NCBI GenBank assembly: GCA_963377175.1
Contig: CAUJNA010002724.1
Location: 153,593-217,592, forward strand
From: Effrenium voratum
Taxonomy: Eukaryota > Sar > Dinophyceae > Suessiales > Symbiodiniaceae
Reading direction: 5' to 3'
DNA length: 64,000 nt
Shown here: piece by piece, positions 1 to 64,000 of the stretch
Layout of the letters: each line of letters starts with the position of its first letter
How positions within the stretch are numbered: the first letter of the stretch is position 1
Made by a program: the position numbers and the translations under genes
Notes under the pieces: generated by a model
What the model was told of the DNA's origin: nothing
What the model saw: the letters and a program-made list of their open reading frames with translations, nothing else
The model's database searches: none

Positions 1-412
1 TGCTGGTTGGTGGACATGAGTCGCGGCCATGTCCACTGTTGGGGGTCCGGGACTTACTAAAAGGCACACCCAAATGGGTATGTCTTAATAAATGATGTGA
101 AAGCCTTCAAAGTTGGCTCTGTTGGTCGTCCCCAGTTGAAATAATCAGCTCGAATAAACCTCGAGACTGAGATTTATCCAATAGGATTTCATCCATCACC
201 TGCGGATAGTGTTCACAAAAAAAAAAAAAAACTGTGGTGGTCCCGTCAAAGTTCAGGGGATTACATCTATCGGCCAGCCACTCCAAAGCCAGGTAGAAGC
301 ATAGAAGCACTAGGTGCTTGCCATGCCTGCACCTAAGCCATGCACGCTATGACCAGAATGGGCCACCGGCGAACTTGCTGATATGTAGATATGCACCTGA
401 TGTATACATAAT

Positions 413-491
413 ATGTATATATATATATATATATTTATATACATATCATATAGTATATACACATATATATCTATATAGTATATAGTATACA
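413..491. repeat. TA-rich microsatellite
   Basis: Imperfect (TA)n and (TATA/GTATA) runs. A simple repeat with no coding value. Confidence 0.8.
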
Positions 492-655
492 CATCTGGAG
501 TATCGTTGGTTGAAAAGACACTGAGATGCATTGAACAGGGAGCACAATGTTCAATCTGTTGGGGTCAACAGGCTTCAGATGTCCGAATCAAGGCCAACAC
601 CGAGGTCTCCTGTCAGTTGCATTCTAGGGACCATCACCAAAGAATCCTTGCTTGA

Positions 656-745
656 CGTTGGGTTTGGGGAGCAACAATTCTCAAATTCTAGCAGTTCAGT
701 GGATTTGGATTTCAACCACTTAACCACAATAAGCAACGACAACCA
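656..745 (+). repeat. dispersed repeat family C, copy 1
   Basis: Shares a core of about 90 bp (AGCAGTTCAGT..GGATTT..AACCAC..ACCACAATAAGCAA) with 22232-22330 and 35733-35840. The ends carry weak inverted repeats (GTTGGG..AAACAT against ATGTTT.CCCAAC in copy 2), so it looks like a MITE. Confidence 0.75.
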
Positions 746-920
746 TGAGAAGGTGTTGGTGTCACAAAGTCTTGTAGGGTCCCTGGTGCAAATCAATCCG
801 GTTTCTTTTGTCATTTTTTTCAACTGCAGCCTCTTGTTTTGTCCCTCAACGGTTGCACTTTTTCGGGGGAAAAGGGGCATCATTTGCCACTCAGTTTTCT
901 CCTTGATGGTTTGAAGCCCG

Positions 921-1021
921 GTGGTGGTTTGGTTTGGAGGTGCGCCGGGTGATCGCATTTACTCTCTACAAGAACCAGGGGTTCGAATACCTAACACACC
1001 AAATTCAAACCACCAACCAAG
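921..1021 (+). repeat. MITE-like family L, copy 1 (B-box-like core)
   Basis: About 100 bp bounded by GGTGGTTTGG and CAAACCACCAA, which are inverted repeats. The conserved core TCTACAAGAACCAGGGGTTC runs into GAATACC, resembling the tRNA T-loop or Pol III B box (GGTTCGANNCC). Other copies are at 7430-7520 (+), 8104-8209 (-) and 20893-20990 (-). Confidence 0.75.
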
Positions 1022-1938
1022 GACAACCCGATAATTGGAAGTAGAGGTCGCCTGAATTGAAATAGTCTAAACCTGCTCCTATGAGTTCACTGGAAAAATG
1101 TCAGAGCTGGTTTTTTGAACCCCTCAGAATCGAAGGGGAAGCATGGGAAGATTCAGCTTGGTTTTGGGAAAAGTCTATGCATTTCAATAGCGAACCACAA
1201 GTGGTTGGTGGACATGAATCCACACCTTCGCCTAAATTCTGTCCGCTACAGGGTCACTGAAATTTCATGCCGAGGGATGTCCGGGCCTGCAATCTTGGAC
1301 CCTTCTGGCGCAACGGTTCTCCTGTTCTTTCCCTTCGAAAACAAATACCGAAAAATGCGCACCGACTCACAAAAGAGACGCTGTTTACCACTTTGAGTGA
1401 CCGCCGAGCCAGCGCCGAGCCACCACAATCTTTGGCCTCCTCTCATAGAACCAGTCTTCGATGGTATGGACCACTTGCAACATCGCTTGCCGGTTTTTTG
1501 CCACCGCGGTCAGGGCGCGGATGCCATTGCCAAAACAAGGCCAGGGGGAGTGTGTGTGTGTGTGTGTGTGATTGTCTGCCCCCTCGTGGATTACACACAC
1601 AATGCTTCCTTAGGAGTGGGTTGGCTACTTGGATGGAAAGACCCCAAGTGCTTTTCACAATGGATATAAGTTGGACGGAAGTTGCCCCCCCGCGACAAAC
1701 AGACTGGTTTGCTTTTTTGGCCACTAAAGTCGTCACCAAAAGGTACTTGGATGTTCGATCCGCCAAGCTAAGTTGTCAGATACTTGGACTTGGGTCACCT
1801 TACAACAAGGTTCATCCCACTGACTGAACGTGGGGCTCACAAGCAGGATATAACCGGGCTGCCAACAACTTACAAACTTGGCGAATCGAACACCCAAGGA
1901 AGTACAGGAACTCAGGAAAGATCTTGGCCCCCTAAGAT

Positions 1939-2046
1939 ACTTCCATTTGCTTAAGCCCCCTGAAAAAATATACATATTTCCAGTAGTGATAGATTCCCTC
2001 TAAACACCAACAGGAAACTAAAACATATTTTTAAGCAAATGCATGG
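1939..2046 (+). repeat. MITE family A, copy 1
   Basis: Starts with CTTCCATTTG, ends with AGCAAATG and contains the family core CAGTAGTGATAGATTCCCT. See the copies at 4343, 19172, 51086 and 51981 for the full inverted repeats. A partial copy lies at 34755-34826. Confidence 0.75.
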
Positions 2047-2679
2047 ATACCTCTCTAAAGCTTTTCATGGATTGCTCAGAACTTTGCTGAGCTTCAGCTG
2101 AGCAGGCCGCGCGCGGGGAAAGCAAAGAATCGCATGTGTTCCTGGCTTCCCTCTTCCCTTTACAATGCAGGGTTGTGGGAAATGACCACTTGGGTGATAC
2201 AACAGAAAGGGCTTCCCAAAGACGAACCCCGTATATAACAGGAGAGAGTTTTTGTTGTATCACAGAAGTAGAGATAAACCCCTTGATCCCACAACCACTG
2301 CTTTACAACCCAAGAAGGGTACCCAGCTTTGAACAAACGTGGTATGTCTCACAACAACAAGGACCCCCCTTGTAATAGTTTTAAAACGGAGCAACCCCTT
2401 GTAGTAGTTTTAAAGGGGAGCAAACAGGATGCCAGGGTTTTTTTCTGGGTAGTTTCCTTTTGGATTCCCGTTCACACCATCCAAAAATGGTATCAAGAAA
2501 GACGAGCCACGCTTGTTAAGGTGCCCAAATGACTGAAGCAGCGAGCGAAACCCGACTGCCTGCTGGAGTTCAGATCCTTCGCAGGGTGCCATGAAAACCG
2601 AAAGGCAGCTGGAGAGCTGCTTCAAACGCGGCTGGTGGACATAACTTGCCACTCTTTGTGTCCACTAAACTGGGCTGCC

Positions 2680-2773
2680 CTCAGATCCCAGTTTAAAAGT
2701 TTCACTTTTAGTGGGTTAAATGGAAACTAAACACTAAAAAGCTAAAAGGCTAAGGGGATGGCTGGGAGCTACC
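2680..2773 (+). repeat. dispersed repeat family D, copy 1
   Basis: Core: TCAGATCCC, then a palindromic AAAAGTTT.CACTTTTAG, GGTTAAATGGAAA, and GCTAAGGGGATGGCTG. Shared with 11849-11947, 33649-33722 and 50752-50832. Confidence 0.7.
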
Positions 2774-3311
2774 AAGTAAAGTGGGTCATCTTTTCAGAAA
2801 AGAAAAGAAGAACAACAACATACAATTAACCAAAAGGCCTTTGGTCGTGTGTTTTTAGCCATCACTGACAAACATGGATCGAGGGAGTTTTTATGTCTAA
2901 GTCTCCATTTTCCATGGAAAAGCAAGGGCTTTCCGTTCTGTTTGTTGGTGCCTGATTTTCCCAGGCAAGTCCTCTCCGAACATACGCCCAGTCTGGGAAC
3001 CCTTCCAGAAGACTAGCCCGCGATACCGGGGGAGGACCAAGAAGAAACTTGATATGATCTGCACAGCCATGGTTGGAGGCTTTTCACTGAACCACCAGGA
3101 GCCATTCGGCAAATTGGGCATGTGGGCCCTAATGACCCAACCCGTCGGCCCGTTGATATTCCGCTTGGCTTACCCGTTTCAATTCCCCAAACAAACACGA
3201 GTCTCAAAAGACACGGGCCATAAACCAGCTCGGCCGTAACATCCCCCACATGGAACCTCACAGTACTGGTTTGGACCATTTGTTTGAAGGACCCTTTTTT
3301 TGGGTCCATAT

Positions 3312-3425
3312 GGCCATGGGTCAAAACCCAAATCGTGCCCCAGTGAAAATCCCGGGATCCCCACTAAAATAGACTATAATGGAGGTGCACCTACCCCAAA
3401 AATGGGATCACATTGGTTTTAACCC
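3312..3425 (+). repeat. dispersed repeat family N, copy 1
   Basis: GGTCAAAACCCAAAT..CCCAGTGAA.ATCCC..CCCACTA.AATAG and AAAATGGGATC recur in the same order at 60570-60670. Confidence 0.6.
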
Positions 3426-4342
3426 ACAGCCATATGGAGAGAGTGTCTGTGTCCCGTTAGCGGTTCTCCATCTTGGGCCCCCTGCTATCCTGGGCTAAGG
3501 CACGGCGCGCCTGCGGTCCGTCCCGAACTTGCTGGTGCGAATGACCCCCTTTTAGCCCTCCCCTATGGGTTCCTTTAAGAAATCCTGAGGTTATCCCAGG
3601 TTCATTCCCAGACCCAGCTAAGGTTTCCCCAAACATCTGAAACAAGCAAACCCACTTTCATGGGCAAAAGCGTGAACCAAGCAACGAACATATGGGTGAG
3701 TTTGTTTTTTGGGGGTGCCCGACATGTTTTGGCTCCAGGACCCTCCCCCTTTGGGGGGAGAAATCAGGAGGGAAGCCTCTTGGCCCCAAAGGAGCGAAGC
3801 TGAACTGGGCAACACCTGGCGGTTGAGCAATATTCCCTTCGGCCCCCAAATGACCACGAGCAACTTTTCCCCTTGAGTGGGGAAAACATGCTTTTCTTTT
3901 GTCTTTTTTTTCTGGTTGCCCTGATGGTCATCCGTATCACGGAGCTTTTGATCAAACACCGAATTGGTTCTGTTGTGAAAGCCGACACCTGCTTCTGAAC
4001 CAGTGGACGCTGATATTAGGTTGCGACTTAGGAGTCGGACCCCCTTAATATGGATATCGCGTACTTGTGTTTTGCTTTAAACCTGACAAACAAAAAAGGT
4101 AGCTTTGAAAAAGCCAACCCATTTACTCTCCATGCCCTAGAAATCCTAACTTCTCAGCTCTGAAGAGGGCTTTTAGATGCCCGCAGCTCGGCTCCAAAAC
4201 CCAACCAGCCGCCTTTGATTTGAGTCCAGGGTGGTTTGCGCCCATTCTGAAGCCTTTGAAGGTCAGATCTGCAAAAAACATGGGACGAACAAGATGGTCG
4301 CGGGTTTCAACTGCTGGTTTCCTGGGCCCCACCCCACAAAGC

Positions 4343-4520
4343 TTCCATTTGGCTCAGACCCCTGGACAAAAATCTGTCCAGTAGTGATAAACTCCTTGAA
4401 AACCAAGGGGAAATAACACATATTCATTTCAGCAAATGGAGGCTTGAAACAGCGAAAATGACCCGTGGTTGCCATCAAGGTTACCATTGAAGTGGTCCCA
4501 ATAGTCTGCTCTGAGAAGAT
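4343..4520 (+). repeat. MITE family A, copy 2, plus a conserved 60-bp extension
   Basis: Inverted ends GCTTCCATTTG and CAAATGGAGGC enclose the CAGTAGTGATAA core. The following 65 bp (GAAACAGCGAAAATGACC .. GTGGTCCCAATAGTC) is nearly identical to the DNA after copy 3 at 52095-52160. The two copies therefore share a larger unit than the MITE alone. Confidence 0.8.
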
Positions 4521-5019
4521 CAAATTCCTTTTTTACGGACCATTCCTGAGGTGCCATGCTAGTGGGAGAGAGGGTATCAAGAAAAGACATCCGCAGTTGG
4601 ACTGAACTTTGGAGCTGGATCACAAGCAACGAAGCTTCCGACAAATCCAAGGCGCTCTCTCCTCATAGTACTTGGCCCTCAGGATACACCAACAAACACC
4701 TATGAACTCACACTTTCTCTAAAACACAAGTCAAAGCCATGTTTTGGAGGACCCCCACAAAACAGCTGTTTGAAAAAAGAAAGAAACAGCTACACCTGTC
4801 TCTCTCTATTTCAATCTACTTTAGTTTCCCTCCTTTCTTATCAAACAACACAAGCACACAACAACATCTTATTACCTTATTCGATCTCATCTTCCTAAAA
4901 AAGAAACGAAATGAATAAAACAAACACCAGCACAAGCACAACAAACGGAGAAAAAACAAATCACGCAAAATACATACATACATATATATATATATATAAA
5001 GGGAAAAATGCAATACAAC

Positions 5020-5133
5020 CGGCTCCTTTCTTTTTCTTCGGGCCTGGCGCTTCTCAGCGCGCTGCTGGCGCCGGGCCTTGGAGACATAGAGCTGCAGCTT
5101 CTGGCGGCCGATGAAACGATGGCCACACAGGGC
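5020..5133 (-). CDS. exon-like island, possible C2H2-type zinc-finger segment
   Basis: A GC-rich block of about 115 bp between AT-rich and poly-G flanks. The minus frame reads LCGHRFIGRQKLQLYVS and then a very basic tail rich in RRQQ/EKR/RRKRK, ending at an AT microsatellite. The CGxRFIG.QKLQL pattern recalls degenerate C2H2 fingers that bind nucleic acid. The plus strand is also open here (APGLGDIELQLLAADETMAT, with a CTTCTCAG acceptor), so the strand is not certain. No start or stop codon can be assigned; if real, this is an internal or 3' exon. No downstream partner exon was identified. Confidence 0.35.
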
Positions 5134-5214
5134 GGGGGGGGGGGGGGCGGCGAGGATTCCAGAAAATCTCGGTGGCGAGATCTGCGAAGCGCAGAGAAAG
5201 TTGCTTCTTGACTT

Positions 5215-7019
5215 TTGGTGGTTTCATACGGACCCAAATTTGTGGGCGAGAAAGTGAAGGTCCGAGCACTTTTTGGGCGAAATGCAGCAAAGGGTTTGGG
5301 GGCCATGTTGAAAGTAGAGGGAGGTGGCAGCCGGTGAGGGGGGGGAACACCGAGGATTCTAGGGGTTTGTGCACAGACCCGTAGAAAAACGATTTTCTTC
5401 TTAAGGGGGGTTGCGCAGAACACATGTTAATTGCTGGGAGGGTATGGCTTGCCACGGGTGTTGTAGGTGGGGGGCCAACATGATGTTGACAATAGAGGGG
5501 GGCCCAAGTAGGGGGGGATGAAACATGTGTTGGTGTTTCTCTTTTTCGGTTTTCACAAGTATTCCTTAAGCAGGGTACCATCCAATGCATATGGTAAAAG
5601 ATCGGGTTGCGGGCCAAGTGGTACACATGTTGGTCTCTCTTTGAACCAACCCCTAAGAGTTCAAACAAGACACCGGTTGAACTCAGCAGGGAAAGCTCAC
5701 CTGGTCGAAATGGAGCTGATAGCCATCCTCTAAGGGGAAACATAGGGAACCCTGTGGCAAGGTGGTGTATGTTTGGACCACAGGGACCCTACAAATCCCC
5801 CTCGTACCGCCAATTCATTTTGGCAGGTCAAACCAACCGTTCAAAACCCATGGGTGGTCAGAAGAGGAGGAATTGGAGACAAATTGGAATATGTCTTTTG
5901 CTTGTAATATTGTTCTAAGTGTGGGAACAAGGAACATTTCGCGTTTCGTTAAAGCATGTGCTTCTCAGCACAGCAAAGTGAACGCGTTGTTTTGTTTGTG
6001 GTTCTCAAACATACAATATATCTAAAATTCCTGGAACTCCCTTCCAGTTGAACGCGAGCACCTCAGCCCCTAAACAACATTTGCTTTGAAGTCTGGCCCA
6101 TATGTCAAAAAGTCAAATCAATCATGATCAAACCAATCATGATCAAACCAATCATGATCAAATCAAAGGTGATCAAATCAAAGGTGATCAAATCAAAGGT
6201 GATCAAATCAAAGGTGATCCCCAAATTCACGTCTGACAAGTCTGAGACCTTGAACCACATGCGGAAAAAAAACTGTTCGAACATATTTTGTGAAGCTGTG
6301 ACATTCACATCAAAGGCGCCCAGCTGCGCCCCAAAAACGGCCGACCGCCGACCGCCATTCACCGACCGCCAAAATCGCGCCTGGACGGGAAAACCGGTAA
6401 AGAGCGCCAAAGCCTCCGACCGTTTTCCGCGCGGTTGAGCCGGGGGGTGGGGGGATGGGTTGCCCGGGCGGGTTTCAAAATTCACCAAGGGTTTGGTTGC
6501 AATGGACATGCAAAAAGAAGAGTGATCTTGTAAATTGGGGGCATTTTAGAGTGGTTTTTCTTGCAAACACATCTCTTTGGTACTCACTTGCCAGGACCTA
6601 TCAAAAGGTGAGCTTGGAACCTTTCCGGTGCCAAATCAGGGAAAAGGGTCAAAGATGTCGTCTTTGGGCAGAACAAAAGACAAGCATTTCAAGGGACCCA
6701 TGAAAAGAAAGAAGCCGGGGACCAACGTGTTGTGCGTGTTGCAAACCCCAAATGGATTTGTACCGATAAACACGCAGCACCCGGAGAGGTTGAGACATCG
6801 CAGTCAGAAAAGATGGCAAGGTCATCGTTGGGGCTATCGTGTCGCTGAAATTTGCAGTCTTTCAATCTTTTCAATTTGGGTCTGTCGCTTTTTGGGGGTA
6901 CCCCTTGTTGGTCTGTCGTAAAGTCTAACCAAAGGAAAACCACTGTTTGTTGTTTGGGTGTCCCCTCAAAATAGAGAGATCCATATCCCACATACAGATT
7001 TACAACCGTGGCCAACGGG
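5215..7019. other. non-coding stretch
   Basis: No exon can be supported. It contains G-rich runs (5335-5345, 5130-5147), a 15-bp tandem repeat (6112-6222), and a GC-rich patch at 6315-6440 with repeated CCGACCGCC. That patch is open on both strands but lacks a clear splice frame. Confidence 0.5.
6112..6222 (+). repeat. 15-bp tandem repeat with a unit switch
   Basis: Three units of the type AATCATGATCAAACC are followed directly by four units of AAATCAAAGGTGATC. Both units are 15 bp and share GATCAAA, so one array changes variant midway. Confidence 0.85.
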
Positions 7020-7345
7020 CCTGTTTCAGCGAATCCAGTGGGTCACCAACCAAAGGCTCAGTGGCCCAGCTCGGACCTGGAAATGCAAGGTGATCAGCTT
7101 CTGGAACCTTTACACAGTTTTGCCCAAATCTGGGAAGCCAAAAGGCTATTTCAGGTCTTGAAAGCGAGGAGTTTACGGTGAAGCCTTCTGCCATTTCCCA
7201 GTTCCAAAGACAGACCTGAATCCAAGCCACAAACAAAATGAAGGGAAGCATCGACCCACGGGTGCCGTGTTTTTTTTCGTGTGTGTGTGTGTGCGTGTGC
7301 GTGTGTCTGTGTGTGTGCGTGTGTCCACATGGGGGGGTGGATCCT
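7020..7345 (+). repeat. dispersed repeat family K, copy 1 (about 300 bp with a GT tract)
   Basis: Matches the reverse complement of 21072-21365 along its length: CCAGTGGGTCA.CC, GGACCTGGAAATG, GGTGATCAGCTTCTGGAACC, AATTT/AAATCTGGGAAGCC, ATTTCAGGTCTTGAAA, GAGTTTACGGT, CCATTTCCCAGTT, GAATCCAAGCC, then (GT)n and CCACATGGGGGG. The microsatellite is part of the repeat, not a separate event. Confidence 0.85.
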
Positions 7346-7429
7346 GAAGAAACAGTTTTCGTTTTGGTTTCGTTGGGAGGGACCTAAAAAGGGACACTCT
7401 AAGATCAATTTCCCACTGATTGGTTTGGT

Positions 7430-7520
7430 GGGTGGTTTGGTGGTGAGGGGGTGGTTTCTCATTTACCCTCTACAAGAACCACGGATTCAAATCCACAAAT
7501 CATCTATCCAAAACCACCAA
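7430..7520 (+). repeat. MITE-like family L, copy 2
   Basis: GGTGGTTTGGTGGTGAG at the left and CCAAAACCACCAA at the right are inverted repeats. The core ACCCTCTACAAGAACCACGG runs into ATTCAAATCC (degenerate B box). A (CA)n/(CG)n microsatellite follows at 7529-7582. Confidence 0.75.
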
Positions 7521-7547
7521 CTGACAAGACACACACACACACAGACG

Positions 7548-7582
<35 letters not shown>

Positions 7583-7599
7583 GCATACCTGAAAAACAT

Positions 7600-9410
7600 G
7601 TCAAACGCCCAGAAATCTGCAGCCTCCCCGAAGGTACCGCCCTTGAGTGCGCCATAGCAGCCTCAGGTGATCGCACTCTCAGCCCAGACATGGACCCCAT
7701 CCAAAAAATATCTGTTTTGCCTGGTTTGTGGAAAACAAAGGGACCCCCAAAAAAGAAAAAAATAAACAAAAAGGGGAGCTAATTCTGGGGAAGGTTTGGT
7801 AGTTGATTTCAAAGGATTCTCAAAAAGTTGAAAGCGCTCAAAATCCGCGAGGCATAGCCAGAGGGCACTACGAAACAGAAGACTCCGCGCGAGCAAAGTA
7901 GGCAGCTCCCATTTCTCGCCCCACAAAACAGAAGAGCTAACTCCCACTAAAAGTGGGGATGCCAGGAGCATCCGTAGCCCTCAAGGCATATCGGCTCAAG
8001 GAGATCTGGCAGCTGTCTGTTCTTTGGCCCTCAAAAGGTAAGGCTCTAGTATTCTGACGGGATCCTTCGCAAACAAAGAAGTACATGTCGGCTGTCTCTT
8101 AATTGTTGGTTTGGGTTGCTGGTTTGGAAATTTTAACCCTTGGTTCTTGTAGAGGGAAAATAGGAAACCCACCCCTAGCCATCAAATCACCCATACAAAC
8201 CACCAATTGGGGGCAAGGTGAACATGGGTGTCTTCAAATTGCCTCCCAACGGAAGCATTCGGGAACTCGCGGGGACGTTCTTCTGGCCCGCGAAGCATGC
8301 CGGTTTGTCTCAAAGTTAGTGGACCCGGACTCCTGGCTGGCTTCCTTCTTGCTTATTGTTTGTTTTGACAAGACGCAACACAAGTACCCCCCCAAAAAAA
8401 AACGACACACCCGCATGCCAGTTTGAAGAATGTATTTTTGCAGTTTACTGTCTTGCATTAAACGTTGTTGGTCTGAACATATCCCACGCTGCACAATCAA
8501 AACTAAACAAGATCGAAACCGACACACATCCAACAAATAGCATATTTGCTGTTTCAACTCCTTGCGGGGAATGTGCCATTTTGAACGATCTTGTGGACAT
8601 GCTGCCCGATCAATAAATTAGCGTTCCGCCCCCAGGCAGCTATCAGGGAGGCCAAAATATCGGGGCAAGGAATCACTCAGGTTTCCTTAAATTTCTCCCC
8701 TCCCGACAACAAATTAACATTGACTTGACCGACAAGTGATGCCAGCCTCACCACTTTGTGACCAGACTGATCCGAGCCTCTGCAACAACTTGACTTGGTC
8801 AAAAGGCAAAATGATGGAAAACCAAAAAGGAACAGTTCTTAAATAAGCAGGTCTTACATGTTGATCTGTAGGTTGAGTCTGGCAATGTTTTATGGGCAAA
8901 CACAGGAAACCCTGCGCCGAAGACACTTGGGCTTAGACCGAAGAGCTTTGCAGCTGCCTGTGAAAGCGGCCATCAACTCAACCACCGTTCTGTTTTCGCC
9001 TCCGCTGAAAGCACCTTTGATAACCTGGTCCATGTGGGCGTGGGTCAAACAAACAAAATGGCTTGCCCTGGGAAGCGGAAACAAGAACAACCTTCGGTCC
9101 CCTGGTGGTTTCATTTTGACTCATATCCGTATTTGGACCTTGCAATGCAAAATCTGGTAAATCGAGATACTGGAATTTGTTTCTGCTGAGCTCGAAATTC
9201 ATTTTGCCCCCCAGACCTTGTTCTCATATGCAACACGTGGTATGTAGTGGTAGTTCGCTGACTATACCCAATTCATTTTACTCGAATGCTGGTGAACATG
9301 AGCAAATGCGGTCAAACATGGACTAGTGCTCACATGCCGATTCTCAGTTGGTTCATTTGAGGCTTTGAAATTCTGCGAGTTTCTGAAATGATCAGTGTTT
9401 GGGTTTCAAT
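7600..9410. other. non-coding stretch with weak exon-like islands
   Basis: Holds family L copy 3. GC-rich patches at 7840-7920 and 8230-8350 are open in more than one frame on both strands, with no splice frame I can defend. The rest looks intronic or intergenic. Confidence 0.4.
8104..8209 (-). repeat. MITE-like family L, copy 3 (inverted)
   Basis: On the minus strand: ATTGGTGGTTTGTATGGGTG .. CCCTCTACAAGAACCAAGGG .. CAAACCAGCAACCCAAACCA. Same order as copies 1, 2 and 4. Confidence 0.7.
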
Positions 9411-9512
9411 GACTCACTTTCTGCGTTGATCAACAGAAAAACAACCACACTTGTTGTTTACCACTAAGATGGCCTTCCCCAAAAACTCAAAGTTTAGGAA
9501 CTCAGGGAGTCA
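9411..9512 (+). repeat. MITE family E, copy 1
   Basis: Inverted ends GACTCACTTTCTGCGTT and GGAACTCAGGGAGTC. Interior: TTGTTTACCACTAAGATGG, CTTCCCCAAAAACTCAAAG. One of about twelve copies or fragments in the window. Confidence 0.85.
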
Positions 9513-9546
9513 AATGACTCAACCGGTCACTTCACTTCGACTCTCG

Positions 9547-9670
9547 ACAGCTCCGCCCAAATGAGGGCCACTGGCTGGGTTTTGGGTCCGGCCCGAAACG
9601 CGCGAGTGCGTGGACGATTCCATGTCGCTCCGTGTACCAAGCCAGGATGAGTGTTAGCCCCAGGAATCTC
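9547..9670 (-). CDS. exon-like island, unknown protein
   Basis: After a GTTTCTAG acceptor-like site, the minus frame reads RRFLGLTLILAWYTERHGIV and continues HALARFGPDPKPSQWPSFG without a stop. Base composition is much more GC-rich than the surroundings, and the frame looks protein-like (hydrophobic stretch, then WYTERHG). Family E copy 1 ends about 35 bp downstream on the minus strand. I do not recognise the family. The exon end is uncertain, and the plus strand is also partly open. Confidence 0.35.
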
Positions 9671-9699
9671 CTAGAAACTAGCTCAACAACTGCCAAACA

Positions 9700-11848
9700 A
9701 AGGCATTGGTAATTTAATTTCAAGGGGTCGACACAAAGTATGCAGCATGCATACCACCCAGCACAGGTTTCAGGCACAACAAACCACATAGACCAAACCC
9801 TGAGGCAGTTGGTTGATGAGACCTTTTGAATCGTGGGATAAACCGCCCACCAAGTGCTAAGTCCGCAGTACCAAAAAACCATCACCAACCAACGGCATTG
9901 TTGCTTGCCAGAGCAATTCACAGCTTCGGCTTCCCTGATATGTATTTGTATACATGGCACAGAAGTCACTGCCAGCAAAACACAAACTCAGAATTCCCAA
10001 TGTAGGAACAAAACAACGCTCCAAATCAAATCCCCCCCTGGCAGATTTCTCGCAATTACAAAATCCAACAGATTTGTTTGACAACAATGCGCAGTTCATG
10101 ATTGACCTAACTGGAGGGCGGAGGAGCGTCTGAATGCTATTGGATTGAAGCAACAAACAATGAAATGAACCAACACCAATACATGTAACGTGTTGTTGAT
10201 TGAATTATATGTAGCACTTACTCCCTTTTCAACAATGGACGTGGATAGGACAACTTGGCACCACACATTTGATCTTCAACTGGGAATGGTGTGGAACTCC
10301 ACGAAACTTGAACATCCCTCGCCAAAACACATAATCAGCTCCCCATTTTTATTCTTATTTTAATTTGACATACTCGAACCACCACATGTTGTTGCTGTGC
10401 AAACTCGTTTTTTCGGGATATACTTTTGACTGCCACCAACAGGTTGCATTTGTTGTTCCGCAAGCAGTCAGTTGACAGCTCAAACCCCAAACTCATGCAA
10501 GCCCACGTCGGAGACATGTTTGTGGCATCAGCATGTTTGTGGCATTAACATGTTCTTTAATTAGTAGGGAAACCATCGACTCAGTTGCCCAAAGGACCCA
10601 GAAGCAAAGGGTTGACCTTCTGGAACTTGGATTCACCATGGAAACGTTTGGAAACAAAACAGAGCCCCCCGTCCTTTTCCACCAGAGGTGGCCACAGCTG
10701 CCGCCGTGCCCCCTGCGAGGGCAGCCAAACTCACGTGGAGTGAGCCGAAGGAGCGACAGAGCGTGCTCGTCATTTTTGTGTTTCTCAGGGTATCTCTTTT
10801 GGGTGGCCTCACCAGTTGCACAGGGACACCCAAATGGAACATGGGTTGTTTTTGGGGTTTACTCTATAACACATACGCGCATGGACGCATTCAACAACCC
10901 CTGGCGGGTGGAACCAAACTGCTTTCCTTTTGATTGTCTTCCATATTAGCATGGCAAGGCATATTTATTGGACGCCCTGCCCCCCCCTTTCCCGGCGGAA
11001 ATCCGACGTCAACAGTAGACGTCACCAGGGGTTAATCCCCTACTACCTACTCAAAGCGACATCGTTAGTCAATCAATCGGCTTGACCCCTCCCCTCCAAA
11101 TCATCATGGAACCCAAAAAATGCCGGCATATTGGACGATCTCATAGGATCTTCTGCTACCTCGTGTGAAAGGAGTTCGGAAAAAAAAAAATATATATATA
11201 TATATATATATTTACAACCCTGTTGGAGGTGTCTTGGGTTCAGCGCAGTGGGTTTGTCAGAAGTCTTGCAATTGAGCCTCACGAGGATTCGTGGCTCTGG
11301 TCGCATGGGTCCAAAGCCGATCGCATACGACGCCCGTGGACCTTGCCTTGGAACACATGTGGGGAGCTTCTCAGGGGGTTGGGAACATACCGACTCAAAT
11401 TTGGCCTTGGATTTCCTTTTCACCCAAATCTAGGAAAAATGGATCTGGGGGCCCCGATGATAAGGAAGAGTGAGAATTTGGGAACTCCAGGGGACTTTGG
11501 TGATTTCAACACCACCAATCACGCGGGTGCTGCAACTTTTCAGTATCAGACCGTGCGGGTTCACCTTTCCTATCACTCCAAAAGTCTCCAACAAGGAAGC
11601 TAACTTCAAAATTGCCCAAAAGGTGATGTTCAATGACATTTCTTTGACTGTGGGACTGCTTTGCCATTTGAAGAAAGACCCCCCAAGCGAATCACAGAAA
11701 GTGCATAAACGTTGATTAACCTTTTGGGGCAACCAACTGACATGAGGGGGAAAGGCCCGAATTTGTGTCGTGTAAAGATTCCATCCCATCTCCAATGCTG
11801 CCCCCTGGATTCAAGGAAGAACTTAATAACCGCTAAAAGAGCTGGATC
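9700..11848. other. non-coding stretch with one ambiguous exon-like patch
   Basis: The patch at 10687-10770 is GC-rich. On plus it reads VATAAAVPPARAAKLTWSEP after CCAGAG. On minus it has a good GTGAGT donor after CTCCAC. The strand cannot be decided. A TA microsatellite lies at 11189-11210. The rest shows nothing codable. Confidence 0.4.
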
Positions 11849-11947
11849 CTCAGATCCCCTGCTAAACGTTTCAGTGTTAGTAGGTTAACTGGGAACCCCG
11901 CGAAACCCTACAAGCCTAGCAAGCTAAGGGGATGGCTGCGAACCACC
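11849..11947 (+). repeat. dispersed repeat family D, copy 2
   Basis: CAGATCCCCTGCTAAACGTT, GTTAGTAGGTTAACTGGGAA and GCTAAGGGGATGGCTGCGA match copy 1 in order. Confidence 0.7.
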
Positions 11948-12229
11948 AAAAGAGGCCCTTGATTCCTTGATCATTCTTGATAAGATGCGGGGGGGGATTA
12001 TTGTTGACCAGGGATCAGCGAATTGTAGCAAGCCACTTCCCGTTTGCGCTTTTTGTGGCTGGGGACTGGCAAGAAATTGCAATTGCAAGGACCATGTTGC
12101 GATTGTTCCCCAATGGTTTTTTCCAAAGTGGGACACCATGTTTTAAACTCACCGGAGGTTTGTGACGTTGAGCTCCCATAAGTTATGGGCTAGTTACCCC
12201 CCCGAAGCCAATCTATATTTATCAATTTC

Positions 12230-12281
12230 TTCATTTATTCATTTGTTCATTATTTTTACTTATTTATTTATTTATTTGAGG
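12230..12281 (+). repeat. (TTTA)n/(TTCA) microsatellite
   Basis: Repeated TTCATTTATTCATTTG and TTATTTATTTATTTATTTG. Confidence 0.85.
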
Positions 12282-12347
12282 GGGATACAGGGGGTGGGGC
12301 AAACTAACCTATGAATGAGTGACAGCACAACGGCGCTCGCTTTTCAG

Positions 12348-12393
12348 GGCTGGAGGGTTCCGCCGGCTGAGCCGCCTCTTTTGCGCTGTACAG
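12348..12393 (+). CDS. ambiguous 46-nt mini-exon
   Basis: On the plus strand a block of 46 nt sits between a strong acceptor (GCTTTTCAG|GGC) and a strong donor (TACAG|GTCGCG), reading AGGFRRLSRLFCAVQ in one frame. The minus strand is also open (RRRDLYSAKEAAQPAEPSS), and most other exons in the window are on minus. The splice signals favour plus and the neighbourhood favours minus. Function unknown. Confidence 0.3.
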
Positions 12394-12459
12394 GTCGCGC
12401 CTTCGGATCAGGCGGGCGTGCAAAACAAGGACCAAGCAATACCACGGCTCCTTGACGGA

Positions 12460-14109
12460 CGTCCGGGAGCAAATCAGAGAAATAGATGGCAACCACCAGG
12501 TAAACCAGGGCCAGGCAAACCAGGGCAATCGATTTTTCTACCAAAACAACCAAAAGGACACCTATGGGGCTTGCGCAACCTCCAGCCATGTGAGAAAGGG
12601 CGCGCCCTTCTGTTGGCTGCTTGAATTGAAGCGAAACCGCCCAAAAAAAACAAGTTGACTGCAAGGGCACCACTGGAAGTCTGGAAGCATCACAATTTCC
12701 TTGTGGTTTTGGAGTACCTTGAAGAGAGACAATCCCATATAAGCAGAATGGGTTCAGCTCGCTGGATTGCACATGGGTCACATATTGGCCGAGGATCACG
12801 TTTTGGTCCTTGGCCGCCCGCGGGCCGTGAAGTAATGTCACAGCCCTGGAGGTTGCAGCGCAGGCTTTGGCAGACTTGGACACATGGGGTTTTAGTTGGA
12901 ATAGGCCTTTGCACAAACTTCTGGGCGTCCCTTTCCATGCTTGCTTCCCAGAAAACGCTTCAAAATCTTGAAGGTTTGGACATTCCATTAGGAGGAGTGA
13001 GGCAATGGCCTACTGGCTACACAAGAAAAAGCAACTTGCTGAGCGGACTTGCCAAAGGAAGTCCAAACTTTTGGTTTGACAAACATAGTACTTACACAGA
13101 TTATGCTGCCGTGATCATAAGGCAACTTTGGTTTGCACTTGCCTTCCCGAATTCTAATCATTTACGCCCGCATACGAAACACACGAAATCAAAATGTTCA
13201 GGGACTCAGTGCAGCGAGCGTGCGTCACCCTCCCAGAACACGGTGCGGATATGTTTGGGGCCCCTTGACTTGCAGAGGTTCTTCGGGTCAGTCCGAAGTT
13301 AACATTCAACAGGTGAGTAAACAACAACCGAGTAAACGGGGCACTGGCATCTGCCACAACCGAGTCACTGTGCAGGCAGCATTTGCGAGAGGCTACCAGT
13401 AGCTGCCGTAGGACCAATACCGCGCGACCTGGCCAGGCAGGCCCCAACTCTAAGTCTGTCCCTGAAACAATGGCTGCAATACTCTGGGCCAAGAACAACA
13501 AGCATCTGCCAGAATCTGGGCTTGTGGCCCCCTGAACTTTTCATGGGCAACATGTGGCCCAGAAGGTCAGGGGACGCTTTGACCAAGAATTTGGGAAACG
13601 TTTTTACAATCCCACCTATCTGAACTGGGACACGCTTTGCACCCTGTGGCACGGAATCTTGGGAACGAGTTGTTGCGCTGCAGGGGCAAACTCTCCGAGA
13701 GGCGTCTCCGGCGAGGGTAAAAGTGTCTCGCAGATACTGAGCGACTGGGCGACAGGGTAAAAAAAACGTCTCCGAAACTCAACAGGTTAAAACAAAGAAG
13801 ATCCCCAAGGCTCTGATTCAAACAGCTGCGGCGACGCTTTGGCCCACACATGTCTGTCGCCCGGACTGTGTGCTGCCCTGAGGCTGGGAGACGATGTTGC
13901 CCAGTTGCCAAGAATCTCAGAAGCTTTTGCGGTAACAGGAGTTCCGGGCGGGAAAGAGCGTCTTACTCTCCACTCTCCACTCCACGCCAGAATTTGGAAC
14001 GCACTTTTGCCCTGCCTTGCCTCCCGAAAGCAGCGCTGCGCTCATTTCACCCTGTCGCCCAGAATCTGGGGACACTTTTACCCGGCAATGTACCTGATTC
14101 GAGAGGGCA
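12460..14109. other. non-coding stretch leading into the minisatellite module
   Basis: No defensible exon. From about 13500 onward, degenerate units of the GGGCGACAGGG..GTAAAA.CGTCTCC family appear (13690-13790, and in inverted sense near 13970-14080), marking the edge of a compositionally distinct region that runs to about 17500. Confidence 0.5.
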
Positions 14110-14815
14110 CGCCATCTAGCAGCATCATGGGGTAGCCCGGTAGCCTTCGTCGTTGCCGTCGTCCTCTGTCTCCGGGCGAGCCTGCGCGAAAACACGACGC
14201 CCTCCCACTTGAAGATCGCGGCTTGAAGGCTCGTCAAGGGAAGCCAAGTGAACGCGGGCAAGTCCGGGTTGGCAGCCAACATGTTCTGCGGCAGCACGTC
14301 ATGACGCGCCACAGAGGAGTCAACGCACATCATGAATCTTTCTCGAGTGGCAGCAGCGTGCTGGCCCTGCAAGCCTCGTTCCATAAGAATCAACTTGGAG
14401 GGCTGGCCGTTCCCTATGATGGAAAGGCTCACGTGCTGAGATCGCGCGCTTCGTCTTGCCGCGGGCTATGAGGGTGTTGAGTGTGGAGGCGTGCGGGTTG
14501 ATCCCGGCTCCCCGTCCCCTTTCGCCGCTGCACCCAATCAGCGACAGAGACTCAAGCCACTCGTAGCACTCGTCAAGGTTGAAGGCTTGCCCGAACCACA
14601 GTCTGCAAGACTCCTTTTCTCGCTTATTGCCGTACTCCATCTGCGGAAAATCGGTGCTGCATCGGAAGAAGAACTCCGACATGGTGACGCTCTGCACACT
14701 CATGGACTTGACCGAGAACGGGATCTTGGTTTCCGCATTGCCGTCATCAGTACGCAAGCTGGCAGCATGAGCTTCAGCTAGTTTCAGCACACAAGCATCA
14801 GCTTCTTCCTCGGTA
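14110..14815 (-). pseudogene. intron-less minus-strand ORF broken by one frameshift, unknown family
   Basis: Two long open segments in different frames follow each other. The first (about 14815-14450) reads EEEADACVLKLAEAHAASL, then MSEFFFRCSTDFPQMEYGN, then WFGQAFNLDECYEWLESLSL. The second (about 14465-14110) reads SLSIIGNGQPSKLILMERG, then ATRERFMMCVDSSVARHDVL, then FTWLPLTSLQAAIFKWEGVV. They overlap at 14440-14470, so one indel would join them into about 230 residues. Unlike the other genes here it has no mini-exon structure, and it is flanked on both sides by minisatellite. That suggests a retro-copied gene or part of a mobile element. I do not recognise the family, and no start or stop is assigned. 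Confidence 0.45.
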
Positions 14816-14885
14816 ACGCGGGGCCAAAAAGAACGCAGACTCAATAACAACACGCGCGCACAGGCACAGACAACAAGAATTTGGC

Positions 14886-15120
14886 GCATAAACCCCAGAT
14901 TCTGGGCGACGGCAAATTCTGGGCGACGCAAATTCTCGGCGACAGGGCAGGGAAAAACCGTCTCCCAGATTCTGGGCGACGGCAAATTCTGGGCGACAGG
15001 GCAGGGTAAAAGTGACTCCCAAATTCTGTAAAAGCTTCTCCAGATTCTGGGCGACGGCAAGTTCTGGGCGACAGTGGGCGACAGGGGTAAAAGCGTCTCC
15101 CACATTCCAAGAGAGGGTAA
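14886..15120 (+). repeat. 54-bp minisatellite family, array 1 (degenerate)
   Basis: Repeats of CAGATTCTGGGCGACGGCAA and ATTCTGGGCGACAGGGCAGG followed by GTAAAAGYGWCTCCC. Same unit as 17127-17410. On minus it encodes VAQNL..F.LPCRPEF-type repeats, an effect of unit length rather than evidence for a protein. Confidence 0.9.
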
Positions 15121-17126
15121 AAGACACTGAGCTACATAGTTTAGAGCCCGAGACGCTAATGTATCGCTTTTGCGTTTGCGCCGGTCGAGAAAAGCAAGCT
15201 CTTGGGATCCTGCAGGTTGCGCCAAAAGGTTGTTTTTTTCGGCGCCGGGGCGAAGAATCGGCCACCCGGGTTCCAAAGAATAGCGGCCGAGGCGCGGCAC
15301 AATGACAATTTAAGCCGCAACCGGCTGCGCCGACGCAAGGTTACGTCATGCAATTTCCAAGGCCAAACACTTGTCAAGCTGGATCTATCCTTGTAGGGAA
15401 CCCAGTGTCGTATAGGGCGCGCCGAGTTCAGTTGCATGAGTGGCGAGCGCAAGCGAGAAACGCAAGTATACCTTTAAACTGCAACCTTGACCCAGATACT
15501 TGGAGCCAACAAAACGAGACAGAGGGGGGAAGAGGTCGAGGGAGGTTAGCTCGCACACCTGCCCTGATAGCGTGTCCCTGCGAAAAAGCAAGTCTTTCGG
15601 TCAATCCTGAGAAAGAGCGGCGCACAGACATTCTAAAGATTTTTATCGCCTCATGAGCCTCATTTGCCTTTAGCTTGTAATTAAGGGCCTGCAAGTGACT
15701 GCAAGTGGCGCAACCTTAAGTGGGCACTTCGGCACCATCAGCCCTTTCGATGCTTTTTGTATTTTTCCCAGCCATTGACCTCAATGCGTTTCCTCTTTCC
15801 CCACCATCGTCAAGGGACTCGTAGAGGCTTTGATTAGTAACGCTAAAGCCTAAAGCCATCACATCGTTTTCTTGGATAGCGCTCAGGCCGCTGGCGCTTT
15901 TTCTAATAGCACCTTCCACTCTCACTCTGCGAAAAGGCGCAGCTGAATATAAGGGATTGCTCTAGAAATTTGTTTCACGGCCATGTGAGGTTTTCAAGGT
16001 TCGCACGCCGGACAAGTTTAATTCACGAAATTTCAACTCCAAACCCCTGACGGATGCGTGGACAGGTCTTAATTGCGTTGAAGCATTTGCGCGAATTTGG
16101 GTCGAACAAATGCAAGAGTGGAAGGCTTTAAATGGTTAACTTGGACACGCGTACAAATGTCTTTGAGGGGTTTGTGCGCCGGTTCCAGCACATGGCCGCG
16201 AAATGGCCGTGAAACCATGGGCACGAGCTAGAAATGGCCGCGAAATTCCGTGAATCAGCCGCGAAACCCCCACAGCTGGCCGCAAATGTTTCTTAACAAT
16301 CATAATTGCAAATTCCAAGGTTCACGAAAGCTCACGCAAGTTCACGCCAAAATGCAGTAGTTTAGAGTCTTTTTCACGCAAGCTCACGGAAGTTCACGCC
16401 CCCCCCCCCCCCGGCCCCTCCCCCCCAAAAAAAGGAAGCCGAAAACCAGAATCGGGGGCCGCCTGTCCTGAAATTCATATGTTCACGCCCAAAAGGCCAA
16501 CCACAATCCCAGAGATGGCCCCCTGAAACCTGAGAGCTTGAAGCACAAGAGCCACGTGATCTTGCCGCCAGCAGTTTGCGAAGCGCGCCTGGGGCGATCG
16601 CTGCAAGCCACTGATGACTAAGTCTGGGGGGGGTGCTTGCGGGCAGGAACGACAGCGCCGAGCCCCTCACAATGGTTCGCGCGTGTCGAGGACATGCGCG
16701 CAGGCTTGCAGGTCTGGGTTGACTGCCGGTTGACACACTGCGTGGAGTTCTGTCAGGATTTCCTTTGGCTGTGAAATCACGAAATGGCTGCGGAACCGGG
16801 ATTTCGTGAAATGCGGCCGTGAAATTCCCCAAGTGGACGTGGAATTGCGGAAGCGCGAAACTCGCGAGGCACCCAAATGCCTTGAAAATGGCCCTGTGAC
16901 AAGGATTGAGGTCTTCTTGGGCAAGCCCGGCGCAGCAAAACACAATTCGAACACTTAGGGTGTCCCCTTCTCGTTTTCGGCCCTGTGAGTTCCCCGCTAC
17001 GCTCGCTGCGCAAGCGAGCGCGCCCAGTTATGTGTTCCCAAACCCGTGGCAGACATAGGGGAACTCCCTCTCTCTTGGCAGATCGCACATGCTAACGGTG
17101 AACTCACATTGACTGTTTGCGCAGCC
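15121..17126. other. non-coding stretch with short tandem motifs
   Basis: No exon supported. It carries scattered GGCCGYGAAATTCC-type words (16184-16300, 16780-16870), AAGTTCACG-type words (16318-16400, 16485), a poly-C run at about 16399-16413 and a G-rich run near 16625. The DNA resembles decayed minisatellite. Confidence 0.5.
16184..16300 (+). repeat. short interspersed tandem word GAAATGGCCGCGAAA
   Basis: GCGAAATGGCCGTGAAACC, GAAATGGCCGCGAAATTCC and CAGCCGCGAAACC follow one another, with the same words again at 16780-16870. Confidence 0.65.
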
Positions 17127-17410
17127 ATACACTCTGCAAATTCTGGGCGACAGGGCAGGGTAAAAGCGTCTCCCAGATTCTGGGCGACGGTAAATTTTGG
17201 GCGACAGGGCAGGGTAAAAGCGTCTCCCAGATTCTGGGCGACGGTAAATTTTGGGCGACAGGGCAGGGTAAAAGCGTCTCCCAGATTCTGGGCGACGGTA
17301 AATTCTGGGCGACAGGGCAGGGTAAAAGCGTCTCCCAGATTCTGGGTCACAGAAAATTTTAGGCGGCAGGGCAAAGCGTTTTCCAGATTCTTGGTGACAG
17401 GGTGAGAAAG
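17127..17410 (+). repeat. 54-bp minisatellite family, array 2 (well conserved)
   Basis: More than four near-perfect units of CAGATTCTGGGCGACGGTAA, ATTTTGGGCGACAGGGCAGG, GTAAAAGCGTCTCC. Because 54 is divisible by 3, the minus strand reads an 18-residue repeat (VAQNLGDAFTLPCRPKFT), which accounts for the long apparent ORF here. Confidence 0.95.
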
Positions 17411-17419
17411 AAGACTAGG

Positions 17420-19171
17420 CCACTGGGTAAAAACGCGCGGCCTTTCAGCCTGGGTGGCCGTCCGGACCAAGGGCATTTGAATGAGAAAGAGAAAGATTTG
17501 AGTTGTCCATGAAAGCCTGAACATAAAGTCCTTCGGAAGCTCAGGGCAACCAATGAGCTTATCCCGTCAACTCTCCCTCCCCTTGAAGGGAATTGTAGCA
17601 AGGCTTTCCCCCCAGAAGGCTCACCTCTTAGGTGAATGATTTGGGTCCCGACTCAAAACGGGGCGTTCAGAACTGCATTCCCAAGTGCAGATCTGTGCGA
17701 AATCATTGGGGAGCAAAGGGAAAGAGGGGAGAGCTGCATGCGAACTGACTGAATGGGTGGCTCGAATGAAACCCATGTCCCAACTTACTTCTGCCACCTC
17801 TTGCTGAACAGTCTTGGCATATCCCCGAGGGAAAGCAACTACCCTGTTAGAGTGCGGGTTAAGCCATGGAGGTCCCCCAATTCAATTCTCATGAACTTGC
17901 AAGGGTCACCCTCTGCCAATTTCACTCTAAAAAACATCTCACCAAAAGGGAACCCACTTGAAGTTGCGCCCAAAGGCGATGTTTAAAGCAACCTATAGGA
18001 GCTCTCGTTGGGGGGATGTCCGGGTGTTGGAAAGGGTGTGTGTGTGTGTGTGCCCCAAAAAACGTCGGCAGACCGGCCTTTGGTGGAAGCGGGAGCAAAA
18101 TCATGGGCATCCTCGGATTCCGAACGTCTGACGCACTTGCCCAAATCACCTGTTGGAACCTTGGCTCTTTTCATGGATCTCATCGAAGAACCAAAATGTT
18201 GAAAGGTCGATTCGCTTTGGGCAAGCGAGAAATCAGAAACTCACAGCGGATTTTTGTGACAAGCTGAAACTTGTTGCAATTTTCAGTAACATGGCGGCGC
18301 AAGAAGTGAAACAAGTCTCAAGAACCCGCAAGTGGGACAATGGAAGCAAGATCCGCAGCCCAACCCCAGGAGTCAGACAGGCCGGTTGCCGGGAAGGAAT
18401 TCGACCTGAGCCCTGCAAGGAATGTCTAGAAAACATGGTTGACACCTGCAACCCGCAGTAGTTTTGTGCAAAGAAAGAAGCAGAACCTGCAACAAGCATT
18501 GAATGCCCAAGCAAAGGACCTATATACATATTCCTTCCCAAATCGGTGAGCTCCCCCTAAACAACAGCTTGCCAAAGCCTCAGCAAGCCATCTCACAGGA
18601 ATTGGTGACCAAAAGACCTGGCATGAACCTACAATTGGCCAAGTATAGTTCTTGGCTCCCCTGAGTTCTAGCTTGACAGGGAATCATAATTTACCAGAGC
18701 AACAGGTCCGTACTTACTAGAAGTAATCCTGCGTGACGCGCATCCCCTCAAGATTGCAAGTACAAGAACCAGAGACTATGGTGACTTACAAAGTGTTCCC
18801 AAATCTCTGTTGGCATGATTAAGGGACCAACCGTGCCTACCTACAAAAAGCACAAGGTCAACAACGTTGATCCCTGACAAATTGGCCTGGCACAGAAGCA
18901 AGGGGCGGCTCCCGAGGCAAAGATCTCTAAAATTTGACAGTTCGCCACTGATCAGCTAGTGGCTTCCTTCCTCATTCATGGCCGCGAATCACAAAGCGCA
19001 AAACTTGGGGACCCCAATGCTGCAATGCTGGTTCCATTTGGCAGTCCCATTACGCTGCACATAACTATGCGACCCAAACCACCATCATGCTTAAAGGAAG
19101 CTACTGTTGGGGGGGCGGGGGACCTCCCCAAAAGGGGTTTCATGTTAAACCAATACATCCTGGGCTCCCAC
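17420..19171. other. non-coding stretch with one ambiguous open patch
   Basis: Contains a (GT)n tract at 18037-18052. At 18292-18461 the plus strand reads MAAQEVKQVSRTRKWDNGSK and continues to PEPCKECLENMVDTCNPQ and TAG. The minus strand is open over the same bases. A short gene or terminal exon is possible but unproven. Confidence 0.35.
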
Positions 19172-19290
19172 TACCGGCCAGCTCCCATTTGGTTAAGACC
19201 CCTGGGAAAAATCTTTCCGCTAGTCATAAATTCCTTTTGAAACCAACAAGTGAAAAACAAAACATATTTTCATTTCAGCAGATGGAAGCT
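19172..19290 (+). repeat. MITE family A, copy 5, abutting an exon
   Basis: CTCCCATTTGGTTAAGACCC at the left and CAGCAGATGGAAGCTAG at the right, around the TAGTCATAAATTCC core. It lies directly next to the minus-strand exon ending near 19298, so the next intron begins in or at the element. Confidence 0.8.
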
Positions 19291-19297
19291 AGACTTC

Positions 19298-19438
19298 CAA
19301 GGCGCAGATTGTTCGCCACTTGGTTCTCCTTCTCTGCCTGTGCCTTCTCCTTGTCGCGCGCCGGAGCCGGGCTCTGCGGGCTGTGCACGACCTGCCGGAC
19401 ATAGCCGAAGGCACTGGGGAAGACCGAGTCCTCCAAGC
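19298..19438 (-). CDS. exon of a minus-strand gene, probably the zinc-finger gene
   Basis: A good acceptor (CGTTTCAG|GC) starts an open frame reading LEDSVFPSAFGYVRQVVHSP and then a charged, Q/E/K-rich stretch (ARDKEKAQAEKENQVANN), perhaps a short coiled coil. It ends within about 10 bp of MITE A copy 5. It lies downstream, on the same strand, of the Cys-rich exons at 21522-21587 and 24312-24413, and may be their 3' neighbour. It needs one base from the preceding exon. I do not recognise the domain. The opposite strand is less protein-like. Confidence 0.5.
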
Positions 19439-20892
19439 CTGAAACGAAGGGTGGCCTTTTGGAAAACATCGATGGGTTTCCCTGGTAAATGGGGCATAAA
19501 CCCCATCTAAACCAGTGAAACCCATCTATTTTTAACCAAACTAACCTAAAAAGGACACCTACGAGCGTGAAATGAAGGGCCTGGAGCCATGTATCAAGTC
19601 CCGCCCCCTCTTGGCAAGTTGTCTCGGGGGGTGGCTTTTTTCAGGGCGCCCCTTTTTTGTGGCATAAACTGGAAACCAAAGGGAGAACAACTTTTTGGTT
19701 GTTGGGAGAAAAAAAGGGCAAACACCCTTCTGGCCATTTGGCTTGTCATTTCCAGGGGCATCATGGCTGAGCTCAAGAGTGCCTCTCTGGAGATCTCGGC
19801 ATACCGCAAACTGCGGTAAAAGGCCTCGGTCCTAACCCCAAAACTCTAAGGGGTACCTTCCATGTCCATTCTTTCCAGGGATACGAAGAAAACGGATCCG
19901 GTTCTTGAAAGGAACGATGGTTGCAAAGAATGGAAAAGGAATAACCCCTAGAACAAACTGAACAAAACAGCACCAAAGGATCTGAACCGCAACCCCCTCA
20001 ACCCGAGAACAATACCATGGCCCCAAAAAACATCGAGCCCCAAACCAACACTTTGCCCTAAACCGTCACACCTTGAAAAAAAAAAAAAAAAACTAAAAAA
20101 CAACACGAAACCACACAAAATACAAAAGCTCCTAAACCCCAATCCCATCCAAAACCCTCAACATTCACAAGTTTGTTTCAGGAACGAAATAAAACAAACT
20201 CTTGTAAGGGAGCGGCCAAAACAAAGATCTGTCAACATATTTCAGTGTGAAAAGATCAGGTGAAGGGGTAGACAAATAGCCGCGCTGTCGGGGCCAGCTT
20301 TTTCGTGCGCATCTACGCACCTGAACAAAAGACGTGCCCCTTGAAATTCGAGGCCGTCGACGGGGGGGGAGCGAATTCTAGCTTCTGGGTTCACATCCCT
20401 CTTCGGGCTAACAGCTGCGCAGCAAGGACTCGGGCCAGGTAACAGGACCTAAGAACTAAAAGTCATCACTTTTTGGAGCCAAACGGCTAAATCTAGGCTG
20501 GAATTAGGGCCCCAGCAAAAAAATAGTTTTTTTGCCTGGTTAGTGGAAAACAAAAGGAACCCCAAAAAAGCAACAATGCCAAAGGGGAGCTAATTCTGGA
20601 AAAGAAATATGGTTGCCAAAACTGGAAAACCAGAAGGTGATTTCAGGTTGGCTTTGGGCATGAGCTAAACTCGTTCTATGAAGGGAGCGTTCCCCCTCAA
20701 AAGTGGCCTGGATCCAACCACGAAAAGCTCAAATTCAACCAGGGTTTATCAATCCAAGGTTAACATGGGACCCGAGGTTAACATATGTGGGACTCCCTAA
20801 AGCTAACGGATTTTCTTGGCCAAGTATAGAATTCCCCTTTGAGGAGCCCCATCCCCCTAGCTATCCAGAGTCAACATTTCATCAGGTCACCT

Positions 20893-20990
20893 TGTTTGGT
20901 GGTTCGGATTGGTGGATGTGATTCGACCCCCTGGTTCTTCTAGAAGGTAAATGTAACCGCCGAACCACCGGGCTCCAAACCACTAAGCAG
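20893..20990 (-). repeat. MITE-like family L, copy 4 (inverted)
   Basis: On minus: TTAGTGGTTTGGAGCCCGGT .. CATTTACCTTCTAGAAGAAC .. AGGGGGTCGAATC .. CGAACCACCAAACAAGG. Closest to copy 1 (both carry GAGCCCGGTGGT-like left ends). Confidence 0.75.
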
Positions 20991-21071
20991 TGGGAAGTTG
21001 CTCTTTATGGAGTGCCAAGAAAGGTCGCACCAAAGAAAAAACAACAGGAAGCCGCACATTGTTTTCGGCAT

Positions 21072-21365
21072 CCGCCCCCCCCCCATTGGGACACACACAC
21101 ACACGCACACGCACAAATTGCATGGCAGGGTCGATGCTCTCATTTTTTACGGCTTGGATTCAGAAGTGCCTCTGGAATTGGAAAGCATTGTAACTGGGAA
21201 ATGGCGGAAGTTTTTACCGTAAACTCCTTGTTACTTTTCAAGACCTGAAATGACCTTTTGGCTTCCCTGATTTTGGCAAAATTGTGCAAAGGTTCCAGAA
21301 GATGATCACCTTTCATGTCCAGGTCCAAGCTGGGCAACTGAGTCTTTGGTCGGTTGACCCACTAC
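21072..21365 (-). repeat. dispersed repeat family K, copy 2 (inverted)
   Basis: Reverse-complement match to 7020-7345 over about 300 bp, including the terminal (GT)n tract followed by CCCAATGGGGGG. Fragments of the same family are likely at 20600-20660 and 33440-33535. Confidence 0.85.
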
Positions 21366-21521
21366 TGGATTCCAGGAAAAGTAACCCGGGCCGCTGGCAA
21401 ATTGTGAAGTTCTGATTTGGGCAACCAAATCCCCAGAGGGTTTATTCCACCCGAGTGCCATCCGAGCTGTGCCCAAGCTGGGCGCCAGATGCGCCACGGG
21501 CGAAAAGAACCGCGCCTTAGC

Positions 21522-21587
21522 CTTGCACCCGGCGCAGAGGTCGTAGTCGCAAGCACCGCAACCCCAGAAATGCTCCCCAGATTTGGC
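21522..21587 (-). CDS. zinc-finger exon, second half of a C1/DC1-like or ZZ-like domain
   Basis: A 66-nt block in phase 0, bounded by GTGAG|GCC and CAAG|GCT, reads SGEHFWGCGACDYDLCAGC. The C-x2-C-x4-C-x2-C pattern with FWGC and CDYDLC is typical of the second half of DC1/C1-like or ZZ-type zinc-binding domains, which bind proteins or lipids. The first half (HPL..TPH..YACDGC) is the exon at 24312-24413. With a GC donor there (CAG|GCG) and this acceptor the phases match (0/0), and both junctions share AGGC. The intron is about 2.7 kb. The exact family (C1_2, ZZ or a dinoflagellate variant) is inference. Confidence 0.6.
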
Positions 21588-21646
21588 CTCACGTGGATTG
21601 GAGCTAGGAGGCCTTAGGTAGGAAAGCTTGGTGTAGGCATATCCTA

Positions 21647-21760
21647 GGTCCTCCAGTAGAGAGAGTAGAATAAGTTGGTACCCGATTTTTTCTGTGGTCT
21701 ATTTTAGTAGGGGAACCCTCCCCCTAAAAAAAGGGTAAAAGGGCACTACTGGGGGACCTC
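21647..21760 (-). repeat. MITE family M, copy 1
   Basis: Inverted ends GGTCCTCCAGTAG and CTACTGGGGGACC, 114 bp. Interior (TTTAGTAGGGGAACCCTCCC) is shared with 27304-27427 and 36551-36676. On minus it begins GAG|GTCCCCCAG and ends GGACCTAG|G, the same splice-like edges as copy 2, but its flanks are not clearly coding. Confidence 0.9.
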
Positions 21761-21774
21761 GTATCCATGCAAAC

Positions 21775-22140
21775 AAAACCGTAGGAGTTTTTAGAAAATA
21801 TGTCCGGAAGATATAGGCAACGCAGGTGGATATAGACCTTATGACCACTTCCATGGGAAAACCATGAAATCCGGAAGATAGGAGGAAATGCAGGTGGATA
21901 TAGTCCGTATAGCCAGTTCCATGGCAAAATGCAAAATCTGTAAGATACAGGAACAACAGGTGGATATAGGCCTTGTAACCAGTTCAAAGGAAAACATAAA
22001 ACCCATGACAGATTGGACAAAACCGTAAGACTTAGGAAAAACACGTGGATTTTGGCCTTACACCCATTTCCATGAAACAAAAACAACAACATGACAACCG
22101 TAAGATATAAATACAGGGACAATCATGCTGACATAGGCCT
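21775..22140 (-). repeat. degenerate tandem repeat, unit about 75-80 bp
   Basis: Four to five diverged units containing AGATA, CAGGTGGATATAGGCCTTAT and CCAGTTCCATGG. The minus strand stays open through it with recurring NWL.GLYPP, as expected of a unit near 78 bp. It is probably a decayed minisatellite, not a protein. Confidence 0.75.
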
Positions 22141-22231
22141 TACCCAAGCCCGCCGGCGGCCACAAGATTTGCAAATCTTTTGAGCAGTTGATTTAAAAGG
22201 GACACACCCTTCCAGAAAAACGTGGCTGTCG

Positions 22232-22330
22232 GTAGAAGGGAGCAACAATTTAAATGTTAGCAGTTCAGTGGGGATTTTCCACTAAATCACAATAAGCAAA
22301 AATGCAAAATGTTCTCAACAACAACCATGA
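22232..22330 (+). repeat. dispersed repeat family C, copy 3
   Basis: GGGAGCAACAATTTAAATG, TTAGCAGTTCAGTGGG, CACAATAAGCAAAAATGC and AAAATGTTCTCAACAAC match copies 1 and 2 in order. Confidence 0.75.
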
Positions 22331-22364
22331 AAAGATGAACAAGTGAAGCGATTTACTGGCTCAC

Positions 22365-22474
22365 GTCCGATCAAGCGGACTGGCAAACCAAAGACACCAA
22401 ACTTTTGGCTTGCCACTAAAATAGTCTTGCGGAGAAGTTTGAAGTCCATGAACTCAGGGAGTGAGTTGGAGGTC
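22365..22474 (+). repeat. MITE family E, copy 2
   Basis: Right end CATGAACTCAGGGAGTGAG is intact; the left end is degenerate (GGCTCACGTCCGATC). Interior CTTGCCACTAAAATAGTCTT is conserved. Confidence 0.8.
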
Positions 22475-24104
22475 TGGGAAGATGATTGGAAGAAGTGCTT
22501 GGCCGCCATTAGAAGGATTCTTGAGCAGAATCACAATTGCCCAGTGACCCTGGTCTGAGTTTGGTCAAACATATTGGCCATTCGGAACAGTGAGTGGTAG
22601 AATCGTAGAACCGGTAGAACGGAATTGGAAGCCTAGATCTCCTCTCAAGAGCTGGCAAGCTTGGATTCGCAAGTGTCAGTTGGCTAGACAAAAATCAACA
22701 GGGAGAATATACCAGGTCAAACAATCGATGAGCTGGCTTTTTTTCCCCGGCCACTTGTTGGGTTCCAAAATGCATTCTGGAACTCCCGCAAGCAGCTATA
22801 TAGCCTTCAAGTGCCATCCACCATCATCTCCGGAGGTGCTGAAAATCAACATGAACCCCCAAAAGCACACATATGACATGTGCAAAGGACCTTATCTTGT
22901 TTTGGGACTCTTCAGTAGGCTCCACGTAAATTCTCTCCCTCGGAATGTGAGTGCGGACATGCGGGTTGGTGACTAGTTTGGGGCGTGCTCCCCCTTTTGG
23001 CACAAACCATTTTGAAGAGCCCCTAGTTCTGAAATATGGGATGTGTCGTTTTTAGGGTGTCCACGGAAAAAAGAGTGTGTTTTTTTCCTGTTGGTTTCCT
23101 CCACAACCACAGCAATAAAAGTCCTCAAGAAAGACACACCCCATGTTTCAACTTGCCCTTTCCATCGAGGGCGTATTGACCCGGTGGCTCAGAGCCAGTT
23201 TCGCTCGGTCGCTGCGGGTATCTCTGCAGCCCTGCAAATGGTCAGTCGCTGGCTTCTTAGCAAATGAGCGATGGGGAGAATCAAAGACGCCCGCCGGGAG
23301 AATCAACAATATCTGACCATTTTCTGAAATGGCGCCACGCAACCGAACACCACACACCTTTCTTCCAACATGCCAATGCAAACGACTTTCGAATCACGGC
23401 TCAATCGGGCCCAGAGAACGGGTGTTGAATCCGAGTCCGGAAATTGAACCAGAAAATACTATCATATTGTGGCCCCTTAGAACACATGTCGGCTAATGGT
23501 TCCCACCAAAAGCAAGAGGGGAACCATTTTTAACACCCAACGAGCTGTAGCTGGGTCCATTAAAGTGGTTTCATGGATTACTTACCCCCCTTTGAGAGCC
23601 CTGAGGTCCGACCAAGGCTTAACGAGGCTGGACTCAGTGCTTAGCACTCGGTAGTACCTCAAAACCAGGAATACCTTGCCTCCAGGAAACTTGCCAAGTT
23701 GAGAAAACTATTCTCATTGTAACTCAAGCCGCAGCCACGCTTTTTTTTTTACCACTGGATCTCAACATCAAATGCGGCAAATCGCCTTTTTCCAGCAATT
23801 CTTGAGGCCCTTATATGCTGAGACCTTTGCTCTGGCCTTAGTGCGACATTTGCGGTTGATGCCTACCCACCTACTCATATCCGAGCTTTGTGGATTCCCT
23901 ACCCGCCCGGAATACACTTCGTTCCTGGCCAACAAAACTGCACAAGCAGTCACTCCGGGGAGAGGGACCCCCTCCTCCCAAACAAGGCGGGGTAGAAGTA
24001 GTCCATGATGGTTGCATTTTCAGTCCATTAATCAAAGTCGTTGCATTTTGAGGGCTTCTCAAAATTGCTTGCAGTGCGGAATTGGACACTCCTGGAAAAC
24101 ACCC

Positions 24105-24200
24105 TCTCACTTCCTGCGTGGATTGGCCAACAAAAAGTAACCAAACTTTGATTTGCCAGTAAGGTCAAAACCCACAAAGCGTCAAGTCCAGGAACTCGGG
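24105..24200 (+). repeat. MITE family E, copy 3
   Basis: CTCACTTCCTGCGTGGATTG at the left, GTCCAGGAACTCGGGG at the right. Located in the intron just past the zinc-finger exon. Confidence 0.8.
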
Positions 24201-24311
24201 GCCTCAGGGCACGATTCTTTCAATGTCATGTCAGTGGCCCCCATGTCCTTCCGGCGCGCGCTTGAACCCCCGAACGCACCCCCCGGGCGCGCGTAAGCGC
24301 GTGGAAAGCGC

Positions 24312-24413
24312 CTGGCGGTTGCAGCCGTCGCAGGCGTAGTGCTCGTGGGGTGTGGCGTAGAGCCGCAGCGGGTGCTCCTGGGCGTGGCAGCAGGAACCCA
24401 CCCGTTGTCTCAC
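24312..24413 (-). CDS. zinc-finger exon, first half of a C1/DC1-like or ZZ-like domain
   Basis: 102 nt, phase 0 at both ends, between CACAAG|GTG and CCAG|GCG (GC donor). It reads SCCHAQEHPLRLYATPHEHY then ACDGCNRQ. The C..HPL....TPH..Y.CDGC pattern is the first half of a C1/DC1-like zinc-binding module. The CxxC of CDGC and the CxxC pairs of exon 21522-21587 would make one folded domain. The exon is preceded by a 126-nt putative intron that is mostly MITE family F (24425-24534). The start of the 102-nt span is less certain; an alternative acceptor (CGCCCAG|GAG) would shorten it to 24377. Strand and frame look secure. Confidence 0.65.
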
Positions 24414-24539
24414 CTTGTGCGAGAGGTGCAGGGAACGAGAAATGAAATGACCCTTTGATACCATCCAATTGGTGGTTTTCTTTGAGGGGACCCCTGGCTT
24501 CATTCCCACATGCCCTACTGAGCACCGACAAGTCATTTC
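24414..24539 (-). mobile_element. putative introner: MITE family F copy 3 filling a 126-nt intron
   Basis: The minus-strand exon 24540-24640 (phase 0 end, ACTGAG|GAAATG) and exon 24312-24413 (phase 0 start, CACAAG|GTG) are separated by exactly 126 nt. Family F spans about 24425-24534 of it, with GTGCTCAGTAGGG near one end and CCCTGCACCTC near the other. This implies a GA-AG intron. A GT inside the element end is an alternative donor but breaks the phase. Confidence 0.5.
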
Positions 24540-24640
24540 CTCAGTGGTTCGGCTAGAAACTGTTTGAACTTTTTGTGCTTCCCCGGGAGTGAGTACGGGG
24601 ACCCCTGCTTTCCCCCTATTGTCCGCCCAGCTTTCAGCAT
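24540..24640 (-). CDS. exon upstream of the zinc-finger exons
   Basis: 101 nt from a CCAATCAG|AT acceptor to ACTGAG|GA. Reads AESWADNRGKAGVPVLTPGE, then AQKVQTVSSRTTE, open and in phase with the next exon across a 126-nt putative intron. Polar, possibly a linker. No family recognised. A fragment of family F lies immediately upstream on minus (24645-24715). This is probably the same gene as 24312-24413. Confidence 0.45.
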
Positions 24641-24718
24641 CTGATTGGAATGCGAAATGCCGGGAACCCTGAAGACAACACTTGCTGTTTCGAAGGCAGG
24701 GAATGAGGGACACCAACC

Positions 24719-24816
24719 ACTCACTTCCTGACTGGATTGGCCAGAACAAGTAACCAAGCGTTGTTGTTTGCCACGGATTGAAATGGCCAAAACCCAAAAG
24801 TTTACAGTCCATGAAA
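24719..24816 (+). repeat. MITE family E, copy 4
   Basis: CACTCACTTCCTGACTGGATT at the left, TTTACAGTCCATGAAACC at the right (right inverted end mutated). Confidence 0.75.
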
Positions 24817-24839
24817 CCATGTTGGGTGACGCGTTCATC

Positions 24840-24945
24840 TTCCTGATTCAGGGAATGAGGGAATGACTAAAGCATGCTGGCGGTTTCCCGTACATCCCTT
24901 TCCGGTTCATTCCCAACACCCTGACTGAGAACCAAGGCAAGGCAA
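24840..24945 (+). repeat. MITE family F, copy 4
   Basis: CAGGGAATGAGGGAATGAC at the left and GGTTCATTCCCAACACCCTG then ACTGAGAACCAAGGCAAG at the right. Diverged from copies 1-3. Confidence 0.65.
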
Positions 24946-25229
24946 AAAAACACCTCCTGACCTATGCCTGTCCAACCCCGCCCCTGAAGCGCCCGCTGCC
25001 TGTAACGATTGCGCCAGTGAAAACATGACCTCGTCCACCAAAAGAACATGGAAACCACCATTTTTTTTGGGGGGGGGTGCACAACTCTTTTCAGAAATCC
25101 CCCATTTTCCCAGGGCTTTGCCAACTCTCTGCAGGTCCTCTTCGGAAACTACCCTCCCGTTTTTGCTTGTTTGGCTTTCTCAAGGCTGCTTGGTTGTTGG
25201 TAGTCGGCAGTGTTGATCCAGTGGAGGTG

Positions 25230-25930
25230 CTTTTTTATGGAAACACACTTCTTTAAACAAATTCCAATTTAAAATGGAATCTCAAGTGGAACTCTCGTGT
25301 GTATATATATATATTAATCATGTGTGAAGACATATGTTGGAAAGAAACTCCTGCTTACAGTCCAACTTGAAAAGGACTAGTTACTGTTTAAATTCCACAT
25401 TAATCAAATGCTACGTCAACTCGAATTAATTGTGATGTTCTATTTCGCGAGGAGTTCTATGGAACTCCAAATTTAATATTGAACTTCCAACTGGATTCGG
25501 AATATGCATTTCCGTATTGAGGCCTCGGTGAACATGTGAATTTAGAGTATCATCACTAAGACTGTGCCGCACAGTTTTTGCTGACCATTGTAGTGCTGGG
25601 GGCTAGGTGAACACGCGATTGTGCGACCTCTAATTTATTTTCTACTTAATATACTCTACATGTTTTACATAAATTCCTACTGAGTTCGAACGGAACTTGA
25701 TAAGGGCATCAACTTCACCCATGATTTCATTTCAGAATAATGTTGCTTACAAATCAGGTAGCGGTTGAATTCATTTGTTTTAAAGATTGGGACCCCTGCA
25801 TTCGTTCCCAATGTTCGAACATCTACTTATTATGTATTATATGTATGCAATGTTTAACTAAATTCAAGTAGATTGTAAACAAGCAATAATCCAATCAGAC
25901 TCTCCTTTAACAATATGATTCGAGTCAAAA
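25230..25930. other. AT-rich island of about 700 bp
   Basis: Clearly more AT-rich than the surroundings, with stops in all frames and none of the MITE families. It contains AATTCCAATTTAAAATGGAA (partly palindromic) and a TATATATATATA run. Origin unknown: an old insertion or a structural region. Confidence 0.5.
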
Positions 25931-27106
25931 GCCGAAATCCGCCGAATCCAGTCGAGCGTGTAGATGGCAGTCCGCAACTTGGTCTTCCTTCGGGATCTCT
26001 TATCAAAGCCGAAGGCTTTTGGGACTTTTCCAGTGTTTTTTGTCTTTCGTGCTAAAAATCTGCGTTTCGCCTAGGTCTCTAGGCGGGGGCGGTGGGGGTG
26101 GGGGTCACGGGGGGGGGGGGGGTTCGCCCGGACGCGCAGGATCTGGATCCCCAGCATCATCAGGATTATCTTGTTGCCATGAGTTTGTCCCTTTTTTTTT
26201 GTAGTGGTGTTTTGCTGTTTCAAGCGATGTTGGAATTGGCCTCTTAGGGGTTGGGTAGGGCCAAGTGCAGTGATACTTTGAGGAACTGTTTGAACTTGCA
26301 AAATTGAGTGTTTTTTGCAATTCCCCACCTGTACAGAGCAGTTGCTGCGAAACATCCCCTGCATTATCATACTTTTGGAAGTGTATTTTCAGGGTATTTG
26401 AGGGGGTTGCTAGTAATGGTGTTTGATGGTTGCTTTTGGGAAATATTGAAAAACCCTGTTTTTTTGCACTTTTGCGGCCAGCCGGCTGCATTCTCAGCAT
26501 TCCACACATCTCTGGCATTTTCTGTGTTTGGTCAATGTTGCGTGTCTGAAAGTCTTAAAATCTTGAGCGCGAGAAGATTGGGTCTGTTCCTGTAAGTTGT
26601 ATGGTTGCATCCCTTGCATGTGCCAAGAAGGCCTTGTTGCACTTACAAAAACATGGGGCCTTGCTTTTTATTCCCTTTCGGGGGTGGTTTAACGAGTAGA
26701 CCCTAGTGTCTGCAGCCGAGGCGTTGTTTGTTCTCCCTCAACATGTTAAGAGCCCGATGTGACCTAGGCAAAAAGACGTCTTTTTCCCTACCCCAAATTC
26801 AAGGCACCCTGCAGCCGGCGTCAGAGGGGCGTTGTTTGTTCTTCTTCCACGCGTGAAGAGCCCCACGTGACATCAGCCCCAGTTTATTAATAGGGGGCTG
26901 TCCACTGGCATCGGCGGATCGCATGGGGATTTCAATACACGCTACACAGGATGTCCTTTCCAACATAATAATCCTTACACATCAAGTAAGCGAGTGCAAA
27001 CTAAGACAACGCAAACTTGCCTGCACAAGCAAAACAAAATATAGCAACAAGTGCACTGCCACAGTCCCCTCTTCCTTTGTAGGGTAGGCTGCAAATGAAA
27101 CAGAAA
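25931..27106. other. non-coding stretch
   Basis: Holds G-rich tracts (26082-26122) and a two-copy repeat (26716-26880). No exon is supported. Confidence 0.45.
26716..26880 (+). repeat. two-copy repeat of about 60 bp
   Basis: GGCGTTGTTTGTTCTCCCTC .. AAGAGCCCGATGTGAC and GGCGTTGTTTGTTCTTCTTC .. AAGAGCCCCACGTGAC, offset by about 100 bp. Confidence 0.8.
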
Positions 27107-27213
27107 TTGCTGGTGCTCAGTACGGAACGCCCCGGGTTTTGGGAATGCACCTGCGGCAGCCACAAGGAATGGCTTATGGTGGTTCATTCCCTCATTCCAT
27201 GCATTTCAGCAAG
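27107..27213 (-). repeat. MITE family F, copy 5 (inverted)
   Basis: TTGCTGGTGCTCAGTACGG at one end and CATTCCCTCATTCCATG then CATTTCAGCAAG at the other. It lies about 13 bp past the proposed stop codon of the CULT gene. Confidence 0.7.
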
Positions 27214-27225
27214 AGAACCACTGGT

Positions 27226-27300
27226 TCAGGTTCCCTGCGAAGGCTTCTGCTTTTCCGAGCCCCGCTCGCGCAAGTTAACGAGAACCAGGATGACTTTCTC
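27226..27300 (-). CDS. CULT-domain gene, last exon with stop
   Basis: 75 nt after the acceptor GGACCTAG|GAG, in phase 0 with the previous exon. Reads EKVILVLVNLRERGSEKQKP and then SQGT followed by TGA at 27226-27228. The VILVLVNLRERG segment looks like a genuine protein end. The acceptor is supplied by the inverted end of MITE family M copy 2. The stop assignment is an inference; a downstream splice before TGA cannot be excluded. Confidence 0.6.
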   Translation of the reverse strand, partial: EKVILVLVNLRERGSEKQKPSQGT

Positions 27301-27426
27301 CTAGGTCCTCCAGTAGAGAGGTTAGTGGAGAGGTTAGAATAAGCGCACCCTTATTTCTGTAGTCTAGTTTAGTAGGGGGACCCTCCCAAAAAAGAAAAAA
27401 GGTGAGAAAGTGCACTACTGGGGGAC
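27301..27426 (-). mobile_element. introner: MITE family M copy 2 forming a 126-nt GT-AG intron
   Basis: The element (inverted ends GGTCCTCCAGTAG and CTACTGGGGGACC, 27304-27427) coincides almost base for base with a GT-AG intron on the minus strand: CACTGG|GTCCCCCAG at the donor and GGAGGACCTAG|GAG at the acceptor. Both flanking exons are open and join in phase 0. Copies at 21647-21760 and 36551-36676 show it is a dispersed repeat, so the intron is a transposable element insertion. Confidence 0.75.
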
Positions 27427-27585
27427 CCAGTGGTTTTCGCCCGGCTGGCTCCAAACCTCGGGCTCTCCTTGGGACACGTCAGCGCCGGCGTTCGGCACGC
27501 CGACGACCCGGCGGCGGCTTTCCGCTCTCGGAGGTGCCTCACAGCTCGAGGCTTGCAGCTCGCTTGCAGCAAAGACAGCAACCGG
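27427..27585 (-). CDS. CULT-domain gene, exon after the CULT domain
   Basis: 159 nt (53 codons) from acceptor GTTTCTCAG|CCG to donor CACTGG|GTC, phase 0 at both ends. Reads AVFAASELQASSCEAPPRAE, then RRVVGVPNAGADVSQGEPEV, then WSQPGENHW. Low-complexity A/E/S/P-rich, as expected of a linker or tail after the folded domain. It joins the exon at 28632-28725 if that one ends at GGCAAG|GAG (a GA donor). Two other frames are open for part of the block, but only this one stays open and joins the next exon in phase. Confidence 0.6.
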
Positions 27586-27599
27586 CTGAGAAACCCATC

Positions 27600-28631
27600 A
27601 AACCGGGAAATTGTCCAGGAAATCGCCCAAACAGGCGGCTTTTGTGGGTGTTTTACTGATTTTTTGGAGAATGTTCTGGAGATGGCAAAGCACAACTTGT
27701 TGCTGGTCGAAAGTTAAGGTTAGGTAAGTCTGGTGCAACGATGACTCTAGTTTCAAAGCGCATGGGAAAAGGGGCTTCGTTTTGGCACGGGTCACGGGTT
27801 TCCCCAAATCCAAAGTTGCCAGATGTACTGGTGTTTTCCATTGAACGGATGGCTATTTTTTGGAGGTTCGCTTGAAAGGGAAATGGCTCAGAAACCCTGT
27901 TTGGGGGCTCCACCATTTGGTCGGCAAGTTACATCGATTCAACTGGATCCAAAGGCCTTCATGGCTTTCGCCCGCGGGTTGTTGAGCGATCCAAAATCTC
28001 GTGGATCGTTGAGTTTCCCCGGGTTTGTTTGCTAGATCCCTCATTTGGAGATAACTTGAAGCTCACTTCCTGAGTGGATGGGCCAAATACCAATAAGGGT
28101 GTGGGTCAAAGTTGAAGCGAAGGGTACAGCAGGTTTTAGTCATTGTTCCCATTTCCCAGGGTGCCTATTTGTGACCCACACCCCTAAAGTTCTCTTCCCA
28201 AAGCCCCCGAACGCAGGGAGCGAGGACGACACACCTGCACCAAAACCTACCAGCTTACTTCTGCAGTGCTGTTTGTTTCTTCAAAAAATGATGGCTGAAA
28301 AGAATGGGGAAGCAAGCCCTAGACCATTGAGGTGTCGTTCTTAAGGGACCCCCTTTTGGTTTTAAAGGGGAAGCCAAAAGGAAAACAAAGGGAAACCAAC
28401 CATTTTGCGTTTGTTCCATCTGTTTTGAGGCAACCCCTTCTCCAAAAAACCGTACCTGCAACAACAAAAAGAAAGAAGCACACCACACTCCTTCGGAGTT
28501 ATACCCTTCCTCCCACTAACATGCACCTGACAAGGGGTCCCTACAAGAGGAGATTGATCTTCCAGGTACCCTCCCACAGGTGCTAAGTTAGTGGGAGAGA
28601 GGGTGTCTGTTTGGAGTTGCCCATTTGGCTC
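27600..28631. other. intron DNA of the CULT gene
   Basis: About 1 kb between exons. Contains the left half of a family E copy (28059-28095, CTCACTTCCTGAGTGGATGG). No other exon seen. Confidence 0.45.
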
Positions 28632-28725
28632 CTTGCCACCCGCTCCGTCTTGCGCCCGAAGCTGCCGCCAGATCAGGCCCCAGAAGAGCGCCGCCTGGCC
28701 GCGGCCGCCGGAGCGGTTCCAAGAC
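28632..28725 (-). CDS. CULT-domain gene, exon with the C-terminal FWGLI motif
   Basis: About 94 nt from acceptor CCTGCAG|G to a proposed GGCAAG|GAG donor. Reads SWNRSGGRGQAALFWGLIWR then QLRAQDG. FWGLI is the C-terminal signature of the CULT domain (FWGL in cereblon). The first base completes an Arg codon begun by the exon at 31020-31086 (..AG plus G..), so the phases fit exactly across an intron of about 2.3 kb. A GT donor eight bases upstream (GCGG|GTGG) is an alternative end. MITE family F copy 1 sits 48 bp upstream of the acceptor. Confidence 0.65.
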
Positions 28726-28772
28726 CTGCAGGTCCCAGCGGATTTCCGGAGGAACGAATGGAAAAGAAAAAA

Positions 28773-28893
28773 CTTGCTGGTGTTCAGTAGGAAATGAGAA
28801 ATGGAACGACCCCTATAAAACCGTCCAACTGGTTGTTTCTTTTTGAAGGGAATCCTTGGGGTTATTCCCACATTCTCTACGTAGCACCAGCAA
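28773..28893 (+). repeat. MITE family F, copy 1 (best preserved ends)
   Basis: Long inverted ends: TTGCTGGTGTTCAGTAGG at the left and CTACGTAGCACCAGCAA at the right, 121 bp. It resides in the CULT gene intron close to the acceptor of the next exon. Confidence 0.9.
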
Positions 28894-29130
28894 AATCCGT
28901 GGGTCGCGAGGCTTCATTTTGCCCAGGGAAACCCCTTCACAAGTTGTCCGGGAACATGGGATCCTTATTGCCATGGGATCCTTGAGGCTCACTTGCCCCG
29001 GAGACCCAGCCCAAAGGGAATTGGACACCCCAAAAACAAAAAACCCAGCCCTTGACAACCATCGGACCCAGGGAAAGTTGTACATACATACTTATTTAAA
29101 GTGGCTATGTGGTGGCTGTGTACTTATATA

Positions 29131-29140
29131 TTATTATTAT

Positions 29141-29171
<31 letters not shown>

Positions 29172-29172
29172 G
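29131..29172. repeat. (TAT)n/(TA)n microsatellite
   Basis: TTATTATTATTAT, then TATATATATATATATATG and TATGTATGTATG. Confidence 0.85.
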
Positions 29173-29226
29173 CGTACACACTCCGTTTCCCCCTATCTAG
29201 CTAGACTCTCAAACTGGTTCTAACTG

Positions 29227-29449
29227 TTGGTTTTGATCCGTAAGCCATCTGCGCGTGGAGTCGGCACAACATCCGCAGCACTTCGGCCTGGTCGTCTCCT
29301 TCGGCCAGGGAGTGTGACTATTTGCAAGCAGCAGCGCCCGTGTGACTGGGTTGTGTCTCCAGGCCACATTCCAAGGAAAGAAGTTGCGCTGCTTGGGCTG
29401 ACTCTTCCAGAAGCACACTGAGTTCCAGCAAGCAGGTGTGCAGCTGGGT
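29227..29449 (-). pseudogene. coding-like block with an internal TAG inside the CULT gene intron
   Basis: After a TTTTTGGCAG acceptor-like site the minus frame reads TQLHTCLLELSVLLEESAQA, AQLLSLECG, then a TAG. The same frame continues SLAEGDDQAEVLRMLCRLHA then QMAYGSKP. Both halves look helical and protein-like. It lies between two exons that already join in phase within the CULT domain, so it cannot belong to that transcript. It may be an exon relic, a nested gene piece or a chance frame. Confidence 0.35.
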
Positions 29450-29459
29450 CTGCCAAAAA

Positions 29460-30828
29460 GATCCAATTGTACCTGGCTGGTGGCAGCAGCAGCTGTGATG
29501 CATCCTCATCCCCAGGTGCATCCACGAACATGAAATCTGACTGAGGGGAAGCTATTTTCCTTTAAAAGGGACCCCCTGGTGGGTTCTGTGCTCTATCCAG
29601 TGTGACTGACGAGATCATCCTGCAACCACCCTAAACTGGTTTTAGAAAACGTGGTCAATGTTCAACCTGGGAGTAAAACCTTTTCTGTCATCATGCGAGT
29701 AGAGCACAAATGCATGTCGCCAAACGTTGACCTAAAATCTGAGGTGTCTAATACCTTGTTTTTTCCTGGTGGTAGTGTTTTGAGGGTAGTGGAAACCATC
29801 CCATAGATACTGTTTTGTTTACTGTTTGTAGGCCAGCTGGAATCTAATAACTTGGTCGGCCCTCCATTTACAACAAACGGAACGGCACAAATTTTACGGG
29901 CAGTGGCTTCAAGGTGGGGAGGAGTGGAGAGCCAGGTACAGCCAAGGAGCTGATGCACCCCGAGTCTTTTTTGCTTCTTTAATGCAAAATGTGAAGCTGC
30001 AAGCAACAGAACAACACTTGGTTCATATGGGTATGGGTCAAAATTAAACCACCAGAGGACCGCTGGTTTTAGTCTTTGTTTCCATTTACCAGGGTTGCAT
30101 TTGGGGTACCTATTTTGAAACCCACACCCATATCTGGGTCATGCCCGGAACGGCCATCGGTTTGGATCCAAACATCTGACGTATTTCAGGACTCCAGTTC
30201 CACGTGATGCGCTGCTCGCACATGCTTGAGGAAATTTATAGGTGTCCCATCCCTATGACAATTGTCATTGCTCACAACAAATGGCAACCTCAAACCCAAA
30301 TTTGCACAATGAATCAGGTTGTTCTTCTTCTTCCGCTTGCGTAAGGTGATGCTTAACACCTGCCTTCAAAAGGGCATATGATACCCCGGATGAATCAAGT
30401 TGTTGGTTTGTTAAGGGCTGTGTTCCTCGCTCCCTCTTGAATGGGTCACCCCGCAAAAAACAAAAATCAGGGGTTTCATCCGGTGTCTCCCGCCAAAGGA
30501 CCCAAACATTCTAGGGGTTGATTGCCCATTCTTCTCAACCATCGTTCTTTGCAAAAACCAGCTGTTTCCGCAGGGTTTTGGGCACGGAAAACCAGCTTTT
30601 TTGAAAGAAGGATGCCTGGAAAGAATGGACACGGAAGGTACCCCTCGAGACACAAAAGGTCATCCTCCCTCAAAGGGTTGCCATGGCACTTGTGGGACCT
30701 GGAAGATCCACTTCCTCTTCAAGTGGCCCTCCGTCGAGAGCCATGGCAACCTGGGAGGGAGGGTAACCTTTTGGACCCCTGGACGAAACATGGTCGCCAA
30801 ATCTGGCAAAAACCAAAAGGCTCAACAC
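29460..30828. other. intron DNA of the CULT gene
   Basis: No exon supported. Contains short fragments resembling other repeats (GTGGGTCAAA.TTAAA, CTTTCCAGG words near 30600) and no microsatellite of note. Confidence 0.45.
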
Positions 30829-30937
30829 AATTTCTGAGTGGATGGGCCAAAACCGTCAGATGTTTGTTTACCACTACAATGGTCTCCCCAAAAGAAGTCT
30901 AAAGTCCCTGATCCCTGAACTCAAGAAGCGAGTCAAA
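30829..30937 (+). repeat. MITE family E, copy 5
   Basis: TTTCTGAGTGGATGGGCCAA at the left, TTTACCACTACAATGGTCTC inside, CCTGAACTCAAGAAGCGAGT at the right. Located in the CULT gene intron about 80 bp past a donor. Confidence 0.8.
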
Positions 30938-31019
30938 GGATATGTAAGGCTACGTTCAGCTACGTTTCTGGGACTTGACAGGCCGCTGGAAGGAGCTCGG
31001 CCACTCGAATGGGACCCAC

Positions 31020-31086
31020 CTGCTCTCGAAGCGCCAGCCCAGGTGAAGTCCGCAACTCCGGCAGATGGCCATGCGCCAGATCCATC
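31020..31086 (-). CDS. CULT-domain gene, exon with the C..CG.HLGWRF zinc knuckle
   Basis: 67 nt between CCTTGAG|GA and GAGAGCAG|GTGGG (a good GT donor). Reads WIWRMAICRSCGLHLGWRFE then S. This is the second zinc-binding knuckle and core of the CULT domain (in cereblon W..A.C..C..H.GW.F). Two bases at each end make split codons. Upstream, WFP-G joins as WFPGWIWRMA, matching the domain's WFPGYxW; downstream, ..AG|G joins to SWNRS. CULT domains bind small ligands in a Trp cage and sit in cereblon-type ubiquitin ligase adaptors and in short free-standing proteins. Which one applies here is unknown. Confidence 0.8.
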
Positions 31087-32198
31087 CTCAAGGGGATTTG
31101 GGGCTCCACTGGTGTTGTCGGTTGGTTCGGATGGGGCCCCCAAAAAAGCGCGAGGACCTTCTATGACTAAGAATGGCTGCCGGAAATGCGAACAGGTTGT
31201 GAAATCCATGAGATTGGTTCACGGCTTTAGGAGAAACGCAGCTTGTACTAGATTGATCAGCGGATTGTACCGGAGAAATATAACTCATGCCAGATTCATC
31301 CTTGGTGTTAAGCCGGACAAAACCTAGCCATGCGAGGATTGTTCGATGGGTGTGAAAGGGAAACACAAATCACCCCAAACAGGGCATGCGCCTGTGATTG
31401 AAAGCTGGTTTCACATTTAATCTTCCACCTGAGCTTGCCCCCTCACACGGACCAACAAGAAGCAAACACACCAATCAAATTCAAGAGGTGCCCGATTCAA
31501 CCAGCCAGCGAAGCGAGCATGATGGGGGCAAATGTGACAAATCAGCACCTGGGCGTGGCCAATGGAAGGATGCCACAAATTCCTGTCAGTTTTCGGGCCG
31601 CAATGCGCTTGTGTGTGCGTGTGTGTGTGTGTGTCAAAATTAGGGGGGGGCTCTTAAATTGTGGCTTTCCTGTTGGTTCCCACTAAGCCCCACCCCAAAA
31701 GGGACCCCCAAAAAAATACCGATATGAACTCAACAGAACCAACAGAACGACACGTCGGCTTCGGAGGGTCACGCAAGTTGCTCGGGACCGCTTTACGGCC
31801 TCCACATATTCAATGATCACGCGAAAACGGGCAGAACATCTGTTTTAACCGACCCACGGAAGAAAAATACAACCCTACAAGTTTGCCAAGGGTTGCCCCA
31901 GAGGGTCCTTTTACCAAGATGAAATCGCTGTCAGGGATTCTAAAGACCCCCACGTTGTTCTGCTAAAGATTCTTCCCAACACACCTGGTGCATAGACTCG
32001 CCTAAGACCCAATCTTTGCTGGAAGGGCAGCTGTGCACGTCCCCATTCCCATTGCCCGGCAGGAATGTAGTAAACGGAAGCCCATTTCAAAGGTCGCCGT
32101 TTCCAGTGAAAACCCCCCCCCCCCCCCAAAAAAAAAAAAAAAAACGCAACGGGTGCTGAAGGCAAGTTGACCCTAGCTGCGTGCTTTCTCCGGCCGTC

Positions 32199-32249
32199 CT
32201 GGAAACCAAGTGGTGCCATCGTCATACTCCCGGCCCTCCGGCTCATGGG
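32199..32249 (-). CDS. CULT-domain gene, exon ending in TTWFPG
   Basis: 51 nt after a pyrimidine-rich acceptor (CCCCCCACTCAG|CC). Reads HEPEGREYDDGTTWFP plus a split Gly codon. TWFPG followed by W.W is the hallmark entry into the CULT core. The donor is CCAG|GACGG, a GA donor, and the acceptor of the next exon is TTGAG|GATGG: both junctions carry AGGA, so the exact cut is ambiguous but the reading is not. The two leading bases CC complete a codon from the upstream exon. Confidence 0.75.
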
Positions 32250-32259
32250 CTGAGTGGGG

Positions 32260-33316
32260 GGGGTGTTTGCAGAAGGATGCGTACCCTTCCTCCAAACAAT
32301 GGCACCTGGGAGGTACCTGGAAGATGAATCTCCTTTTGCAGGGACCCCCTGGTTGCCATGTTAGTGGGAGGGAGGGTAGTTAGATTTGGGGCTCTGGATG
32401 TCATTTCCGTTCATGGCGCTGCGAAGCTGGACCTTCTAGTGGATGGCATGTGGCGAATTTGATGCAACACGTGCGGTCACAGTGGTGCACGTGTGGTCAC
32501 CAAAAGTCATACTCATGCAGGAGTTAACTTCTGAAATCCACCAGAAGGCCCCGGTCCAAACCTGGACTTCTCGTGCTCCCCATGCCATCAGAGAGTAGAT
32601 TCTCCAAATATCTCATGCATCTTTAGCTCAAGTTTCCCACATTTCGGCTAGCTCCCAGCCATAATTATTTGGCCAAATGGGGTGTGACAAGCAAACTTCG
32701 GAGAAGCAAAAAGGCACATGTGAGGTTCGTCCACCCTCTGAATGGATCTCATAACATGGCGCAGCCGGTGGGCTAGTTTGTTGGTTTGCGCCTAAAACTG
32801 CACAGCATCGATGGCGACACACGGAGAAAGTGCGATGGATGTTCTTGGGTTCCGGTTGGTCTGAGGTCTCATGATTAAAAAGCGATTCAAAGGGGCTTCC
32901 TCCAAAAAAGCGACATGCCCACATGCACCATGGAAAAAGCCACTTACGTGGACCATGTGCGCGAGTCCATTCCTAGAAATCCCCTTCATGTATGAAAAAA
33001 AAACCAAGGGGCGCATGACCCTTCCTGCCAACTCACATTGAGCCTGGCACGGGGAGGTCAAAGGTCAACCCTGAAATGGCTTGTTTGTTGGTTCCCCTTG
33101 AGATGTTCATCTAAAAGGCTATGTGGCTCTTGCCTCTAAAACAGTTTAGCCGCTTTGCCTCGGAAACACACATTGTTCTCAAGAAAAGCGTCAAGGTCAA
33201 AGACCCAAGCAGGACTGTGGAAAATAACAGTTGCAATTCAAAAAAAACATCCCCACTGCATTGCTTCGAAGGGGCCTGACTTTCGCGGAAACTGACCCCA
33301 GATTTCCACATGGATC
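32260..33316. other. intron DNA of the CULT gene
   Basis: About 1.07 kb between exons. No further exon and no well-preserved MITE copy recognised. Confidence 0.4.
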
Positions 33317-33365
33317 CGAGTGGAGCCCGCCTCTGCCACGGCGCCGCCAGCACGTGAGAACTGGC
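33317..33365 (-). CDS. CULT-domain gene, exon with SSHVLAAP
   Basis: 49 nt, reading ASSHVLAAPWQRRAPL plus one base. Acceptor candidates are GGCCAAG|GCC and CCAG|TTC; the donor is CACTCG|GATCC (GA donor), whose phase fits the next exon (L-A-HEPEG). In CULT proteins a segment of the type 'LA..s.VL..P' follows the first CxxC knuckle, which fits this position. On its own the exon is weak; its support is phase, GC content and position. Confidence 0.5.
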
Positions 33366-33379
33366 CTTGGCCAGCAAGA

Positions 33380-34101
33380 CCCAAGTGGACCCGAAGCTGA
33401 TCATTTTCAAAGTCGCCCAAAAAGAACCCAGATGATCACCTTTCGCCCAAAAGGGTGGCAGGTGATCACCTTTTGGGAACACTAACTTTGGTTGCGAGAA
33501 GAGGAAACCAAAAGGTCATTTCGGGTCGACTTTGGAGCGGTTTGACCATGGTTGACCGGTTGGGCTTTGTTTGGCCCACGGAAGAGTTCTGAAGGAACCT
33601 CTTTGAAAGCCTTGCGGAAAGGCTCGATGCGATCTCAAATCTCGTCTGTCTTCAGATCCCCTGCTAAGAGATTACTATTTACGCACCAGGTAGAAATCTA
33701 AATGGAAGGCTGGGAATCGGCAAGGAATGGATCTTGAATGTCCCGTGCGGAAATTTCCTTGCGTCCAAGTAGCATCCTCAAAATCCCTCCAACGCCCGAT
33801 TCCCAAACCCAAATAGGGGCTCGTGGGGCATGTTATGGTGTTTGGCGCCAAATTGGCGATCACCCAGTTAGGGGTGGTTTTCCTTTGGCTCCACCTCAAA
33901 GGGGCACCCTTAAAAAAAAGACACCCCCATAGTAAAAATTAGGGACCAGGAGTAGCGAACCCTAAATTCGCAACCACAAGGGAACCAGACTTCGCGGCCA
34001 AGCCCATTTCAAGCTTCAAGCTTCAGCTGCGCAAGGCGTTTCCACTGACCTTCTAACCTTAAGGCGCTTTTTGTTTGGGTTTATTCAAGGGTATAAACAA
34101 C
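33380..34101. other. intron DNA with fragments of families K and D
   Basis: GGTGATCACCTTTTGGGAAC and GAAACCAAAAGGTCATTTCG near 33450-33525 resemble family K. Family D copy 4 lies at 33649-33722. Confidence 0.45.
33649..33722 (+). repeat. dispersed repeat family D, copy 4 (partial)
   Basis: TTCAGATCCCCTGCTAAGAG at the left and AAATGGAAGGCTGGGAA later. Weakest copy of the family. Confidence 0.5.
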
Positions 34102-34170
34102 CTACTTCCTGAGTGGGCTGGCCAAAATTTATGACTCACCTTGTTGTTGGTCCATGAACTCTGGGAGTCA
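34102..34170 (+). repeat. MITE family E, copy 6 (internally deleted)
   Basis: CTACTTCCTGAGTGGGCTGG and TCCATGAACTCTGGGAGTCA with a shortened interior. Confidence 0.75.
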
Positions 34171-34331
34171 GAAAATGTGCTTCACCATATTTTTCAGACG
34201 CCCTGGCGCTTGATTCCTGGGGCGCTGCATTTGTTTTGCCAGGCATGCCAGGCTTCGCTCACATTCTCCAAGGGCAGTAGGCAAAATGCAAAAACAAATC
34301 CACGGGCGCAGTGCAACCACGAAATTGGACA

Positions 34332-34453
34332 TACAGTGGACGAAATCTGGTCGCACTGCCGTTCAGAAACACCGGAGTGATATGATTCCCCGGCAAATAC
34401 CGGCAACCAATGATTCCCTTGGTTCCTTTGGTAGGATTTCGTCCATCCACAGT
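34332..34453 (+). repeat. MITE family H, copy 2
   Basis: Ends ACAGTGGACGAAATCTGGTC and GGATTTCGTCCATCCACAGT are inverted repeats. Core CCGTTCAGAAACACCGGA is shared with copies 1 and 3. Confidence 0.85.
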
Positions 34454-34627
34454 ACGGAATCGTCAAGTAAAGGGCTGCCATCATGAACATCCCCCCCCCA
34501 AAACCCGCCCCCGCTAGTTCCAAATTGCCCAGAAAATCGAACTCCCTGAGCGTGGGTGCAATCGCAAACTAGGGGACCCCCTTTTCAGCCTCCATTTGCG
34601 TTTTCGCCCCTGGAAAAAATACAACTG

Positions 34628-34752
34628 CTGTGGATGGTTGCGAAATCCTGCACTCCCGTTCAGAAACCCTGGAATGATGATTCCCCTGTAAATACCATCA
34701 AACAATGGTTTTCCCATGGTTTCAAAGTGGTGCAGGATTTCGTCATCCACAG
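34628..34752 (+). repeat. MITE family H, copy 1 (type copy)
   Basis: 125 bp with inverted repeats of about 23 bp: CTGTGGATGGTTGCGAAATC CTGCAC at the left and GTGCAGGATTTCGTCATCCA CAG at the right. Two copies of family H lie within 300 bp of each other in the same orientation. Confidence 0.9.
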
Positions 34753-34754
34753 TA

Positions 34755-34826
34755 TGTTCAGTAGTGATAGATTTCCTTTCAAACCAACAGGGGAAAACAC
34801 GCATATTCTTAAGCAAAGGCAAGAAA
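34755..34826 (+). repeat. MITE family A, copy 6 (left-truncated by family H)
   Basis: TTCAGTAGTGATAGATTTCC, AAACCAACAGGGGAAAAC and TTCTTAAGCAAAGGC match family A. Its left part is missing where family H copy 1 ends. Confidence 0.7.
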
Positions 34827-35197
34827 GTGGAGCGTTGGTCCAATCCAAACCCATAAGACAGGCGGTCTTCCATTCGGCTTCCTGTCAACACCAACAAGAA
34901 GGCTCTCGAAGAAAGAACGCACCCATGCGCCTGCAAGCCCCCCTACTGGCTTAAATGAGGTGCCGATGTCAAAGGTGCAGCCATACCTGGGCGAAAACGT
35001 GCAATGAGCTCTCAGGGAAACGGTTGCTGAGGCTCCGCAATTTTCAATCTGGTGCCAGAAATGTGGGGGCAAGCCGCGGCACACCTTTGGCTTGACAGTG
35101 CACGTGAGGAGCAAAACACGCCTTCTTGCAGCCACCCACTGAATGTGAACCAAACCATTCAGCAAATAGCAATTCATGCCAAGAACAACGAAGATTC

Positions 35198-35244
35198 GCG
35201 CTGTGTCTCGACCACAAGTCGCACATAATTGGCACAAGCGCCGC
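35198..35244 (-). CDS. CULT-domain gene, candidate exon with the first C..C knuckle
   Basis: After a good acceptor (CAACCAACCTAG|G) the minus frame reads RRLCQLCATCGRDTA. A CxxCG followed by a few residues and then 'A' fits the first zinc knuckle of CULT domains, and it lies in the right order upstream of the SSHVLAAP exon. The donor is not settled: ACA|GC, AGC|GC or CGC|GA are all possible, and only some match the next exon's phase. A second frame (PIMCDLWSRHSAN) is also open, so this is the least certain exon of the chain. Confidence 0.4.
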
Positions 35245-35639
35245 CTAGGTTGGTTGAAGGCTCCATGAGCCAGACCATACCACGCAACACACTCGGCGCA
35301 CATGGGTGTGTGTCAAAATAGGGATTTGGACCCCCACAAATCTCTTCGGTCTTCCTTTGGCTTCCCTTTTTTTAACGCCACCTTGGGAACCTTTGCATTG
35401 GTCTGAGTTCCTTCAGTGGTTGACCACCCATGCCAGGGTGTATGACCATGGCGCAGCACCCCCCCAAATGGATGTTGCTTGTTTTTGTCTGTTGGTTTCC
35501 CTTCAAAGCAACTCAACAAAAAAAGAACGCCCCAAATGATCGCTCGGCTTTTTTGCTTGTGGTTTCCCTTCAAAGCCACAAAAAGGGTGGGTAAAATGAT
35601 CGCTCGGCCAAGCGTCGGGTTGGTGTGGGTGGACGTGTC

Positions 35640-35677
35640 CTTCCAGTGCTTCTGCAATGCCACCGCGCTGTCGCAGC
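35640..35677 (-). CDS. 38-nt exon-like block upstream of the CULT exons
   Basis: Bounded by CCCTCAG|GC and GGAAG|GAC, as other exons here. Possible readings are CDSAVALQKHWK or LRQRGGIAEALEG. The phase to the next exon cannot be fixed. It could be part of the N-terminal region of the CULT gene; function unknown. Confidence 0.3.
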
Positions 35678-35732
35678 CTGAGGGCTCCGATGGCGGGTCG
35701 TTTTGAGTAATTCGGACCTCGGACACTTGGTG

Positions 35733-35840
35733 GACGTTGGGTTTGGGGAGCAAACATTTGAACATGTTAGCAGTTCAGTCGATTTGGATTTCAACCACTA
35801 AACCACAATAAGCAAAAACGTAAAATGTTTCCCAACAACC
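35733..35840 (+). repeat. dispersed repeat family C, copy 2
   Basis: GTTGGGTTTGGGGAGCAAAC at the left, TTAGCAGTTCAGTCGATTTG inside, AAATGTTTCCCAACAACC at the right. Shows the weak inverted ends best. Confidence 0.8.
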
Positions 35841-35849
35841 GCCATGGAA

Positions 35850-38451
35850 ACGGTGTTTTCCCCCTGCGGCCTTTCGAAAACATCGGTAGATGGTTGAAAC
35901 CAAGGAATCGCCGTCCATGTTCTCCCCCACAAGCAACCAAGACACCTATGGTGGTTTACCCCGTTGCCTGCTGGAAACAGTCGCCCTTCGGGGCAACTCC
36001 CAAACCTCTGGACATGCCCCATCTGGGTGGTTCGTCTTTGAGGCTTGGTACCCTTAGGGCCTAAGGGTTGGTTCGCCTGGAAATGCTAGCACCCCTTTGT
36101 GGGTAACTTGTCATCCCCTTCCTCAACAGCTACCTCTTGAAAAGAATCGCCGTCCAAAAAGCTCCTAGTCTCATTGTTGGGAGATATTTGGACCTGAGGC
36201 TTCAAACAAAGTCACTGCCTCAAAACGAATGCCAAATTCGGGGAGAGTGAAGGCCCCACCTAGGGTCAGAAGGACATAAACACCAACAGCAAGACGGCTC
36301 CTTCTTTCTTTTTGTGGTATCCGTTTTGGAGTGGGTGGCAAGGGAGACCAAAGGCACACCCAGCAGTTTTGGGGTCCCTGTATTTTCGATTTCGAGCCGC
36401 ACCATCGACGTATGGACGACTTTGATGGGATGCTCGAGGACCCGCTGAGCAAGATGTCCCATGTCCGAGGTTTTGTGAGGGTTTTTGTATCACACCCTGG
36501 GGTGACACCCTTGGGAATGACCCCGAATGGTTCAAAATAACACGGTTGTGTAAGACCTCCAGTAGAGAGGTTCGAATAGGTCGGTACCAACTTTTTTCAG
36601 AACGTCTAATTTAGTAGGGAAACCCTCCCAACCAAAAAAGGGGGAGAAAAGGGCACCTAGCTGGAGGAGCACCTAGGTTTGTTTCTTAAAGGATGTTCAG
36701 GGGCTAAGGTCACTCCGAAGACCAGCCATGTCAGAGTTTCACTTCCATCAACCGCGCTCGGATCTTGCAACTGGTCCGCCCCCTTCGGTTTTTGCCAAAC
36801 ATGTGAGTGCGTGGGACAAGCATGACGCACGCAGACACCATTTGGATGGATTTCCTAGTTCCCACAGACACACAGACACAAACAGACAAACACACACACA
36901 CACACACTGCCTGAAAGTCATCAGGCGCCCCGCCCCATATCCTCGCATAAAATACAGCCCGCTGATCAACGACAACTTGAGAAAGGTCAGCCTGCTGGGA
37001 AGACTGGCACTGCGTGCCAGAGCCAATATTGCCTTAATCGCTAGCCTTGGACAAGTCCTGTTAGGTATCGCCTGTCCCGGCCCGAAGCTTGCTAATCATG
37101 TCGAAATGTCAACACAGCAGGTGGCACAGCGGTCCAGCCCGGACAAAGCGGATACCACCCCCAGCTTGACCGATTCTACTAGAACAACGGCATCAGACCG
37201 CACCCACTTTCCAGCCCCCACCAGGTACAAACTCCTTAAGCGTTGCCACCATTTCAGGGCCGACCCTTATATCTCATACGTTTTGTCGAGGTCGATTTGC
37301 GCAGCTCCAACTTGGAGGCTTTCTCAGGGATCCTTACATGATACACCTGAGCATCCTTGTAAATGGTGGTGTCCCTTTATTTTGGTGTTGAAGAAGCCAT
37401 GGTTGCAACATGTATCGTTTAAGGAGCCCTGTTTCTGGTGCCACCTTCGGCCCAGTTTGAGGAGGCATCCGTACGGGGACCGAAAAGCGGGGATCGAAAA
37501 GCGCCCCGAGAAGCGCCCCGAGAAGCGATTTTGCGGGATTCATTCGCCAAAACTGGAAAACACGGACCGGTTTTGGGTCCCAAAGTGCTGGTTGCACCAA
37601 ATACCTGGACACCACTGGAGGCCCTGCATTTTGACAAAAGCACAGTGAGAGACTCGCCTTTTCTCTACTCGCCCAAAGGACCTGGACTTGAAAGATTAAA
37701 CCATGGTTGACCTTTTGGAACCAGGGGTCACTGCATTCCCCCAAATAGAAAGTGCATCCATATTTCTGGCGGTTTCCATTGAAGCCATCGCCACTTTGGG
37801 GTTCCCTTGAAGCCTGGAGAACCAAAAGCCCAATCCATGTCTTGGCGGTTTCCGAAACGATCGCCACTGGAGGTTGTCTGAGAATGGCTCGGATATTCTG
37901 GAAAACCCAAACCCGGAAAGCCCATCGCTTCGCTGGCAGAGTCTGCCAAAGATCACGAAAGCCAAGCGGCTGGCGCACCTCGGAAGGGGCGGGGTAGCCC
38001 ACCAGTTGGAGGGACGGGGGGCCATTTCAAGCAGGAGTTAGACCCCTACGGTGCAACATGGAACCCCAAAAGCCCGCCTTTTTGGGGTTCAAGGTTGATT
38101 TGAGTAGACCTATGCCAAAAGTGATCTTTAGACTCCACCCATCTTTAGACGCATCTCCTGTTGGGAAAATCTGACCCCTTTCTGGGATTCCGTGTTAATT
38201 TGTAGGGAAGTAGACCTTATGCTAAAAGTGAACTTTTGCTCGAAAGGGAGAATGGAGGAAACCCCAAATAGGCAAAAGTCAACGCCTGGCAATGCGACAT
38301 GGTGAGTTGTCGGTTGAGTTTGGCTGCAATTATGCCTTGAGGGGGAGAGAGCGGGAGGAGGGGGGGGTCTTTGTCACGCTCACGTTTTCTCGGCATGAAA
38401 GTTAGGCAAGAACTGAGACACTCCACTGCCACAGGAAACGGACATGATGTT
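35850..38451. other. mostly non-coding stretch with weak exon-like patches
   Basis: Holds family M copy 3, a (CA)n tract at 36889-36907 and short repeats of CGCCCCGAGAAG near 37500. Two imperfect copies of a TTTCC..CGATCGCCACT..GGAGG word lie at 37775-37885. GC-rich open patches at 36930-37030 and 37920-37985 have no defensible strand or frame. Confidence 0.4.
36551..36676 (+). repeat. MITE family M, copy 3 (diverged)
   Basis: GACCTCCAGTAGAGAGGTTC at the left and TTTAGTAGGGAAACCCTCCC inside match copies 1 and 2. The right end is degenerate (AGCTGGAGGAGC). Confidence 0.8.
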
Positions 38452-38576
38452 TTCAGCACAGGCTGGTTTTGGCAGGGAATGAGGGAATGTCCTGTGAACC
38501 ATCCCCCTTGGTTTCCTTTAAGGGACCTGGGTTCATTCCCAAAACCTTGGGTCATCCCTACTGAGCACCAGCAAGA
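38452..38576 (+). repeat. MITE family F, copy 2
   Basis: GGCAGGGAATGAGGGAATG at the left, CCCTACTGAGCACCAGCAAG at the right. An AT microsatellite follows (38608-38631). Confidence 0.8.
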
Positions 38577-38649
38577 CAAGACAATGGGCGCGTGTGTTGT
38601 TTTTTTAATATATATATATATATATATATAATAAGTAGGGATAGGGCAT

Positions 38650-39863
38650 CATCTACGTGTGTGGTGATTCATGTGCACCAATCATGTTGGTGATTCCCTA
38701 TCAAAGTCATTGCAACATGAACGACCTGGATATGTGAAAGAAAAGCCAGGGATGGAGAACTCGGTGGCACACCCCTAAGGGTGGGACGGGATATTCCCGG
38801 CACATTTCCCTGAAAGCCAAAAATTGGAAAGACGGAAATTTCAAGCAGCGCAGGGAAATGTGAGCATTTCTCGCAACAAACTACGTGCTCACTCGGGGGT
38901 CTGGAAAAAGCAAAACACATGCCTATGCCCTTTGAAAGCTTGGGTGTCCCTTTGAGGAAATTAACACATTATAGACAATCCAGCACCCAAATGAAACGAT
39001 CCAACATAGTGAGCCTTGGCATTTGGGGGGGCCGCCATGAGACGTCATGGGCCAACTCAAGTTGTCTCCTTGGATTGGATCTGGTGCCTTCACGCATTTC
39101 GCAGCCGCGCGCTTGGAGCATGCCCTATGAAGGGCTCACGACTTGAAAGCCACTCAAGTAACATTGGACATTCGGCGACATGGTTGTTCCTTTCAAGGGA
39201 CTTTCTGGTGCGTTCCACATTGGAAGGGGTGTAGGCATTTGGAAGCAATCCGAAGGTTCCTTTTCTCAAAGTTGAGTTGTCCGGTCATTTTTTCATCTGT
39301 GCAAGTGGCTCATTTGCCAAACCTTACAAAAGAAGGGCGGTAGGAGGGTGGGGTTGGGGGGGGCGCATGATGTGAACATATCTGGTAAAAGGGGCAACTT
39401 CCGTCCGAAGGCGCGAACAAAGAACACATGTGCCAGTCCTGCTGAGAGAATTTCCAGGTACTCCGCCACCCCACGCTGAACAGGGTTTTTCATATTGCCC
39501 TTGTTAAGATCTGGCCAAAAGGAAACTCACCAAACTCTAGTGAAATGATGTTTCCAGAATCCAAGCGTGGGACATATGTGCCATCTTTTGACCCCTTTTG
39601 TGTATCATGGTTGGCTCCCGCCTCAGTGTCTAAATTGTCTCCCTGAAACCGAAGTGGGAGAGGGGTGGCGACCGCAACTCAGTTGTCTCTTAGGGACAGC
39701 CTTTTGGAATGTTGACCAAACATGGGCCAAACTAGGAAACCCCCGAAAGGTCAAACGGTCGATTCGCTTTGGACAGGTGAGAGTGACTTTCCCGGGTGAT
39801 GCTTAAAGGAGACATCTCCGGAACCGAGGGACAGCACAAAACATTTTTTTTGGGCCAGCTGAC
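38650..39863. other. non-coding stretch
   Basis: No exon supported. A short word GGTCGATTCGCTTTGG (39758-39773) recurs at 18207-18222 and, altered, at 40700-40714. Confidence 0.4.
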
Positions 39864-39977
39864 AAGTGCACGGTGCCCTCCGTGTCCAGCATCCTCTTGA
39901 GCCGTAGCTCGCGCTTGGAAGCATAGGCCTCACCATCTGAGTCCATCTGAATCGGAGCCCCGAACATGGAGGACCTC
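39864..39977 (-). CDS. exon of a minus-strand gene, unknown protein
   Basis: From a CCATTTTGAG acceptor-like site the frame reads SSMFGAPIQMDSDGEAYASK, RELRLKRMLDTEGTVH, ending at a GT donor (CACTT|GTCAGC). The charged RELRLKRML segment and the lack of stops make it a good exon. It lies on the same strand as, and about 4.6 kb upstream of, the CULT exons, so it could be their N-terminal part or belong to a neighbouring gene. The opposite strand is less protein-like. Confidence 0.5.
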
Positions 39978-40039
39978 TCAAAATGGAACGGTTTTCCTTT
40001 CGGTTGCCCGGTGAAACCATCCAACCACGGTACTCTCAA

Positions 40040-41502
40040 CACAAAAACTCGGCCAAAGAATTAGTTCCAGAGATCCCAGTCGGTATGGGTGTTCCTTTTG
40101 GCTTGCCTTCAGCATTTACACAACAAAAGAGGCACCAACTCCGAAAAAGACAGAGCCCAACTTGGTTGCTGCAACGACCCCTGTGCAAAAAGTTTAACTT
40201 TGTGTGGCTTCAATACGAGAAGAACAAAAACCTTGATTTCAACCAAACAGTTCAAGTCTAAAGATCCGCTACCCAACAGCAGTCAAGTAAAGTGTCAGAG
40301 CTATCCCCGTATGAGACATCCGGACCATGCCGTCTTGGCCAAAAGAAGGCGTTGGCTTCCCAAAATCGAGAACTCAGCCAAGGAGGAATGCCATTTACCA
40401 CGGTTCACACGGGCTGACATATGAACCTACTGGACAATTCTGTTCGCACCACTGTTCAGAATCCCTGATAGATGATTCCTTGAAAATACCAACAAACAAT
40501 GGTTTTTCAAGGAAAAACCTTGCCCAGTATGCATGGCAGCCTAGAATTTTGGACAACACGTGCCTGCATGTGAGCGCGTGAGGGTGTGCATGGCACTTGT
40601 TCGGAAGTCCAGCCACTCATATCCTGAGGGACCCAAACAAGGTTCACCTTTGAGGGGCCGTGACGAAAGATGGGCTGTGGGGAGACTAAAAGGTCAGGGC
40701 GATTTGCTTTGGGCAGGTGAGACTAGTGGCAATTAAGTGCCAGAATTTGACCAAGAAGCATAACCTTCCCATGGTCCCCCTTATGGCTCTGAATCAATGG
40801 AACTAAGTGATTAAATCCAAGATGGTTTCCACTGCCCCGAAGCCACTACCTCCGGGTAGTGGGGGGTAGTGAAAACCATGATTGATTGACCCTTCCTAGA
40901 ACCTCAGTGAAAGCTTGCGAAGGAAAGTTCGCCCTTTCAGCAGAGCGCAACCAAGCAAGGCATTTCTTTTTGATGCCGTCACGAACAAAAACAGAAGAGG
41001 AAGGCGCATGCACCAAACAACGCTTTTTAAGTCACATACATATGCAAACACACACACATACAAAAATACATATAACATTCTCAATCTACATCCAGGTCTA
41101 CATTTAAATGTATGCATAAAAAACTTTGCCATTGCGGCTTCCAGGCGGTGTATGTGCAGCCTGCAAGCCTTCAAGGCGCACGAAGATGCAGGCTTGAGGC
41201 ATCCCAGCCGGCGGAAATGAATGCATCCTGTACCCAACGCCAGGGGAAGGGTCACTAATTTCTTGGAAGACTCGGGCGCGCTTCATGCATTCGCGGTCAA
41301 CGTGTGGTACCATCTAATATCTTGGCCCTTTCCTAAACTCAGTTGCGCACAGGACCTGGAGATAGCAGGTTTGCCTTCGGGACCTCCAAATTGGATCCAC
41401 TTATGGCCCCCGTGTAGTCCCAAAGTGGCCGAAAGAACTCGGCTTTGAGCGCCGTGACGTTTTTGTGGTTTTTTTCTTTATTTTTCTCGAGTTCGCGCGA
41501 GC
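40040..41502. other. mostly non-coding stretch
   Basis: Holds family H copy 3. A GC-rich patch at 41130-41215 is open on both strands (minus ALKACRLHIHRLEAAMAKFF, plus FAIAASRRCMCSLQAFKAHE). No clear splice frame. Confidence 0.4.
40428..40530 (+). repeat. MITE family H, copy 3 (diverged)
   Basis: CACTGTTCAGAATCCCTG, GATGATTCCTTGAAAATACC and CAAACAATGGTTTTTC match the core of copy 1. The ends are degraded. Confidence 0.7.
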
Positions 41503-41544
41503 CTCGGTGGCGCGCTTGACGTGCGGCAACAGGGGCTCGAAGGC
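41503..41544 (-). CDS. 42-nt mini-exon, unknown protein
   Basis: Between ATTCCACAG|GCC and ACCGAG|GCT, phase 0, reading AFEPLLPHVKRATE. Both edges show the AG|GC form seen at other exons. The open frame extends a little upstream to an ATG (MTTKSIPQ), so a start codon at about 41566 is an alternative. Confidence 0.4.
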
Positions 41545-41569
41545 CTGTGGAATGCTTTTGGTAGTCATG

Positions 41570-42151
41570 GGGTAGGGGGGAGAGGGGCCGGGGGCCTGCC
41601 GGATCCATGGCACAAAGGAAAGGGTTTTTGGTCGACATGGGGAAAGGGGGAGAGGGGGAGGGGGGCAACAAGGGTCGTCATGTGGTAAGGAGAGGGGGGG
41701 AACCAATCTGTGTCACTTGTGGATTAAGGCAATGGCTTTGGCAGCTGGCAGCTCCGAAGACCAGATCGTCAGGGCAGAACCGTTGTTTTACCACAAGGGT
41801 CGCAAGTTGAAGGGAACCGGAACCCCCCTGCTTCTGACTACCCCTAAACATTGGGCAACATCATGAAAGTGCAAAAGGAGCACTACCAATGTTCGTTCGT
41901 TCGTTGAGCCTTCAGCACCATTAAGACGCCTGGCTAACGCCATCAGCGCGCATGCAGGCAGAGCTAGAGCTGGCACAGTACATCTCGGTGAAACCAAAAC
42001 TGTGGGTAGGCAGGGTGTCAAGCGCGAAAGAACTAATGAGCGGTCTAAATATCTAGGGGATGGCGGCGGGTCAGAGTGTGCTTGGAGCTGCCAAAAAAAA
42101 TAAAAGATGGTTTGTCAGGGCTCGTGCTGCGGCGGTAACACCTTGGAACCA
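41570..42151. other. G-rich and non-coding stretch
   Basis: GGGGAGAGGGGG-type runs at 41575-41700, a (GTTC)n at 41892-41907. No exon supported. Confidence 0.45.
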
Positions 42152-43157
42152 TTACAAGAGGGTGAGCAAGGATGAAATGGAAACGCTGGCTATTGCTGAG
42201 GGATGTGGTGGATTGCTTGTGCCCATGTGAAGCTCGAGCCTCCCCTGCCAAACCCAAGGTGAAACATGTGTGGCTGCCTTTTCACGGGCGGGCGCCGGCC
42301 TCCCGGCCGCCGCCCGTGCCGCGTCCAGCGCTGCCCTGACCCCATCAGCTTCGTTCATGTTGGCATCGGGCTCAATGGCGTCAGGAGGTCCATCGCGGCG
42401 TTCTCGTCGCTCCCGCCCCCGGGATCGCTCGCGATCGGGGCGGGGGCCCTGTTTGTCCTTCCCGTCCTTCCCCTTTCCCTTGGCATGGCCTTTGCGCCCC
42501 TTCCCCTTGCCCTTCTCCGGTGCCTTGCCCTTGCCTTTGGCTTTGCCTTTCTGCTTGCCCTTGCCTTTTCCCTTGTCTTCGCCTCCGGCTCCCCTGATCC
42601 GTCGGTCTAGGAAGACGCGGAGTGCATCAGCCGGTGTGCCCTCGGCGGTGCGCAAGTACTGCGTCACCACGTGGGAGACCGCCAGCCCCGCCATGCCAGT
42701 GCGTAGGCGAACCACAAAGGCGTTGGGGGCCGTCGGGTATACCCCGATGATGGTCTCGCGGGTCAAGTGGCGAGCCAGTGTGACCAAGGGTGCCGGCTCG
42801 GATACCAGCCATCCGGCCAGCTCTTGCGCCGCCTCCTGCCCCAAGCTGGCGGTCAGATGGCCCGCCACCCCGCCGCGCACTGTGGTGGCATGTGTCCCGG
42901 TGCCGGGCGGGTCAGGGTAGCTCCGAACTGAGCGACGAGGGCCCGGAGTAGGATATCCGGTACCTCTGTCGGTAGATCATGGAGCTGGCGGCTAGCCTGA
43001 AGCTCGCTGTAGCGAGTACTGAGTTTCGGGAGGTTCAGGACAATGAGGCGGTAGGGTTGGAGCAGGAAATCCGTGTCCCTGCGCAACATCTGCGCCTCTT
43101 CAGCCATATTTTCTGCGACGTAAGTCTGGGCAGCGCTCTTACTCTGGTGGGTTTGCA
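42152..43157 (-). CDS. KGKG-rich ORF with one frameshift, possible retroelement ORF1/Gag-like protein
   Basis: The frame opens after a TAG near 43158 (first ATG at 43107): MAEEAQMLRRDTDFLLQPYR, then LNLPKLSTRYSELQASRQLH, and shifts frame near 42880-42860. It continues LVSEPAPLVTLARHLTRETI, TAPNAFVVRLRTGMAGLAV, then a long Lys/Gly run (KGKGKGKQKGKAKGKGK) and an Arg-rich part (RSRGRERRERRDG), ending at 42152. The KG-rich part is likely to bind nucleic acid. It is intron-less and follows the LINE tail by about 270 bp on the same strand. It could be ORF1 of a second, 3'-truncated element of the same kind, or a host gene. No homologous domain recognised. Confidence 0.45.
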
Positions 43158-43426
43158 GCTAGAACCAAAAGTTGCGGGATTGGTCGTCCGCGAGTGAGAT
43201 CACAGTCCTCCGAAAATGGGCATTTAGGGGAATGGGTAGGGGAGTGGTCCGGGGCAGTAATTCAAATCTGAAGCATCAACCGCGGCCTGGTACGCCAGAG
43301 GACGCTGTTCTTAGCCCAAGTGTTTTTTCCTTTCACTTGGTTACTTTGTGCCAGAGGGCACTAGGTCGGTCGGAAACAACACACCGCCTTGCGCCAAAGG
43401 ACGCTGTCAGTGTATGGTGTGTCGTT
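43158..43426. other. short spacer with repeated words
   Basis: Contains GCCAGAGGACGCTGTTC (43291-43307) and GCGCCAAAGGACGCTGTC (43392-43409), which recur as GCGCCAGAGGACGCTGTC at 43987-44004 on the other side of the TTG tract. Confidence 0.6.
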
Positions 43427-43957
<531 letters not shown>

Positions 43958-44225
43958 AGTCTCTTGTTTCGCGGAGAGCCGCTGTGCGCCAGAGGACGCT
44001 GTCAAGAGTTCCCGTTGTTGCCGCCCTATTAACTTACACCTGGGCGGAGCGGAGAGCCGCCGTGAGGACGCCGCCCTACGCCTGTGATAACACAAGACCC
44101 AGCAAACCAAGTGTTGGTCGTGATCGTGGAAGACCTGTTGAACGATCACCTTTCCCATTGGGCAGTAATTGCAGAAAGAAGGATCAGCCTTCGACTGCCT
44201 TTCCCTGCTGTTTTTTCTGATCGAG

Positions 44226-44912
44226 TTACGCATTCTGTCGCTTCATGCGGCTCTCGTGTTTGCTTCGATCGTGCGCGTTTGCAAACACGATGTTGCAGCA
44301 CAAGCACGTTCGCTGCGCATCGCCAGGTCCTCTGCATAGTGTGATAGACGGCCACTTTTTGTTGCATTTCCGGCATGTGAGATTCTGTTCTTCACTTCCT
44401 CGGCATCCGCGTTTGTGCCGCTCGACCGCCTGGTCGAGTCGCTTCTTGGTTTGCCCCTGTTGCACTTGCTGCCACCCACACCCGCACTGCCAGTATAGGC
44501 CAGCGCCGTCTCGTGTAGGGGCGCGTTGGAGGCACGCGCCTTCGTGGCGCGTCCGTTTGGTCATGGTCGGGCAGAGCGCATTGCAGAACGTGCATCGTAG
44601 GTTCAGCTCCGCATCGCCTCTACAGCGAGCCTCGTGGTATAGACGGTTGACTCGTGTGCCCACCTCGGTGTTGCATTTGCGACACTTGTGTGGCGGCAGC
44701 TCTTTCAAAGGCACCTGACTGCACTCTCGTTCATGTCCCGCACACACATCTGCGTGGCGGAACACTTTGCCACACTGTCGGCAGACCTCCGCTGTTTCCT
44801 TGGTCAGTTCGCCGCTGTGCGGCTCGGTCCCTTTTACTCTGGCATCCCACCTGGCCCCGCGCCCCCTGACCTGCAAGTCGGTCTGCATTTTCGTTGCCTG
44901 GGTGCGCTGCAT
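44226..44912 (-). pseudogene. LINE C-terminal zinc-finger region
   Basis: The frame (shifted relative to RNase H near 44890) carries at least five finger-like units: VCRQCGKVFRHADVCAGH, HKCRKCNTEVGTRVNRLYH, LRCTFCNALCPTMTKRTRH, a WQCGCGW unit, LTCRKCNKKWPSITLC and CLCCNIVFANAHDRSKH, followed by a stop at 44226. Such fingers in LINE proteins usually bind the element's RNA or the DNA target. The region is intact apart from the frameshift at its start. Confidence 0.7.
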
Positions 44913-45684
44913 GTCCCTTTACCCAAGTCCACCGGACGTCCCTCGTGTTTGACACCTTCTTGACCAGTTGCTGGACGGATTTGGCTAGCGCTTGATTGGC
45001 TTGGGAGTCGTAGTAGATGTGCAAGGCCGTATCTCCCGGTCCCGGCGCCTCCGTGTCGATCCAGACGAGCGCCTCGGCTATAGCCGTGAGTTCAGCCGTG
45101 TTATTGGTCGCCTTGTCCGCCCCCAGATAGCGCTGGTCCGTAGCGTCAGTCAGTACTGGTCCATGCAGTTCAGCAATCGCGCGCACTCCGTCGGGCAATG
45201 CGTACACGGCTACTCCCCATCCGGCGCCTTCGCTGTCTGCTGCTCCTCCGGAGCCGTCCGTGAACACGTGCCAAGTAGGCGGCGGTTCAGGGATGTCTGG
45301 CGCGACGTGCTGCAGCTGTTCTTGTACCATTGCGGGTCCCCTGCACTGATGCCGTGTCTTTGCGTAGGCGTTCGGGAAGCGGCCCTTGCACTCTTTGCAG
45401 ACGTGTTCTTGCATGGTGGTCTTTGTGGGGTCGAACACTGCGTGTTGACTGTCATAATGGCTCCGAAGGTGACGGACGTCGACCGCTTGGTGATTACACA
45501 CTGGGCATTCCCCTCGCGCCAGCTGACTGGATCGCTTTGTCCACACCGCTCTGCGCAACCTGAGTCTCGGCGGCGCCGGTATGGGGGGCGGTCGTCCAGG
45601 TCGCCAAGAGTTGACGGCTCTCTTTTGGTGTGGCTTTATAACTGGCCGCGGAAGTCCGCGCTTGATGAGCGCGTCCCACGTCGG
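44880..45684 (-). pseudogene. LINE finger plus RNase H domain
   Basis: Directly after a TGA (45685-45687) the same frame continues. It has two finger-like motifs (CPVCNHQAVDVRHLRSHYDS and HVCKECKGRFPNAYAKTRH), then a complete RNase HI: FTDGSGG, NNTAELTAIAEALVWID, IYYDSQANQAL, WVKGHAAHPGNENADRLAGQ. The four acidic positions D-E-D-D and the His of the active site are present. RNase H removes the RNA strand during cDNA synthesis. The frame is lost at about 44890. Confidence 0.8.
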
Positions 45685-47295
45685 TCAATCCTGTGCTAGT
45701 CGGAACCAGTCGAGCTCCGGTATGTCAGCCAGTTTCAGCACCGTCTGTAACCACTTCTGCTGTCGCGTGGGTCCGAACTGACCCGGCTCTGCGTCTTGCC
45801 AGTGCCCCCACATTGCGATCTTAGGTAGTCTGTGCGTTGGCATTCGTGCTACATAACCCATCCATCGCAAGGTTTGTCTGGCCAACACCTTCTCGATGGG
45901 TTCCCATTGCGCCATGGCGTGTAAGTCCTGATTCCGCACATGATACTCATGCATGGCCACACGGTCCAGTCCCAACGCCCTTTGGATCGCGTAATTTTGT
46001 CGGGTTTGCAAGTGCTCAATTTGGGCCCGGGTCCAGGCCCGAGACCTGCTAAAAGCAGTGAGGGTCGGCACGATGATGTTGTGCATCACCTTGAGTCTAG
46101 TTGCGAACCGTATCCCGCTGGTAGCGCCCCTGCCCTTGGAGCTTCCGAGGCTCCACGCCTTGGCGACTGCTCTGGCCCTTTGCATGGCCATACTACCCCT
46201 ATGAATGGTGTCCTTGCATTGCGTAGCAGTGGCTGACAGGTAGCCTCCTACGTGCCGGACTGTGTCGGGCAAGTCCGCATCGCGTCCTCGTTTTTCTGGG
46301 CGTGCGGCTGGGACGATGCGCAAGGTTTCCGTTTTGTTGCGGTTCAGCCTTTCGCCCCAGTCCGTGAAGGTCGTTTCCAGTATGCTGTCCGCTGTGATCG
46401 CCTCGCTTTCTTGGGCGAACGTCGCCGTGTCATCTGCAAACTGGATATCGCCCAAGATATCCTGTCGGATCTGATGGTTGCTGTTCAGACAAGCCTGTCG
46501 CTTGGTAAATTGCCCTGTGATCTTGGTCTTCCACTGTATCCCAGGTTGCGCGCCTGTTTCCTCGGCGGCTCTGCTGCGACGGGTCCTGTAATCCGCCATC
46601 ACTGCCGCGTGATACACGTTGAAAAGAGGAGGGCTGCTCGGGCAGCCCTCCTTTAATCCCCGTCCCGCAGTATACCCATCTGATAGGACAGCGCCACTCT
46701 GCACGCGAAACGACGTGTAGTCGGACCAGATGACACCACCTCCTCAGTGATGCGTCTGCATGGAAACTTGCAGAACGTCATCAACGCCGCGATTGCGCCG
46801 AAATCCTTGTTGACGCTCGTCCATGAACTCTTCCGTGTGTGTCTGAAACCGGTTGGCGACGATGCGCGCCACCACTTTTGCCCCCACGCTGAGGAGCGTA
46901 ACTCCCCTCCAGTTGTTCTTGTCTGATCGAGGTTGCTTCTGCTTCCATAGTGGCACGATAATGGCCGTCTTCCATGCCTCTGGCCAATCGTGAGCCTCTT
47001 GTCCGAGTTGCGTGCTGGTCGCGTCCATCCACATTGTTTGTATGATAGTACACAGCTGATGGTGCATTTCATCCGGCGCCCATCGTAGTGCCTCCACCGT
47101 AACGCCATCAATGCCCGGAGCCTTGCCGAGCTTCATTGCTTTGATGGCTTTTTGGATTTCCGCTTGGCTCGGCTTTTCGTCCATCCATGTGGCTCGGTCC
47201 GCTCGCTCGACGACGTTGGCCCAGATACGGTCGTGTACCGGTTGTGTGCCGTCCTGTATGTGGCGAAAGTGCTCCTTGCACGCTTGGGCTTCCAT
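45685..47295 (-). pseudogene. LINE reverse transcriptase lacking motif A
   Basis: The finger part is clear (KPSQAEIQKAIKAMKLGKAP, GIDGVTVEAL, PLWKQKQPRSDKNNWRGVTL, DERQQGFRRNRGVDDVLQV). It then shifts frame (RRITEEVV in another frame at about 46755) and jumps straight to YTSFRVQSGAVLSDGYTAGR GLKEGCPSSPPLFNVYH (motif B region). Only about 80 bp separate the two, so the usual 60-90 residues with motif A and its catalytic Asp are deleted. Motif C (IQFADDTATF, about 46425-46450) and the thumb follow. TGA at 45685-45687 sits where the frame continues PTWDALIKRG. Confidence 0.8.
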
Positions 47296-47860
47296 AACCG
47301 GGTTGTCCGGCTGCTGTACGCCGAGTCACCGCCCTCCCCCGCAATTGTCTAATCAGGTCGTAAAGTGCCCGGCTGTCGTTTCTAGCCGCTGCAGTCTCTG
47401 CCTGATTGCTCAACTGATTCCACCATGTGTCTTCCCACTCTCTTAGTTGGCGTCGTTTGCGTCGCGTGGCCGCCTGGACCAGTCTCCAGGCCTGCGCGCA
47501 AAAGCCCGCGGCTTCCTCATCTTCCTCCTGTCTGTAGGCCCACTCCTCAGCTTTGTCTCTGGCCGTTTTGGCCGTGGCCACCGCGAAACTGAGCCGGCGT
47601 AGTTCCGCCTCCTTACCGGCTAGCCATGGTCGGGGGGGTTTGGGCTCGACTGGGCCAAACACTTTTCGGGCGGCCTTTGTGGTGACGTTTATGACGTCGT
47701 CCCAGTGTATGGGGCTGGTCCTGTCTGTGAGCTGCGTTTTGATTTCTTCTGCGTACTGCGCGCGTAGTCTTTTTGCGGCTGGTTCATCACCTCTCCCGGC
47801 TACCCATGCCCAGCGCTTTGCGCGTTGCGCAGGGGCAGTCATCCCCTGCGGCGGCGCGAT
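47296..47860 (-). pseudogene. LINE linker between endonuclease and reverse transcriptase
   Basis: Open frame rich in Arg, Lys and Glu (AQRAKRWAWVAGRGDEPAAK, KEAELRRLSFAVATAKTARD, WRLVQAATRRKRRQLREWED, LYDLIRQLRGRA), typical of the helical linker of such elements. The frame shifts near 47300 before the reverse transcriptase. Confidence 0.6.
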
Positions 47861-48640
47861 TTTGAAGCTGATCTCGACGGGGTTGTGGTCAGTATATTCC
47901 CCCCATCCGGTCAACCCGCCGGTCCAGGCTACCTCTTCGTGCAGCGTGAGCACCCTCTTCACGTTGTTGAGTCGCGGTCTTTCCACCAGAATGTAATCGA
48001 TCAGGTGTCCGCTTTTCCATCACGGGTGCACCCACGTAGTCTTGTTCTTCTGGCTTGTCCATGTGTTTGTCACTACCAGGGTTTCTGCCTGACAGCTGTC
48101 CAACAACATGCGTCCTTTTTCATTGCATCTGCCGTGTCCGTGTGGTCCCAGCGCCTGTTCCTCTCCATTTGTGCGGCTTCCTACCTCCCCGTTGAAATCT
48201 CCACCAATGAGAGTGTGGAACCCTCCTGGCCTGCGTTCCCAGTGATACCCCCCGTTTGTTGTTGCACGGGATCTGTACACTGATTACTCGACACGTCCCT
48301 TCCATTCCGTCCGTATGAACTACGCAGCCTCCGCGTTCCCATGCCATTGTGAGCTCTGTTCCCAGTGCTATTGCCACTTTTCCCCTGTGTATGATCGTCC
48401 ATGTTTCCTTCTTTGTGCTAAACGTCATTCGTCCCCTTTCACCCAACGTTACATCTTGTATATAGTAGCGCTGCGTCCCATTTTCGCAACTGCCAGACCT
48501 CTGCCATGTGCCGAAGCTTGGTCGCGACGTCAACCCGCCCGTGCACAGCGCCCAGTCGGCGAGTGTTCCATGTGCCTATGCGTATGTCATGGTGAGTTCG
48601 TTTTGTCTGTTTTTGCCGCTTTTTAAGAACTTTCCCCATT
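47861..48640 (-). pseudogene. LINE AP-type endonuclease, broken
   Basis: Pieces in three frames give the domain in order: IRIGTWNTRRLGA (48580 area), VDVATKLRHMAEVWQLRKWD, TWTIIHRGKVAIALGTELTM, HTLIGGDFNGEVGSR, KGRMLLDSCQAETLVVTNTW, TTWVHP, a TGA at 48020-48022, then WKSGHLIDYILV and YTDHNPVEIS. These match the EEP/APE endonuclease motifs (GTWN, GDFN, IDYILV, DHNPV), the enzyme that nicks the target DNA. Frame changes fall near 48495 and 48270. Confidence 0.75.
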
Positions 48641-49340
48641 GCACTCGTCTATGTTTGCGTAATTTGGGAGTACCGCGTTTCTGCTTTGCCCATTTGTGCT
48701 ACCCGTCAGTAGTTGTGCTGCGAGGGTGGCCCAGTATGTGGCCGCTTTTCGGCGGCGTTTTCTACCGGCTCGGCCTGCCATTTGTGCTTGAGCTTCTACA
48801 CAGCAGCCGATGTGCGCATGATGGCGTTCTATGGGGCGGAGTTCATTGTTGTTTATCACGTGAGTTGATTCGGCAATGTCTGCTCAATTCCTGCCATCGG
48901 CATTCTCCTCAATTAGTTCGGAGAGTCGGAGCCCACCCGCCTCTACCCGGAGTAGGGCTGAAGCACGGAGAGGAAGTGGTACGGCCGTCGGGTCACAAAG
49001 AGGCCGTCTTCCCAAGTTCAGGTTCAACCGGCATCTACCCCGTTGCTCCTCGTCGGTCGGTCTACACCGACCACCTCTATTAAGAGGAGGGACGTTTGCC
49101 TCACCCTATGTATTTCCTGATTGTGTCAGTCTTTTCCTGATGTTTGTGTCTTTTCCGCGTTCGATGTTCCTTGGTTCGATTCCATCCTCATCTCTGTTGC
49201 TAATTGTCTGCATGTCCTCCCCTTGTGACCCGGATCCGATGATTACCTCGCATGTGGGGTGAGTTTCCAGGGCGCACCACGCGGAGGTTTGGAGCACGCG
49301 CGACCATCGGTTGGCGGCCGATGGTCCACTGATGGCACAA
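48641..49340 (-). other. probable 5' untranslated or leader part of the LINE
   Basis: An open minus frame just upstream of the endonuclease (INNNELRPIERHHAHIGCCV..) ends in TGA at 48623, overlapping the next frame. It may be leader or the tail of a lost ORF1. Hairpins: CCTCTATTAAGAGG (about 49070-49087) and GACCATCGG-TTGGCGG-CCGATGGTC (49302-49326). The end is estimated by a change in composition. Confidence 0.4.
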
Positions 49341-50750
49341 TGAGAGGGAGTATCAATGCGCCAGCTGGCTGCTTCATTTCATCTCTTCATGAGTTCAGTA
49401 AGAAAGGAAAAGACAAAACAAGGAAAAACACAGAAAAAGGAAACCCACACGCACGCCAAGCAACCCGCGGCAAGCGTCCAAGGGGCCCGACGAGAAAAGA
49501 AAGGAAAACGACAACAGGAAAAAAAAAGGACGTCGTTCTTTTCTGTCATTCTTTCAATGTGTCTCGCGCGTGCCAGCATCCACTACCAATGTTCTTCCCC
49601 TGGTTGGCGGTTGTTTTGAGGTTAGCCCTGCTAGCCCGTCAGGGCTTCACTCCCAGGTGACCCTCCCTCCCGCAAGCATAGGAATACTAGCCTTGTCCAC
49701 TCCGATGTAAAAGTGCACAAAACAAAGGACCAATGGGGGGAAGAGCATAATATGGATTCCGCAAGAACCACATCCAAGGCGTTAGCTAGACTGAAGAACA
49801 GGTAGGTGACAGCAATGGTTGTCTGCCAACCCACGTTGAAACCAATTCAGCTTTTCAGCAAACAAATTGCAGCAGTGTCTGCCAACTAAGCGCAGGTGCG
49901 TGCACTTAGTCGGGACAAGCTTGTTTCTGAAGACGGTCGGGACTCGCAATCCCCGCATCGTATGGACATGTATCAAGGTACTTTGCCAGTATGAATGTCC
50001 AAATGCATACGGGGCCTCTCTCCGCAAACCAGCAGAAGGAAGAGTACCAAGCCTCAAACAAGCATGGGTTTAATAAGATTGATTAGTTAGGGCCCACCCA
50101 TTCGGCTTGAACATGCCGTCCCATGTTCCCTGTCCTCCGGTGGCTTTTCAAGCCCTCGGCCGCGACAGGCGAGCATCAGAAGCCTGAGACGGTGCATGGC
50201 CGCAAAGGCCCCTCGCCAAGAGCAAATCTGAGAACAACCATAGAAGGGGGTCTTAGGTAAGTTGTTGGGAACCTAGGCTAACCCGTTCTGCAACGAAGGA
50301 ATTGGAACGCTTCTTCGGCTTCTTGGGGTTGCCAATGTTAGAGGTTGGCGAGGAAAACGAAGAAAGTAGGCTTCAATCGCATCGAAGAGGGTCTTGAGAG
50401 AGTTTTGGGCTGGGGGTCCATTTGCGTATGTCTCAACATGGGTCTGTCGGTTTGTAGGTTGACAACCAAAATGGGGTAAAACGTGTTCCTTTGTTTCCCT
50501 TTGCAACCACAAAGAAGGAGTACCAAAAACAGACATTTCCCCCCAAAAAAAGGCACACCCCTTTGGACGACCAAAAAGGCCAACGGCCCGTTGTGTCCAT
50601 CCATGGCCCCAATCCTTCCCTGCGTCCGGTTGGGCAGACGAGGGTTCCAATGTCGGGCGTGCATCACAGGGCAGTCCGATGACCCGAACTGGTGTTTTAT
50701 CATCAAAGTCAGCCTCTAAGCGCTACGTGAAAGGAAAACTCGGTCGCTTT
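49341..50750. other. non-coding stretch
   Basis: No exon supported. A GC-rich patch at 50140-50210 is open on minus (AAMHRLRLLMLACRGRG) and on plus, undecided. Confidence 0.4.
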
Positions 50751-50751
50751 C

Positions 50752-50832
50752 TGCTCCCCTGCTAAAAGTTTAACTTTTAGCGGTTTAATGGAAAACCCAT
50801 TAGTTGGCAAAAAGTTAAAGTCCTAACATCCA
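50752..50832 (+). repeat. dispersed repeat family D, copy 3
   Basis: GCTCCCCTGCTAAAAGTTTA and ACTTTTAGCGGTTTAATGGA. CTAAAAGTTTAACTTTTAG is an almost perfect palindrome at its centre. Confidence 0.7.
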
Positions 50833-50954
50833 AGCAAATTGCAACAAAGAAAACTTAACACCACCATCCAGTTTCTGACTTTGACCCCCTGTCCAAATGT
50901 AGACCCTAGAGCCCGGGCCGCAAAAGGAACAGTCCCAGGGCCCATTTTTTCCGC

Positions 50955-51000
50955 CTGCGGCAAGCAGCTCGGAGTACATGTTGATGTTGGTGGGCGCATC
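50955..51000 (-). CDS. 46-nt mini-exon, unknown protein
   Basis: Between CGGGCCAG|GAT and GCCGCAG|GCGG. Reads DAPTNINMYSELLAA plus one base. The edges are of the AG|G form seen at other exons, and the plus strand is less protein-like. Too short to assign a family. Confidence 0.45.
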
Positions 51001-51085
51001 CTGGCCCGGCGGGGCTCAAGTCTCCAACCCCAAAACGGCTTCCAAGGACATGGTTTGGTGTTGAAGCCTTGCTGGGAGTTGTACC

Positions 51086-51210
51086 TTCCATTTGGTTAAG
51101 ATCCCTGGGCAAATCGAAAAAACATAAAACAGATTTCCAGTAGTGATAAATTCCCTTTTAAATCCAATAAGGGGAAAGAAACAACATATTCATTTCAGCA
51201 AATGGAAGAC
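51086..51210 (+). repeat. MITE family A, copy 4, inside a 40-bp direct repeat
   Basis: Inverted ends CTTCCATTTGGTTAAG and CAGCAAATGGAAG. Immediately left (51047-51085) and right (51207-51247) stands the same sequence: GACATGGTTTGGTGTTGAA, then CCTT, then TGGGAGTTGTA. Confidence 0.9.
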
Positions 51211-51249
51211 ATGGTTTGGTGTTGAAACCTTCATGGGAGTTGTAATCAA

Positions 51250-51980
51250 AGCCAGTATCAAAGCCCGGTACCTTTCGTGTGATCCACAGAAAACCATGAG
51301 GGCGCGCTATTTTTCCATGTGGGTGACACACAAAACGGTGTTGTTTACCACCGGACATGTATTGAAACCGGAAGAACTAAAAGAACGCAGCTATTTCAAG
51401 TTGACGAGGCTCACGCTAGACAAACGGGCATCTGTACAGCGCACAGATGCACAATACCTCTCGGGCCAATACAGAAGCGGAAGGAACCTCTAAAAAAACG
51501 CGACAAGCTGATCCTCTGGCACGGGATGTCAGTTCAGTGCTTGCTACCTTGGTGTTAAGAGTCGCTCTCTTTCCACACCTGGGAGCCTATGGGTTGGATC
51601 GAACACAGCTGTCAAAGAGAGCCCGAAAAAGGGTGTCTTCCTTTGTGTTGATGCCTTGCTGCAAGTAAAACCGTTTTGCGGGAGTGGGATATGTCGTGAA
51701 AAGTAAGCCGTAAAAAGTCTGATTTGAGGATATGGGAAGGAATCGCCAAAAAAACTTACTGTGACAATCGGACAATCCCACGATGGTATCCCTCAGGGGT
51801 CACTCGATTTCCCCTAAAATTGGAGTTCTCTGGTTCTGAAACTGGAATTTTGAAGGTCCAAACAAGGGAATGGCAGGACCCATTCCTGACTGGTGATTTA
51901 ACATCCAAGCAGGGGCGCAGCCGGCAGGCACTAAGGCGAACAGAACCCTAAAGACAAACACAACTGAAACCCCTACCCTG
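51250..51980. other. non-coding stretch
   Basis: No splice-bounded exon seen. Moderate-length open frames at 51300-51500 lack GC enrichment. Confidence 0.4.
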
Positions 51981-52168
51981 GCTTCCATTTGGTTAAGACC
52001 CTGGAAATAATGATAAAATATATTCAGTAGTGATAAATTCGTTTTAAACCCAACAAGGGAAAGTAAACAAAATATTCTTGAGCAAATGGAAGCTTGAAAC
52101 AGCCAACATGACCCATGGTTGCCATCAAAGTTACCATTGAAGTGGTCCCAATAGTCCCCTCTGAGACT
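51981..52168 (+). repeat. MITE family A, copy 3, with the extension shared with copy 2
   Basis: GCTTCCATTTGGTTAAGACC at the left, GAGCAAATGGAAGCTTG at the right, then GACCCATGGTTGCCATCAAA .. ATTGAAGTGGTCCCAATAGT as in 4460-4515. Confidence 0.85.
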
Positions 52169-52169
52169 G

Positions 52170-52854
52170 AGACCTTGATTCACACGCAATGAGTTCCGCA
52201 AGTCTTCCGGAAAGTGACGTCCTCGTATTGAACGGCAAACATATCAAGCTCCCAGCAAGATACCCTGATTGACACGCCCAAACGTAACTGTCATTTTCAG
52301 AGGAATTGGGAAAGGACTCGCTTTTGGCGGTGTCCATGTTAATTTGGGCAGGTCTTAGGGAAACTCCTTTCATAATTGGTGAGATCTGGAATCGCCCCGC
52401 CACATGGGGGAGTGATTGCATTGTTGTTCTTTGGGTTTTGAAGGGAAGATGCCTCATCAGAAATTAAAGTTCTACCCTGCCAAATTGTGAGGGGTGCCCG
52501 AAATTGTTGGGAAGCCGCACTTGGCAAGGTTCGGATGAGAAACAACCACGTCCATCCACGCCGGCATTCCACTCACTATGACTACGATCTTGTCAGGGCT
52601 GGGGGTCTAACTCAGCTTCTAACTGTAAACAGGGCTGTCTCAAAATAGGGGAACCTCAAAAATGCGTTCCTCTTCCAAACCATCCAGCAAGGATATATAT
52701 CTCAAAAAAGACACACCCAACCAATAAGTTCACCAGAGATCCCACAAAAATTGTGGATGTTTTTGTTTTTGGGGGGGGTTCCTTTAAACCAACCAAAACA
52801 AGGGGGGTACACCAAACATCTTGGCCATTTGGGCGACGTCCGCAGGGCCGCGGC
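52170..52854. other. non-coding stretch
   Basis: No exon or named repeat recognised apart from short words shared with other introns. Confidence 0.4.
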
Positions 52855-52937
52855 CTTGGCTCCGGCACTGTGTTGCCACCAGCCATAGGCCGCCAGCGCA
52901 CGTGTGGGCCGCACCAAATGCGGCGCGAGGCCCTCGC
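52855..52937 (-). CDS. 83-nt mini-exon, unknown protein
   Basis: Between AACGAG|GC and GCCAAG|GCC. Reads EGLAPHLVRPTRALAAYGWW then QHSAGAK. Both edges are AG|GC, implying a GC donor. Strongly GC-rich and immediately next to a 12-bp minisatellite. No family recognised. Confidence 0.45.
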
Positions 52938-52952
52938 CTCGTTTCGGCAAGC

Positions 52953-53278
52953 GACCAACCAACCAACCAACCAACCAACTAAACCAACCAACTAAGCAAG
53001 CAACAAGGCAAGCAACAAGGCAAGCAACAAGGCAAGCAACAAGGCAAGCAACAAGGCACGCAACAAGGCAAGCAACAAGGCAAGCAACAAGGCAAGCAAC
53101 AAGGCAAGCAACAAGGCAAGCAACAAGGCAAGCAACAAGGCAAGCAACAAGGCAAGCAACAAGGCAAGCAACAAGGCAAGCAACAAGGCAAGCAACAAGG
53201 CAAGCAACAAGGCACGCAAAAAGGCAAGCAACAAGGCAAGCAACAAGGCAAGCAAGCAACCAAGCAACAAGGCAACCA
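52953..53278 (+). repeat. 12-bp minisatellite AAGGCAAGCAAC
   Basis: About 24 tandem units with few changes, preceded by (AACC)n. Because the unit is 12 bp, all frames stay open (ACLV.. on minus), so the long ORFs here are artefacts. Confidence 0.95.
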
Positions 53279-53299
53279 ACTCAACCAGCCCAACCACGC

Positions 53300-54206
53300 A
53301 AAGCAACATCAGTTGCTGCACAGTTTAAGTGCTATTGGCTTGGTGGAAGGAGCCTGCAGGTGTCCATGCAGGGTTTAACCGTCCCTGGATCCTTTTTGAA
53401 CAGTTTTGTCATTGAGTGGGACATGTCGTAAGTCCGTCTAAACTCCAAATATCTAAACCTCTACGGCTGTGTGAATATAGGTCAGGGGCAACTGGCACTG
53501 GACAGTGCTATAGTTCCCTTTTGCCAGGTTTCAACATCTCACCTTTTGATGCTTCGTCTAAAGCAAGCCTCCCCTTGGGAAGTCCGCGAGAGGGAAAAAA
53601 AGGAAAAACCGGGTGATTAAAAGACAAAGATCCGGTTTAATCTCGGCCGATGTTGTGCCTGTTGAGTAAACCGGACTTCTTGCCGACCCTGGGTATGCTT
53701 ATGCCATGCCTCCTTGCTCAAGGGGTTTTGTTGAAAACATACGACGCCGTCTCACGAATCTCCCCTTGGAAGCCAGACCCGGTTGAAGACAGGACGTGCA
53801 AATCACATTTGGGTCTAAGTAGAAGACGTCCTAATGAATTACTTAGGCAGAAAAGTGGTCTGGAATCAAAATTTCAACCAGAAGCCCGGGTTCTGCTGAA
53901 TCCAGAGTTCCCATGTCTCAGGTGGAGGTCCTGGAACAGGAAAGGAACCGAAGCCCCGCCAGCCCAGGTTCCCCAGAAAAAGGTGATCAGCTTCTGGGGC
54001 CGCGCAAGATGAAACAGAGGAAACAAAAAAGGTCCTTTCAGGCCGGCCTCCGCCTGCAAGAGAGGCGAAAAACAACCTGTCCAAAAAACTGTCATGTTTG
54101 CAGGTTGGTGGGGAAATCATCATCCCCCCCCCCCCAAAAAAAAAGAAGAGAAAAAGAACGGTCGGTGGGAAAATAATCACATCCCCCCCCCACCATCACC
54201 AACAAA

Positions 54207-54208
<2 letters not shown>
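53300..54208. other. non-coding stretch
   Basis: No exon supported. Ends in C- and A-rich runs (54125-54145) before an ACG repeat. Confidence 0.4.
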
Positions 54209-54289
<81 letters not shown>

Positions 54290-54290
54290 A
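54209..54290 (+). repeat. (ACG)n trinucleotide repeat
   Basis: About 27 perfect ACG units. The poly-D, poly-R and poly-V/S frames over it are artefacts. Confidence 0.95.
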
Positions 54291-54434
54291 AGATAAATAT
54301 TAAATAGAAATAAACAAGCACACAAACAACAACCACACAAAAGCAACAAAACAAAAAAGAAGAACAAGACACCAAAACAACCCCAAAACAAACAAAAAAC
54401 AATAAACCAGTTAAAGATCCCGCCCAATGGAACC

Positions 54435-54525
54435 CAATGGCATTCAAGCGACTTCTCAGGGCCTCCATGAAGCGGCGGTCCTCGAAGCGGTGACCACCGA
54501 GACCCTCAAGCTAGCCATACCAACG
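54435..54525 (-). CDS. exon-like block, strand uncertain
   Basis: Minus: after GCTTGAG the frame reads GLGGHRFEDRRFMEALRSRL. Plus: after CTTCTCAG it reads GLHEAAVLEAVTTETLKLAI. Both are protein-like. Minus is preferred only because nearly all other exons are on minus. Confidence 0.3.
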
Positions 54526-54570
54526 GATGCGTCTGTTTTGGGGCACCCCTCCAACAAAAAACGAAAACAA

Positions 54571-54678
54571 CAAGACAACAAACAAACAAACAAACAAACA
54601 AACAAACAATCAAAGAATCAAAGAAACAACCAACCAACCAACCAACCGACCGACCGACCGACCGACCAACCAACCAAC
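54571..54678 (+). repeat. (AAAC)n and (ACCG/AACC)n tetranucleotide repeats
   Basis: ACAAACAAACAAACAAACAA followed by CCAACCAACCAACCGACCGA and CCGACCGACCAACC. Confidence 0.9.
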
Positions 54679-54699
54679 GTGGTTTCAGAAAACCTACCA

Positions 54700-57298
54700 A
54701 AATCGATAAGCTCGACAAAAAGACTCCCAAATGTGCTACCTTCCCTGTCACCAAGCCGGCGCCCGACAGAACCGTCAGAGGGAATTGATCGTCCAGGTAC
54801 CTCGCAGGTTTGTGGGAGGGAACTGATGGTATTTCCCCCAAACTCCAGGTACTTCCCTCTTGTAGCCTGACAATCCAGACGCTAGCGCCCATTTTCTGGG
54901 AACCAGAAAATGATTGGACAAAAAGACTGGATGAAACATGTTGAAACAGTGGCGTGGAATTCAGGTCATGAAAAAAGACCTGAAGTGAGTCATGTCTCCT
55001 GCAAGTGGATTCCCTCACAGCTTCCCACCGGAGCAAACCTGAAATTCGGAGGCCAATGGAGGCGAACGCCGCGTCAATTTGAACTCTGCAACTTGTATCA
55101 GGTAGCAGTTTTGTCTTCGGCTCGGTACCCTTTCTCCGTTTTGGGGGAGAGAATGAACATGTTTGGACAAATATGGTATTTGATACCAATTGATTAATCG
55201 GGCACCGACAGTAGTCGGTCCCGTGACCAAAAAACACGTACATCCCTCGTGGGGTCTTGTGACAGACCCTTCAGTCTCCTGGCCCACGGCCATTTTTTTT
55301 GTATGCCCTTTTTGGCGTTGGTTTCAAGGGAAACCAAAAGGAACACCAGCATTTTGGGGGTCCCCCCCCCCAAAAAAAAAAAACACGGCGATGTCCAAAT
55401 GCTGATTTCTAGAAGCTGATACCTGGCCATTTGCTGGCTTGCTGCTTGCAAACCCTCATTGCTATGGAATTCAACTGGGGGGGTCTGGTTTGGACCAAAT
55501 TCCTGACGTCCCCGCTTTCTTGTTGCAGGGCCACGTGTGGTTTTCGGAAGGCGTGGCCATGAGTTGGACTGCTAGTCCCCACCCACCCCGTAATAATATC
55601 TTTAATAAAAAGAAAGGCAAAAATCAAAAAAAAAAGAGATTTCACAAGAAGCTGTCCTGTGTTCTAGAGATTTCTTCACAGACAGGTCCTGCCGACCAAA
55701 AAGCCGGGAATGAAGACAGCTTCCTACGTCCTAATATGAAGGAACCCGGCCATTTCTCAGGCCCAAATTTTGAGACAACCCTCTTTGTTCCCTGAGACGC
55801 GTGAAGAATCAAAACCTGTCGTGATTCCGCCACCCTGTGTTGGTGAATTGCCGCTGCTCAGTCACATTGATCCTTGATGTAGTTTTGGGGCACTTAGGGA
55901 TAGTCGCCAAGCCCTTGGCGGGGCAATATTCAAACACGGGCTCCGGAGAAGCAACCGGTTATGATGAAAACAAACAACTCCAGACAACACACATGGCCAA
56001 GGACAGTGAAGGAAACCTGAACGAAACCTTGGGTGGAACCCATATTGAACCGCTGAGTTGCAGATAGTAAAATAAAAGGCCGTGCATTGCTTGGTACTAT
56101 CTGGCCTCGTTTGGCAAAATCTGGCCATTGGCTTCGTTGCCCCATTTCAAGCATTTTGCTGCCTTGCGGCGGATCAATGGTTGGGTGGGGTCGGCTCCCC
56201 AAATCGCTCCTGTGGGCCCTCCTTGTCTGGGAAGGGCTGCTTCAACCAAGCGGACCTGCGGAGCCGGACGCGAATCAGACGCAGAGAACATGTCATTTCC
56301 CTAACTACTTAATGAACCCTAGCGACGGGTCCATTGGGGGGGCGTTATTGGACTTGTTAACCCCTTAAGGCCTGCAGACAGCCGGGGTTGATGAAGCCAT
56401 GTTTGAGAATGTAAACCTGTACTGAGAAGACATCCCTAAAGACCATCTCCCATGTTAGTTGCTCGGAGAATTTCGGGAAGTTGAAAGGAGAGTTTATGGA
56501 CCCTGACAAGAGTAAGGGATCCCTGCCAAAACGATTCAATCGTGTGCCGTTTTCGGAGGGCATCCGGCGGGTTGTTTCAGGGCCATGTTTTCGACAACCC
56601 AAAGGAAAACCGCCAATTTGGGGAAGGGTCCCCTAAAAAACTAAAATGGTTTTCGCCAAAAGTTTAAAGTTCATGAACTCAGGAAGTGAGGAAAGGAGCC
56701 TTCCGTCTTGTGGAACTGACCTCTACCCACCGTTAAAGATTCATTCCGATCCCTTGCAAAGGGGAAAGCGGCTTGCTCGCAAAAGAGAACAAGGACGGAC
56801 ACCCCAAAGGGTTCCTAACGGTTTCCAGCAAGAGTCTGGCCAGACGTGCACCCAGGTCTGGAAAACACGAAAATCAACAGTTCAATGTACTGGTGGCTTC
56901 CATTTGATCGACGGCCACTTTCGGAGGTTCCAAAAAGGCGGGTTTTCCACCAAGAGAGCCCCATAACTTCGGGGGTGTCCCATGCAAGGGAAATTTGAGG
57001 CTCCGGGTTCGGACCCATTTTTCTTGGTCAACATTCAAACCTAAACCTAGGATCTACATTTTTCTTTGCTCATTTAGTCAAAATCCAAAGATGTCTCTGG
57101 TCCAAAACGTTGACCCAGTTTTGCGGCCAACCAACCCAATTCTGACTTGCCCAAAGGACCCAGAAATAAAAGTTTAACCTTTTGGGCCCATGACTAAAAA
57201 TGCACCAAAACTGGAAAGCCCAACCCCACCCAACCCAATTTGCCCCAAGTTTTTCGGCCAATCTGCCCGAGGTTTTTCCTTCGCCGAAAGCTGAACAC
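54700..57298. other. mostly non-coding stretch
   Basis: Contains C/A-rich runs at 55363-55383 and the right half of a family E copy at 56641-56695. A GC-rich patch at 56225-56290 (minus ASDSRPAPQ followed by GTCCGC) may be a small exon but is unsupported otherwise. Confidence 0.4.
56641..56695 (+). repeat. MITE family E, right half
   Basis: AAATGGTTTTCGCCAAAAGT, TTAAAGTTCATGAACTCAGG, AAGTGAG. This right end is the exact reverse complement of the left end CTCACTTCCTGAGTT. Confidence 0.8.
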
Positions 57299-57408
57299 CC
57301 CCCCGGCGCCTCAGGAAGCCCTGGCAGAAGCCGTAGCCCAGCCGCTCGTTTTCCGGCAGCTCCTGGAGCTCATCCTCTCGGTTCTTTAGGTCCACCGACC
57401 GGAAGCTC
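57299..57408 (-). CDS. exon, possibly of a glycosyltransferase-2-like protein
   Basis: 110 nt with strong signals: acceptor GGAATCTCAG|G, donor GGGGG|GTGTTC. Reads SFRSVDLKNREDELQELPEN, ERLGYGFCQGFLRRRG. The LGYGF..GFLRR part resembles the 'GYGF..YLRR'-type segment that follows the catalytic core in some GT-A glycosyltransferases, and it lies downstream of two exons of similar flavour (58347-58459, 58841-58951). The exon itself is well supported; the family is a guess. Confidence 0.6.
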
Positions 57409-57429
57409 CTGAGATTCCATGGTAAAAAG

Positions 57430-58346
57430 GACATATACATTTATATCCAGCTATGTGTGAGATCCACCTATATACAACCCACATGTTCAGCAAAGAAGGA
57501 TACGCGAAGGACAGCTGCGTGGTATCACACGGGCAGACAACACGAAACCAACATGGACATCTTGACGGTTCCGCCTCCCCCTGCAAAAACGGACATGTCT
57601 TTGCTGGTCAATCGGGAACATCAACAAAAACAAAAAGTGCAACAAAACGAAAAGGTCACACGGCCCTTGATTCATGAAACATGCCAAACAAATTGTGAAA
57701 AGTTGCTTACATCAAGCTTGGCTAAGTCTGGCAACTATTCATGATTCATGGCTTCCTTGTTGAAATGCCCTTCCTTACGGTTCCCTTTACGCTTGGCCCA
57801 CATCTACGTCTGGGGCAAGCAGAAGCGAATACTATCTGATTCCGTTTCATATTTTGCCTGCTCTGCCGGAGACCCCGGCAAAGGCGTACCAGGGCTTGGC
57901 AGTTTAGGCAACTTGTTCGCCCAACCGGGCGTGCATCAAAACATGGACCCCCCCCCAAACAAAAAAACACATGACATGTTTGCGCGGGGTCTGTTTCCTT
58001 GCCCTCTAACACCACCTCAAAGCAGCTGGTTTCCCTTCAAAGCCACTCCCAAAAGGGACCTTAGTCGCAGCCTAGGATCTATATACATCTGTTCTTTGTT
58101 CGTCGGTTTAGTCAATTGCAAGCATGTCTCCGATGGTCCCAAGCGTTGACCCAACAACCGCAACCAGAAAGCCACACACACACACGCATGATTTGCTCTC
58201 TTTCGGAAGAAGATCCTGTGATTCCCTTTTGCTGCCCCGCTGGCTTTATTGATGCCAACGATGTCCGCAAGAGACACACACACACACATGCACAAGCACA
58301 AGCACACGCACACGCACACGCACACACACAGACACCCGACCCTAGG
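57430..58346. other. intron DNA with a CA/TG microsatellite
   Basis: No exon supported. Contains CA-type repeats at 58277-58331 and a C-run at 57948-57957. Confidence 0.4.
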
Positions 58347-58459
58347 TGTTGATTTCAAGGCGCTGATGTGCCAGCGCCACGGTGTGCCAGCACTGCGGCA
58401 CTACCGCAGACGCCGCGGAGAGCTCTTGTCGCATGAAGGCCAGGTAGTCCTCCGCATAC
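58347..58459 (-). CDS. exon, possibly of a glycosyltransferase-2-like protein
   Basis: After CCAGCGAG|G the frame reads YAEDYLAFMRQELSAASAVV, PQCWHTVALAHQRLE. In GT2-type enzymes the DxD region is followed by 'YAPDYV..M...L....A', which fits YAEDYLAFM. MITE family E copy 7 lies about 40 bp upstream of the acceptor, in the intron. The end of the exon is uncertain (no obvious donor before the CA microsatellite). Family assignment is tentative. Confidence 0.5.
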
Positions 58460-58499
58460 CTCGCTGGACTTTTCGATTCGAGGTGGATGGAAAACATAC

Positions 58500-58585
58500 C
58501 TCACTTCCGATCGAGTGGACCGGCCAACACAAATCAACCAAACTGCTTGATCCCACTAAAATGGTCCTCCCAAAAAGTAAGTCCA
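58500..58585 (+). repeat. MITE family E, copy 7
   Basis: CTCACTTCCGATCGAGTGGA at the left, CCCACTAAAATGGTCCTCCC inside. The right inverted end is lost. Confidence 0.75.
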
Positions 58586-58624
58586 GAAAATTAAAAAGTA
58601 AAAAACGGCGGATTCATCCACCTG

Positions 58625-58735
58625 CGTTGGCAAGGTAAGCGTCACTCACTTCAACCGCCAGAAGCAAGGCCTTGCCCCGACGCGAACATGGCTTCGCGCG
58701 AGACATCCACAGCGCCCCTTCTTTGAAGTGATAGG
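58625..58735 (-). CDS. exon-like block, frame unresolved
   Basis: GC-rich with two good minus frames: GAVDVSREAMFASGQGLASG and LWMSRAKPCSRRGKALLLAV. Acceptor-like CTTCAAAG upstream. It lies between the two glycosyltransferase-like exons, where the family would not predict an extra segment, so it may be unrelated. Confidence 0.3.
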
Positions 58736-58840
58736 TGCGGATTCTGGGTTTCAGAGAGCTGGGAAAAGTTGACATCATCCCTGATCAACCGCAACCCAAA
58801 GGTGGCCCCCCGCATGTTCGCCTCTCCTCAGATGCATTGG

Positions 58841-58951
58841 CTTGCTTCCCAGGCGCAAGCAGCCGTCCTCCATGTTCACTAGGTAGGCGCCTTTGGCCAG
58901 AGCACAAGCCAGGTTCCGCTTGAAGCCCTTGCTCCAACCCTCCTTCTTCAC
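58841..58951 (-). CDS. exon, possibly of a glycosyltransferase-2-like protein
   Basis: After GACCGACAG|G the frame reads VKKEGWSKGFKRNLACALAK, GAYLVNMEDGCLRLGSK. The pattern KRNLAC..A.G..LV...D matches the segment before the DxD motif of GT2-like sugar transferases (RNLA...ARG..I...DDDD). Here the acidic cluster would be MEDG, so the catalytic DxD is either altered or begins in the next exon. Membrane or secretion signals are not visible. Exon boundaries are approximate. Confidence 0.5.
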
Positions 58952-58969
58952 CTGTCGGTCTTGGCCCTA

Positions 58970-60360
58970 CATACCGAGCTTTAACATTTGTTCATTTGCC
59001 TTGCCCTGCTTCCGAAGAATGACTTCAAAAACATTTTTAAGATCCAAGGAGTTGCGGGGGGGGAGGTTGGATCTGGACATCATGGCCCGAAAGCCCCTCA
59101 ATGTCCTCGACCTTGAAAAGTTGCGAATCATCCCATGACTGTGGGCATGGCTGCAGCAGTGTTGCAAAACGAGCACGAATACCCTGGACCATTACGAGTC
59201 CACATCAACGCAAGGGACTCAAACACTGCATCCGATCCATGGGATATGATGTGAGGGTCCGCTCTGGGGGGTTTCAAGTCAACTACCCTCCGGGCTAACA
59301 TGGAAGCTCCCAGGATCCCGAAATGGAAGACTTGGTTCCATTTGCAGAGGCCAATTGGGGGAGCTTCCAGTTGTTTGCCTGAGGGAGTCTAATTAGAAGG
59401 GCACCAGCCTCAGCCACGGCTATTGGGGCCGATTTTTTTCAGGCAGGTTCTATTTCCCAGCTATAACCACCACAAACTAAACTGAAATTGCCCGCTCCCC
59501 AGGGTAGATGGTGAAAGATACAAGCACGTTTTATCATATTTTTGTCTGGGCCCCCAAATCCACACACACACACAAACACTGGCACCTAGATAGGAAAAAG
59601 TAAGTGCTATCTTGAAGCCCCCCTCCCCCCGAAAACAAAACAACGGCACATGGTTTTCAAAGCCAAAACAAGCCCCACCCCCTCCCCTGCCCAGTACCTG
59701 GGGTTGATTTCATAAGAGCTCATGGGATCACATTTCGGGTTCCTAAATTTCCTTGGGAACCCCTCCCTTTGACCACCCGTTGATTCCCAAAAAAGCAAAG
59801 CGCACAAATGGAAACAAGATCAAGGCGGCGCAGCTGAGTTGTATGTGTGGCTGCCTGTTGCATAGATCGGCTCCACCCCTTGGAAACACAGAAGCCGTGC
59901 AGCTTCTTTTACGATGTTGAAAAAGACACCCAGGTGGCTGTCGTGCCCTGTGAGAGAAGAAGGTCCTCAATCGTTGGCTTCCATTTAGCACACGGTTCTT
60001 TTGCTTTTTTTGGGCCCGGTTCAAACGTTGTTTAACGGGAGGTTTCCATGCACCAGTTAACTCATGTATTTGGTGCTGGCCAGCCTTTTGAGTTCCCTTT
60101 GGTGTGGAGCGGCTATGGGCCAGGGTTTTGAAGGCTTTAACGGGCTGTTGGGGAATTTGGGGATTGGGTGGTATCGAGAAACCAAAACAAAAGAGACCAT
60201 GTCGGTGTTTTGTTTTTTCTGTGTGAAGGTAGTTCCTGTTTGTTGGTTTTAAAGGCAAACCAAGCGGAAAAGCACATGTGTATCTCTTTTGGGGGGGGAG
60301 CCCAGCGAAAAACGAAAGGCAACGCGGCCTGTTCACCGAAACAAACTGCGGGCAGGTCAC
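58970..60360. other. mostly non-coding stretch
   Basis: A minus patch at 59060-59140 (DDSQLFKVEDIEGLSGHDVQ) may be an exon but lacks clear edges. Otherwise intron-like, with a CA tract at 59563-59575. Confidence 0.4.
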
Positions 60361-60426
60361 CTCGGTTCCATAGGGCCGGCTCCGACGCCATTCGGTGACC
60401 TCCAGGGCATCATCCTCCCGCAGGGC
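60361..60426 (-). CDS. 66-nt exon, unknown protein
   Basis: Strong edges: pyrimidine-rich GAGCGTGCAG|GCC and ACCGAG|GTGACC. Phase 0 both sides, reading ALREDDALEVTEWRRSRPYG then TE. On the same strand as, and upstream of, the glycosyltransferase-like exons. No family recognised from this piece. Confidence 0.55.
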
Positions 60427-60569
60427 CTGCACGCTCGGTTGGAAGGTGCGGAGTCGGAAGGAGCTTCGCATTTTCTTTCAACTTGGCGCTTTGGGGAGCG
60501 AGAATTTGGGCTTTTTGTTGTGTTGTTTGATTGGTTGTTTGTTTTAAAAATAAAACACTAAATGGTCAT

Positions 60570-60670
60570 GGGTCAAAATCCAAATACCCCCAGTGAACAT
60601 CCCAAGTTCCCACTAGAATAGGTCCTAAAATGAATAAATAACCAAAATGGGATCCTAAAACGGCTTTGAC
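60570..60670 (+). repeat. dispersed repeat family N, copy 2
   Basis: GGTCAAAATCCAAATACCCC, CAGTGAACATCCC, CCCACTAGAATAG and CAAAATGGGATCCTAAAAC match 3312-3425. The right half of a family E copy follows (to about 60735). Confidence 0.6.
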
Positions 60671-60896
60671 AACCACGGCCAACTAGTCTTCCCAAAAGGT
60701 AAATGAAGCTTATGAACTCGAGAAAGGAGACCTAAGACCTGGTTTTTGGCCGCACCGATGGATCGAGGTCCCGCTCTGCGCCAAAGCTGGATGGACGAAA
60801 TCCGATTCCATCACTGGGCATGATGCTATGCACCAGTCTAAAAGTACTACCCATCCATGCCAATCCACTTTCGGTGTCGTGTTGGCTAGATCAGAA

Positions 60897-60985
60897 GCTC
60901 ACTTCCTGAATCTGAGTGGCCAAAGAAATCAGAACTTTGCATTTGCCACTGAAATTGCCTGTCCACAAAAATCAAAGTCAATTCA
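60897..60985 (+). repeat. MITE family E, copy 8
   Basis: GCTCACTTCCTGAATCTGAG at the left and TTTGCCACTGAAATTGCCTG inside. A further 65-bp mini-copy with both inverted ends (CACTTCCTGAGT, AACTCAGGAAATGAG) lies at 61009-61072. Confidence 0.75.
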
Positions 60986-61089
60986 GTCACAATGAAAGTG
61001 AAATAAGCCACTTCCTGAGTCCCATTGCCTTTCCTGAAATTCGCTCTTGCACAGGAACTCAGGAAATGAGAAGAAGACATGGCACAATT

Positions 61090-61190
61090 TAGCCCCAGCC
61101 CCGGGGCCAGGTCGTCCGCGCCGGTCTCCTCCTGCAGCCGGGGCGAGCCCGGCTGTAACTGCTGGGCCTCGGGTGCCGACTCCACATGGT
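61090..61190 (-). CDS. exon-like island, unknown protein
   Basis: Very GC-rich, minus frame ESAPEAQQLQPGSPRLQEET, GADDLAPGLGLNC. Polar and E/Q/P-rich, perhaps a linker. The AG dinucleotides that could serve as acceptor (CCCGAG|GCC) give an AG|GC edge like other exons. Upstream and in line with the exon at 60361-60426. Confidence 0.4.
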
Positions 61191-61199
61191 GGCTTAAAG

Positions 61200-63189
61200 G
61201 GAAACCCCACAAAGGGTAATTGTAAGAACCGTTTGATCTCCACTCTTGGTATGGTAGCAAAAAACTTTGTTTTTTGCAGACCCCCAGTAAAAATGAACAG
61301 AACCAAAAAACTAAAACACATGCCAAGAACAGTGAAGGTTTGGGTGTATCTTTTGAGGGTACCCGTTTTTTGCCGGGTTTTGAAGGGACACCAAAAGGAA
61401 CTCCACCCATTTTGGGGGGTGGTCCCTAAAAAAAGGGGCCACCCTTTTGCTCGACACTTGGTTCCCAGGCAAGGGGAAACCAAAGCAAGCCAAACGGAAC
61501 GGCTCGGTGCTAACCCGGTAGATGACCCCCAGTCGCAAGGAGCGGGGTTAGAGCTATAAGCTCTGGCCAGTTTTTTGTTGTCTTACAGCTGCCAAGACTT
61601 TGCGCAGCCAGACTCAAGAGTGGCGCAAATGTTGGGATAACTACCACCTTAGTGGAACCCTTGAGGTACTCCCTTGCAGAACAGAAGGGGCCCAGACAAA
61701 CCTTTCATCTCTTTGAGGATCCAACAGCAAAAAGGGTTCCATGACAATTTCTAGGTGCCCCCGAAAGGACAGGGGTCAAAGGATCAGGCCCGACTCCGGA
61801 AGCTGTCTTACCCAGATTTTGTCACTGTGCTACGACTTGTGAGCTTCTCACCCCTGCGTGACCGTTAGAGCAGGTTTTCCAATAGGAACATAGTCTGACC
61901 AACACGTAGCAAACTCCAGAGTTTTTCAGGTAAACCTTGTGAAGGGTATACCCATGAATATTCCCCTAAAGACCTCATTCATTCTGTGAGCTTCCCTATG
62001 GGATGATGTTCCAGGTTCTCCCTGGTTTGGGAACACACACCCCCCTTGGCATGTATCAACTTTGAGCCCTGCAGAAAGAACGAGCATGGGCGGAGGTGGC
62101 CCATGAACGAAATGGCTTCTGCACGCCAAGCCACGCGAAAGAAGTGGTAGGACACGCGGGGATCCTTGCCCATCAGAACTCGGCCCTCATGATTTAACCT
62201 TCTTGATTAACCTTTCGGAAAGGCTCGAAACATGCCATAACGAGGCGAGCCAGAAGGCGAAAAGCTCGATTCAAAGAGTCAGTGCGGGACCGAAAGGACC
62301 ATCAACTGGCTATCGGGGAAAAACACTCAAAGGCTCAAGGGTCTTGAAGGGAAGCTGGGAAGCCGGAAGCAGCATAAGTATTCTTATTTTTGTTCTTGAA
62401 ACAAACAACCGAACAAAGTCTAAAAGCCCTCTCCAAGGAGGGAAGCACATTTTCACAACGAGCGTCCTCGCCCCGGCGCTCCAGCATGAACATGGACGGC
62501 TCCTATGGAAGCATGGGCCGACAGGTGGACCTTCCTCACGACAAAGTCCAGGGATTCCTCTTGGGGCCTTCATTCTCAGACCCCGCAAAAGTTTCACGCC
62601 TTTCTAAGTACAGCGGCCACAAACGACCTGCCTCGCCAAACTGGGTTTCTATTTTCCTTGTGGTCTCCCTGCAGCGCAAAAATACCCACCCCGCCTTTGT
62701 CCCCAGAAAGAGCCCTCGGTCAAATGTTGATCAGGCACCTTCGGGGTTGGAAACCCACCCTGAGTGTGCCTGAACAACCAGGGATCTAGATTGTGGTCAC
62801 TCAAATGGCAGTTAAGAATGCGCCTATCCGCGAATCCAGGATTGGGCTAGACGCTCATACCGTGGGCATTTGTGCAATATTGGTTTCTATCGGCGTGCTG
62901 CAGTAAGTCATCCCAAATGTAAAAGTTGAGCCCTTGGGTTCCACATCGGGCTGCCACTGGCCCTTCCTTGCAGGCTGAACGTGTACGTCCATACATGAAC
63001 CCCCGTATGAAGCACTCGCTTATAGGTTAATTAACCTTTTTGTTTTGGCTTAACTGCACTCCCCACCAAAACTAGACCACGGTTGGCCCGAAAGCAGAAC
63101 ATCGCAAGCGAGGTCGGCCCAACGCTGCAGGATGCGTTCTTTTTCCCTACGCGAAGCATTCGTGAAGCAAGCGCGAGACAGCACCAGGC
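61200..63189. other. non-coding stretch
   Basis: No exon supported. A GC-rich patch at 62465-62530 is open on both strands (minus MFMLERRGEDAR, plus SSMNMDGSYGSMGRQVDLPH). Confidence 0.4.
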
Positions 63190-63545
63190 AAGGTGCTCTG
63201 CGCAAACTGGTCGGTGCAAGTTGGTCTGCGCAAGTTGCTCTACGCAAGTTGCACTGTGCAAGTTGCTCTGCGCAAGTTGCTCCGCGCAAGTTGCTCCGGC
63301 AAGTTGGTCCCTGCAAGTGGCTCCCTGCAAGTTGCTCTGTGCAAATTGCGCTCCCTGCAAGTTGCTCTGTGCAAGCTGCTCTGTGCAAGTTGCTCTGTGC
63401 AAGTTGCTCTGCGTAAGTTGCTCTGCGCAAGTTGCTCTAGGCAAGGCGCTCTGCGCAAACTGGTCGGTGCAAGTTGGTCTGCGCAAGTTGCTCTGTGCAA
63501 CTTGCTCTGCGCAAGTTGCTCTGCGCAAGTTGCTTTAAAATGCAA
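63190..63545 (+). repeat. 15-bp minisatellite GCAAGTTGCTCTGCG
   Basis: About 23 units with variants (TGTGCAAGTTGCTC, GCGCAAACTGGTCGGT), including a repeated higher-order block (CAAGGYGCTCTGCGCAAACT then GGTCGGTGCAAGTTGGTC) near 63189 and 63442. The 15-bp unit keeps all frames open, so the long ORFs (AEQLAQSNLHR) are not evidence of a gene. Confidence 0.95.
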
Positions 63546-63559
63546 GTTGCATCTTGCGA

Positions 63560-63620
63560 CGCCCGCCCGCGGACCAGGGAGGAATCGAACCCGCGACCCG
63601 CCGGCTCCGGGAGCAGGAGT
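63560..63620 (-). other. tRNA-like B-box element
   Basis: On minus: GGGTCGCGGGTTCGATTCCT contains GGTTCGATTCC, a perfect Pol III B box. No matching acceptor stem or A box was found, so this is at most a tRNA-derived fragment. Confidence 0.3.
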
Positions 63621-63635
63621 TCGAACAACAAAAGT

Positions 63636-64000
63636 CGCAAAAACCTCTAGTTTTTGCACCTCCACCACGCCGATTCCCGCAGTGCGCGAGCACCGTAGAA
63701 ATCGCAAAAAACCTCGAGTTTTTGCACCTCGACCACGCCGATCCCTGCAGAGGATTGCGCGGGCACCTCGACCACGCCGATCCCCGCTGAGGGTTGCGCG
63801 AGCACCGTAGAAATCGCAAAAAACCTCGAGTTTTTGCACCTCGACCACGCCGATCCCCGCAGAGGGTTGCGCGGGCACCGCAGAAATCGCAAAAAACCAT
63901 GGGTTTTTGCACCCCGACCACGCCGATCCCCGCAGAGGGTTGCGCGAGCACCGCAGAAATCGCAAAAAACAACCCGAGATTTTGCACCTCGACCACGCCG
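63636..64000 (+). repeat. tandem repeat of about 60-90 bp at the window end
   Basis: Repeats of AGAAATCGCAAAAAACC, GAGTTTTTGCACCTCGACCA, CGCCGATCCCCGCAGAGGGT, TGCGCGAGCACCG. At least five units; continues past the window. Confidence 0.9.

Follow-up and report, generated by a model that had tools for sequence, protein, structure and literature searches.

A 130-base element on the minus strand of a 64,000-nucleotide stretch of the Effrenium voratum genome (the window) is read here as a copy of family M, a high-copy family with terminal inverted repeats that inserts with one polarity, and this copy likely forms an intron or the 3' end of one. We give this reading a probability of about 0.5. The verdict on the family is that of a strand-locked, introner-like MITE, which bears on how introners come to be sense-oriented and on how introns arise in bulk. 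The window, with a GC content near 50%, belongs to an assembly of 1.156 Gb in 3,699 contigs.

Element M27 and its flanking blocks

The element and its surroundings comprise the following features.

27301..27430, minus strand: family M copy M27 (CTGGGTCCCCC ... GGAGGACCTAG), 130 bases
27415..27430, minus strand: 5' inverted end of M27 (CTGG followed by GTCCCCCAGTAG)
27301..27316, minus strand: 3' inverted end of M27 (CTACTGGAGGACCTAG); its last AG is the proposed 3' splice site, and G follows
27314..27337, minus strand: 12-base tandem duplication CTAACCTCTCCA/CTAACCTCTCTA in M27, from sequence and alignment
27427..27585, minus strand: predicted coding block e1 (PVAVFAAS...PGENHW); 52 of 53 residues are kept in the predicted protein P0001, which has one residue more
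27226..27300, minus strand: predicted last exon e2 (EKVILVLVNLRERGSEKQKPSQGT, stop); GC by codon position 0.60/0.36/0.72
27301..27456, minus strand: alternative 156-base intron, donor GAG|GTTTGG at 27456, phase 0

An earlier note on this DNA had taken the minus-strand stretch 27301-27426 for an intron filled by the element from end to end. The geometry is as claimed there, with a start in GTCCCCCAGTAG, a finish in CTACTGGAGGACCTAG and GT-AG borders, but the element turned out to be larger than these 126 nt. Its real extent is 130 bases (27301-27430) with ends of the CTAG type, and the 4-base duplication of the family lies outside them, which makes the proposed intron 4 bases shorter than the element at its 5' end; the GT of the proposed donor stands four bases inside the element. 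The inverted ends are exact in M27 (13-mers at 27304-27316 and 27415-27427) and in a second window copy, M21 (21647-21659 and 21746-21758), but degenerate in the third copy, M36. The 12-base tandem duplication is seen in M27 only, being absent from M21 and M36 in the alignment of the three window copies, and it gives this copy two CTAAC motifs and two pyrimidine tracts. The 3' part of M27 carries CTAAC about 20-25 bases before the acceptor, then CTCTCT and CTAG|G; to judge from the sequence, CTAAC may be the branch point. The flanks of M27, ACCA and GAGA, match at one of four positions, i.e., the copy is without a target duplication. A match as poor as this is not rare, because 12 of 66 family M copies match at 0 or 1 position.

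The block e1 was found at a single place in its own genome and has a conserved counterpart on a related contig 217,289 bases long, the source of P0001, a public gene prediction. Over this 53-residue block P0001 shows one substitution and one inserted residue; past e1 it reads on into the element and has a different tail. Judged from its residues, the DNA behind P0001 would have extra single bases inside the element, one base fewer just before e1, and within e1 a length change of a whole codon only. The presumed single-base shifts thus lie outside e1, and this relative seems to have the element in the corresponding position. Searches turned up no homologue of e2, Pfam gave no match to e1 and e2 together, and no counterpart of P0001 was confirmed in viral contigs.

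Both blocks are open and join in phase 0, as the earlier note had it, but phase 0 alone is not decisive, because 24 open codons, the length of e2 before its stop, follow 49% of AG sites (13,023 of 26,694), and 17 donors of the GT, GC or GA type in e1, counted from 30 bases into the block and including TGG|GTCCCC, join e2 in phase 0. The codon-position pattern of e2 is less common: with thresholds chosen near the observed values, it recurs at 246 of the 26,694 AG sites (0.9%). These numbers bear on whether M27 could be an ordinary MITE at the end of a gene, which we consider a serious possibility, albeit one we would bet against. In that case e1 would be the last block, with a frame that stops in the element or in a longer intron, and e2 would be open by chance. 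An in-frame TAG inside M27, at which the e1 frame could end as ..HWVPQ stop, agrees with this, as do the abundance of AG sites with 24 open codons behind them and the sister copies, which show no excess of open frames. However, the e2 pattern is uncommon, and the tail of P0001 within the element differs, so that a tail encoded by the element would not be conserved.

On the preferred reading, splicing would join CTAG|GAG to one of two donors, TGG|GTCCCC for an intron of 126 bases or GAG|GTTTGG for one of 156, and would use CTAAC and the pyrimidine tract near the 3' end of the element. From these signals it is likely that M27 is spliced as an intron, or part of one, and that it serves as the intron between e1 and e2 or gives the 3' end of it. 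The stricter claim of the earlier note, an introner, may be put as follows: insertion itself created the 126 bases as a single intron, with both splice sites in the ends of the element. In this exact form it is doubtful. It accounts for the GT and AG at the termini of the element, the phase-0 join, CTAAC and the pyrimidine tract, and what holds of it is an inverted-repeat, high-copy element with a terminal AG directly against a conserved predicted coding block, e1, on the same strand; in addition, most of a predicted kinase intron matches a related family (see below). What speaks against it is that M27 has no target duplication and that GT...AG splicing at the proposed donor would be expected to leave 8 extra bases in the mRNA, CTGG plus the second duplication copy. 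Moreover, 17 donors are in phase, not TGG|GTCCCC alone, and GTCCCC looks unpromising by eye, the insertion sites of M are AT-rich, and M copies do not generally lie between exons.

Family M in the genome and its relation to introns

Besides M27, the window holds three matches to the family.

21644..21761, minus strand: family M copy M21, exact 4-base duplication GATA/GATA
36550..36676, minus strand: family M copy M36, degenerate ends
12606..12679, minus strand: weak partial family M match, E 1.1e-4

The sister copies at 21.6 and 36.6 kb that the earlier note had pointed out are recovered at E 1.1e-38 and 4.7e-36 by a profile built from the three window copies, all of which score within this range; aligned with one another, the copies show 67-75% identity. 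Next to M21, an ORF at 21306-21698 (minus strand) contains a stretch, GEHFWGCGACDYDLCAGC, that resembles ZZ (E 0.04, below cut-off); a homologue search with this ORF gave none. A unit of about 58 bases is present in four imperfect direct repeats at 21803-22079 with a spacing of 66-85.

A genome-wide search, as proposed in the earlier note, was made with the pattern GGTCCYCCAGTAG-N75-105-CTACTGGRGGACC; the 1.16-Gb genome holds at least 2,933 copies with exact ends, vs. 0 for the reversed-pattern control. A sample of 82 hits yielded 66 copies with both ends and 64 with enough flank. In the 66 copies, left and right flanks match in 69-76% of cases at four positions outside CTAG, vs. 27-32% in shuffled pairs, and the neighbouring positions match at control level. 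Since the flanks match at exactly four positions, the family has 16-base ends, CTAGGTCC...GGACCTAG, plus a 4-base target duplication. All four positions match in 27 copies, three in 18, two in 9, one in 6, and none in 6, i.e., 3 or 4 positions match in 45 of the 66. The measured copies span 84-139 bases, and most have a terminal AG at the 3' end. Family M thus shows the terminal inverted repeats, fixed-length target duplication, high copy number and short length of a MITE, and it is presumably a non-autonomous DNA transposon whose transposase is supplied elsewhere. A search of viral and GTDB contigs with the 17-base end pattern returned end-fragment matches only, of a chance-like kind, and Rfam gave no match to the window.

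As a family, M copies do not show the excess of open joined frames that would be looked for if they filled introns. For half-windows of 30, 45, 60, 75 and 90 bases, at least one open joined frame was present in 89, 70, 52, 41 and 30% of 64 copies in sense and in 80, 64, 58, 53 and 41% on the antisense strand, vs. 91, 81, 68, 57 and 46% at random places. Open frames in sense are slightly more frequent than antisense ones close to the element and never more frequent than random ones. Similarly, the mean open spans in 66 copies were 84.5 codons (target), 85.0 (GT splice) and 83.3 (antisense). The insertion sites of the 64 copies are AT-rich, the base after AG is T in 28, A in 21, G in 10 and C in 5, and right-hand duplications starting with GT, GC or GA were seen in 5 of the 64. 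Because joined frames are not in excess, sites are AT-rich and G follows AG in only 10 of 64 copies, M is not generally a set of exact introns; a minority of its copies could be.

A possible intron comes from F7, one of 13 further short families (F1-F13) obtained by de novo comparison of stretches chosen for holding M. In one such stretch, a kinase gene on the minus strand is broken by 107 bases, GT...CAG, with borders picked visually to suit the kinase frame. Taken singly, the first open frame reaches 94.4 bits against Pkinase (profile positions 2-172) and the second piece 12.8 bits (173-202, E 0.08); joined, the exons score 111.9 bits (2-202). Most of the predicted intron, 71 of its 107 bases, lies within an F7 match (E 1.3e-6, 20.7 bits), which suggests that elements related to M can be introns, but the match also extends 17 bases into the kinase exon. 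Two M copies and an F12 copy lie within the same 6 kb on the kinase strand; no coding flanks were seen at these copies.

Strand agreement of short families

Within each genome stretch examined, all M copies lie on one strand. Among the matches listed (240 copies on 127 contigs, with some strands read by eye and a few neighbours being close duplicates), neighbouring copies less than 300 kb apart are on the same strand in 91 of 93 cases, vs. 13 of 20 beyond that distance. Eight of the other short families are oriented as M is: F1 (32:2), F2 (26:2), F4 (13:0), F5 (22:0), F6 (10:1), F7 (25:1), F10 (11:1) and F12 (9:0), together 148:7 for copies of certain strand. The controls F3 (6:7), F9 (5:7) and F13 (10:4) give 21:18. 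The families were grouped after the orientations had been seen, and 4 F6 and 7 F3 copies were set aside as ambiguous; the stretch L035, which overlaps L034 and has an inner copy nearly identical to that of L034, was omitted. F8 and F11 are uninformative on orientation because they are near-palindromes (strand ambiguous in 12 of 12 and 11 of 13, respectively). The notion that all repeats are co-oriented was rejected, F3, F9 and F13 as a set not being biased.

In the window, M, F1, F2, F4, F5, F7 and F12 together amount to 36 minus vs. 1 plus, and the control group to 5 vs. 5, palindromes included. The following are further copies of F1, F2, F4, F5, F7 or F12.

51085-51208, minus strand: short family copy
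50739-50843, minus strand: short family copy
22221-22329, minus strand: short family copy
24106-24200, minus strand: short family copy

F1, F2 and F5 have best-fit 4-base duplications and CT...AG ends; F4 has a less exact 4-base duplication and the 5' end CATGG. F6, F10 and F12 are co-oriented, yet without CT...AG ends, and for F7, F12, F6 and F10 the best fit revealed no clear duplication. In the titles, abstract openings and passages that made up the literature surveyed, which did not include Roy et al. 2023, no strand lock of short elements is reported.

Dinoflagellate genes are described, in the passages available, as running in one direction over long clusters (PMC11453091). Within 301 kb, 8 of 9 kinase and ion-channel genes point the same way as the nearest listed M (the one that does not is on contig C824), and at longer range 7 of 11 do; 15 Pkinase and Ion_trans places agree overall and 5 do not. 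These come from the 21 of 229 such places that share a contig with a listed M, one being left out because its gene was already represented; for five contigs the nearest copies come from other match lists. Because dinoflagellate genes run one way over long clusters, M is most likely in sense with transcription. A coding score by codon position did not separate the M-sense from the antisense strand. In Pfam searches with the ORFs ranked highest by this score, the best 120 of 693 M-sense ORFs included one strong ORF (RCC1, 7e-22) and a weak EF-hand (0.003), and the best 120 of 704 antisense ORFs gave weak matches only (best 2e-4), which is too little to decide the coding strand.

Three causes of the strand agreement may be considered. 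It is very improbable that the orientation is dictated by asymmetry of the target site together with a skewed base composition of the strand. The observed orientation does score better in 29 of 45 reconstructed targets, but this is far from 98% agreement, and the M strand is only slightly skewed (A 0.223, T 0.248); target asymmetry was therefore rejected as the main cause. Selection is rather unlikely: insertion would occur both ways and antisense copies would be lost, e.g., through pairing with sense copies in the transcript. The dense same-family copies in the window (8 of F5, 9 of F7, 6 of F1) are what such pairing would act on. However, F3, F9 and F13, of similar copy number, are together unbiased, although F13 alone leans towards agreement, and F4 and F12 are sparse in the window and yet 13:0 and 9:0. 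Polar insertion, coupled to transcription or replication, is favoured over the loss of antisense copies, because selection on splicing fails to explain one-way copies with non-coding-looking flanks beside unbiased families.

We assume that M is one of several short families that would insert with a single polarity relative to transcription or to a process of the same direction, such as replication. Such polarity would place splice-like signals on the sense strand wherever copies land. Exact introns would then be a minority of insertions, those in exons, and most copies would lie in non-coding, probably intronic DNA. We propose only tentatively the wider form, in which at least nine short families insert one way over domains of about half a megabase by reading transcription or replication, their exon copies being ready introns. 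If true, the polarity of insertion, rather than selection on exons, accounts for introners always being sense. A strand-locked group with non-coding-looking flanks separates these two causes, and it would allow the direction of transcription along dinoflagellate chromosomes to be read from sequence alone.

Comparison with known systems

MITEs are short elements with inverted ends and a target duplication, present in thousands of copies. Family M is like them in size, ends, duplication and copy number, but unlike them in its near-total strand agreement over hundreds of kb, for which we know of no MITE precedent.

Introners of Symbiodinium microadriaticum (family 1) are described in the available parts of Gozashti et al. 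2022 (PMC9860276) as elements of about 115 bases with inverted ends and 4-base duplications, in which the element carries the 3' splice site, the duplication gives the 5' site and the copies are introns. Compared by description, M is similar in length, inverted ends, 4-base duplications and a 3' site in the element; it differs in that 5 of 64 duplications start with GT, GC or GA, in its AT-rich sites and in the lack of a duplication at M27. The introner elements of Amoebophrya, according to the available passages of Farhat et al. 2021 (PMC7789003), have inverted repeats of 8-20 bases and border direct repeats of 3-5 bases, and were defined among non-canonical introns without family-specific ends. 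Set against these passages, M shares the inverted and direct repeats and a dinoflagellate host with co-oriented genes, but it has one fixed end sequence and GT-AG geometry.

Repeats of other kinds were also seen. Retroelement pieces occupy 44734-47325 (minus strand) of the window, with RNase_H at E 3.5e-16 in one ORF; two other ORFs match RVT_1 at E 1.3e-5 and 3.7e-5, scores that fall short of the curated cut-off. Long simple-repeat tracts at 43400-44000 and 52980-53330 produce open frames on both strands. Elsewhere in the genome, a stretch with an M copy (L061:15-1900) contains a tandem array of units of about 110 bases.
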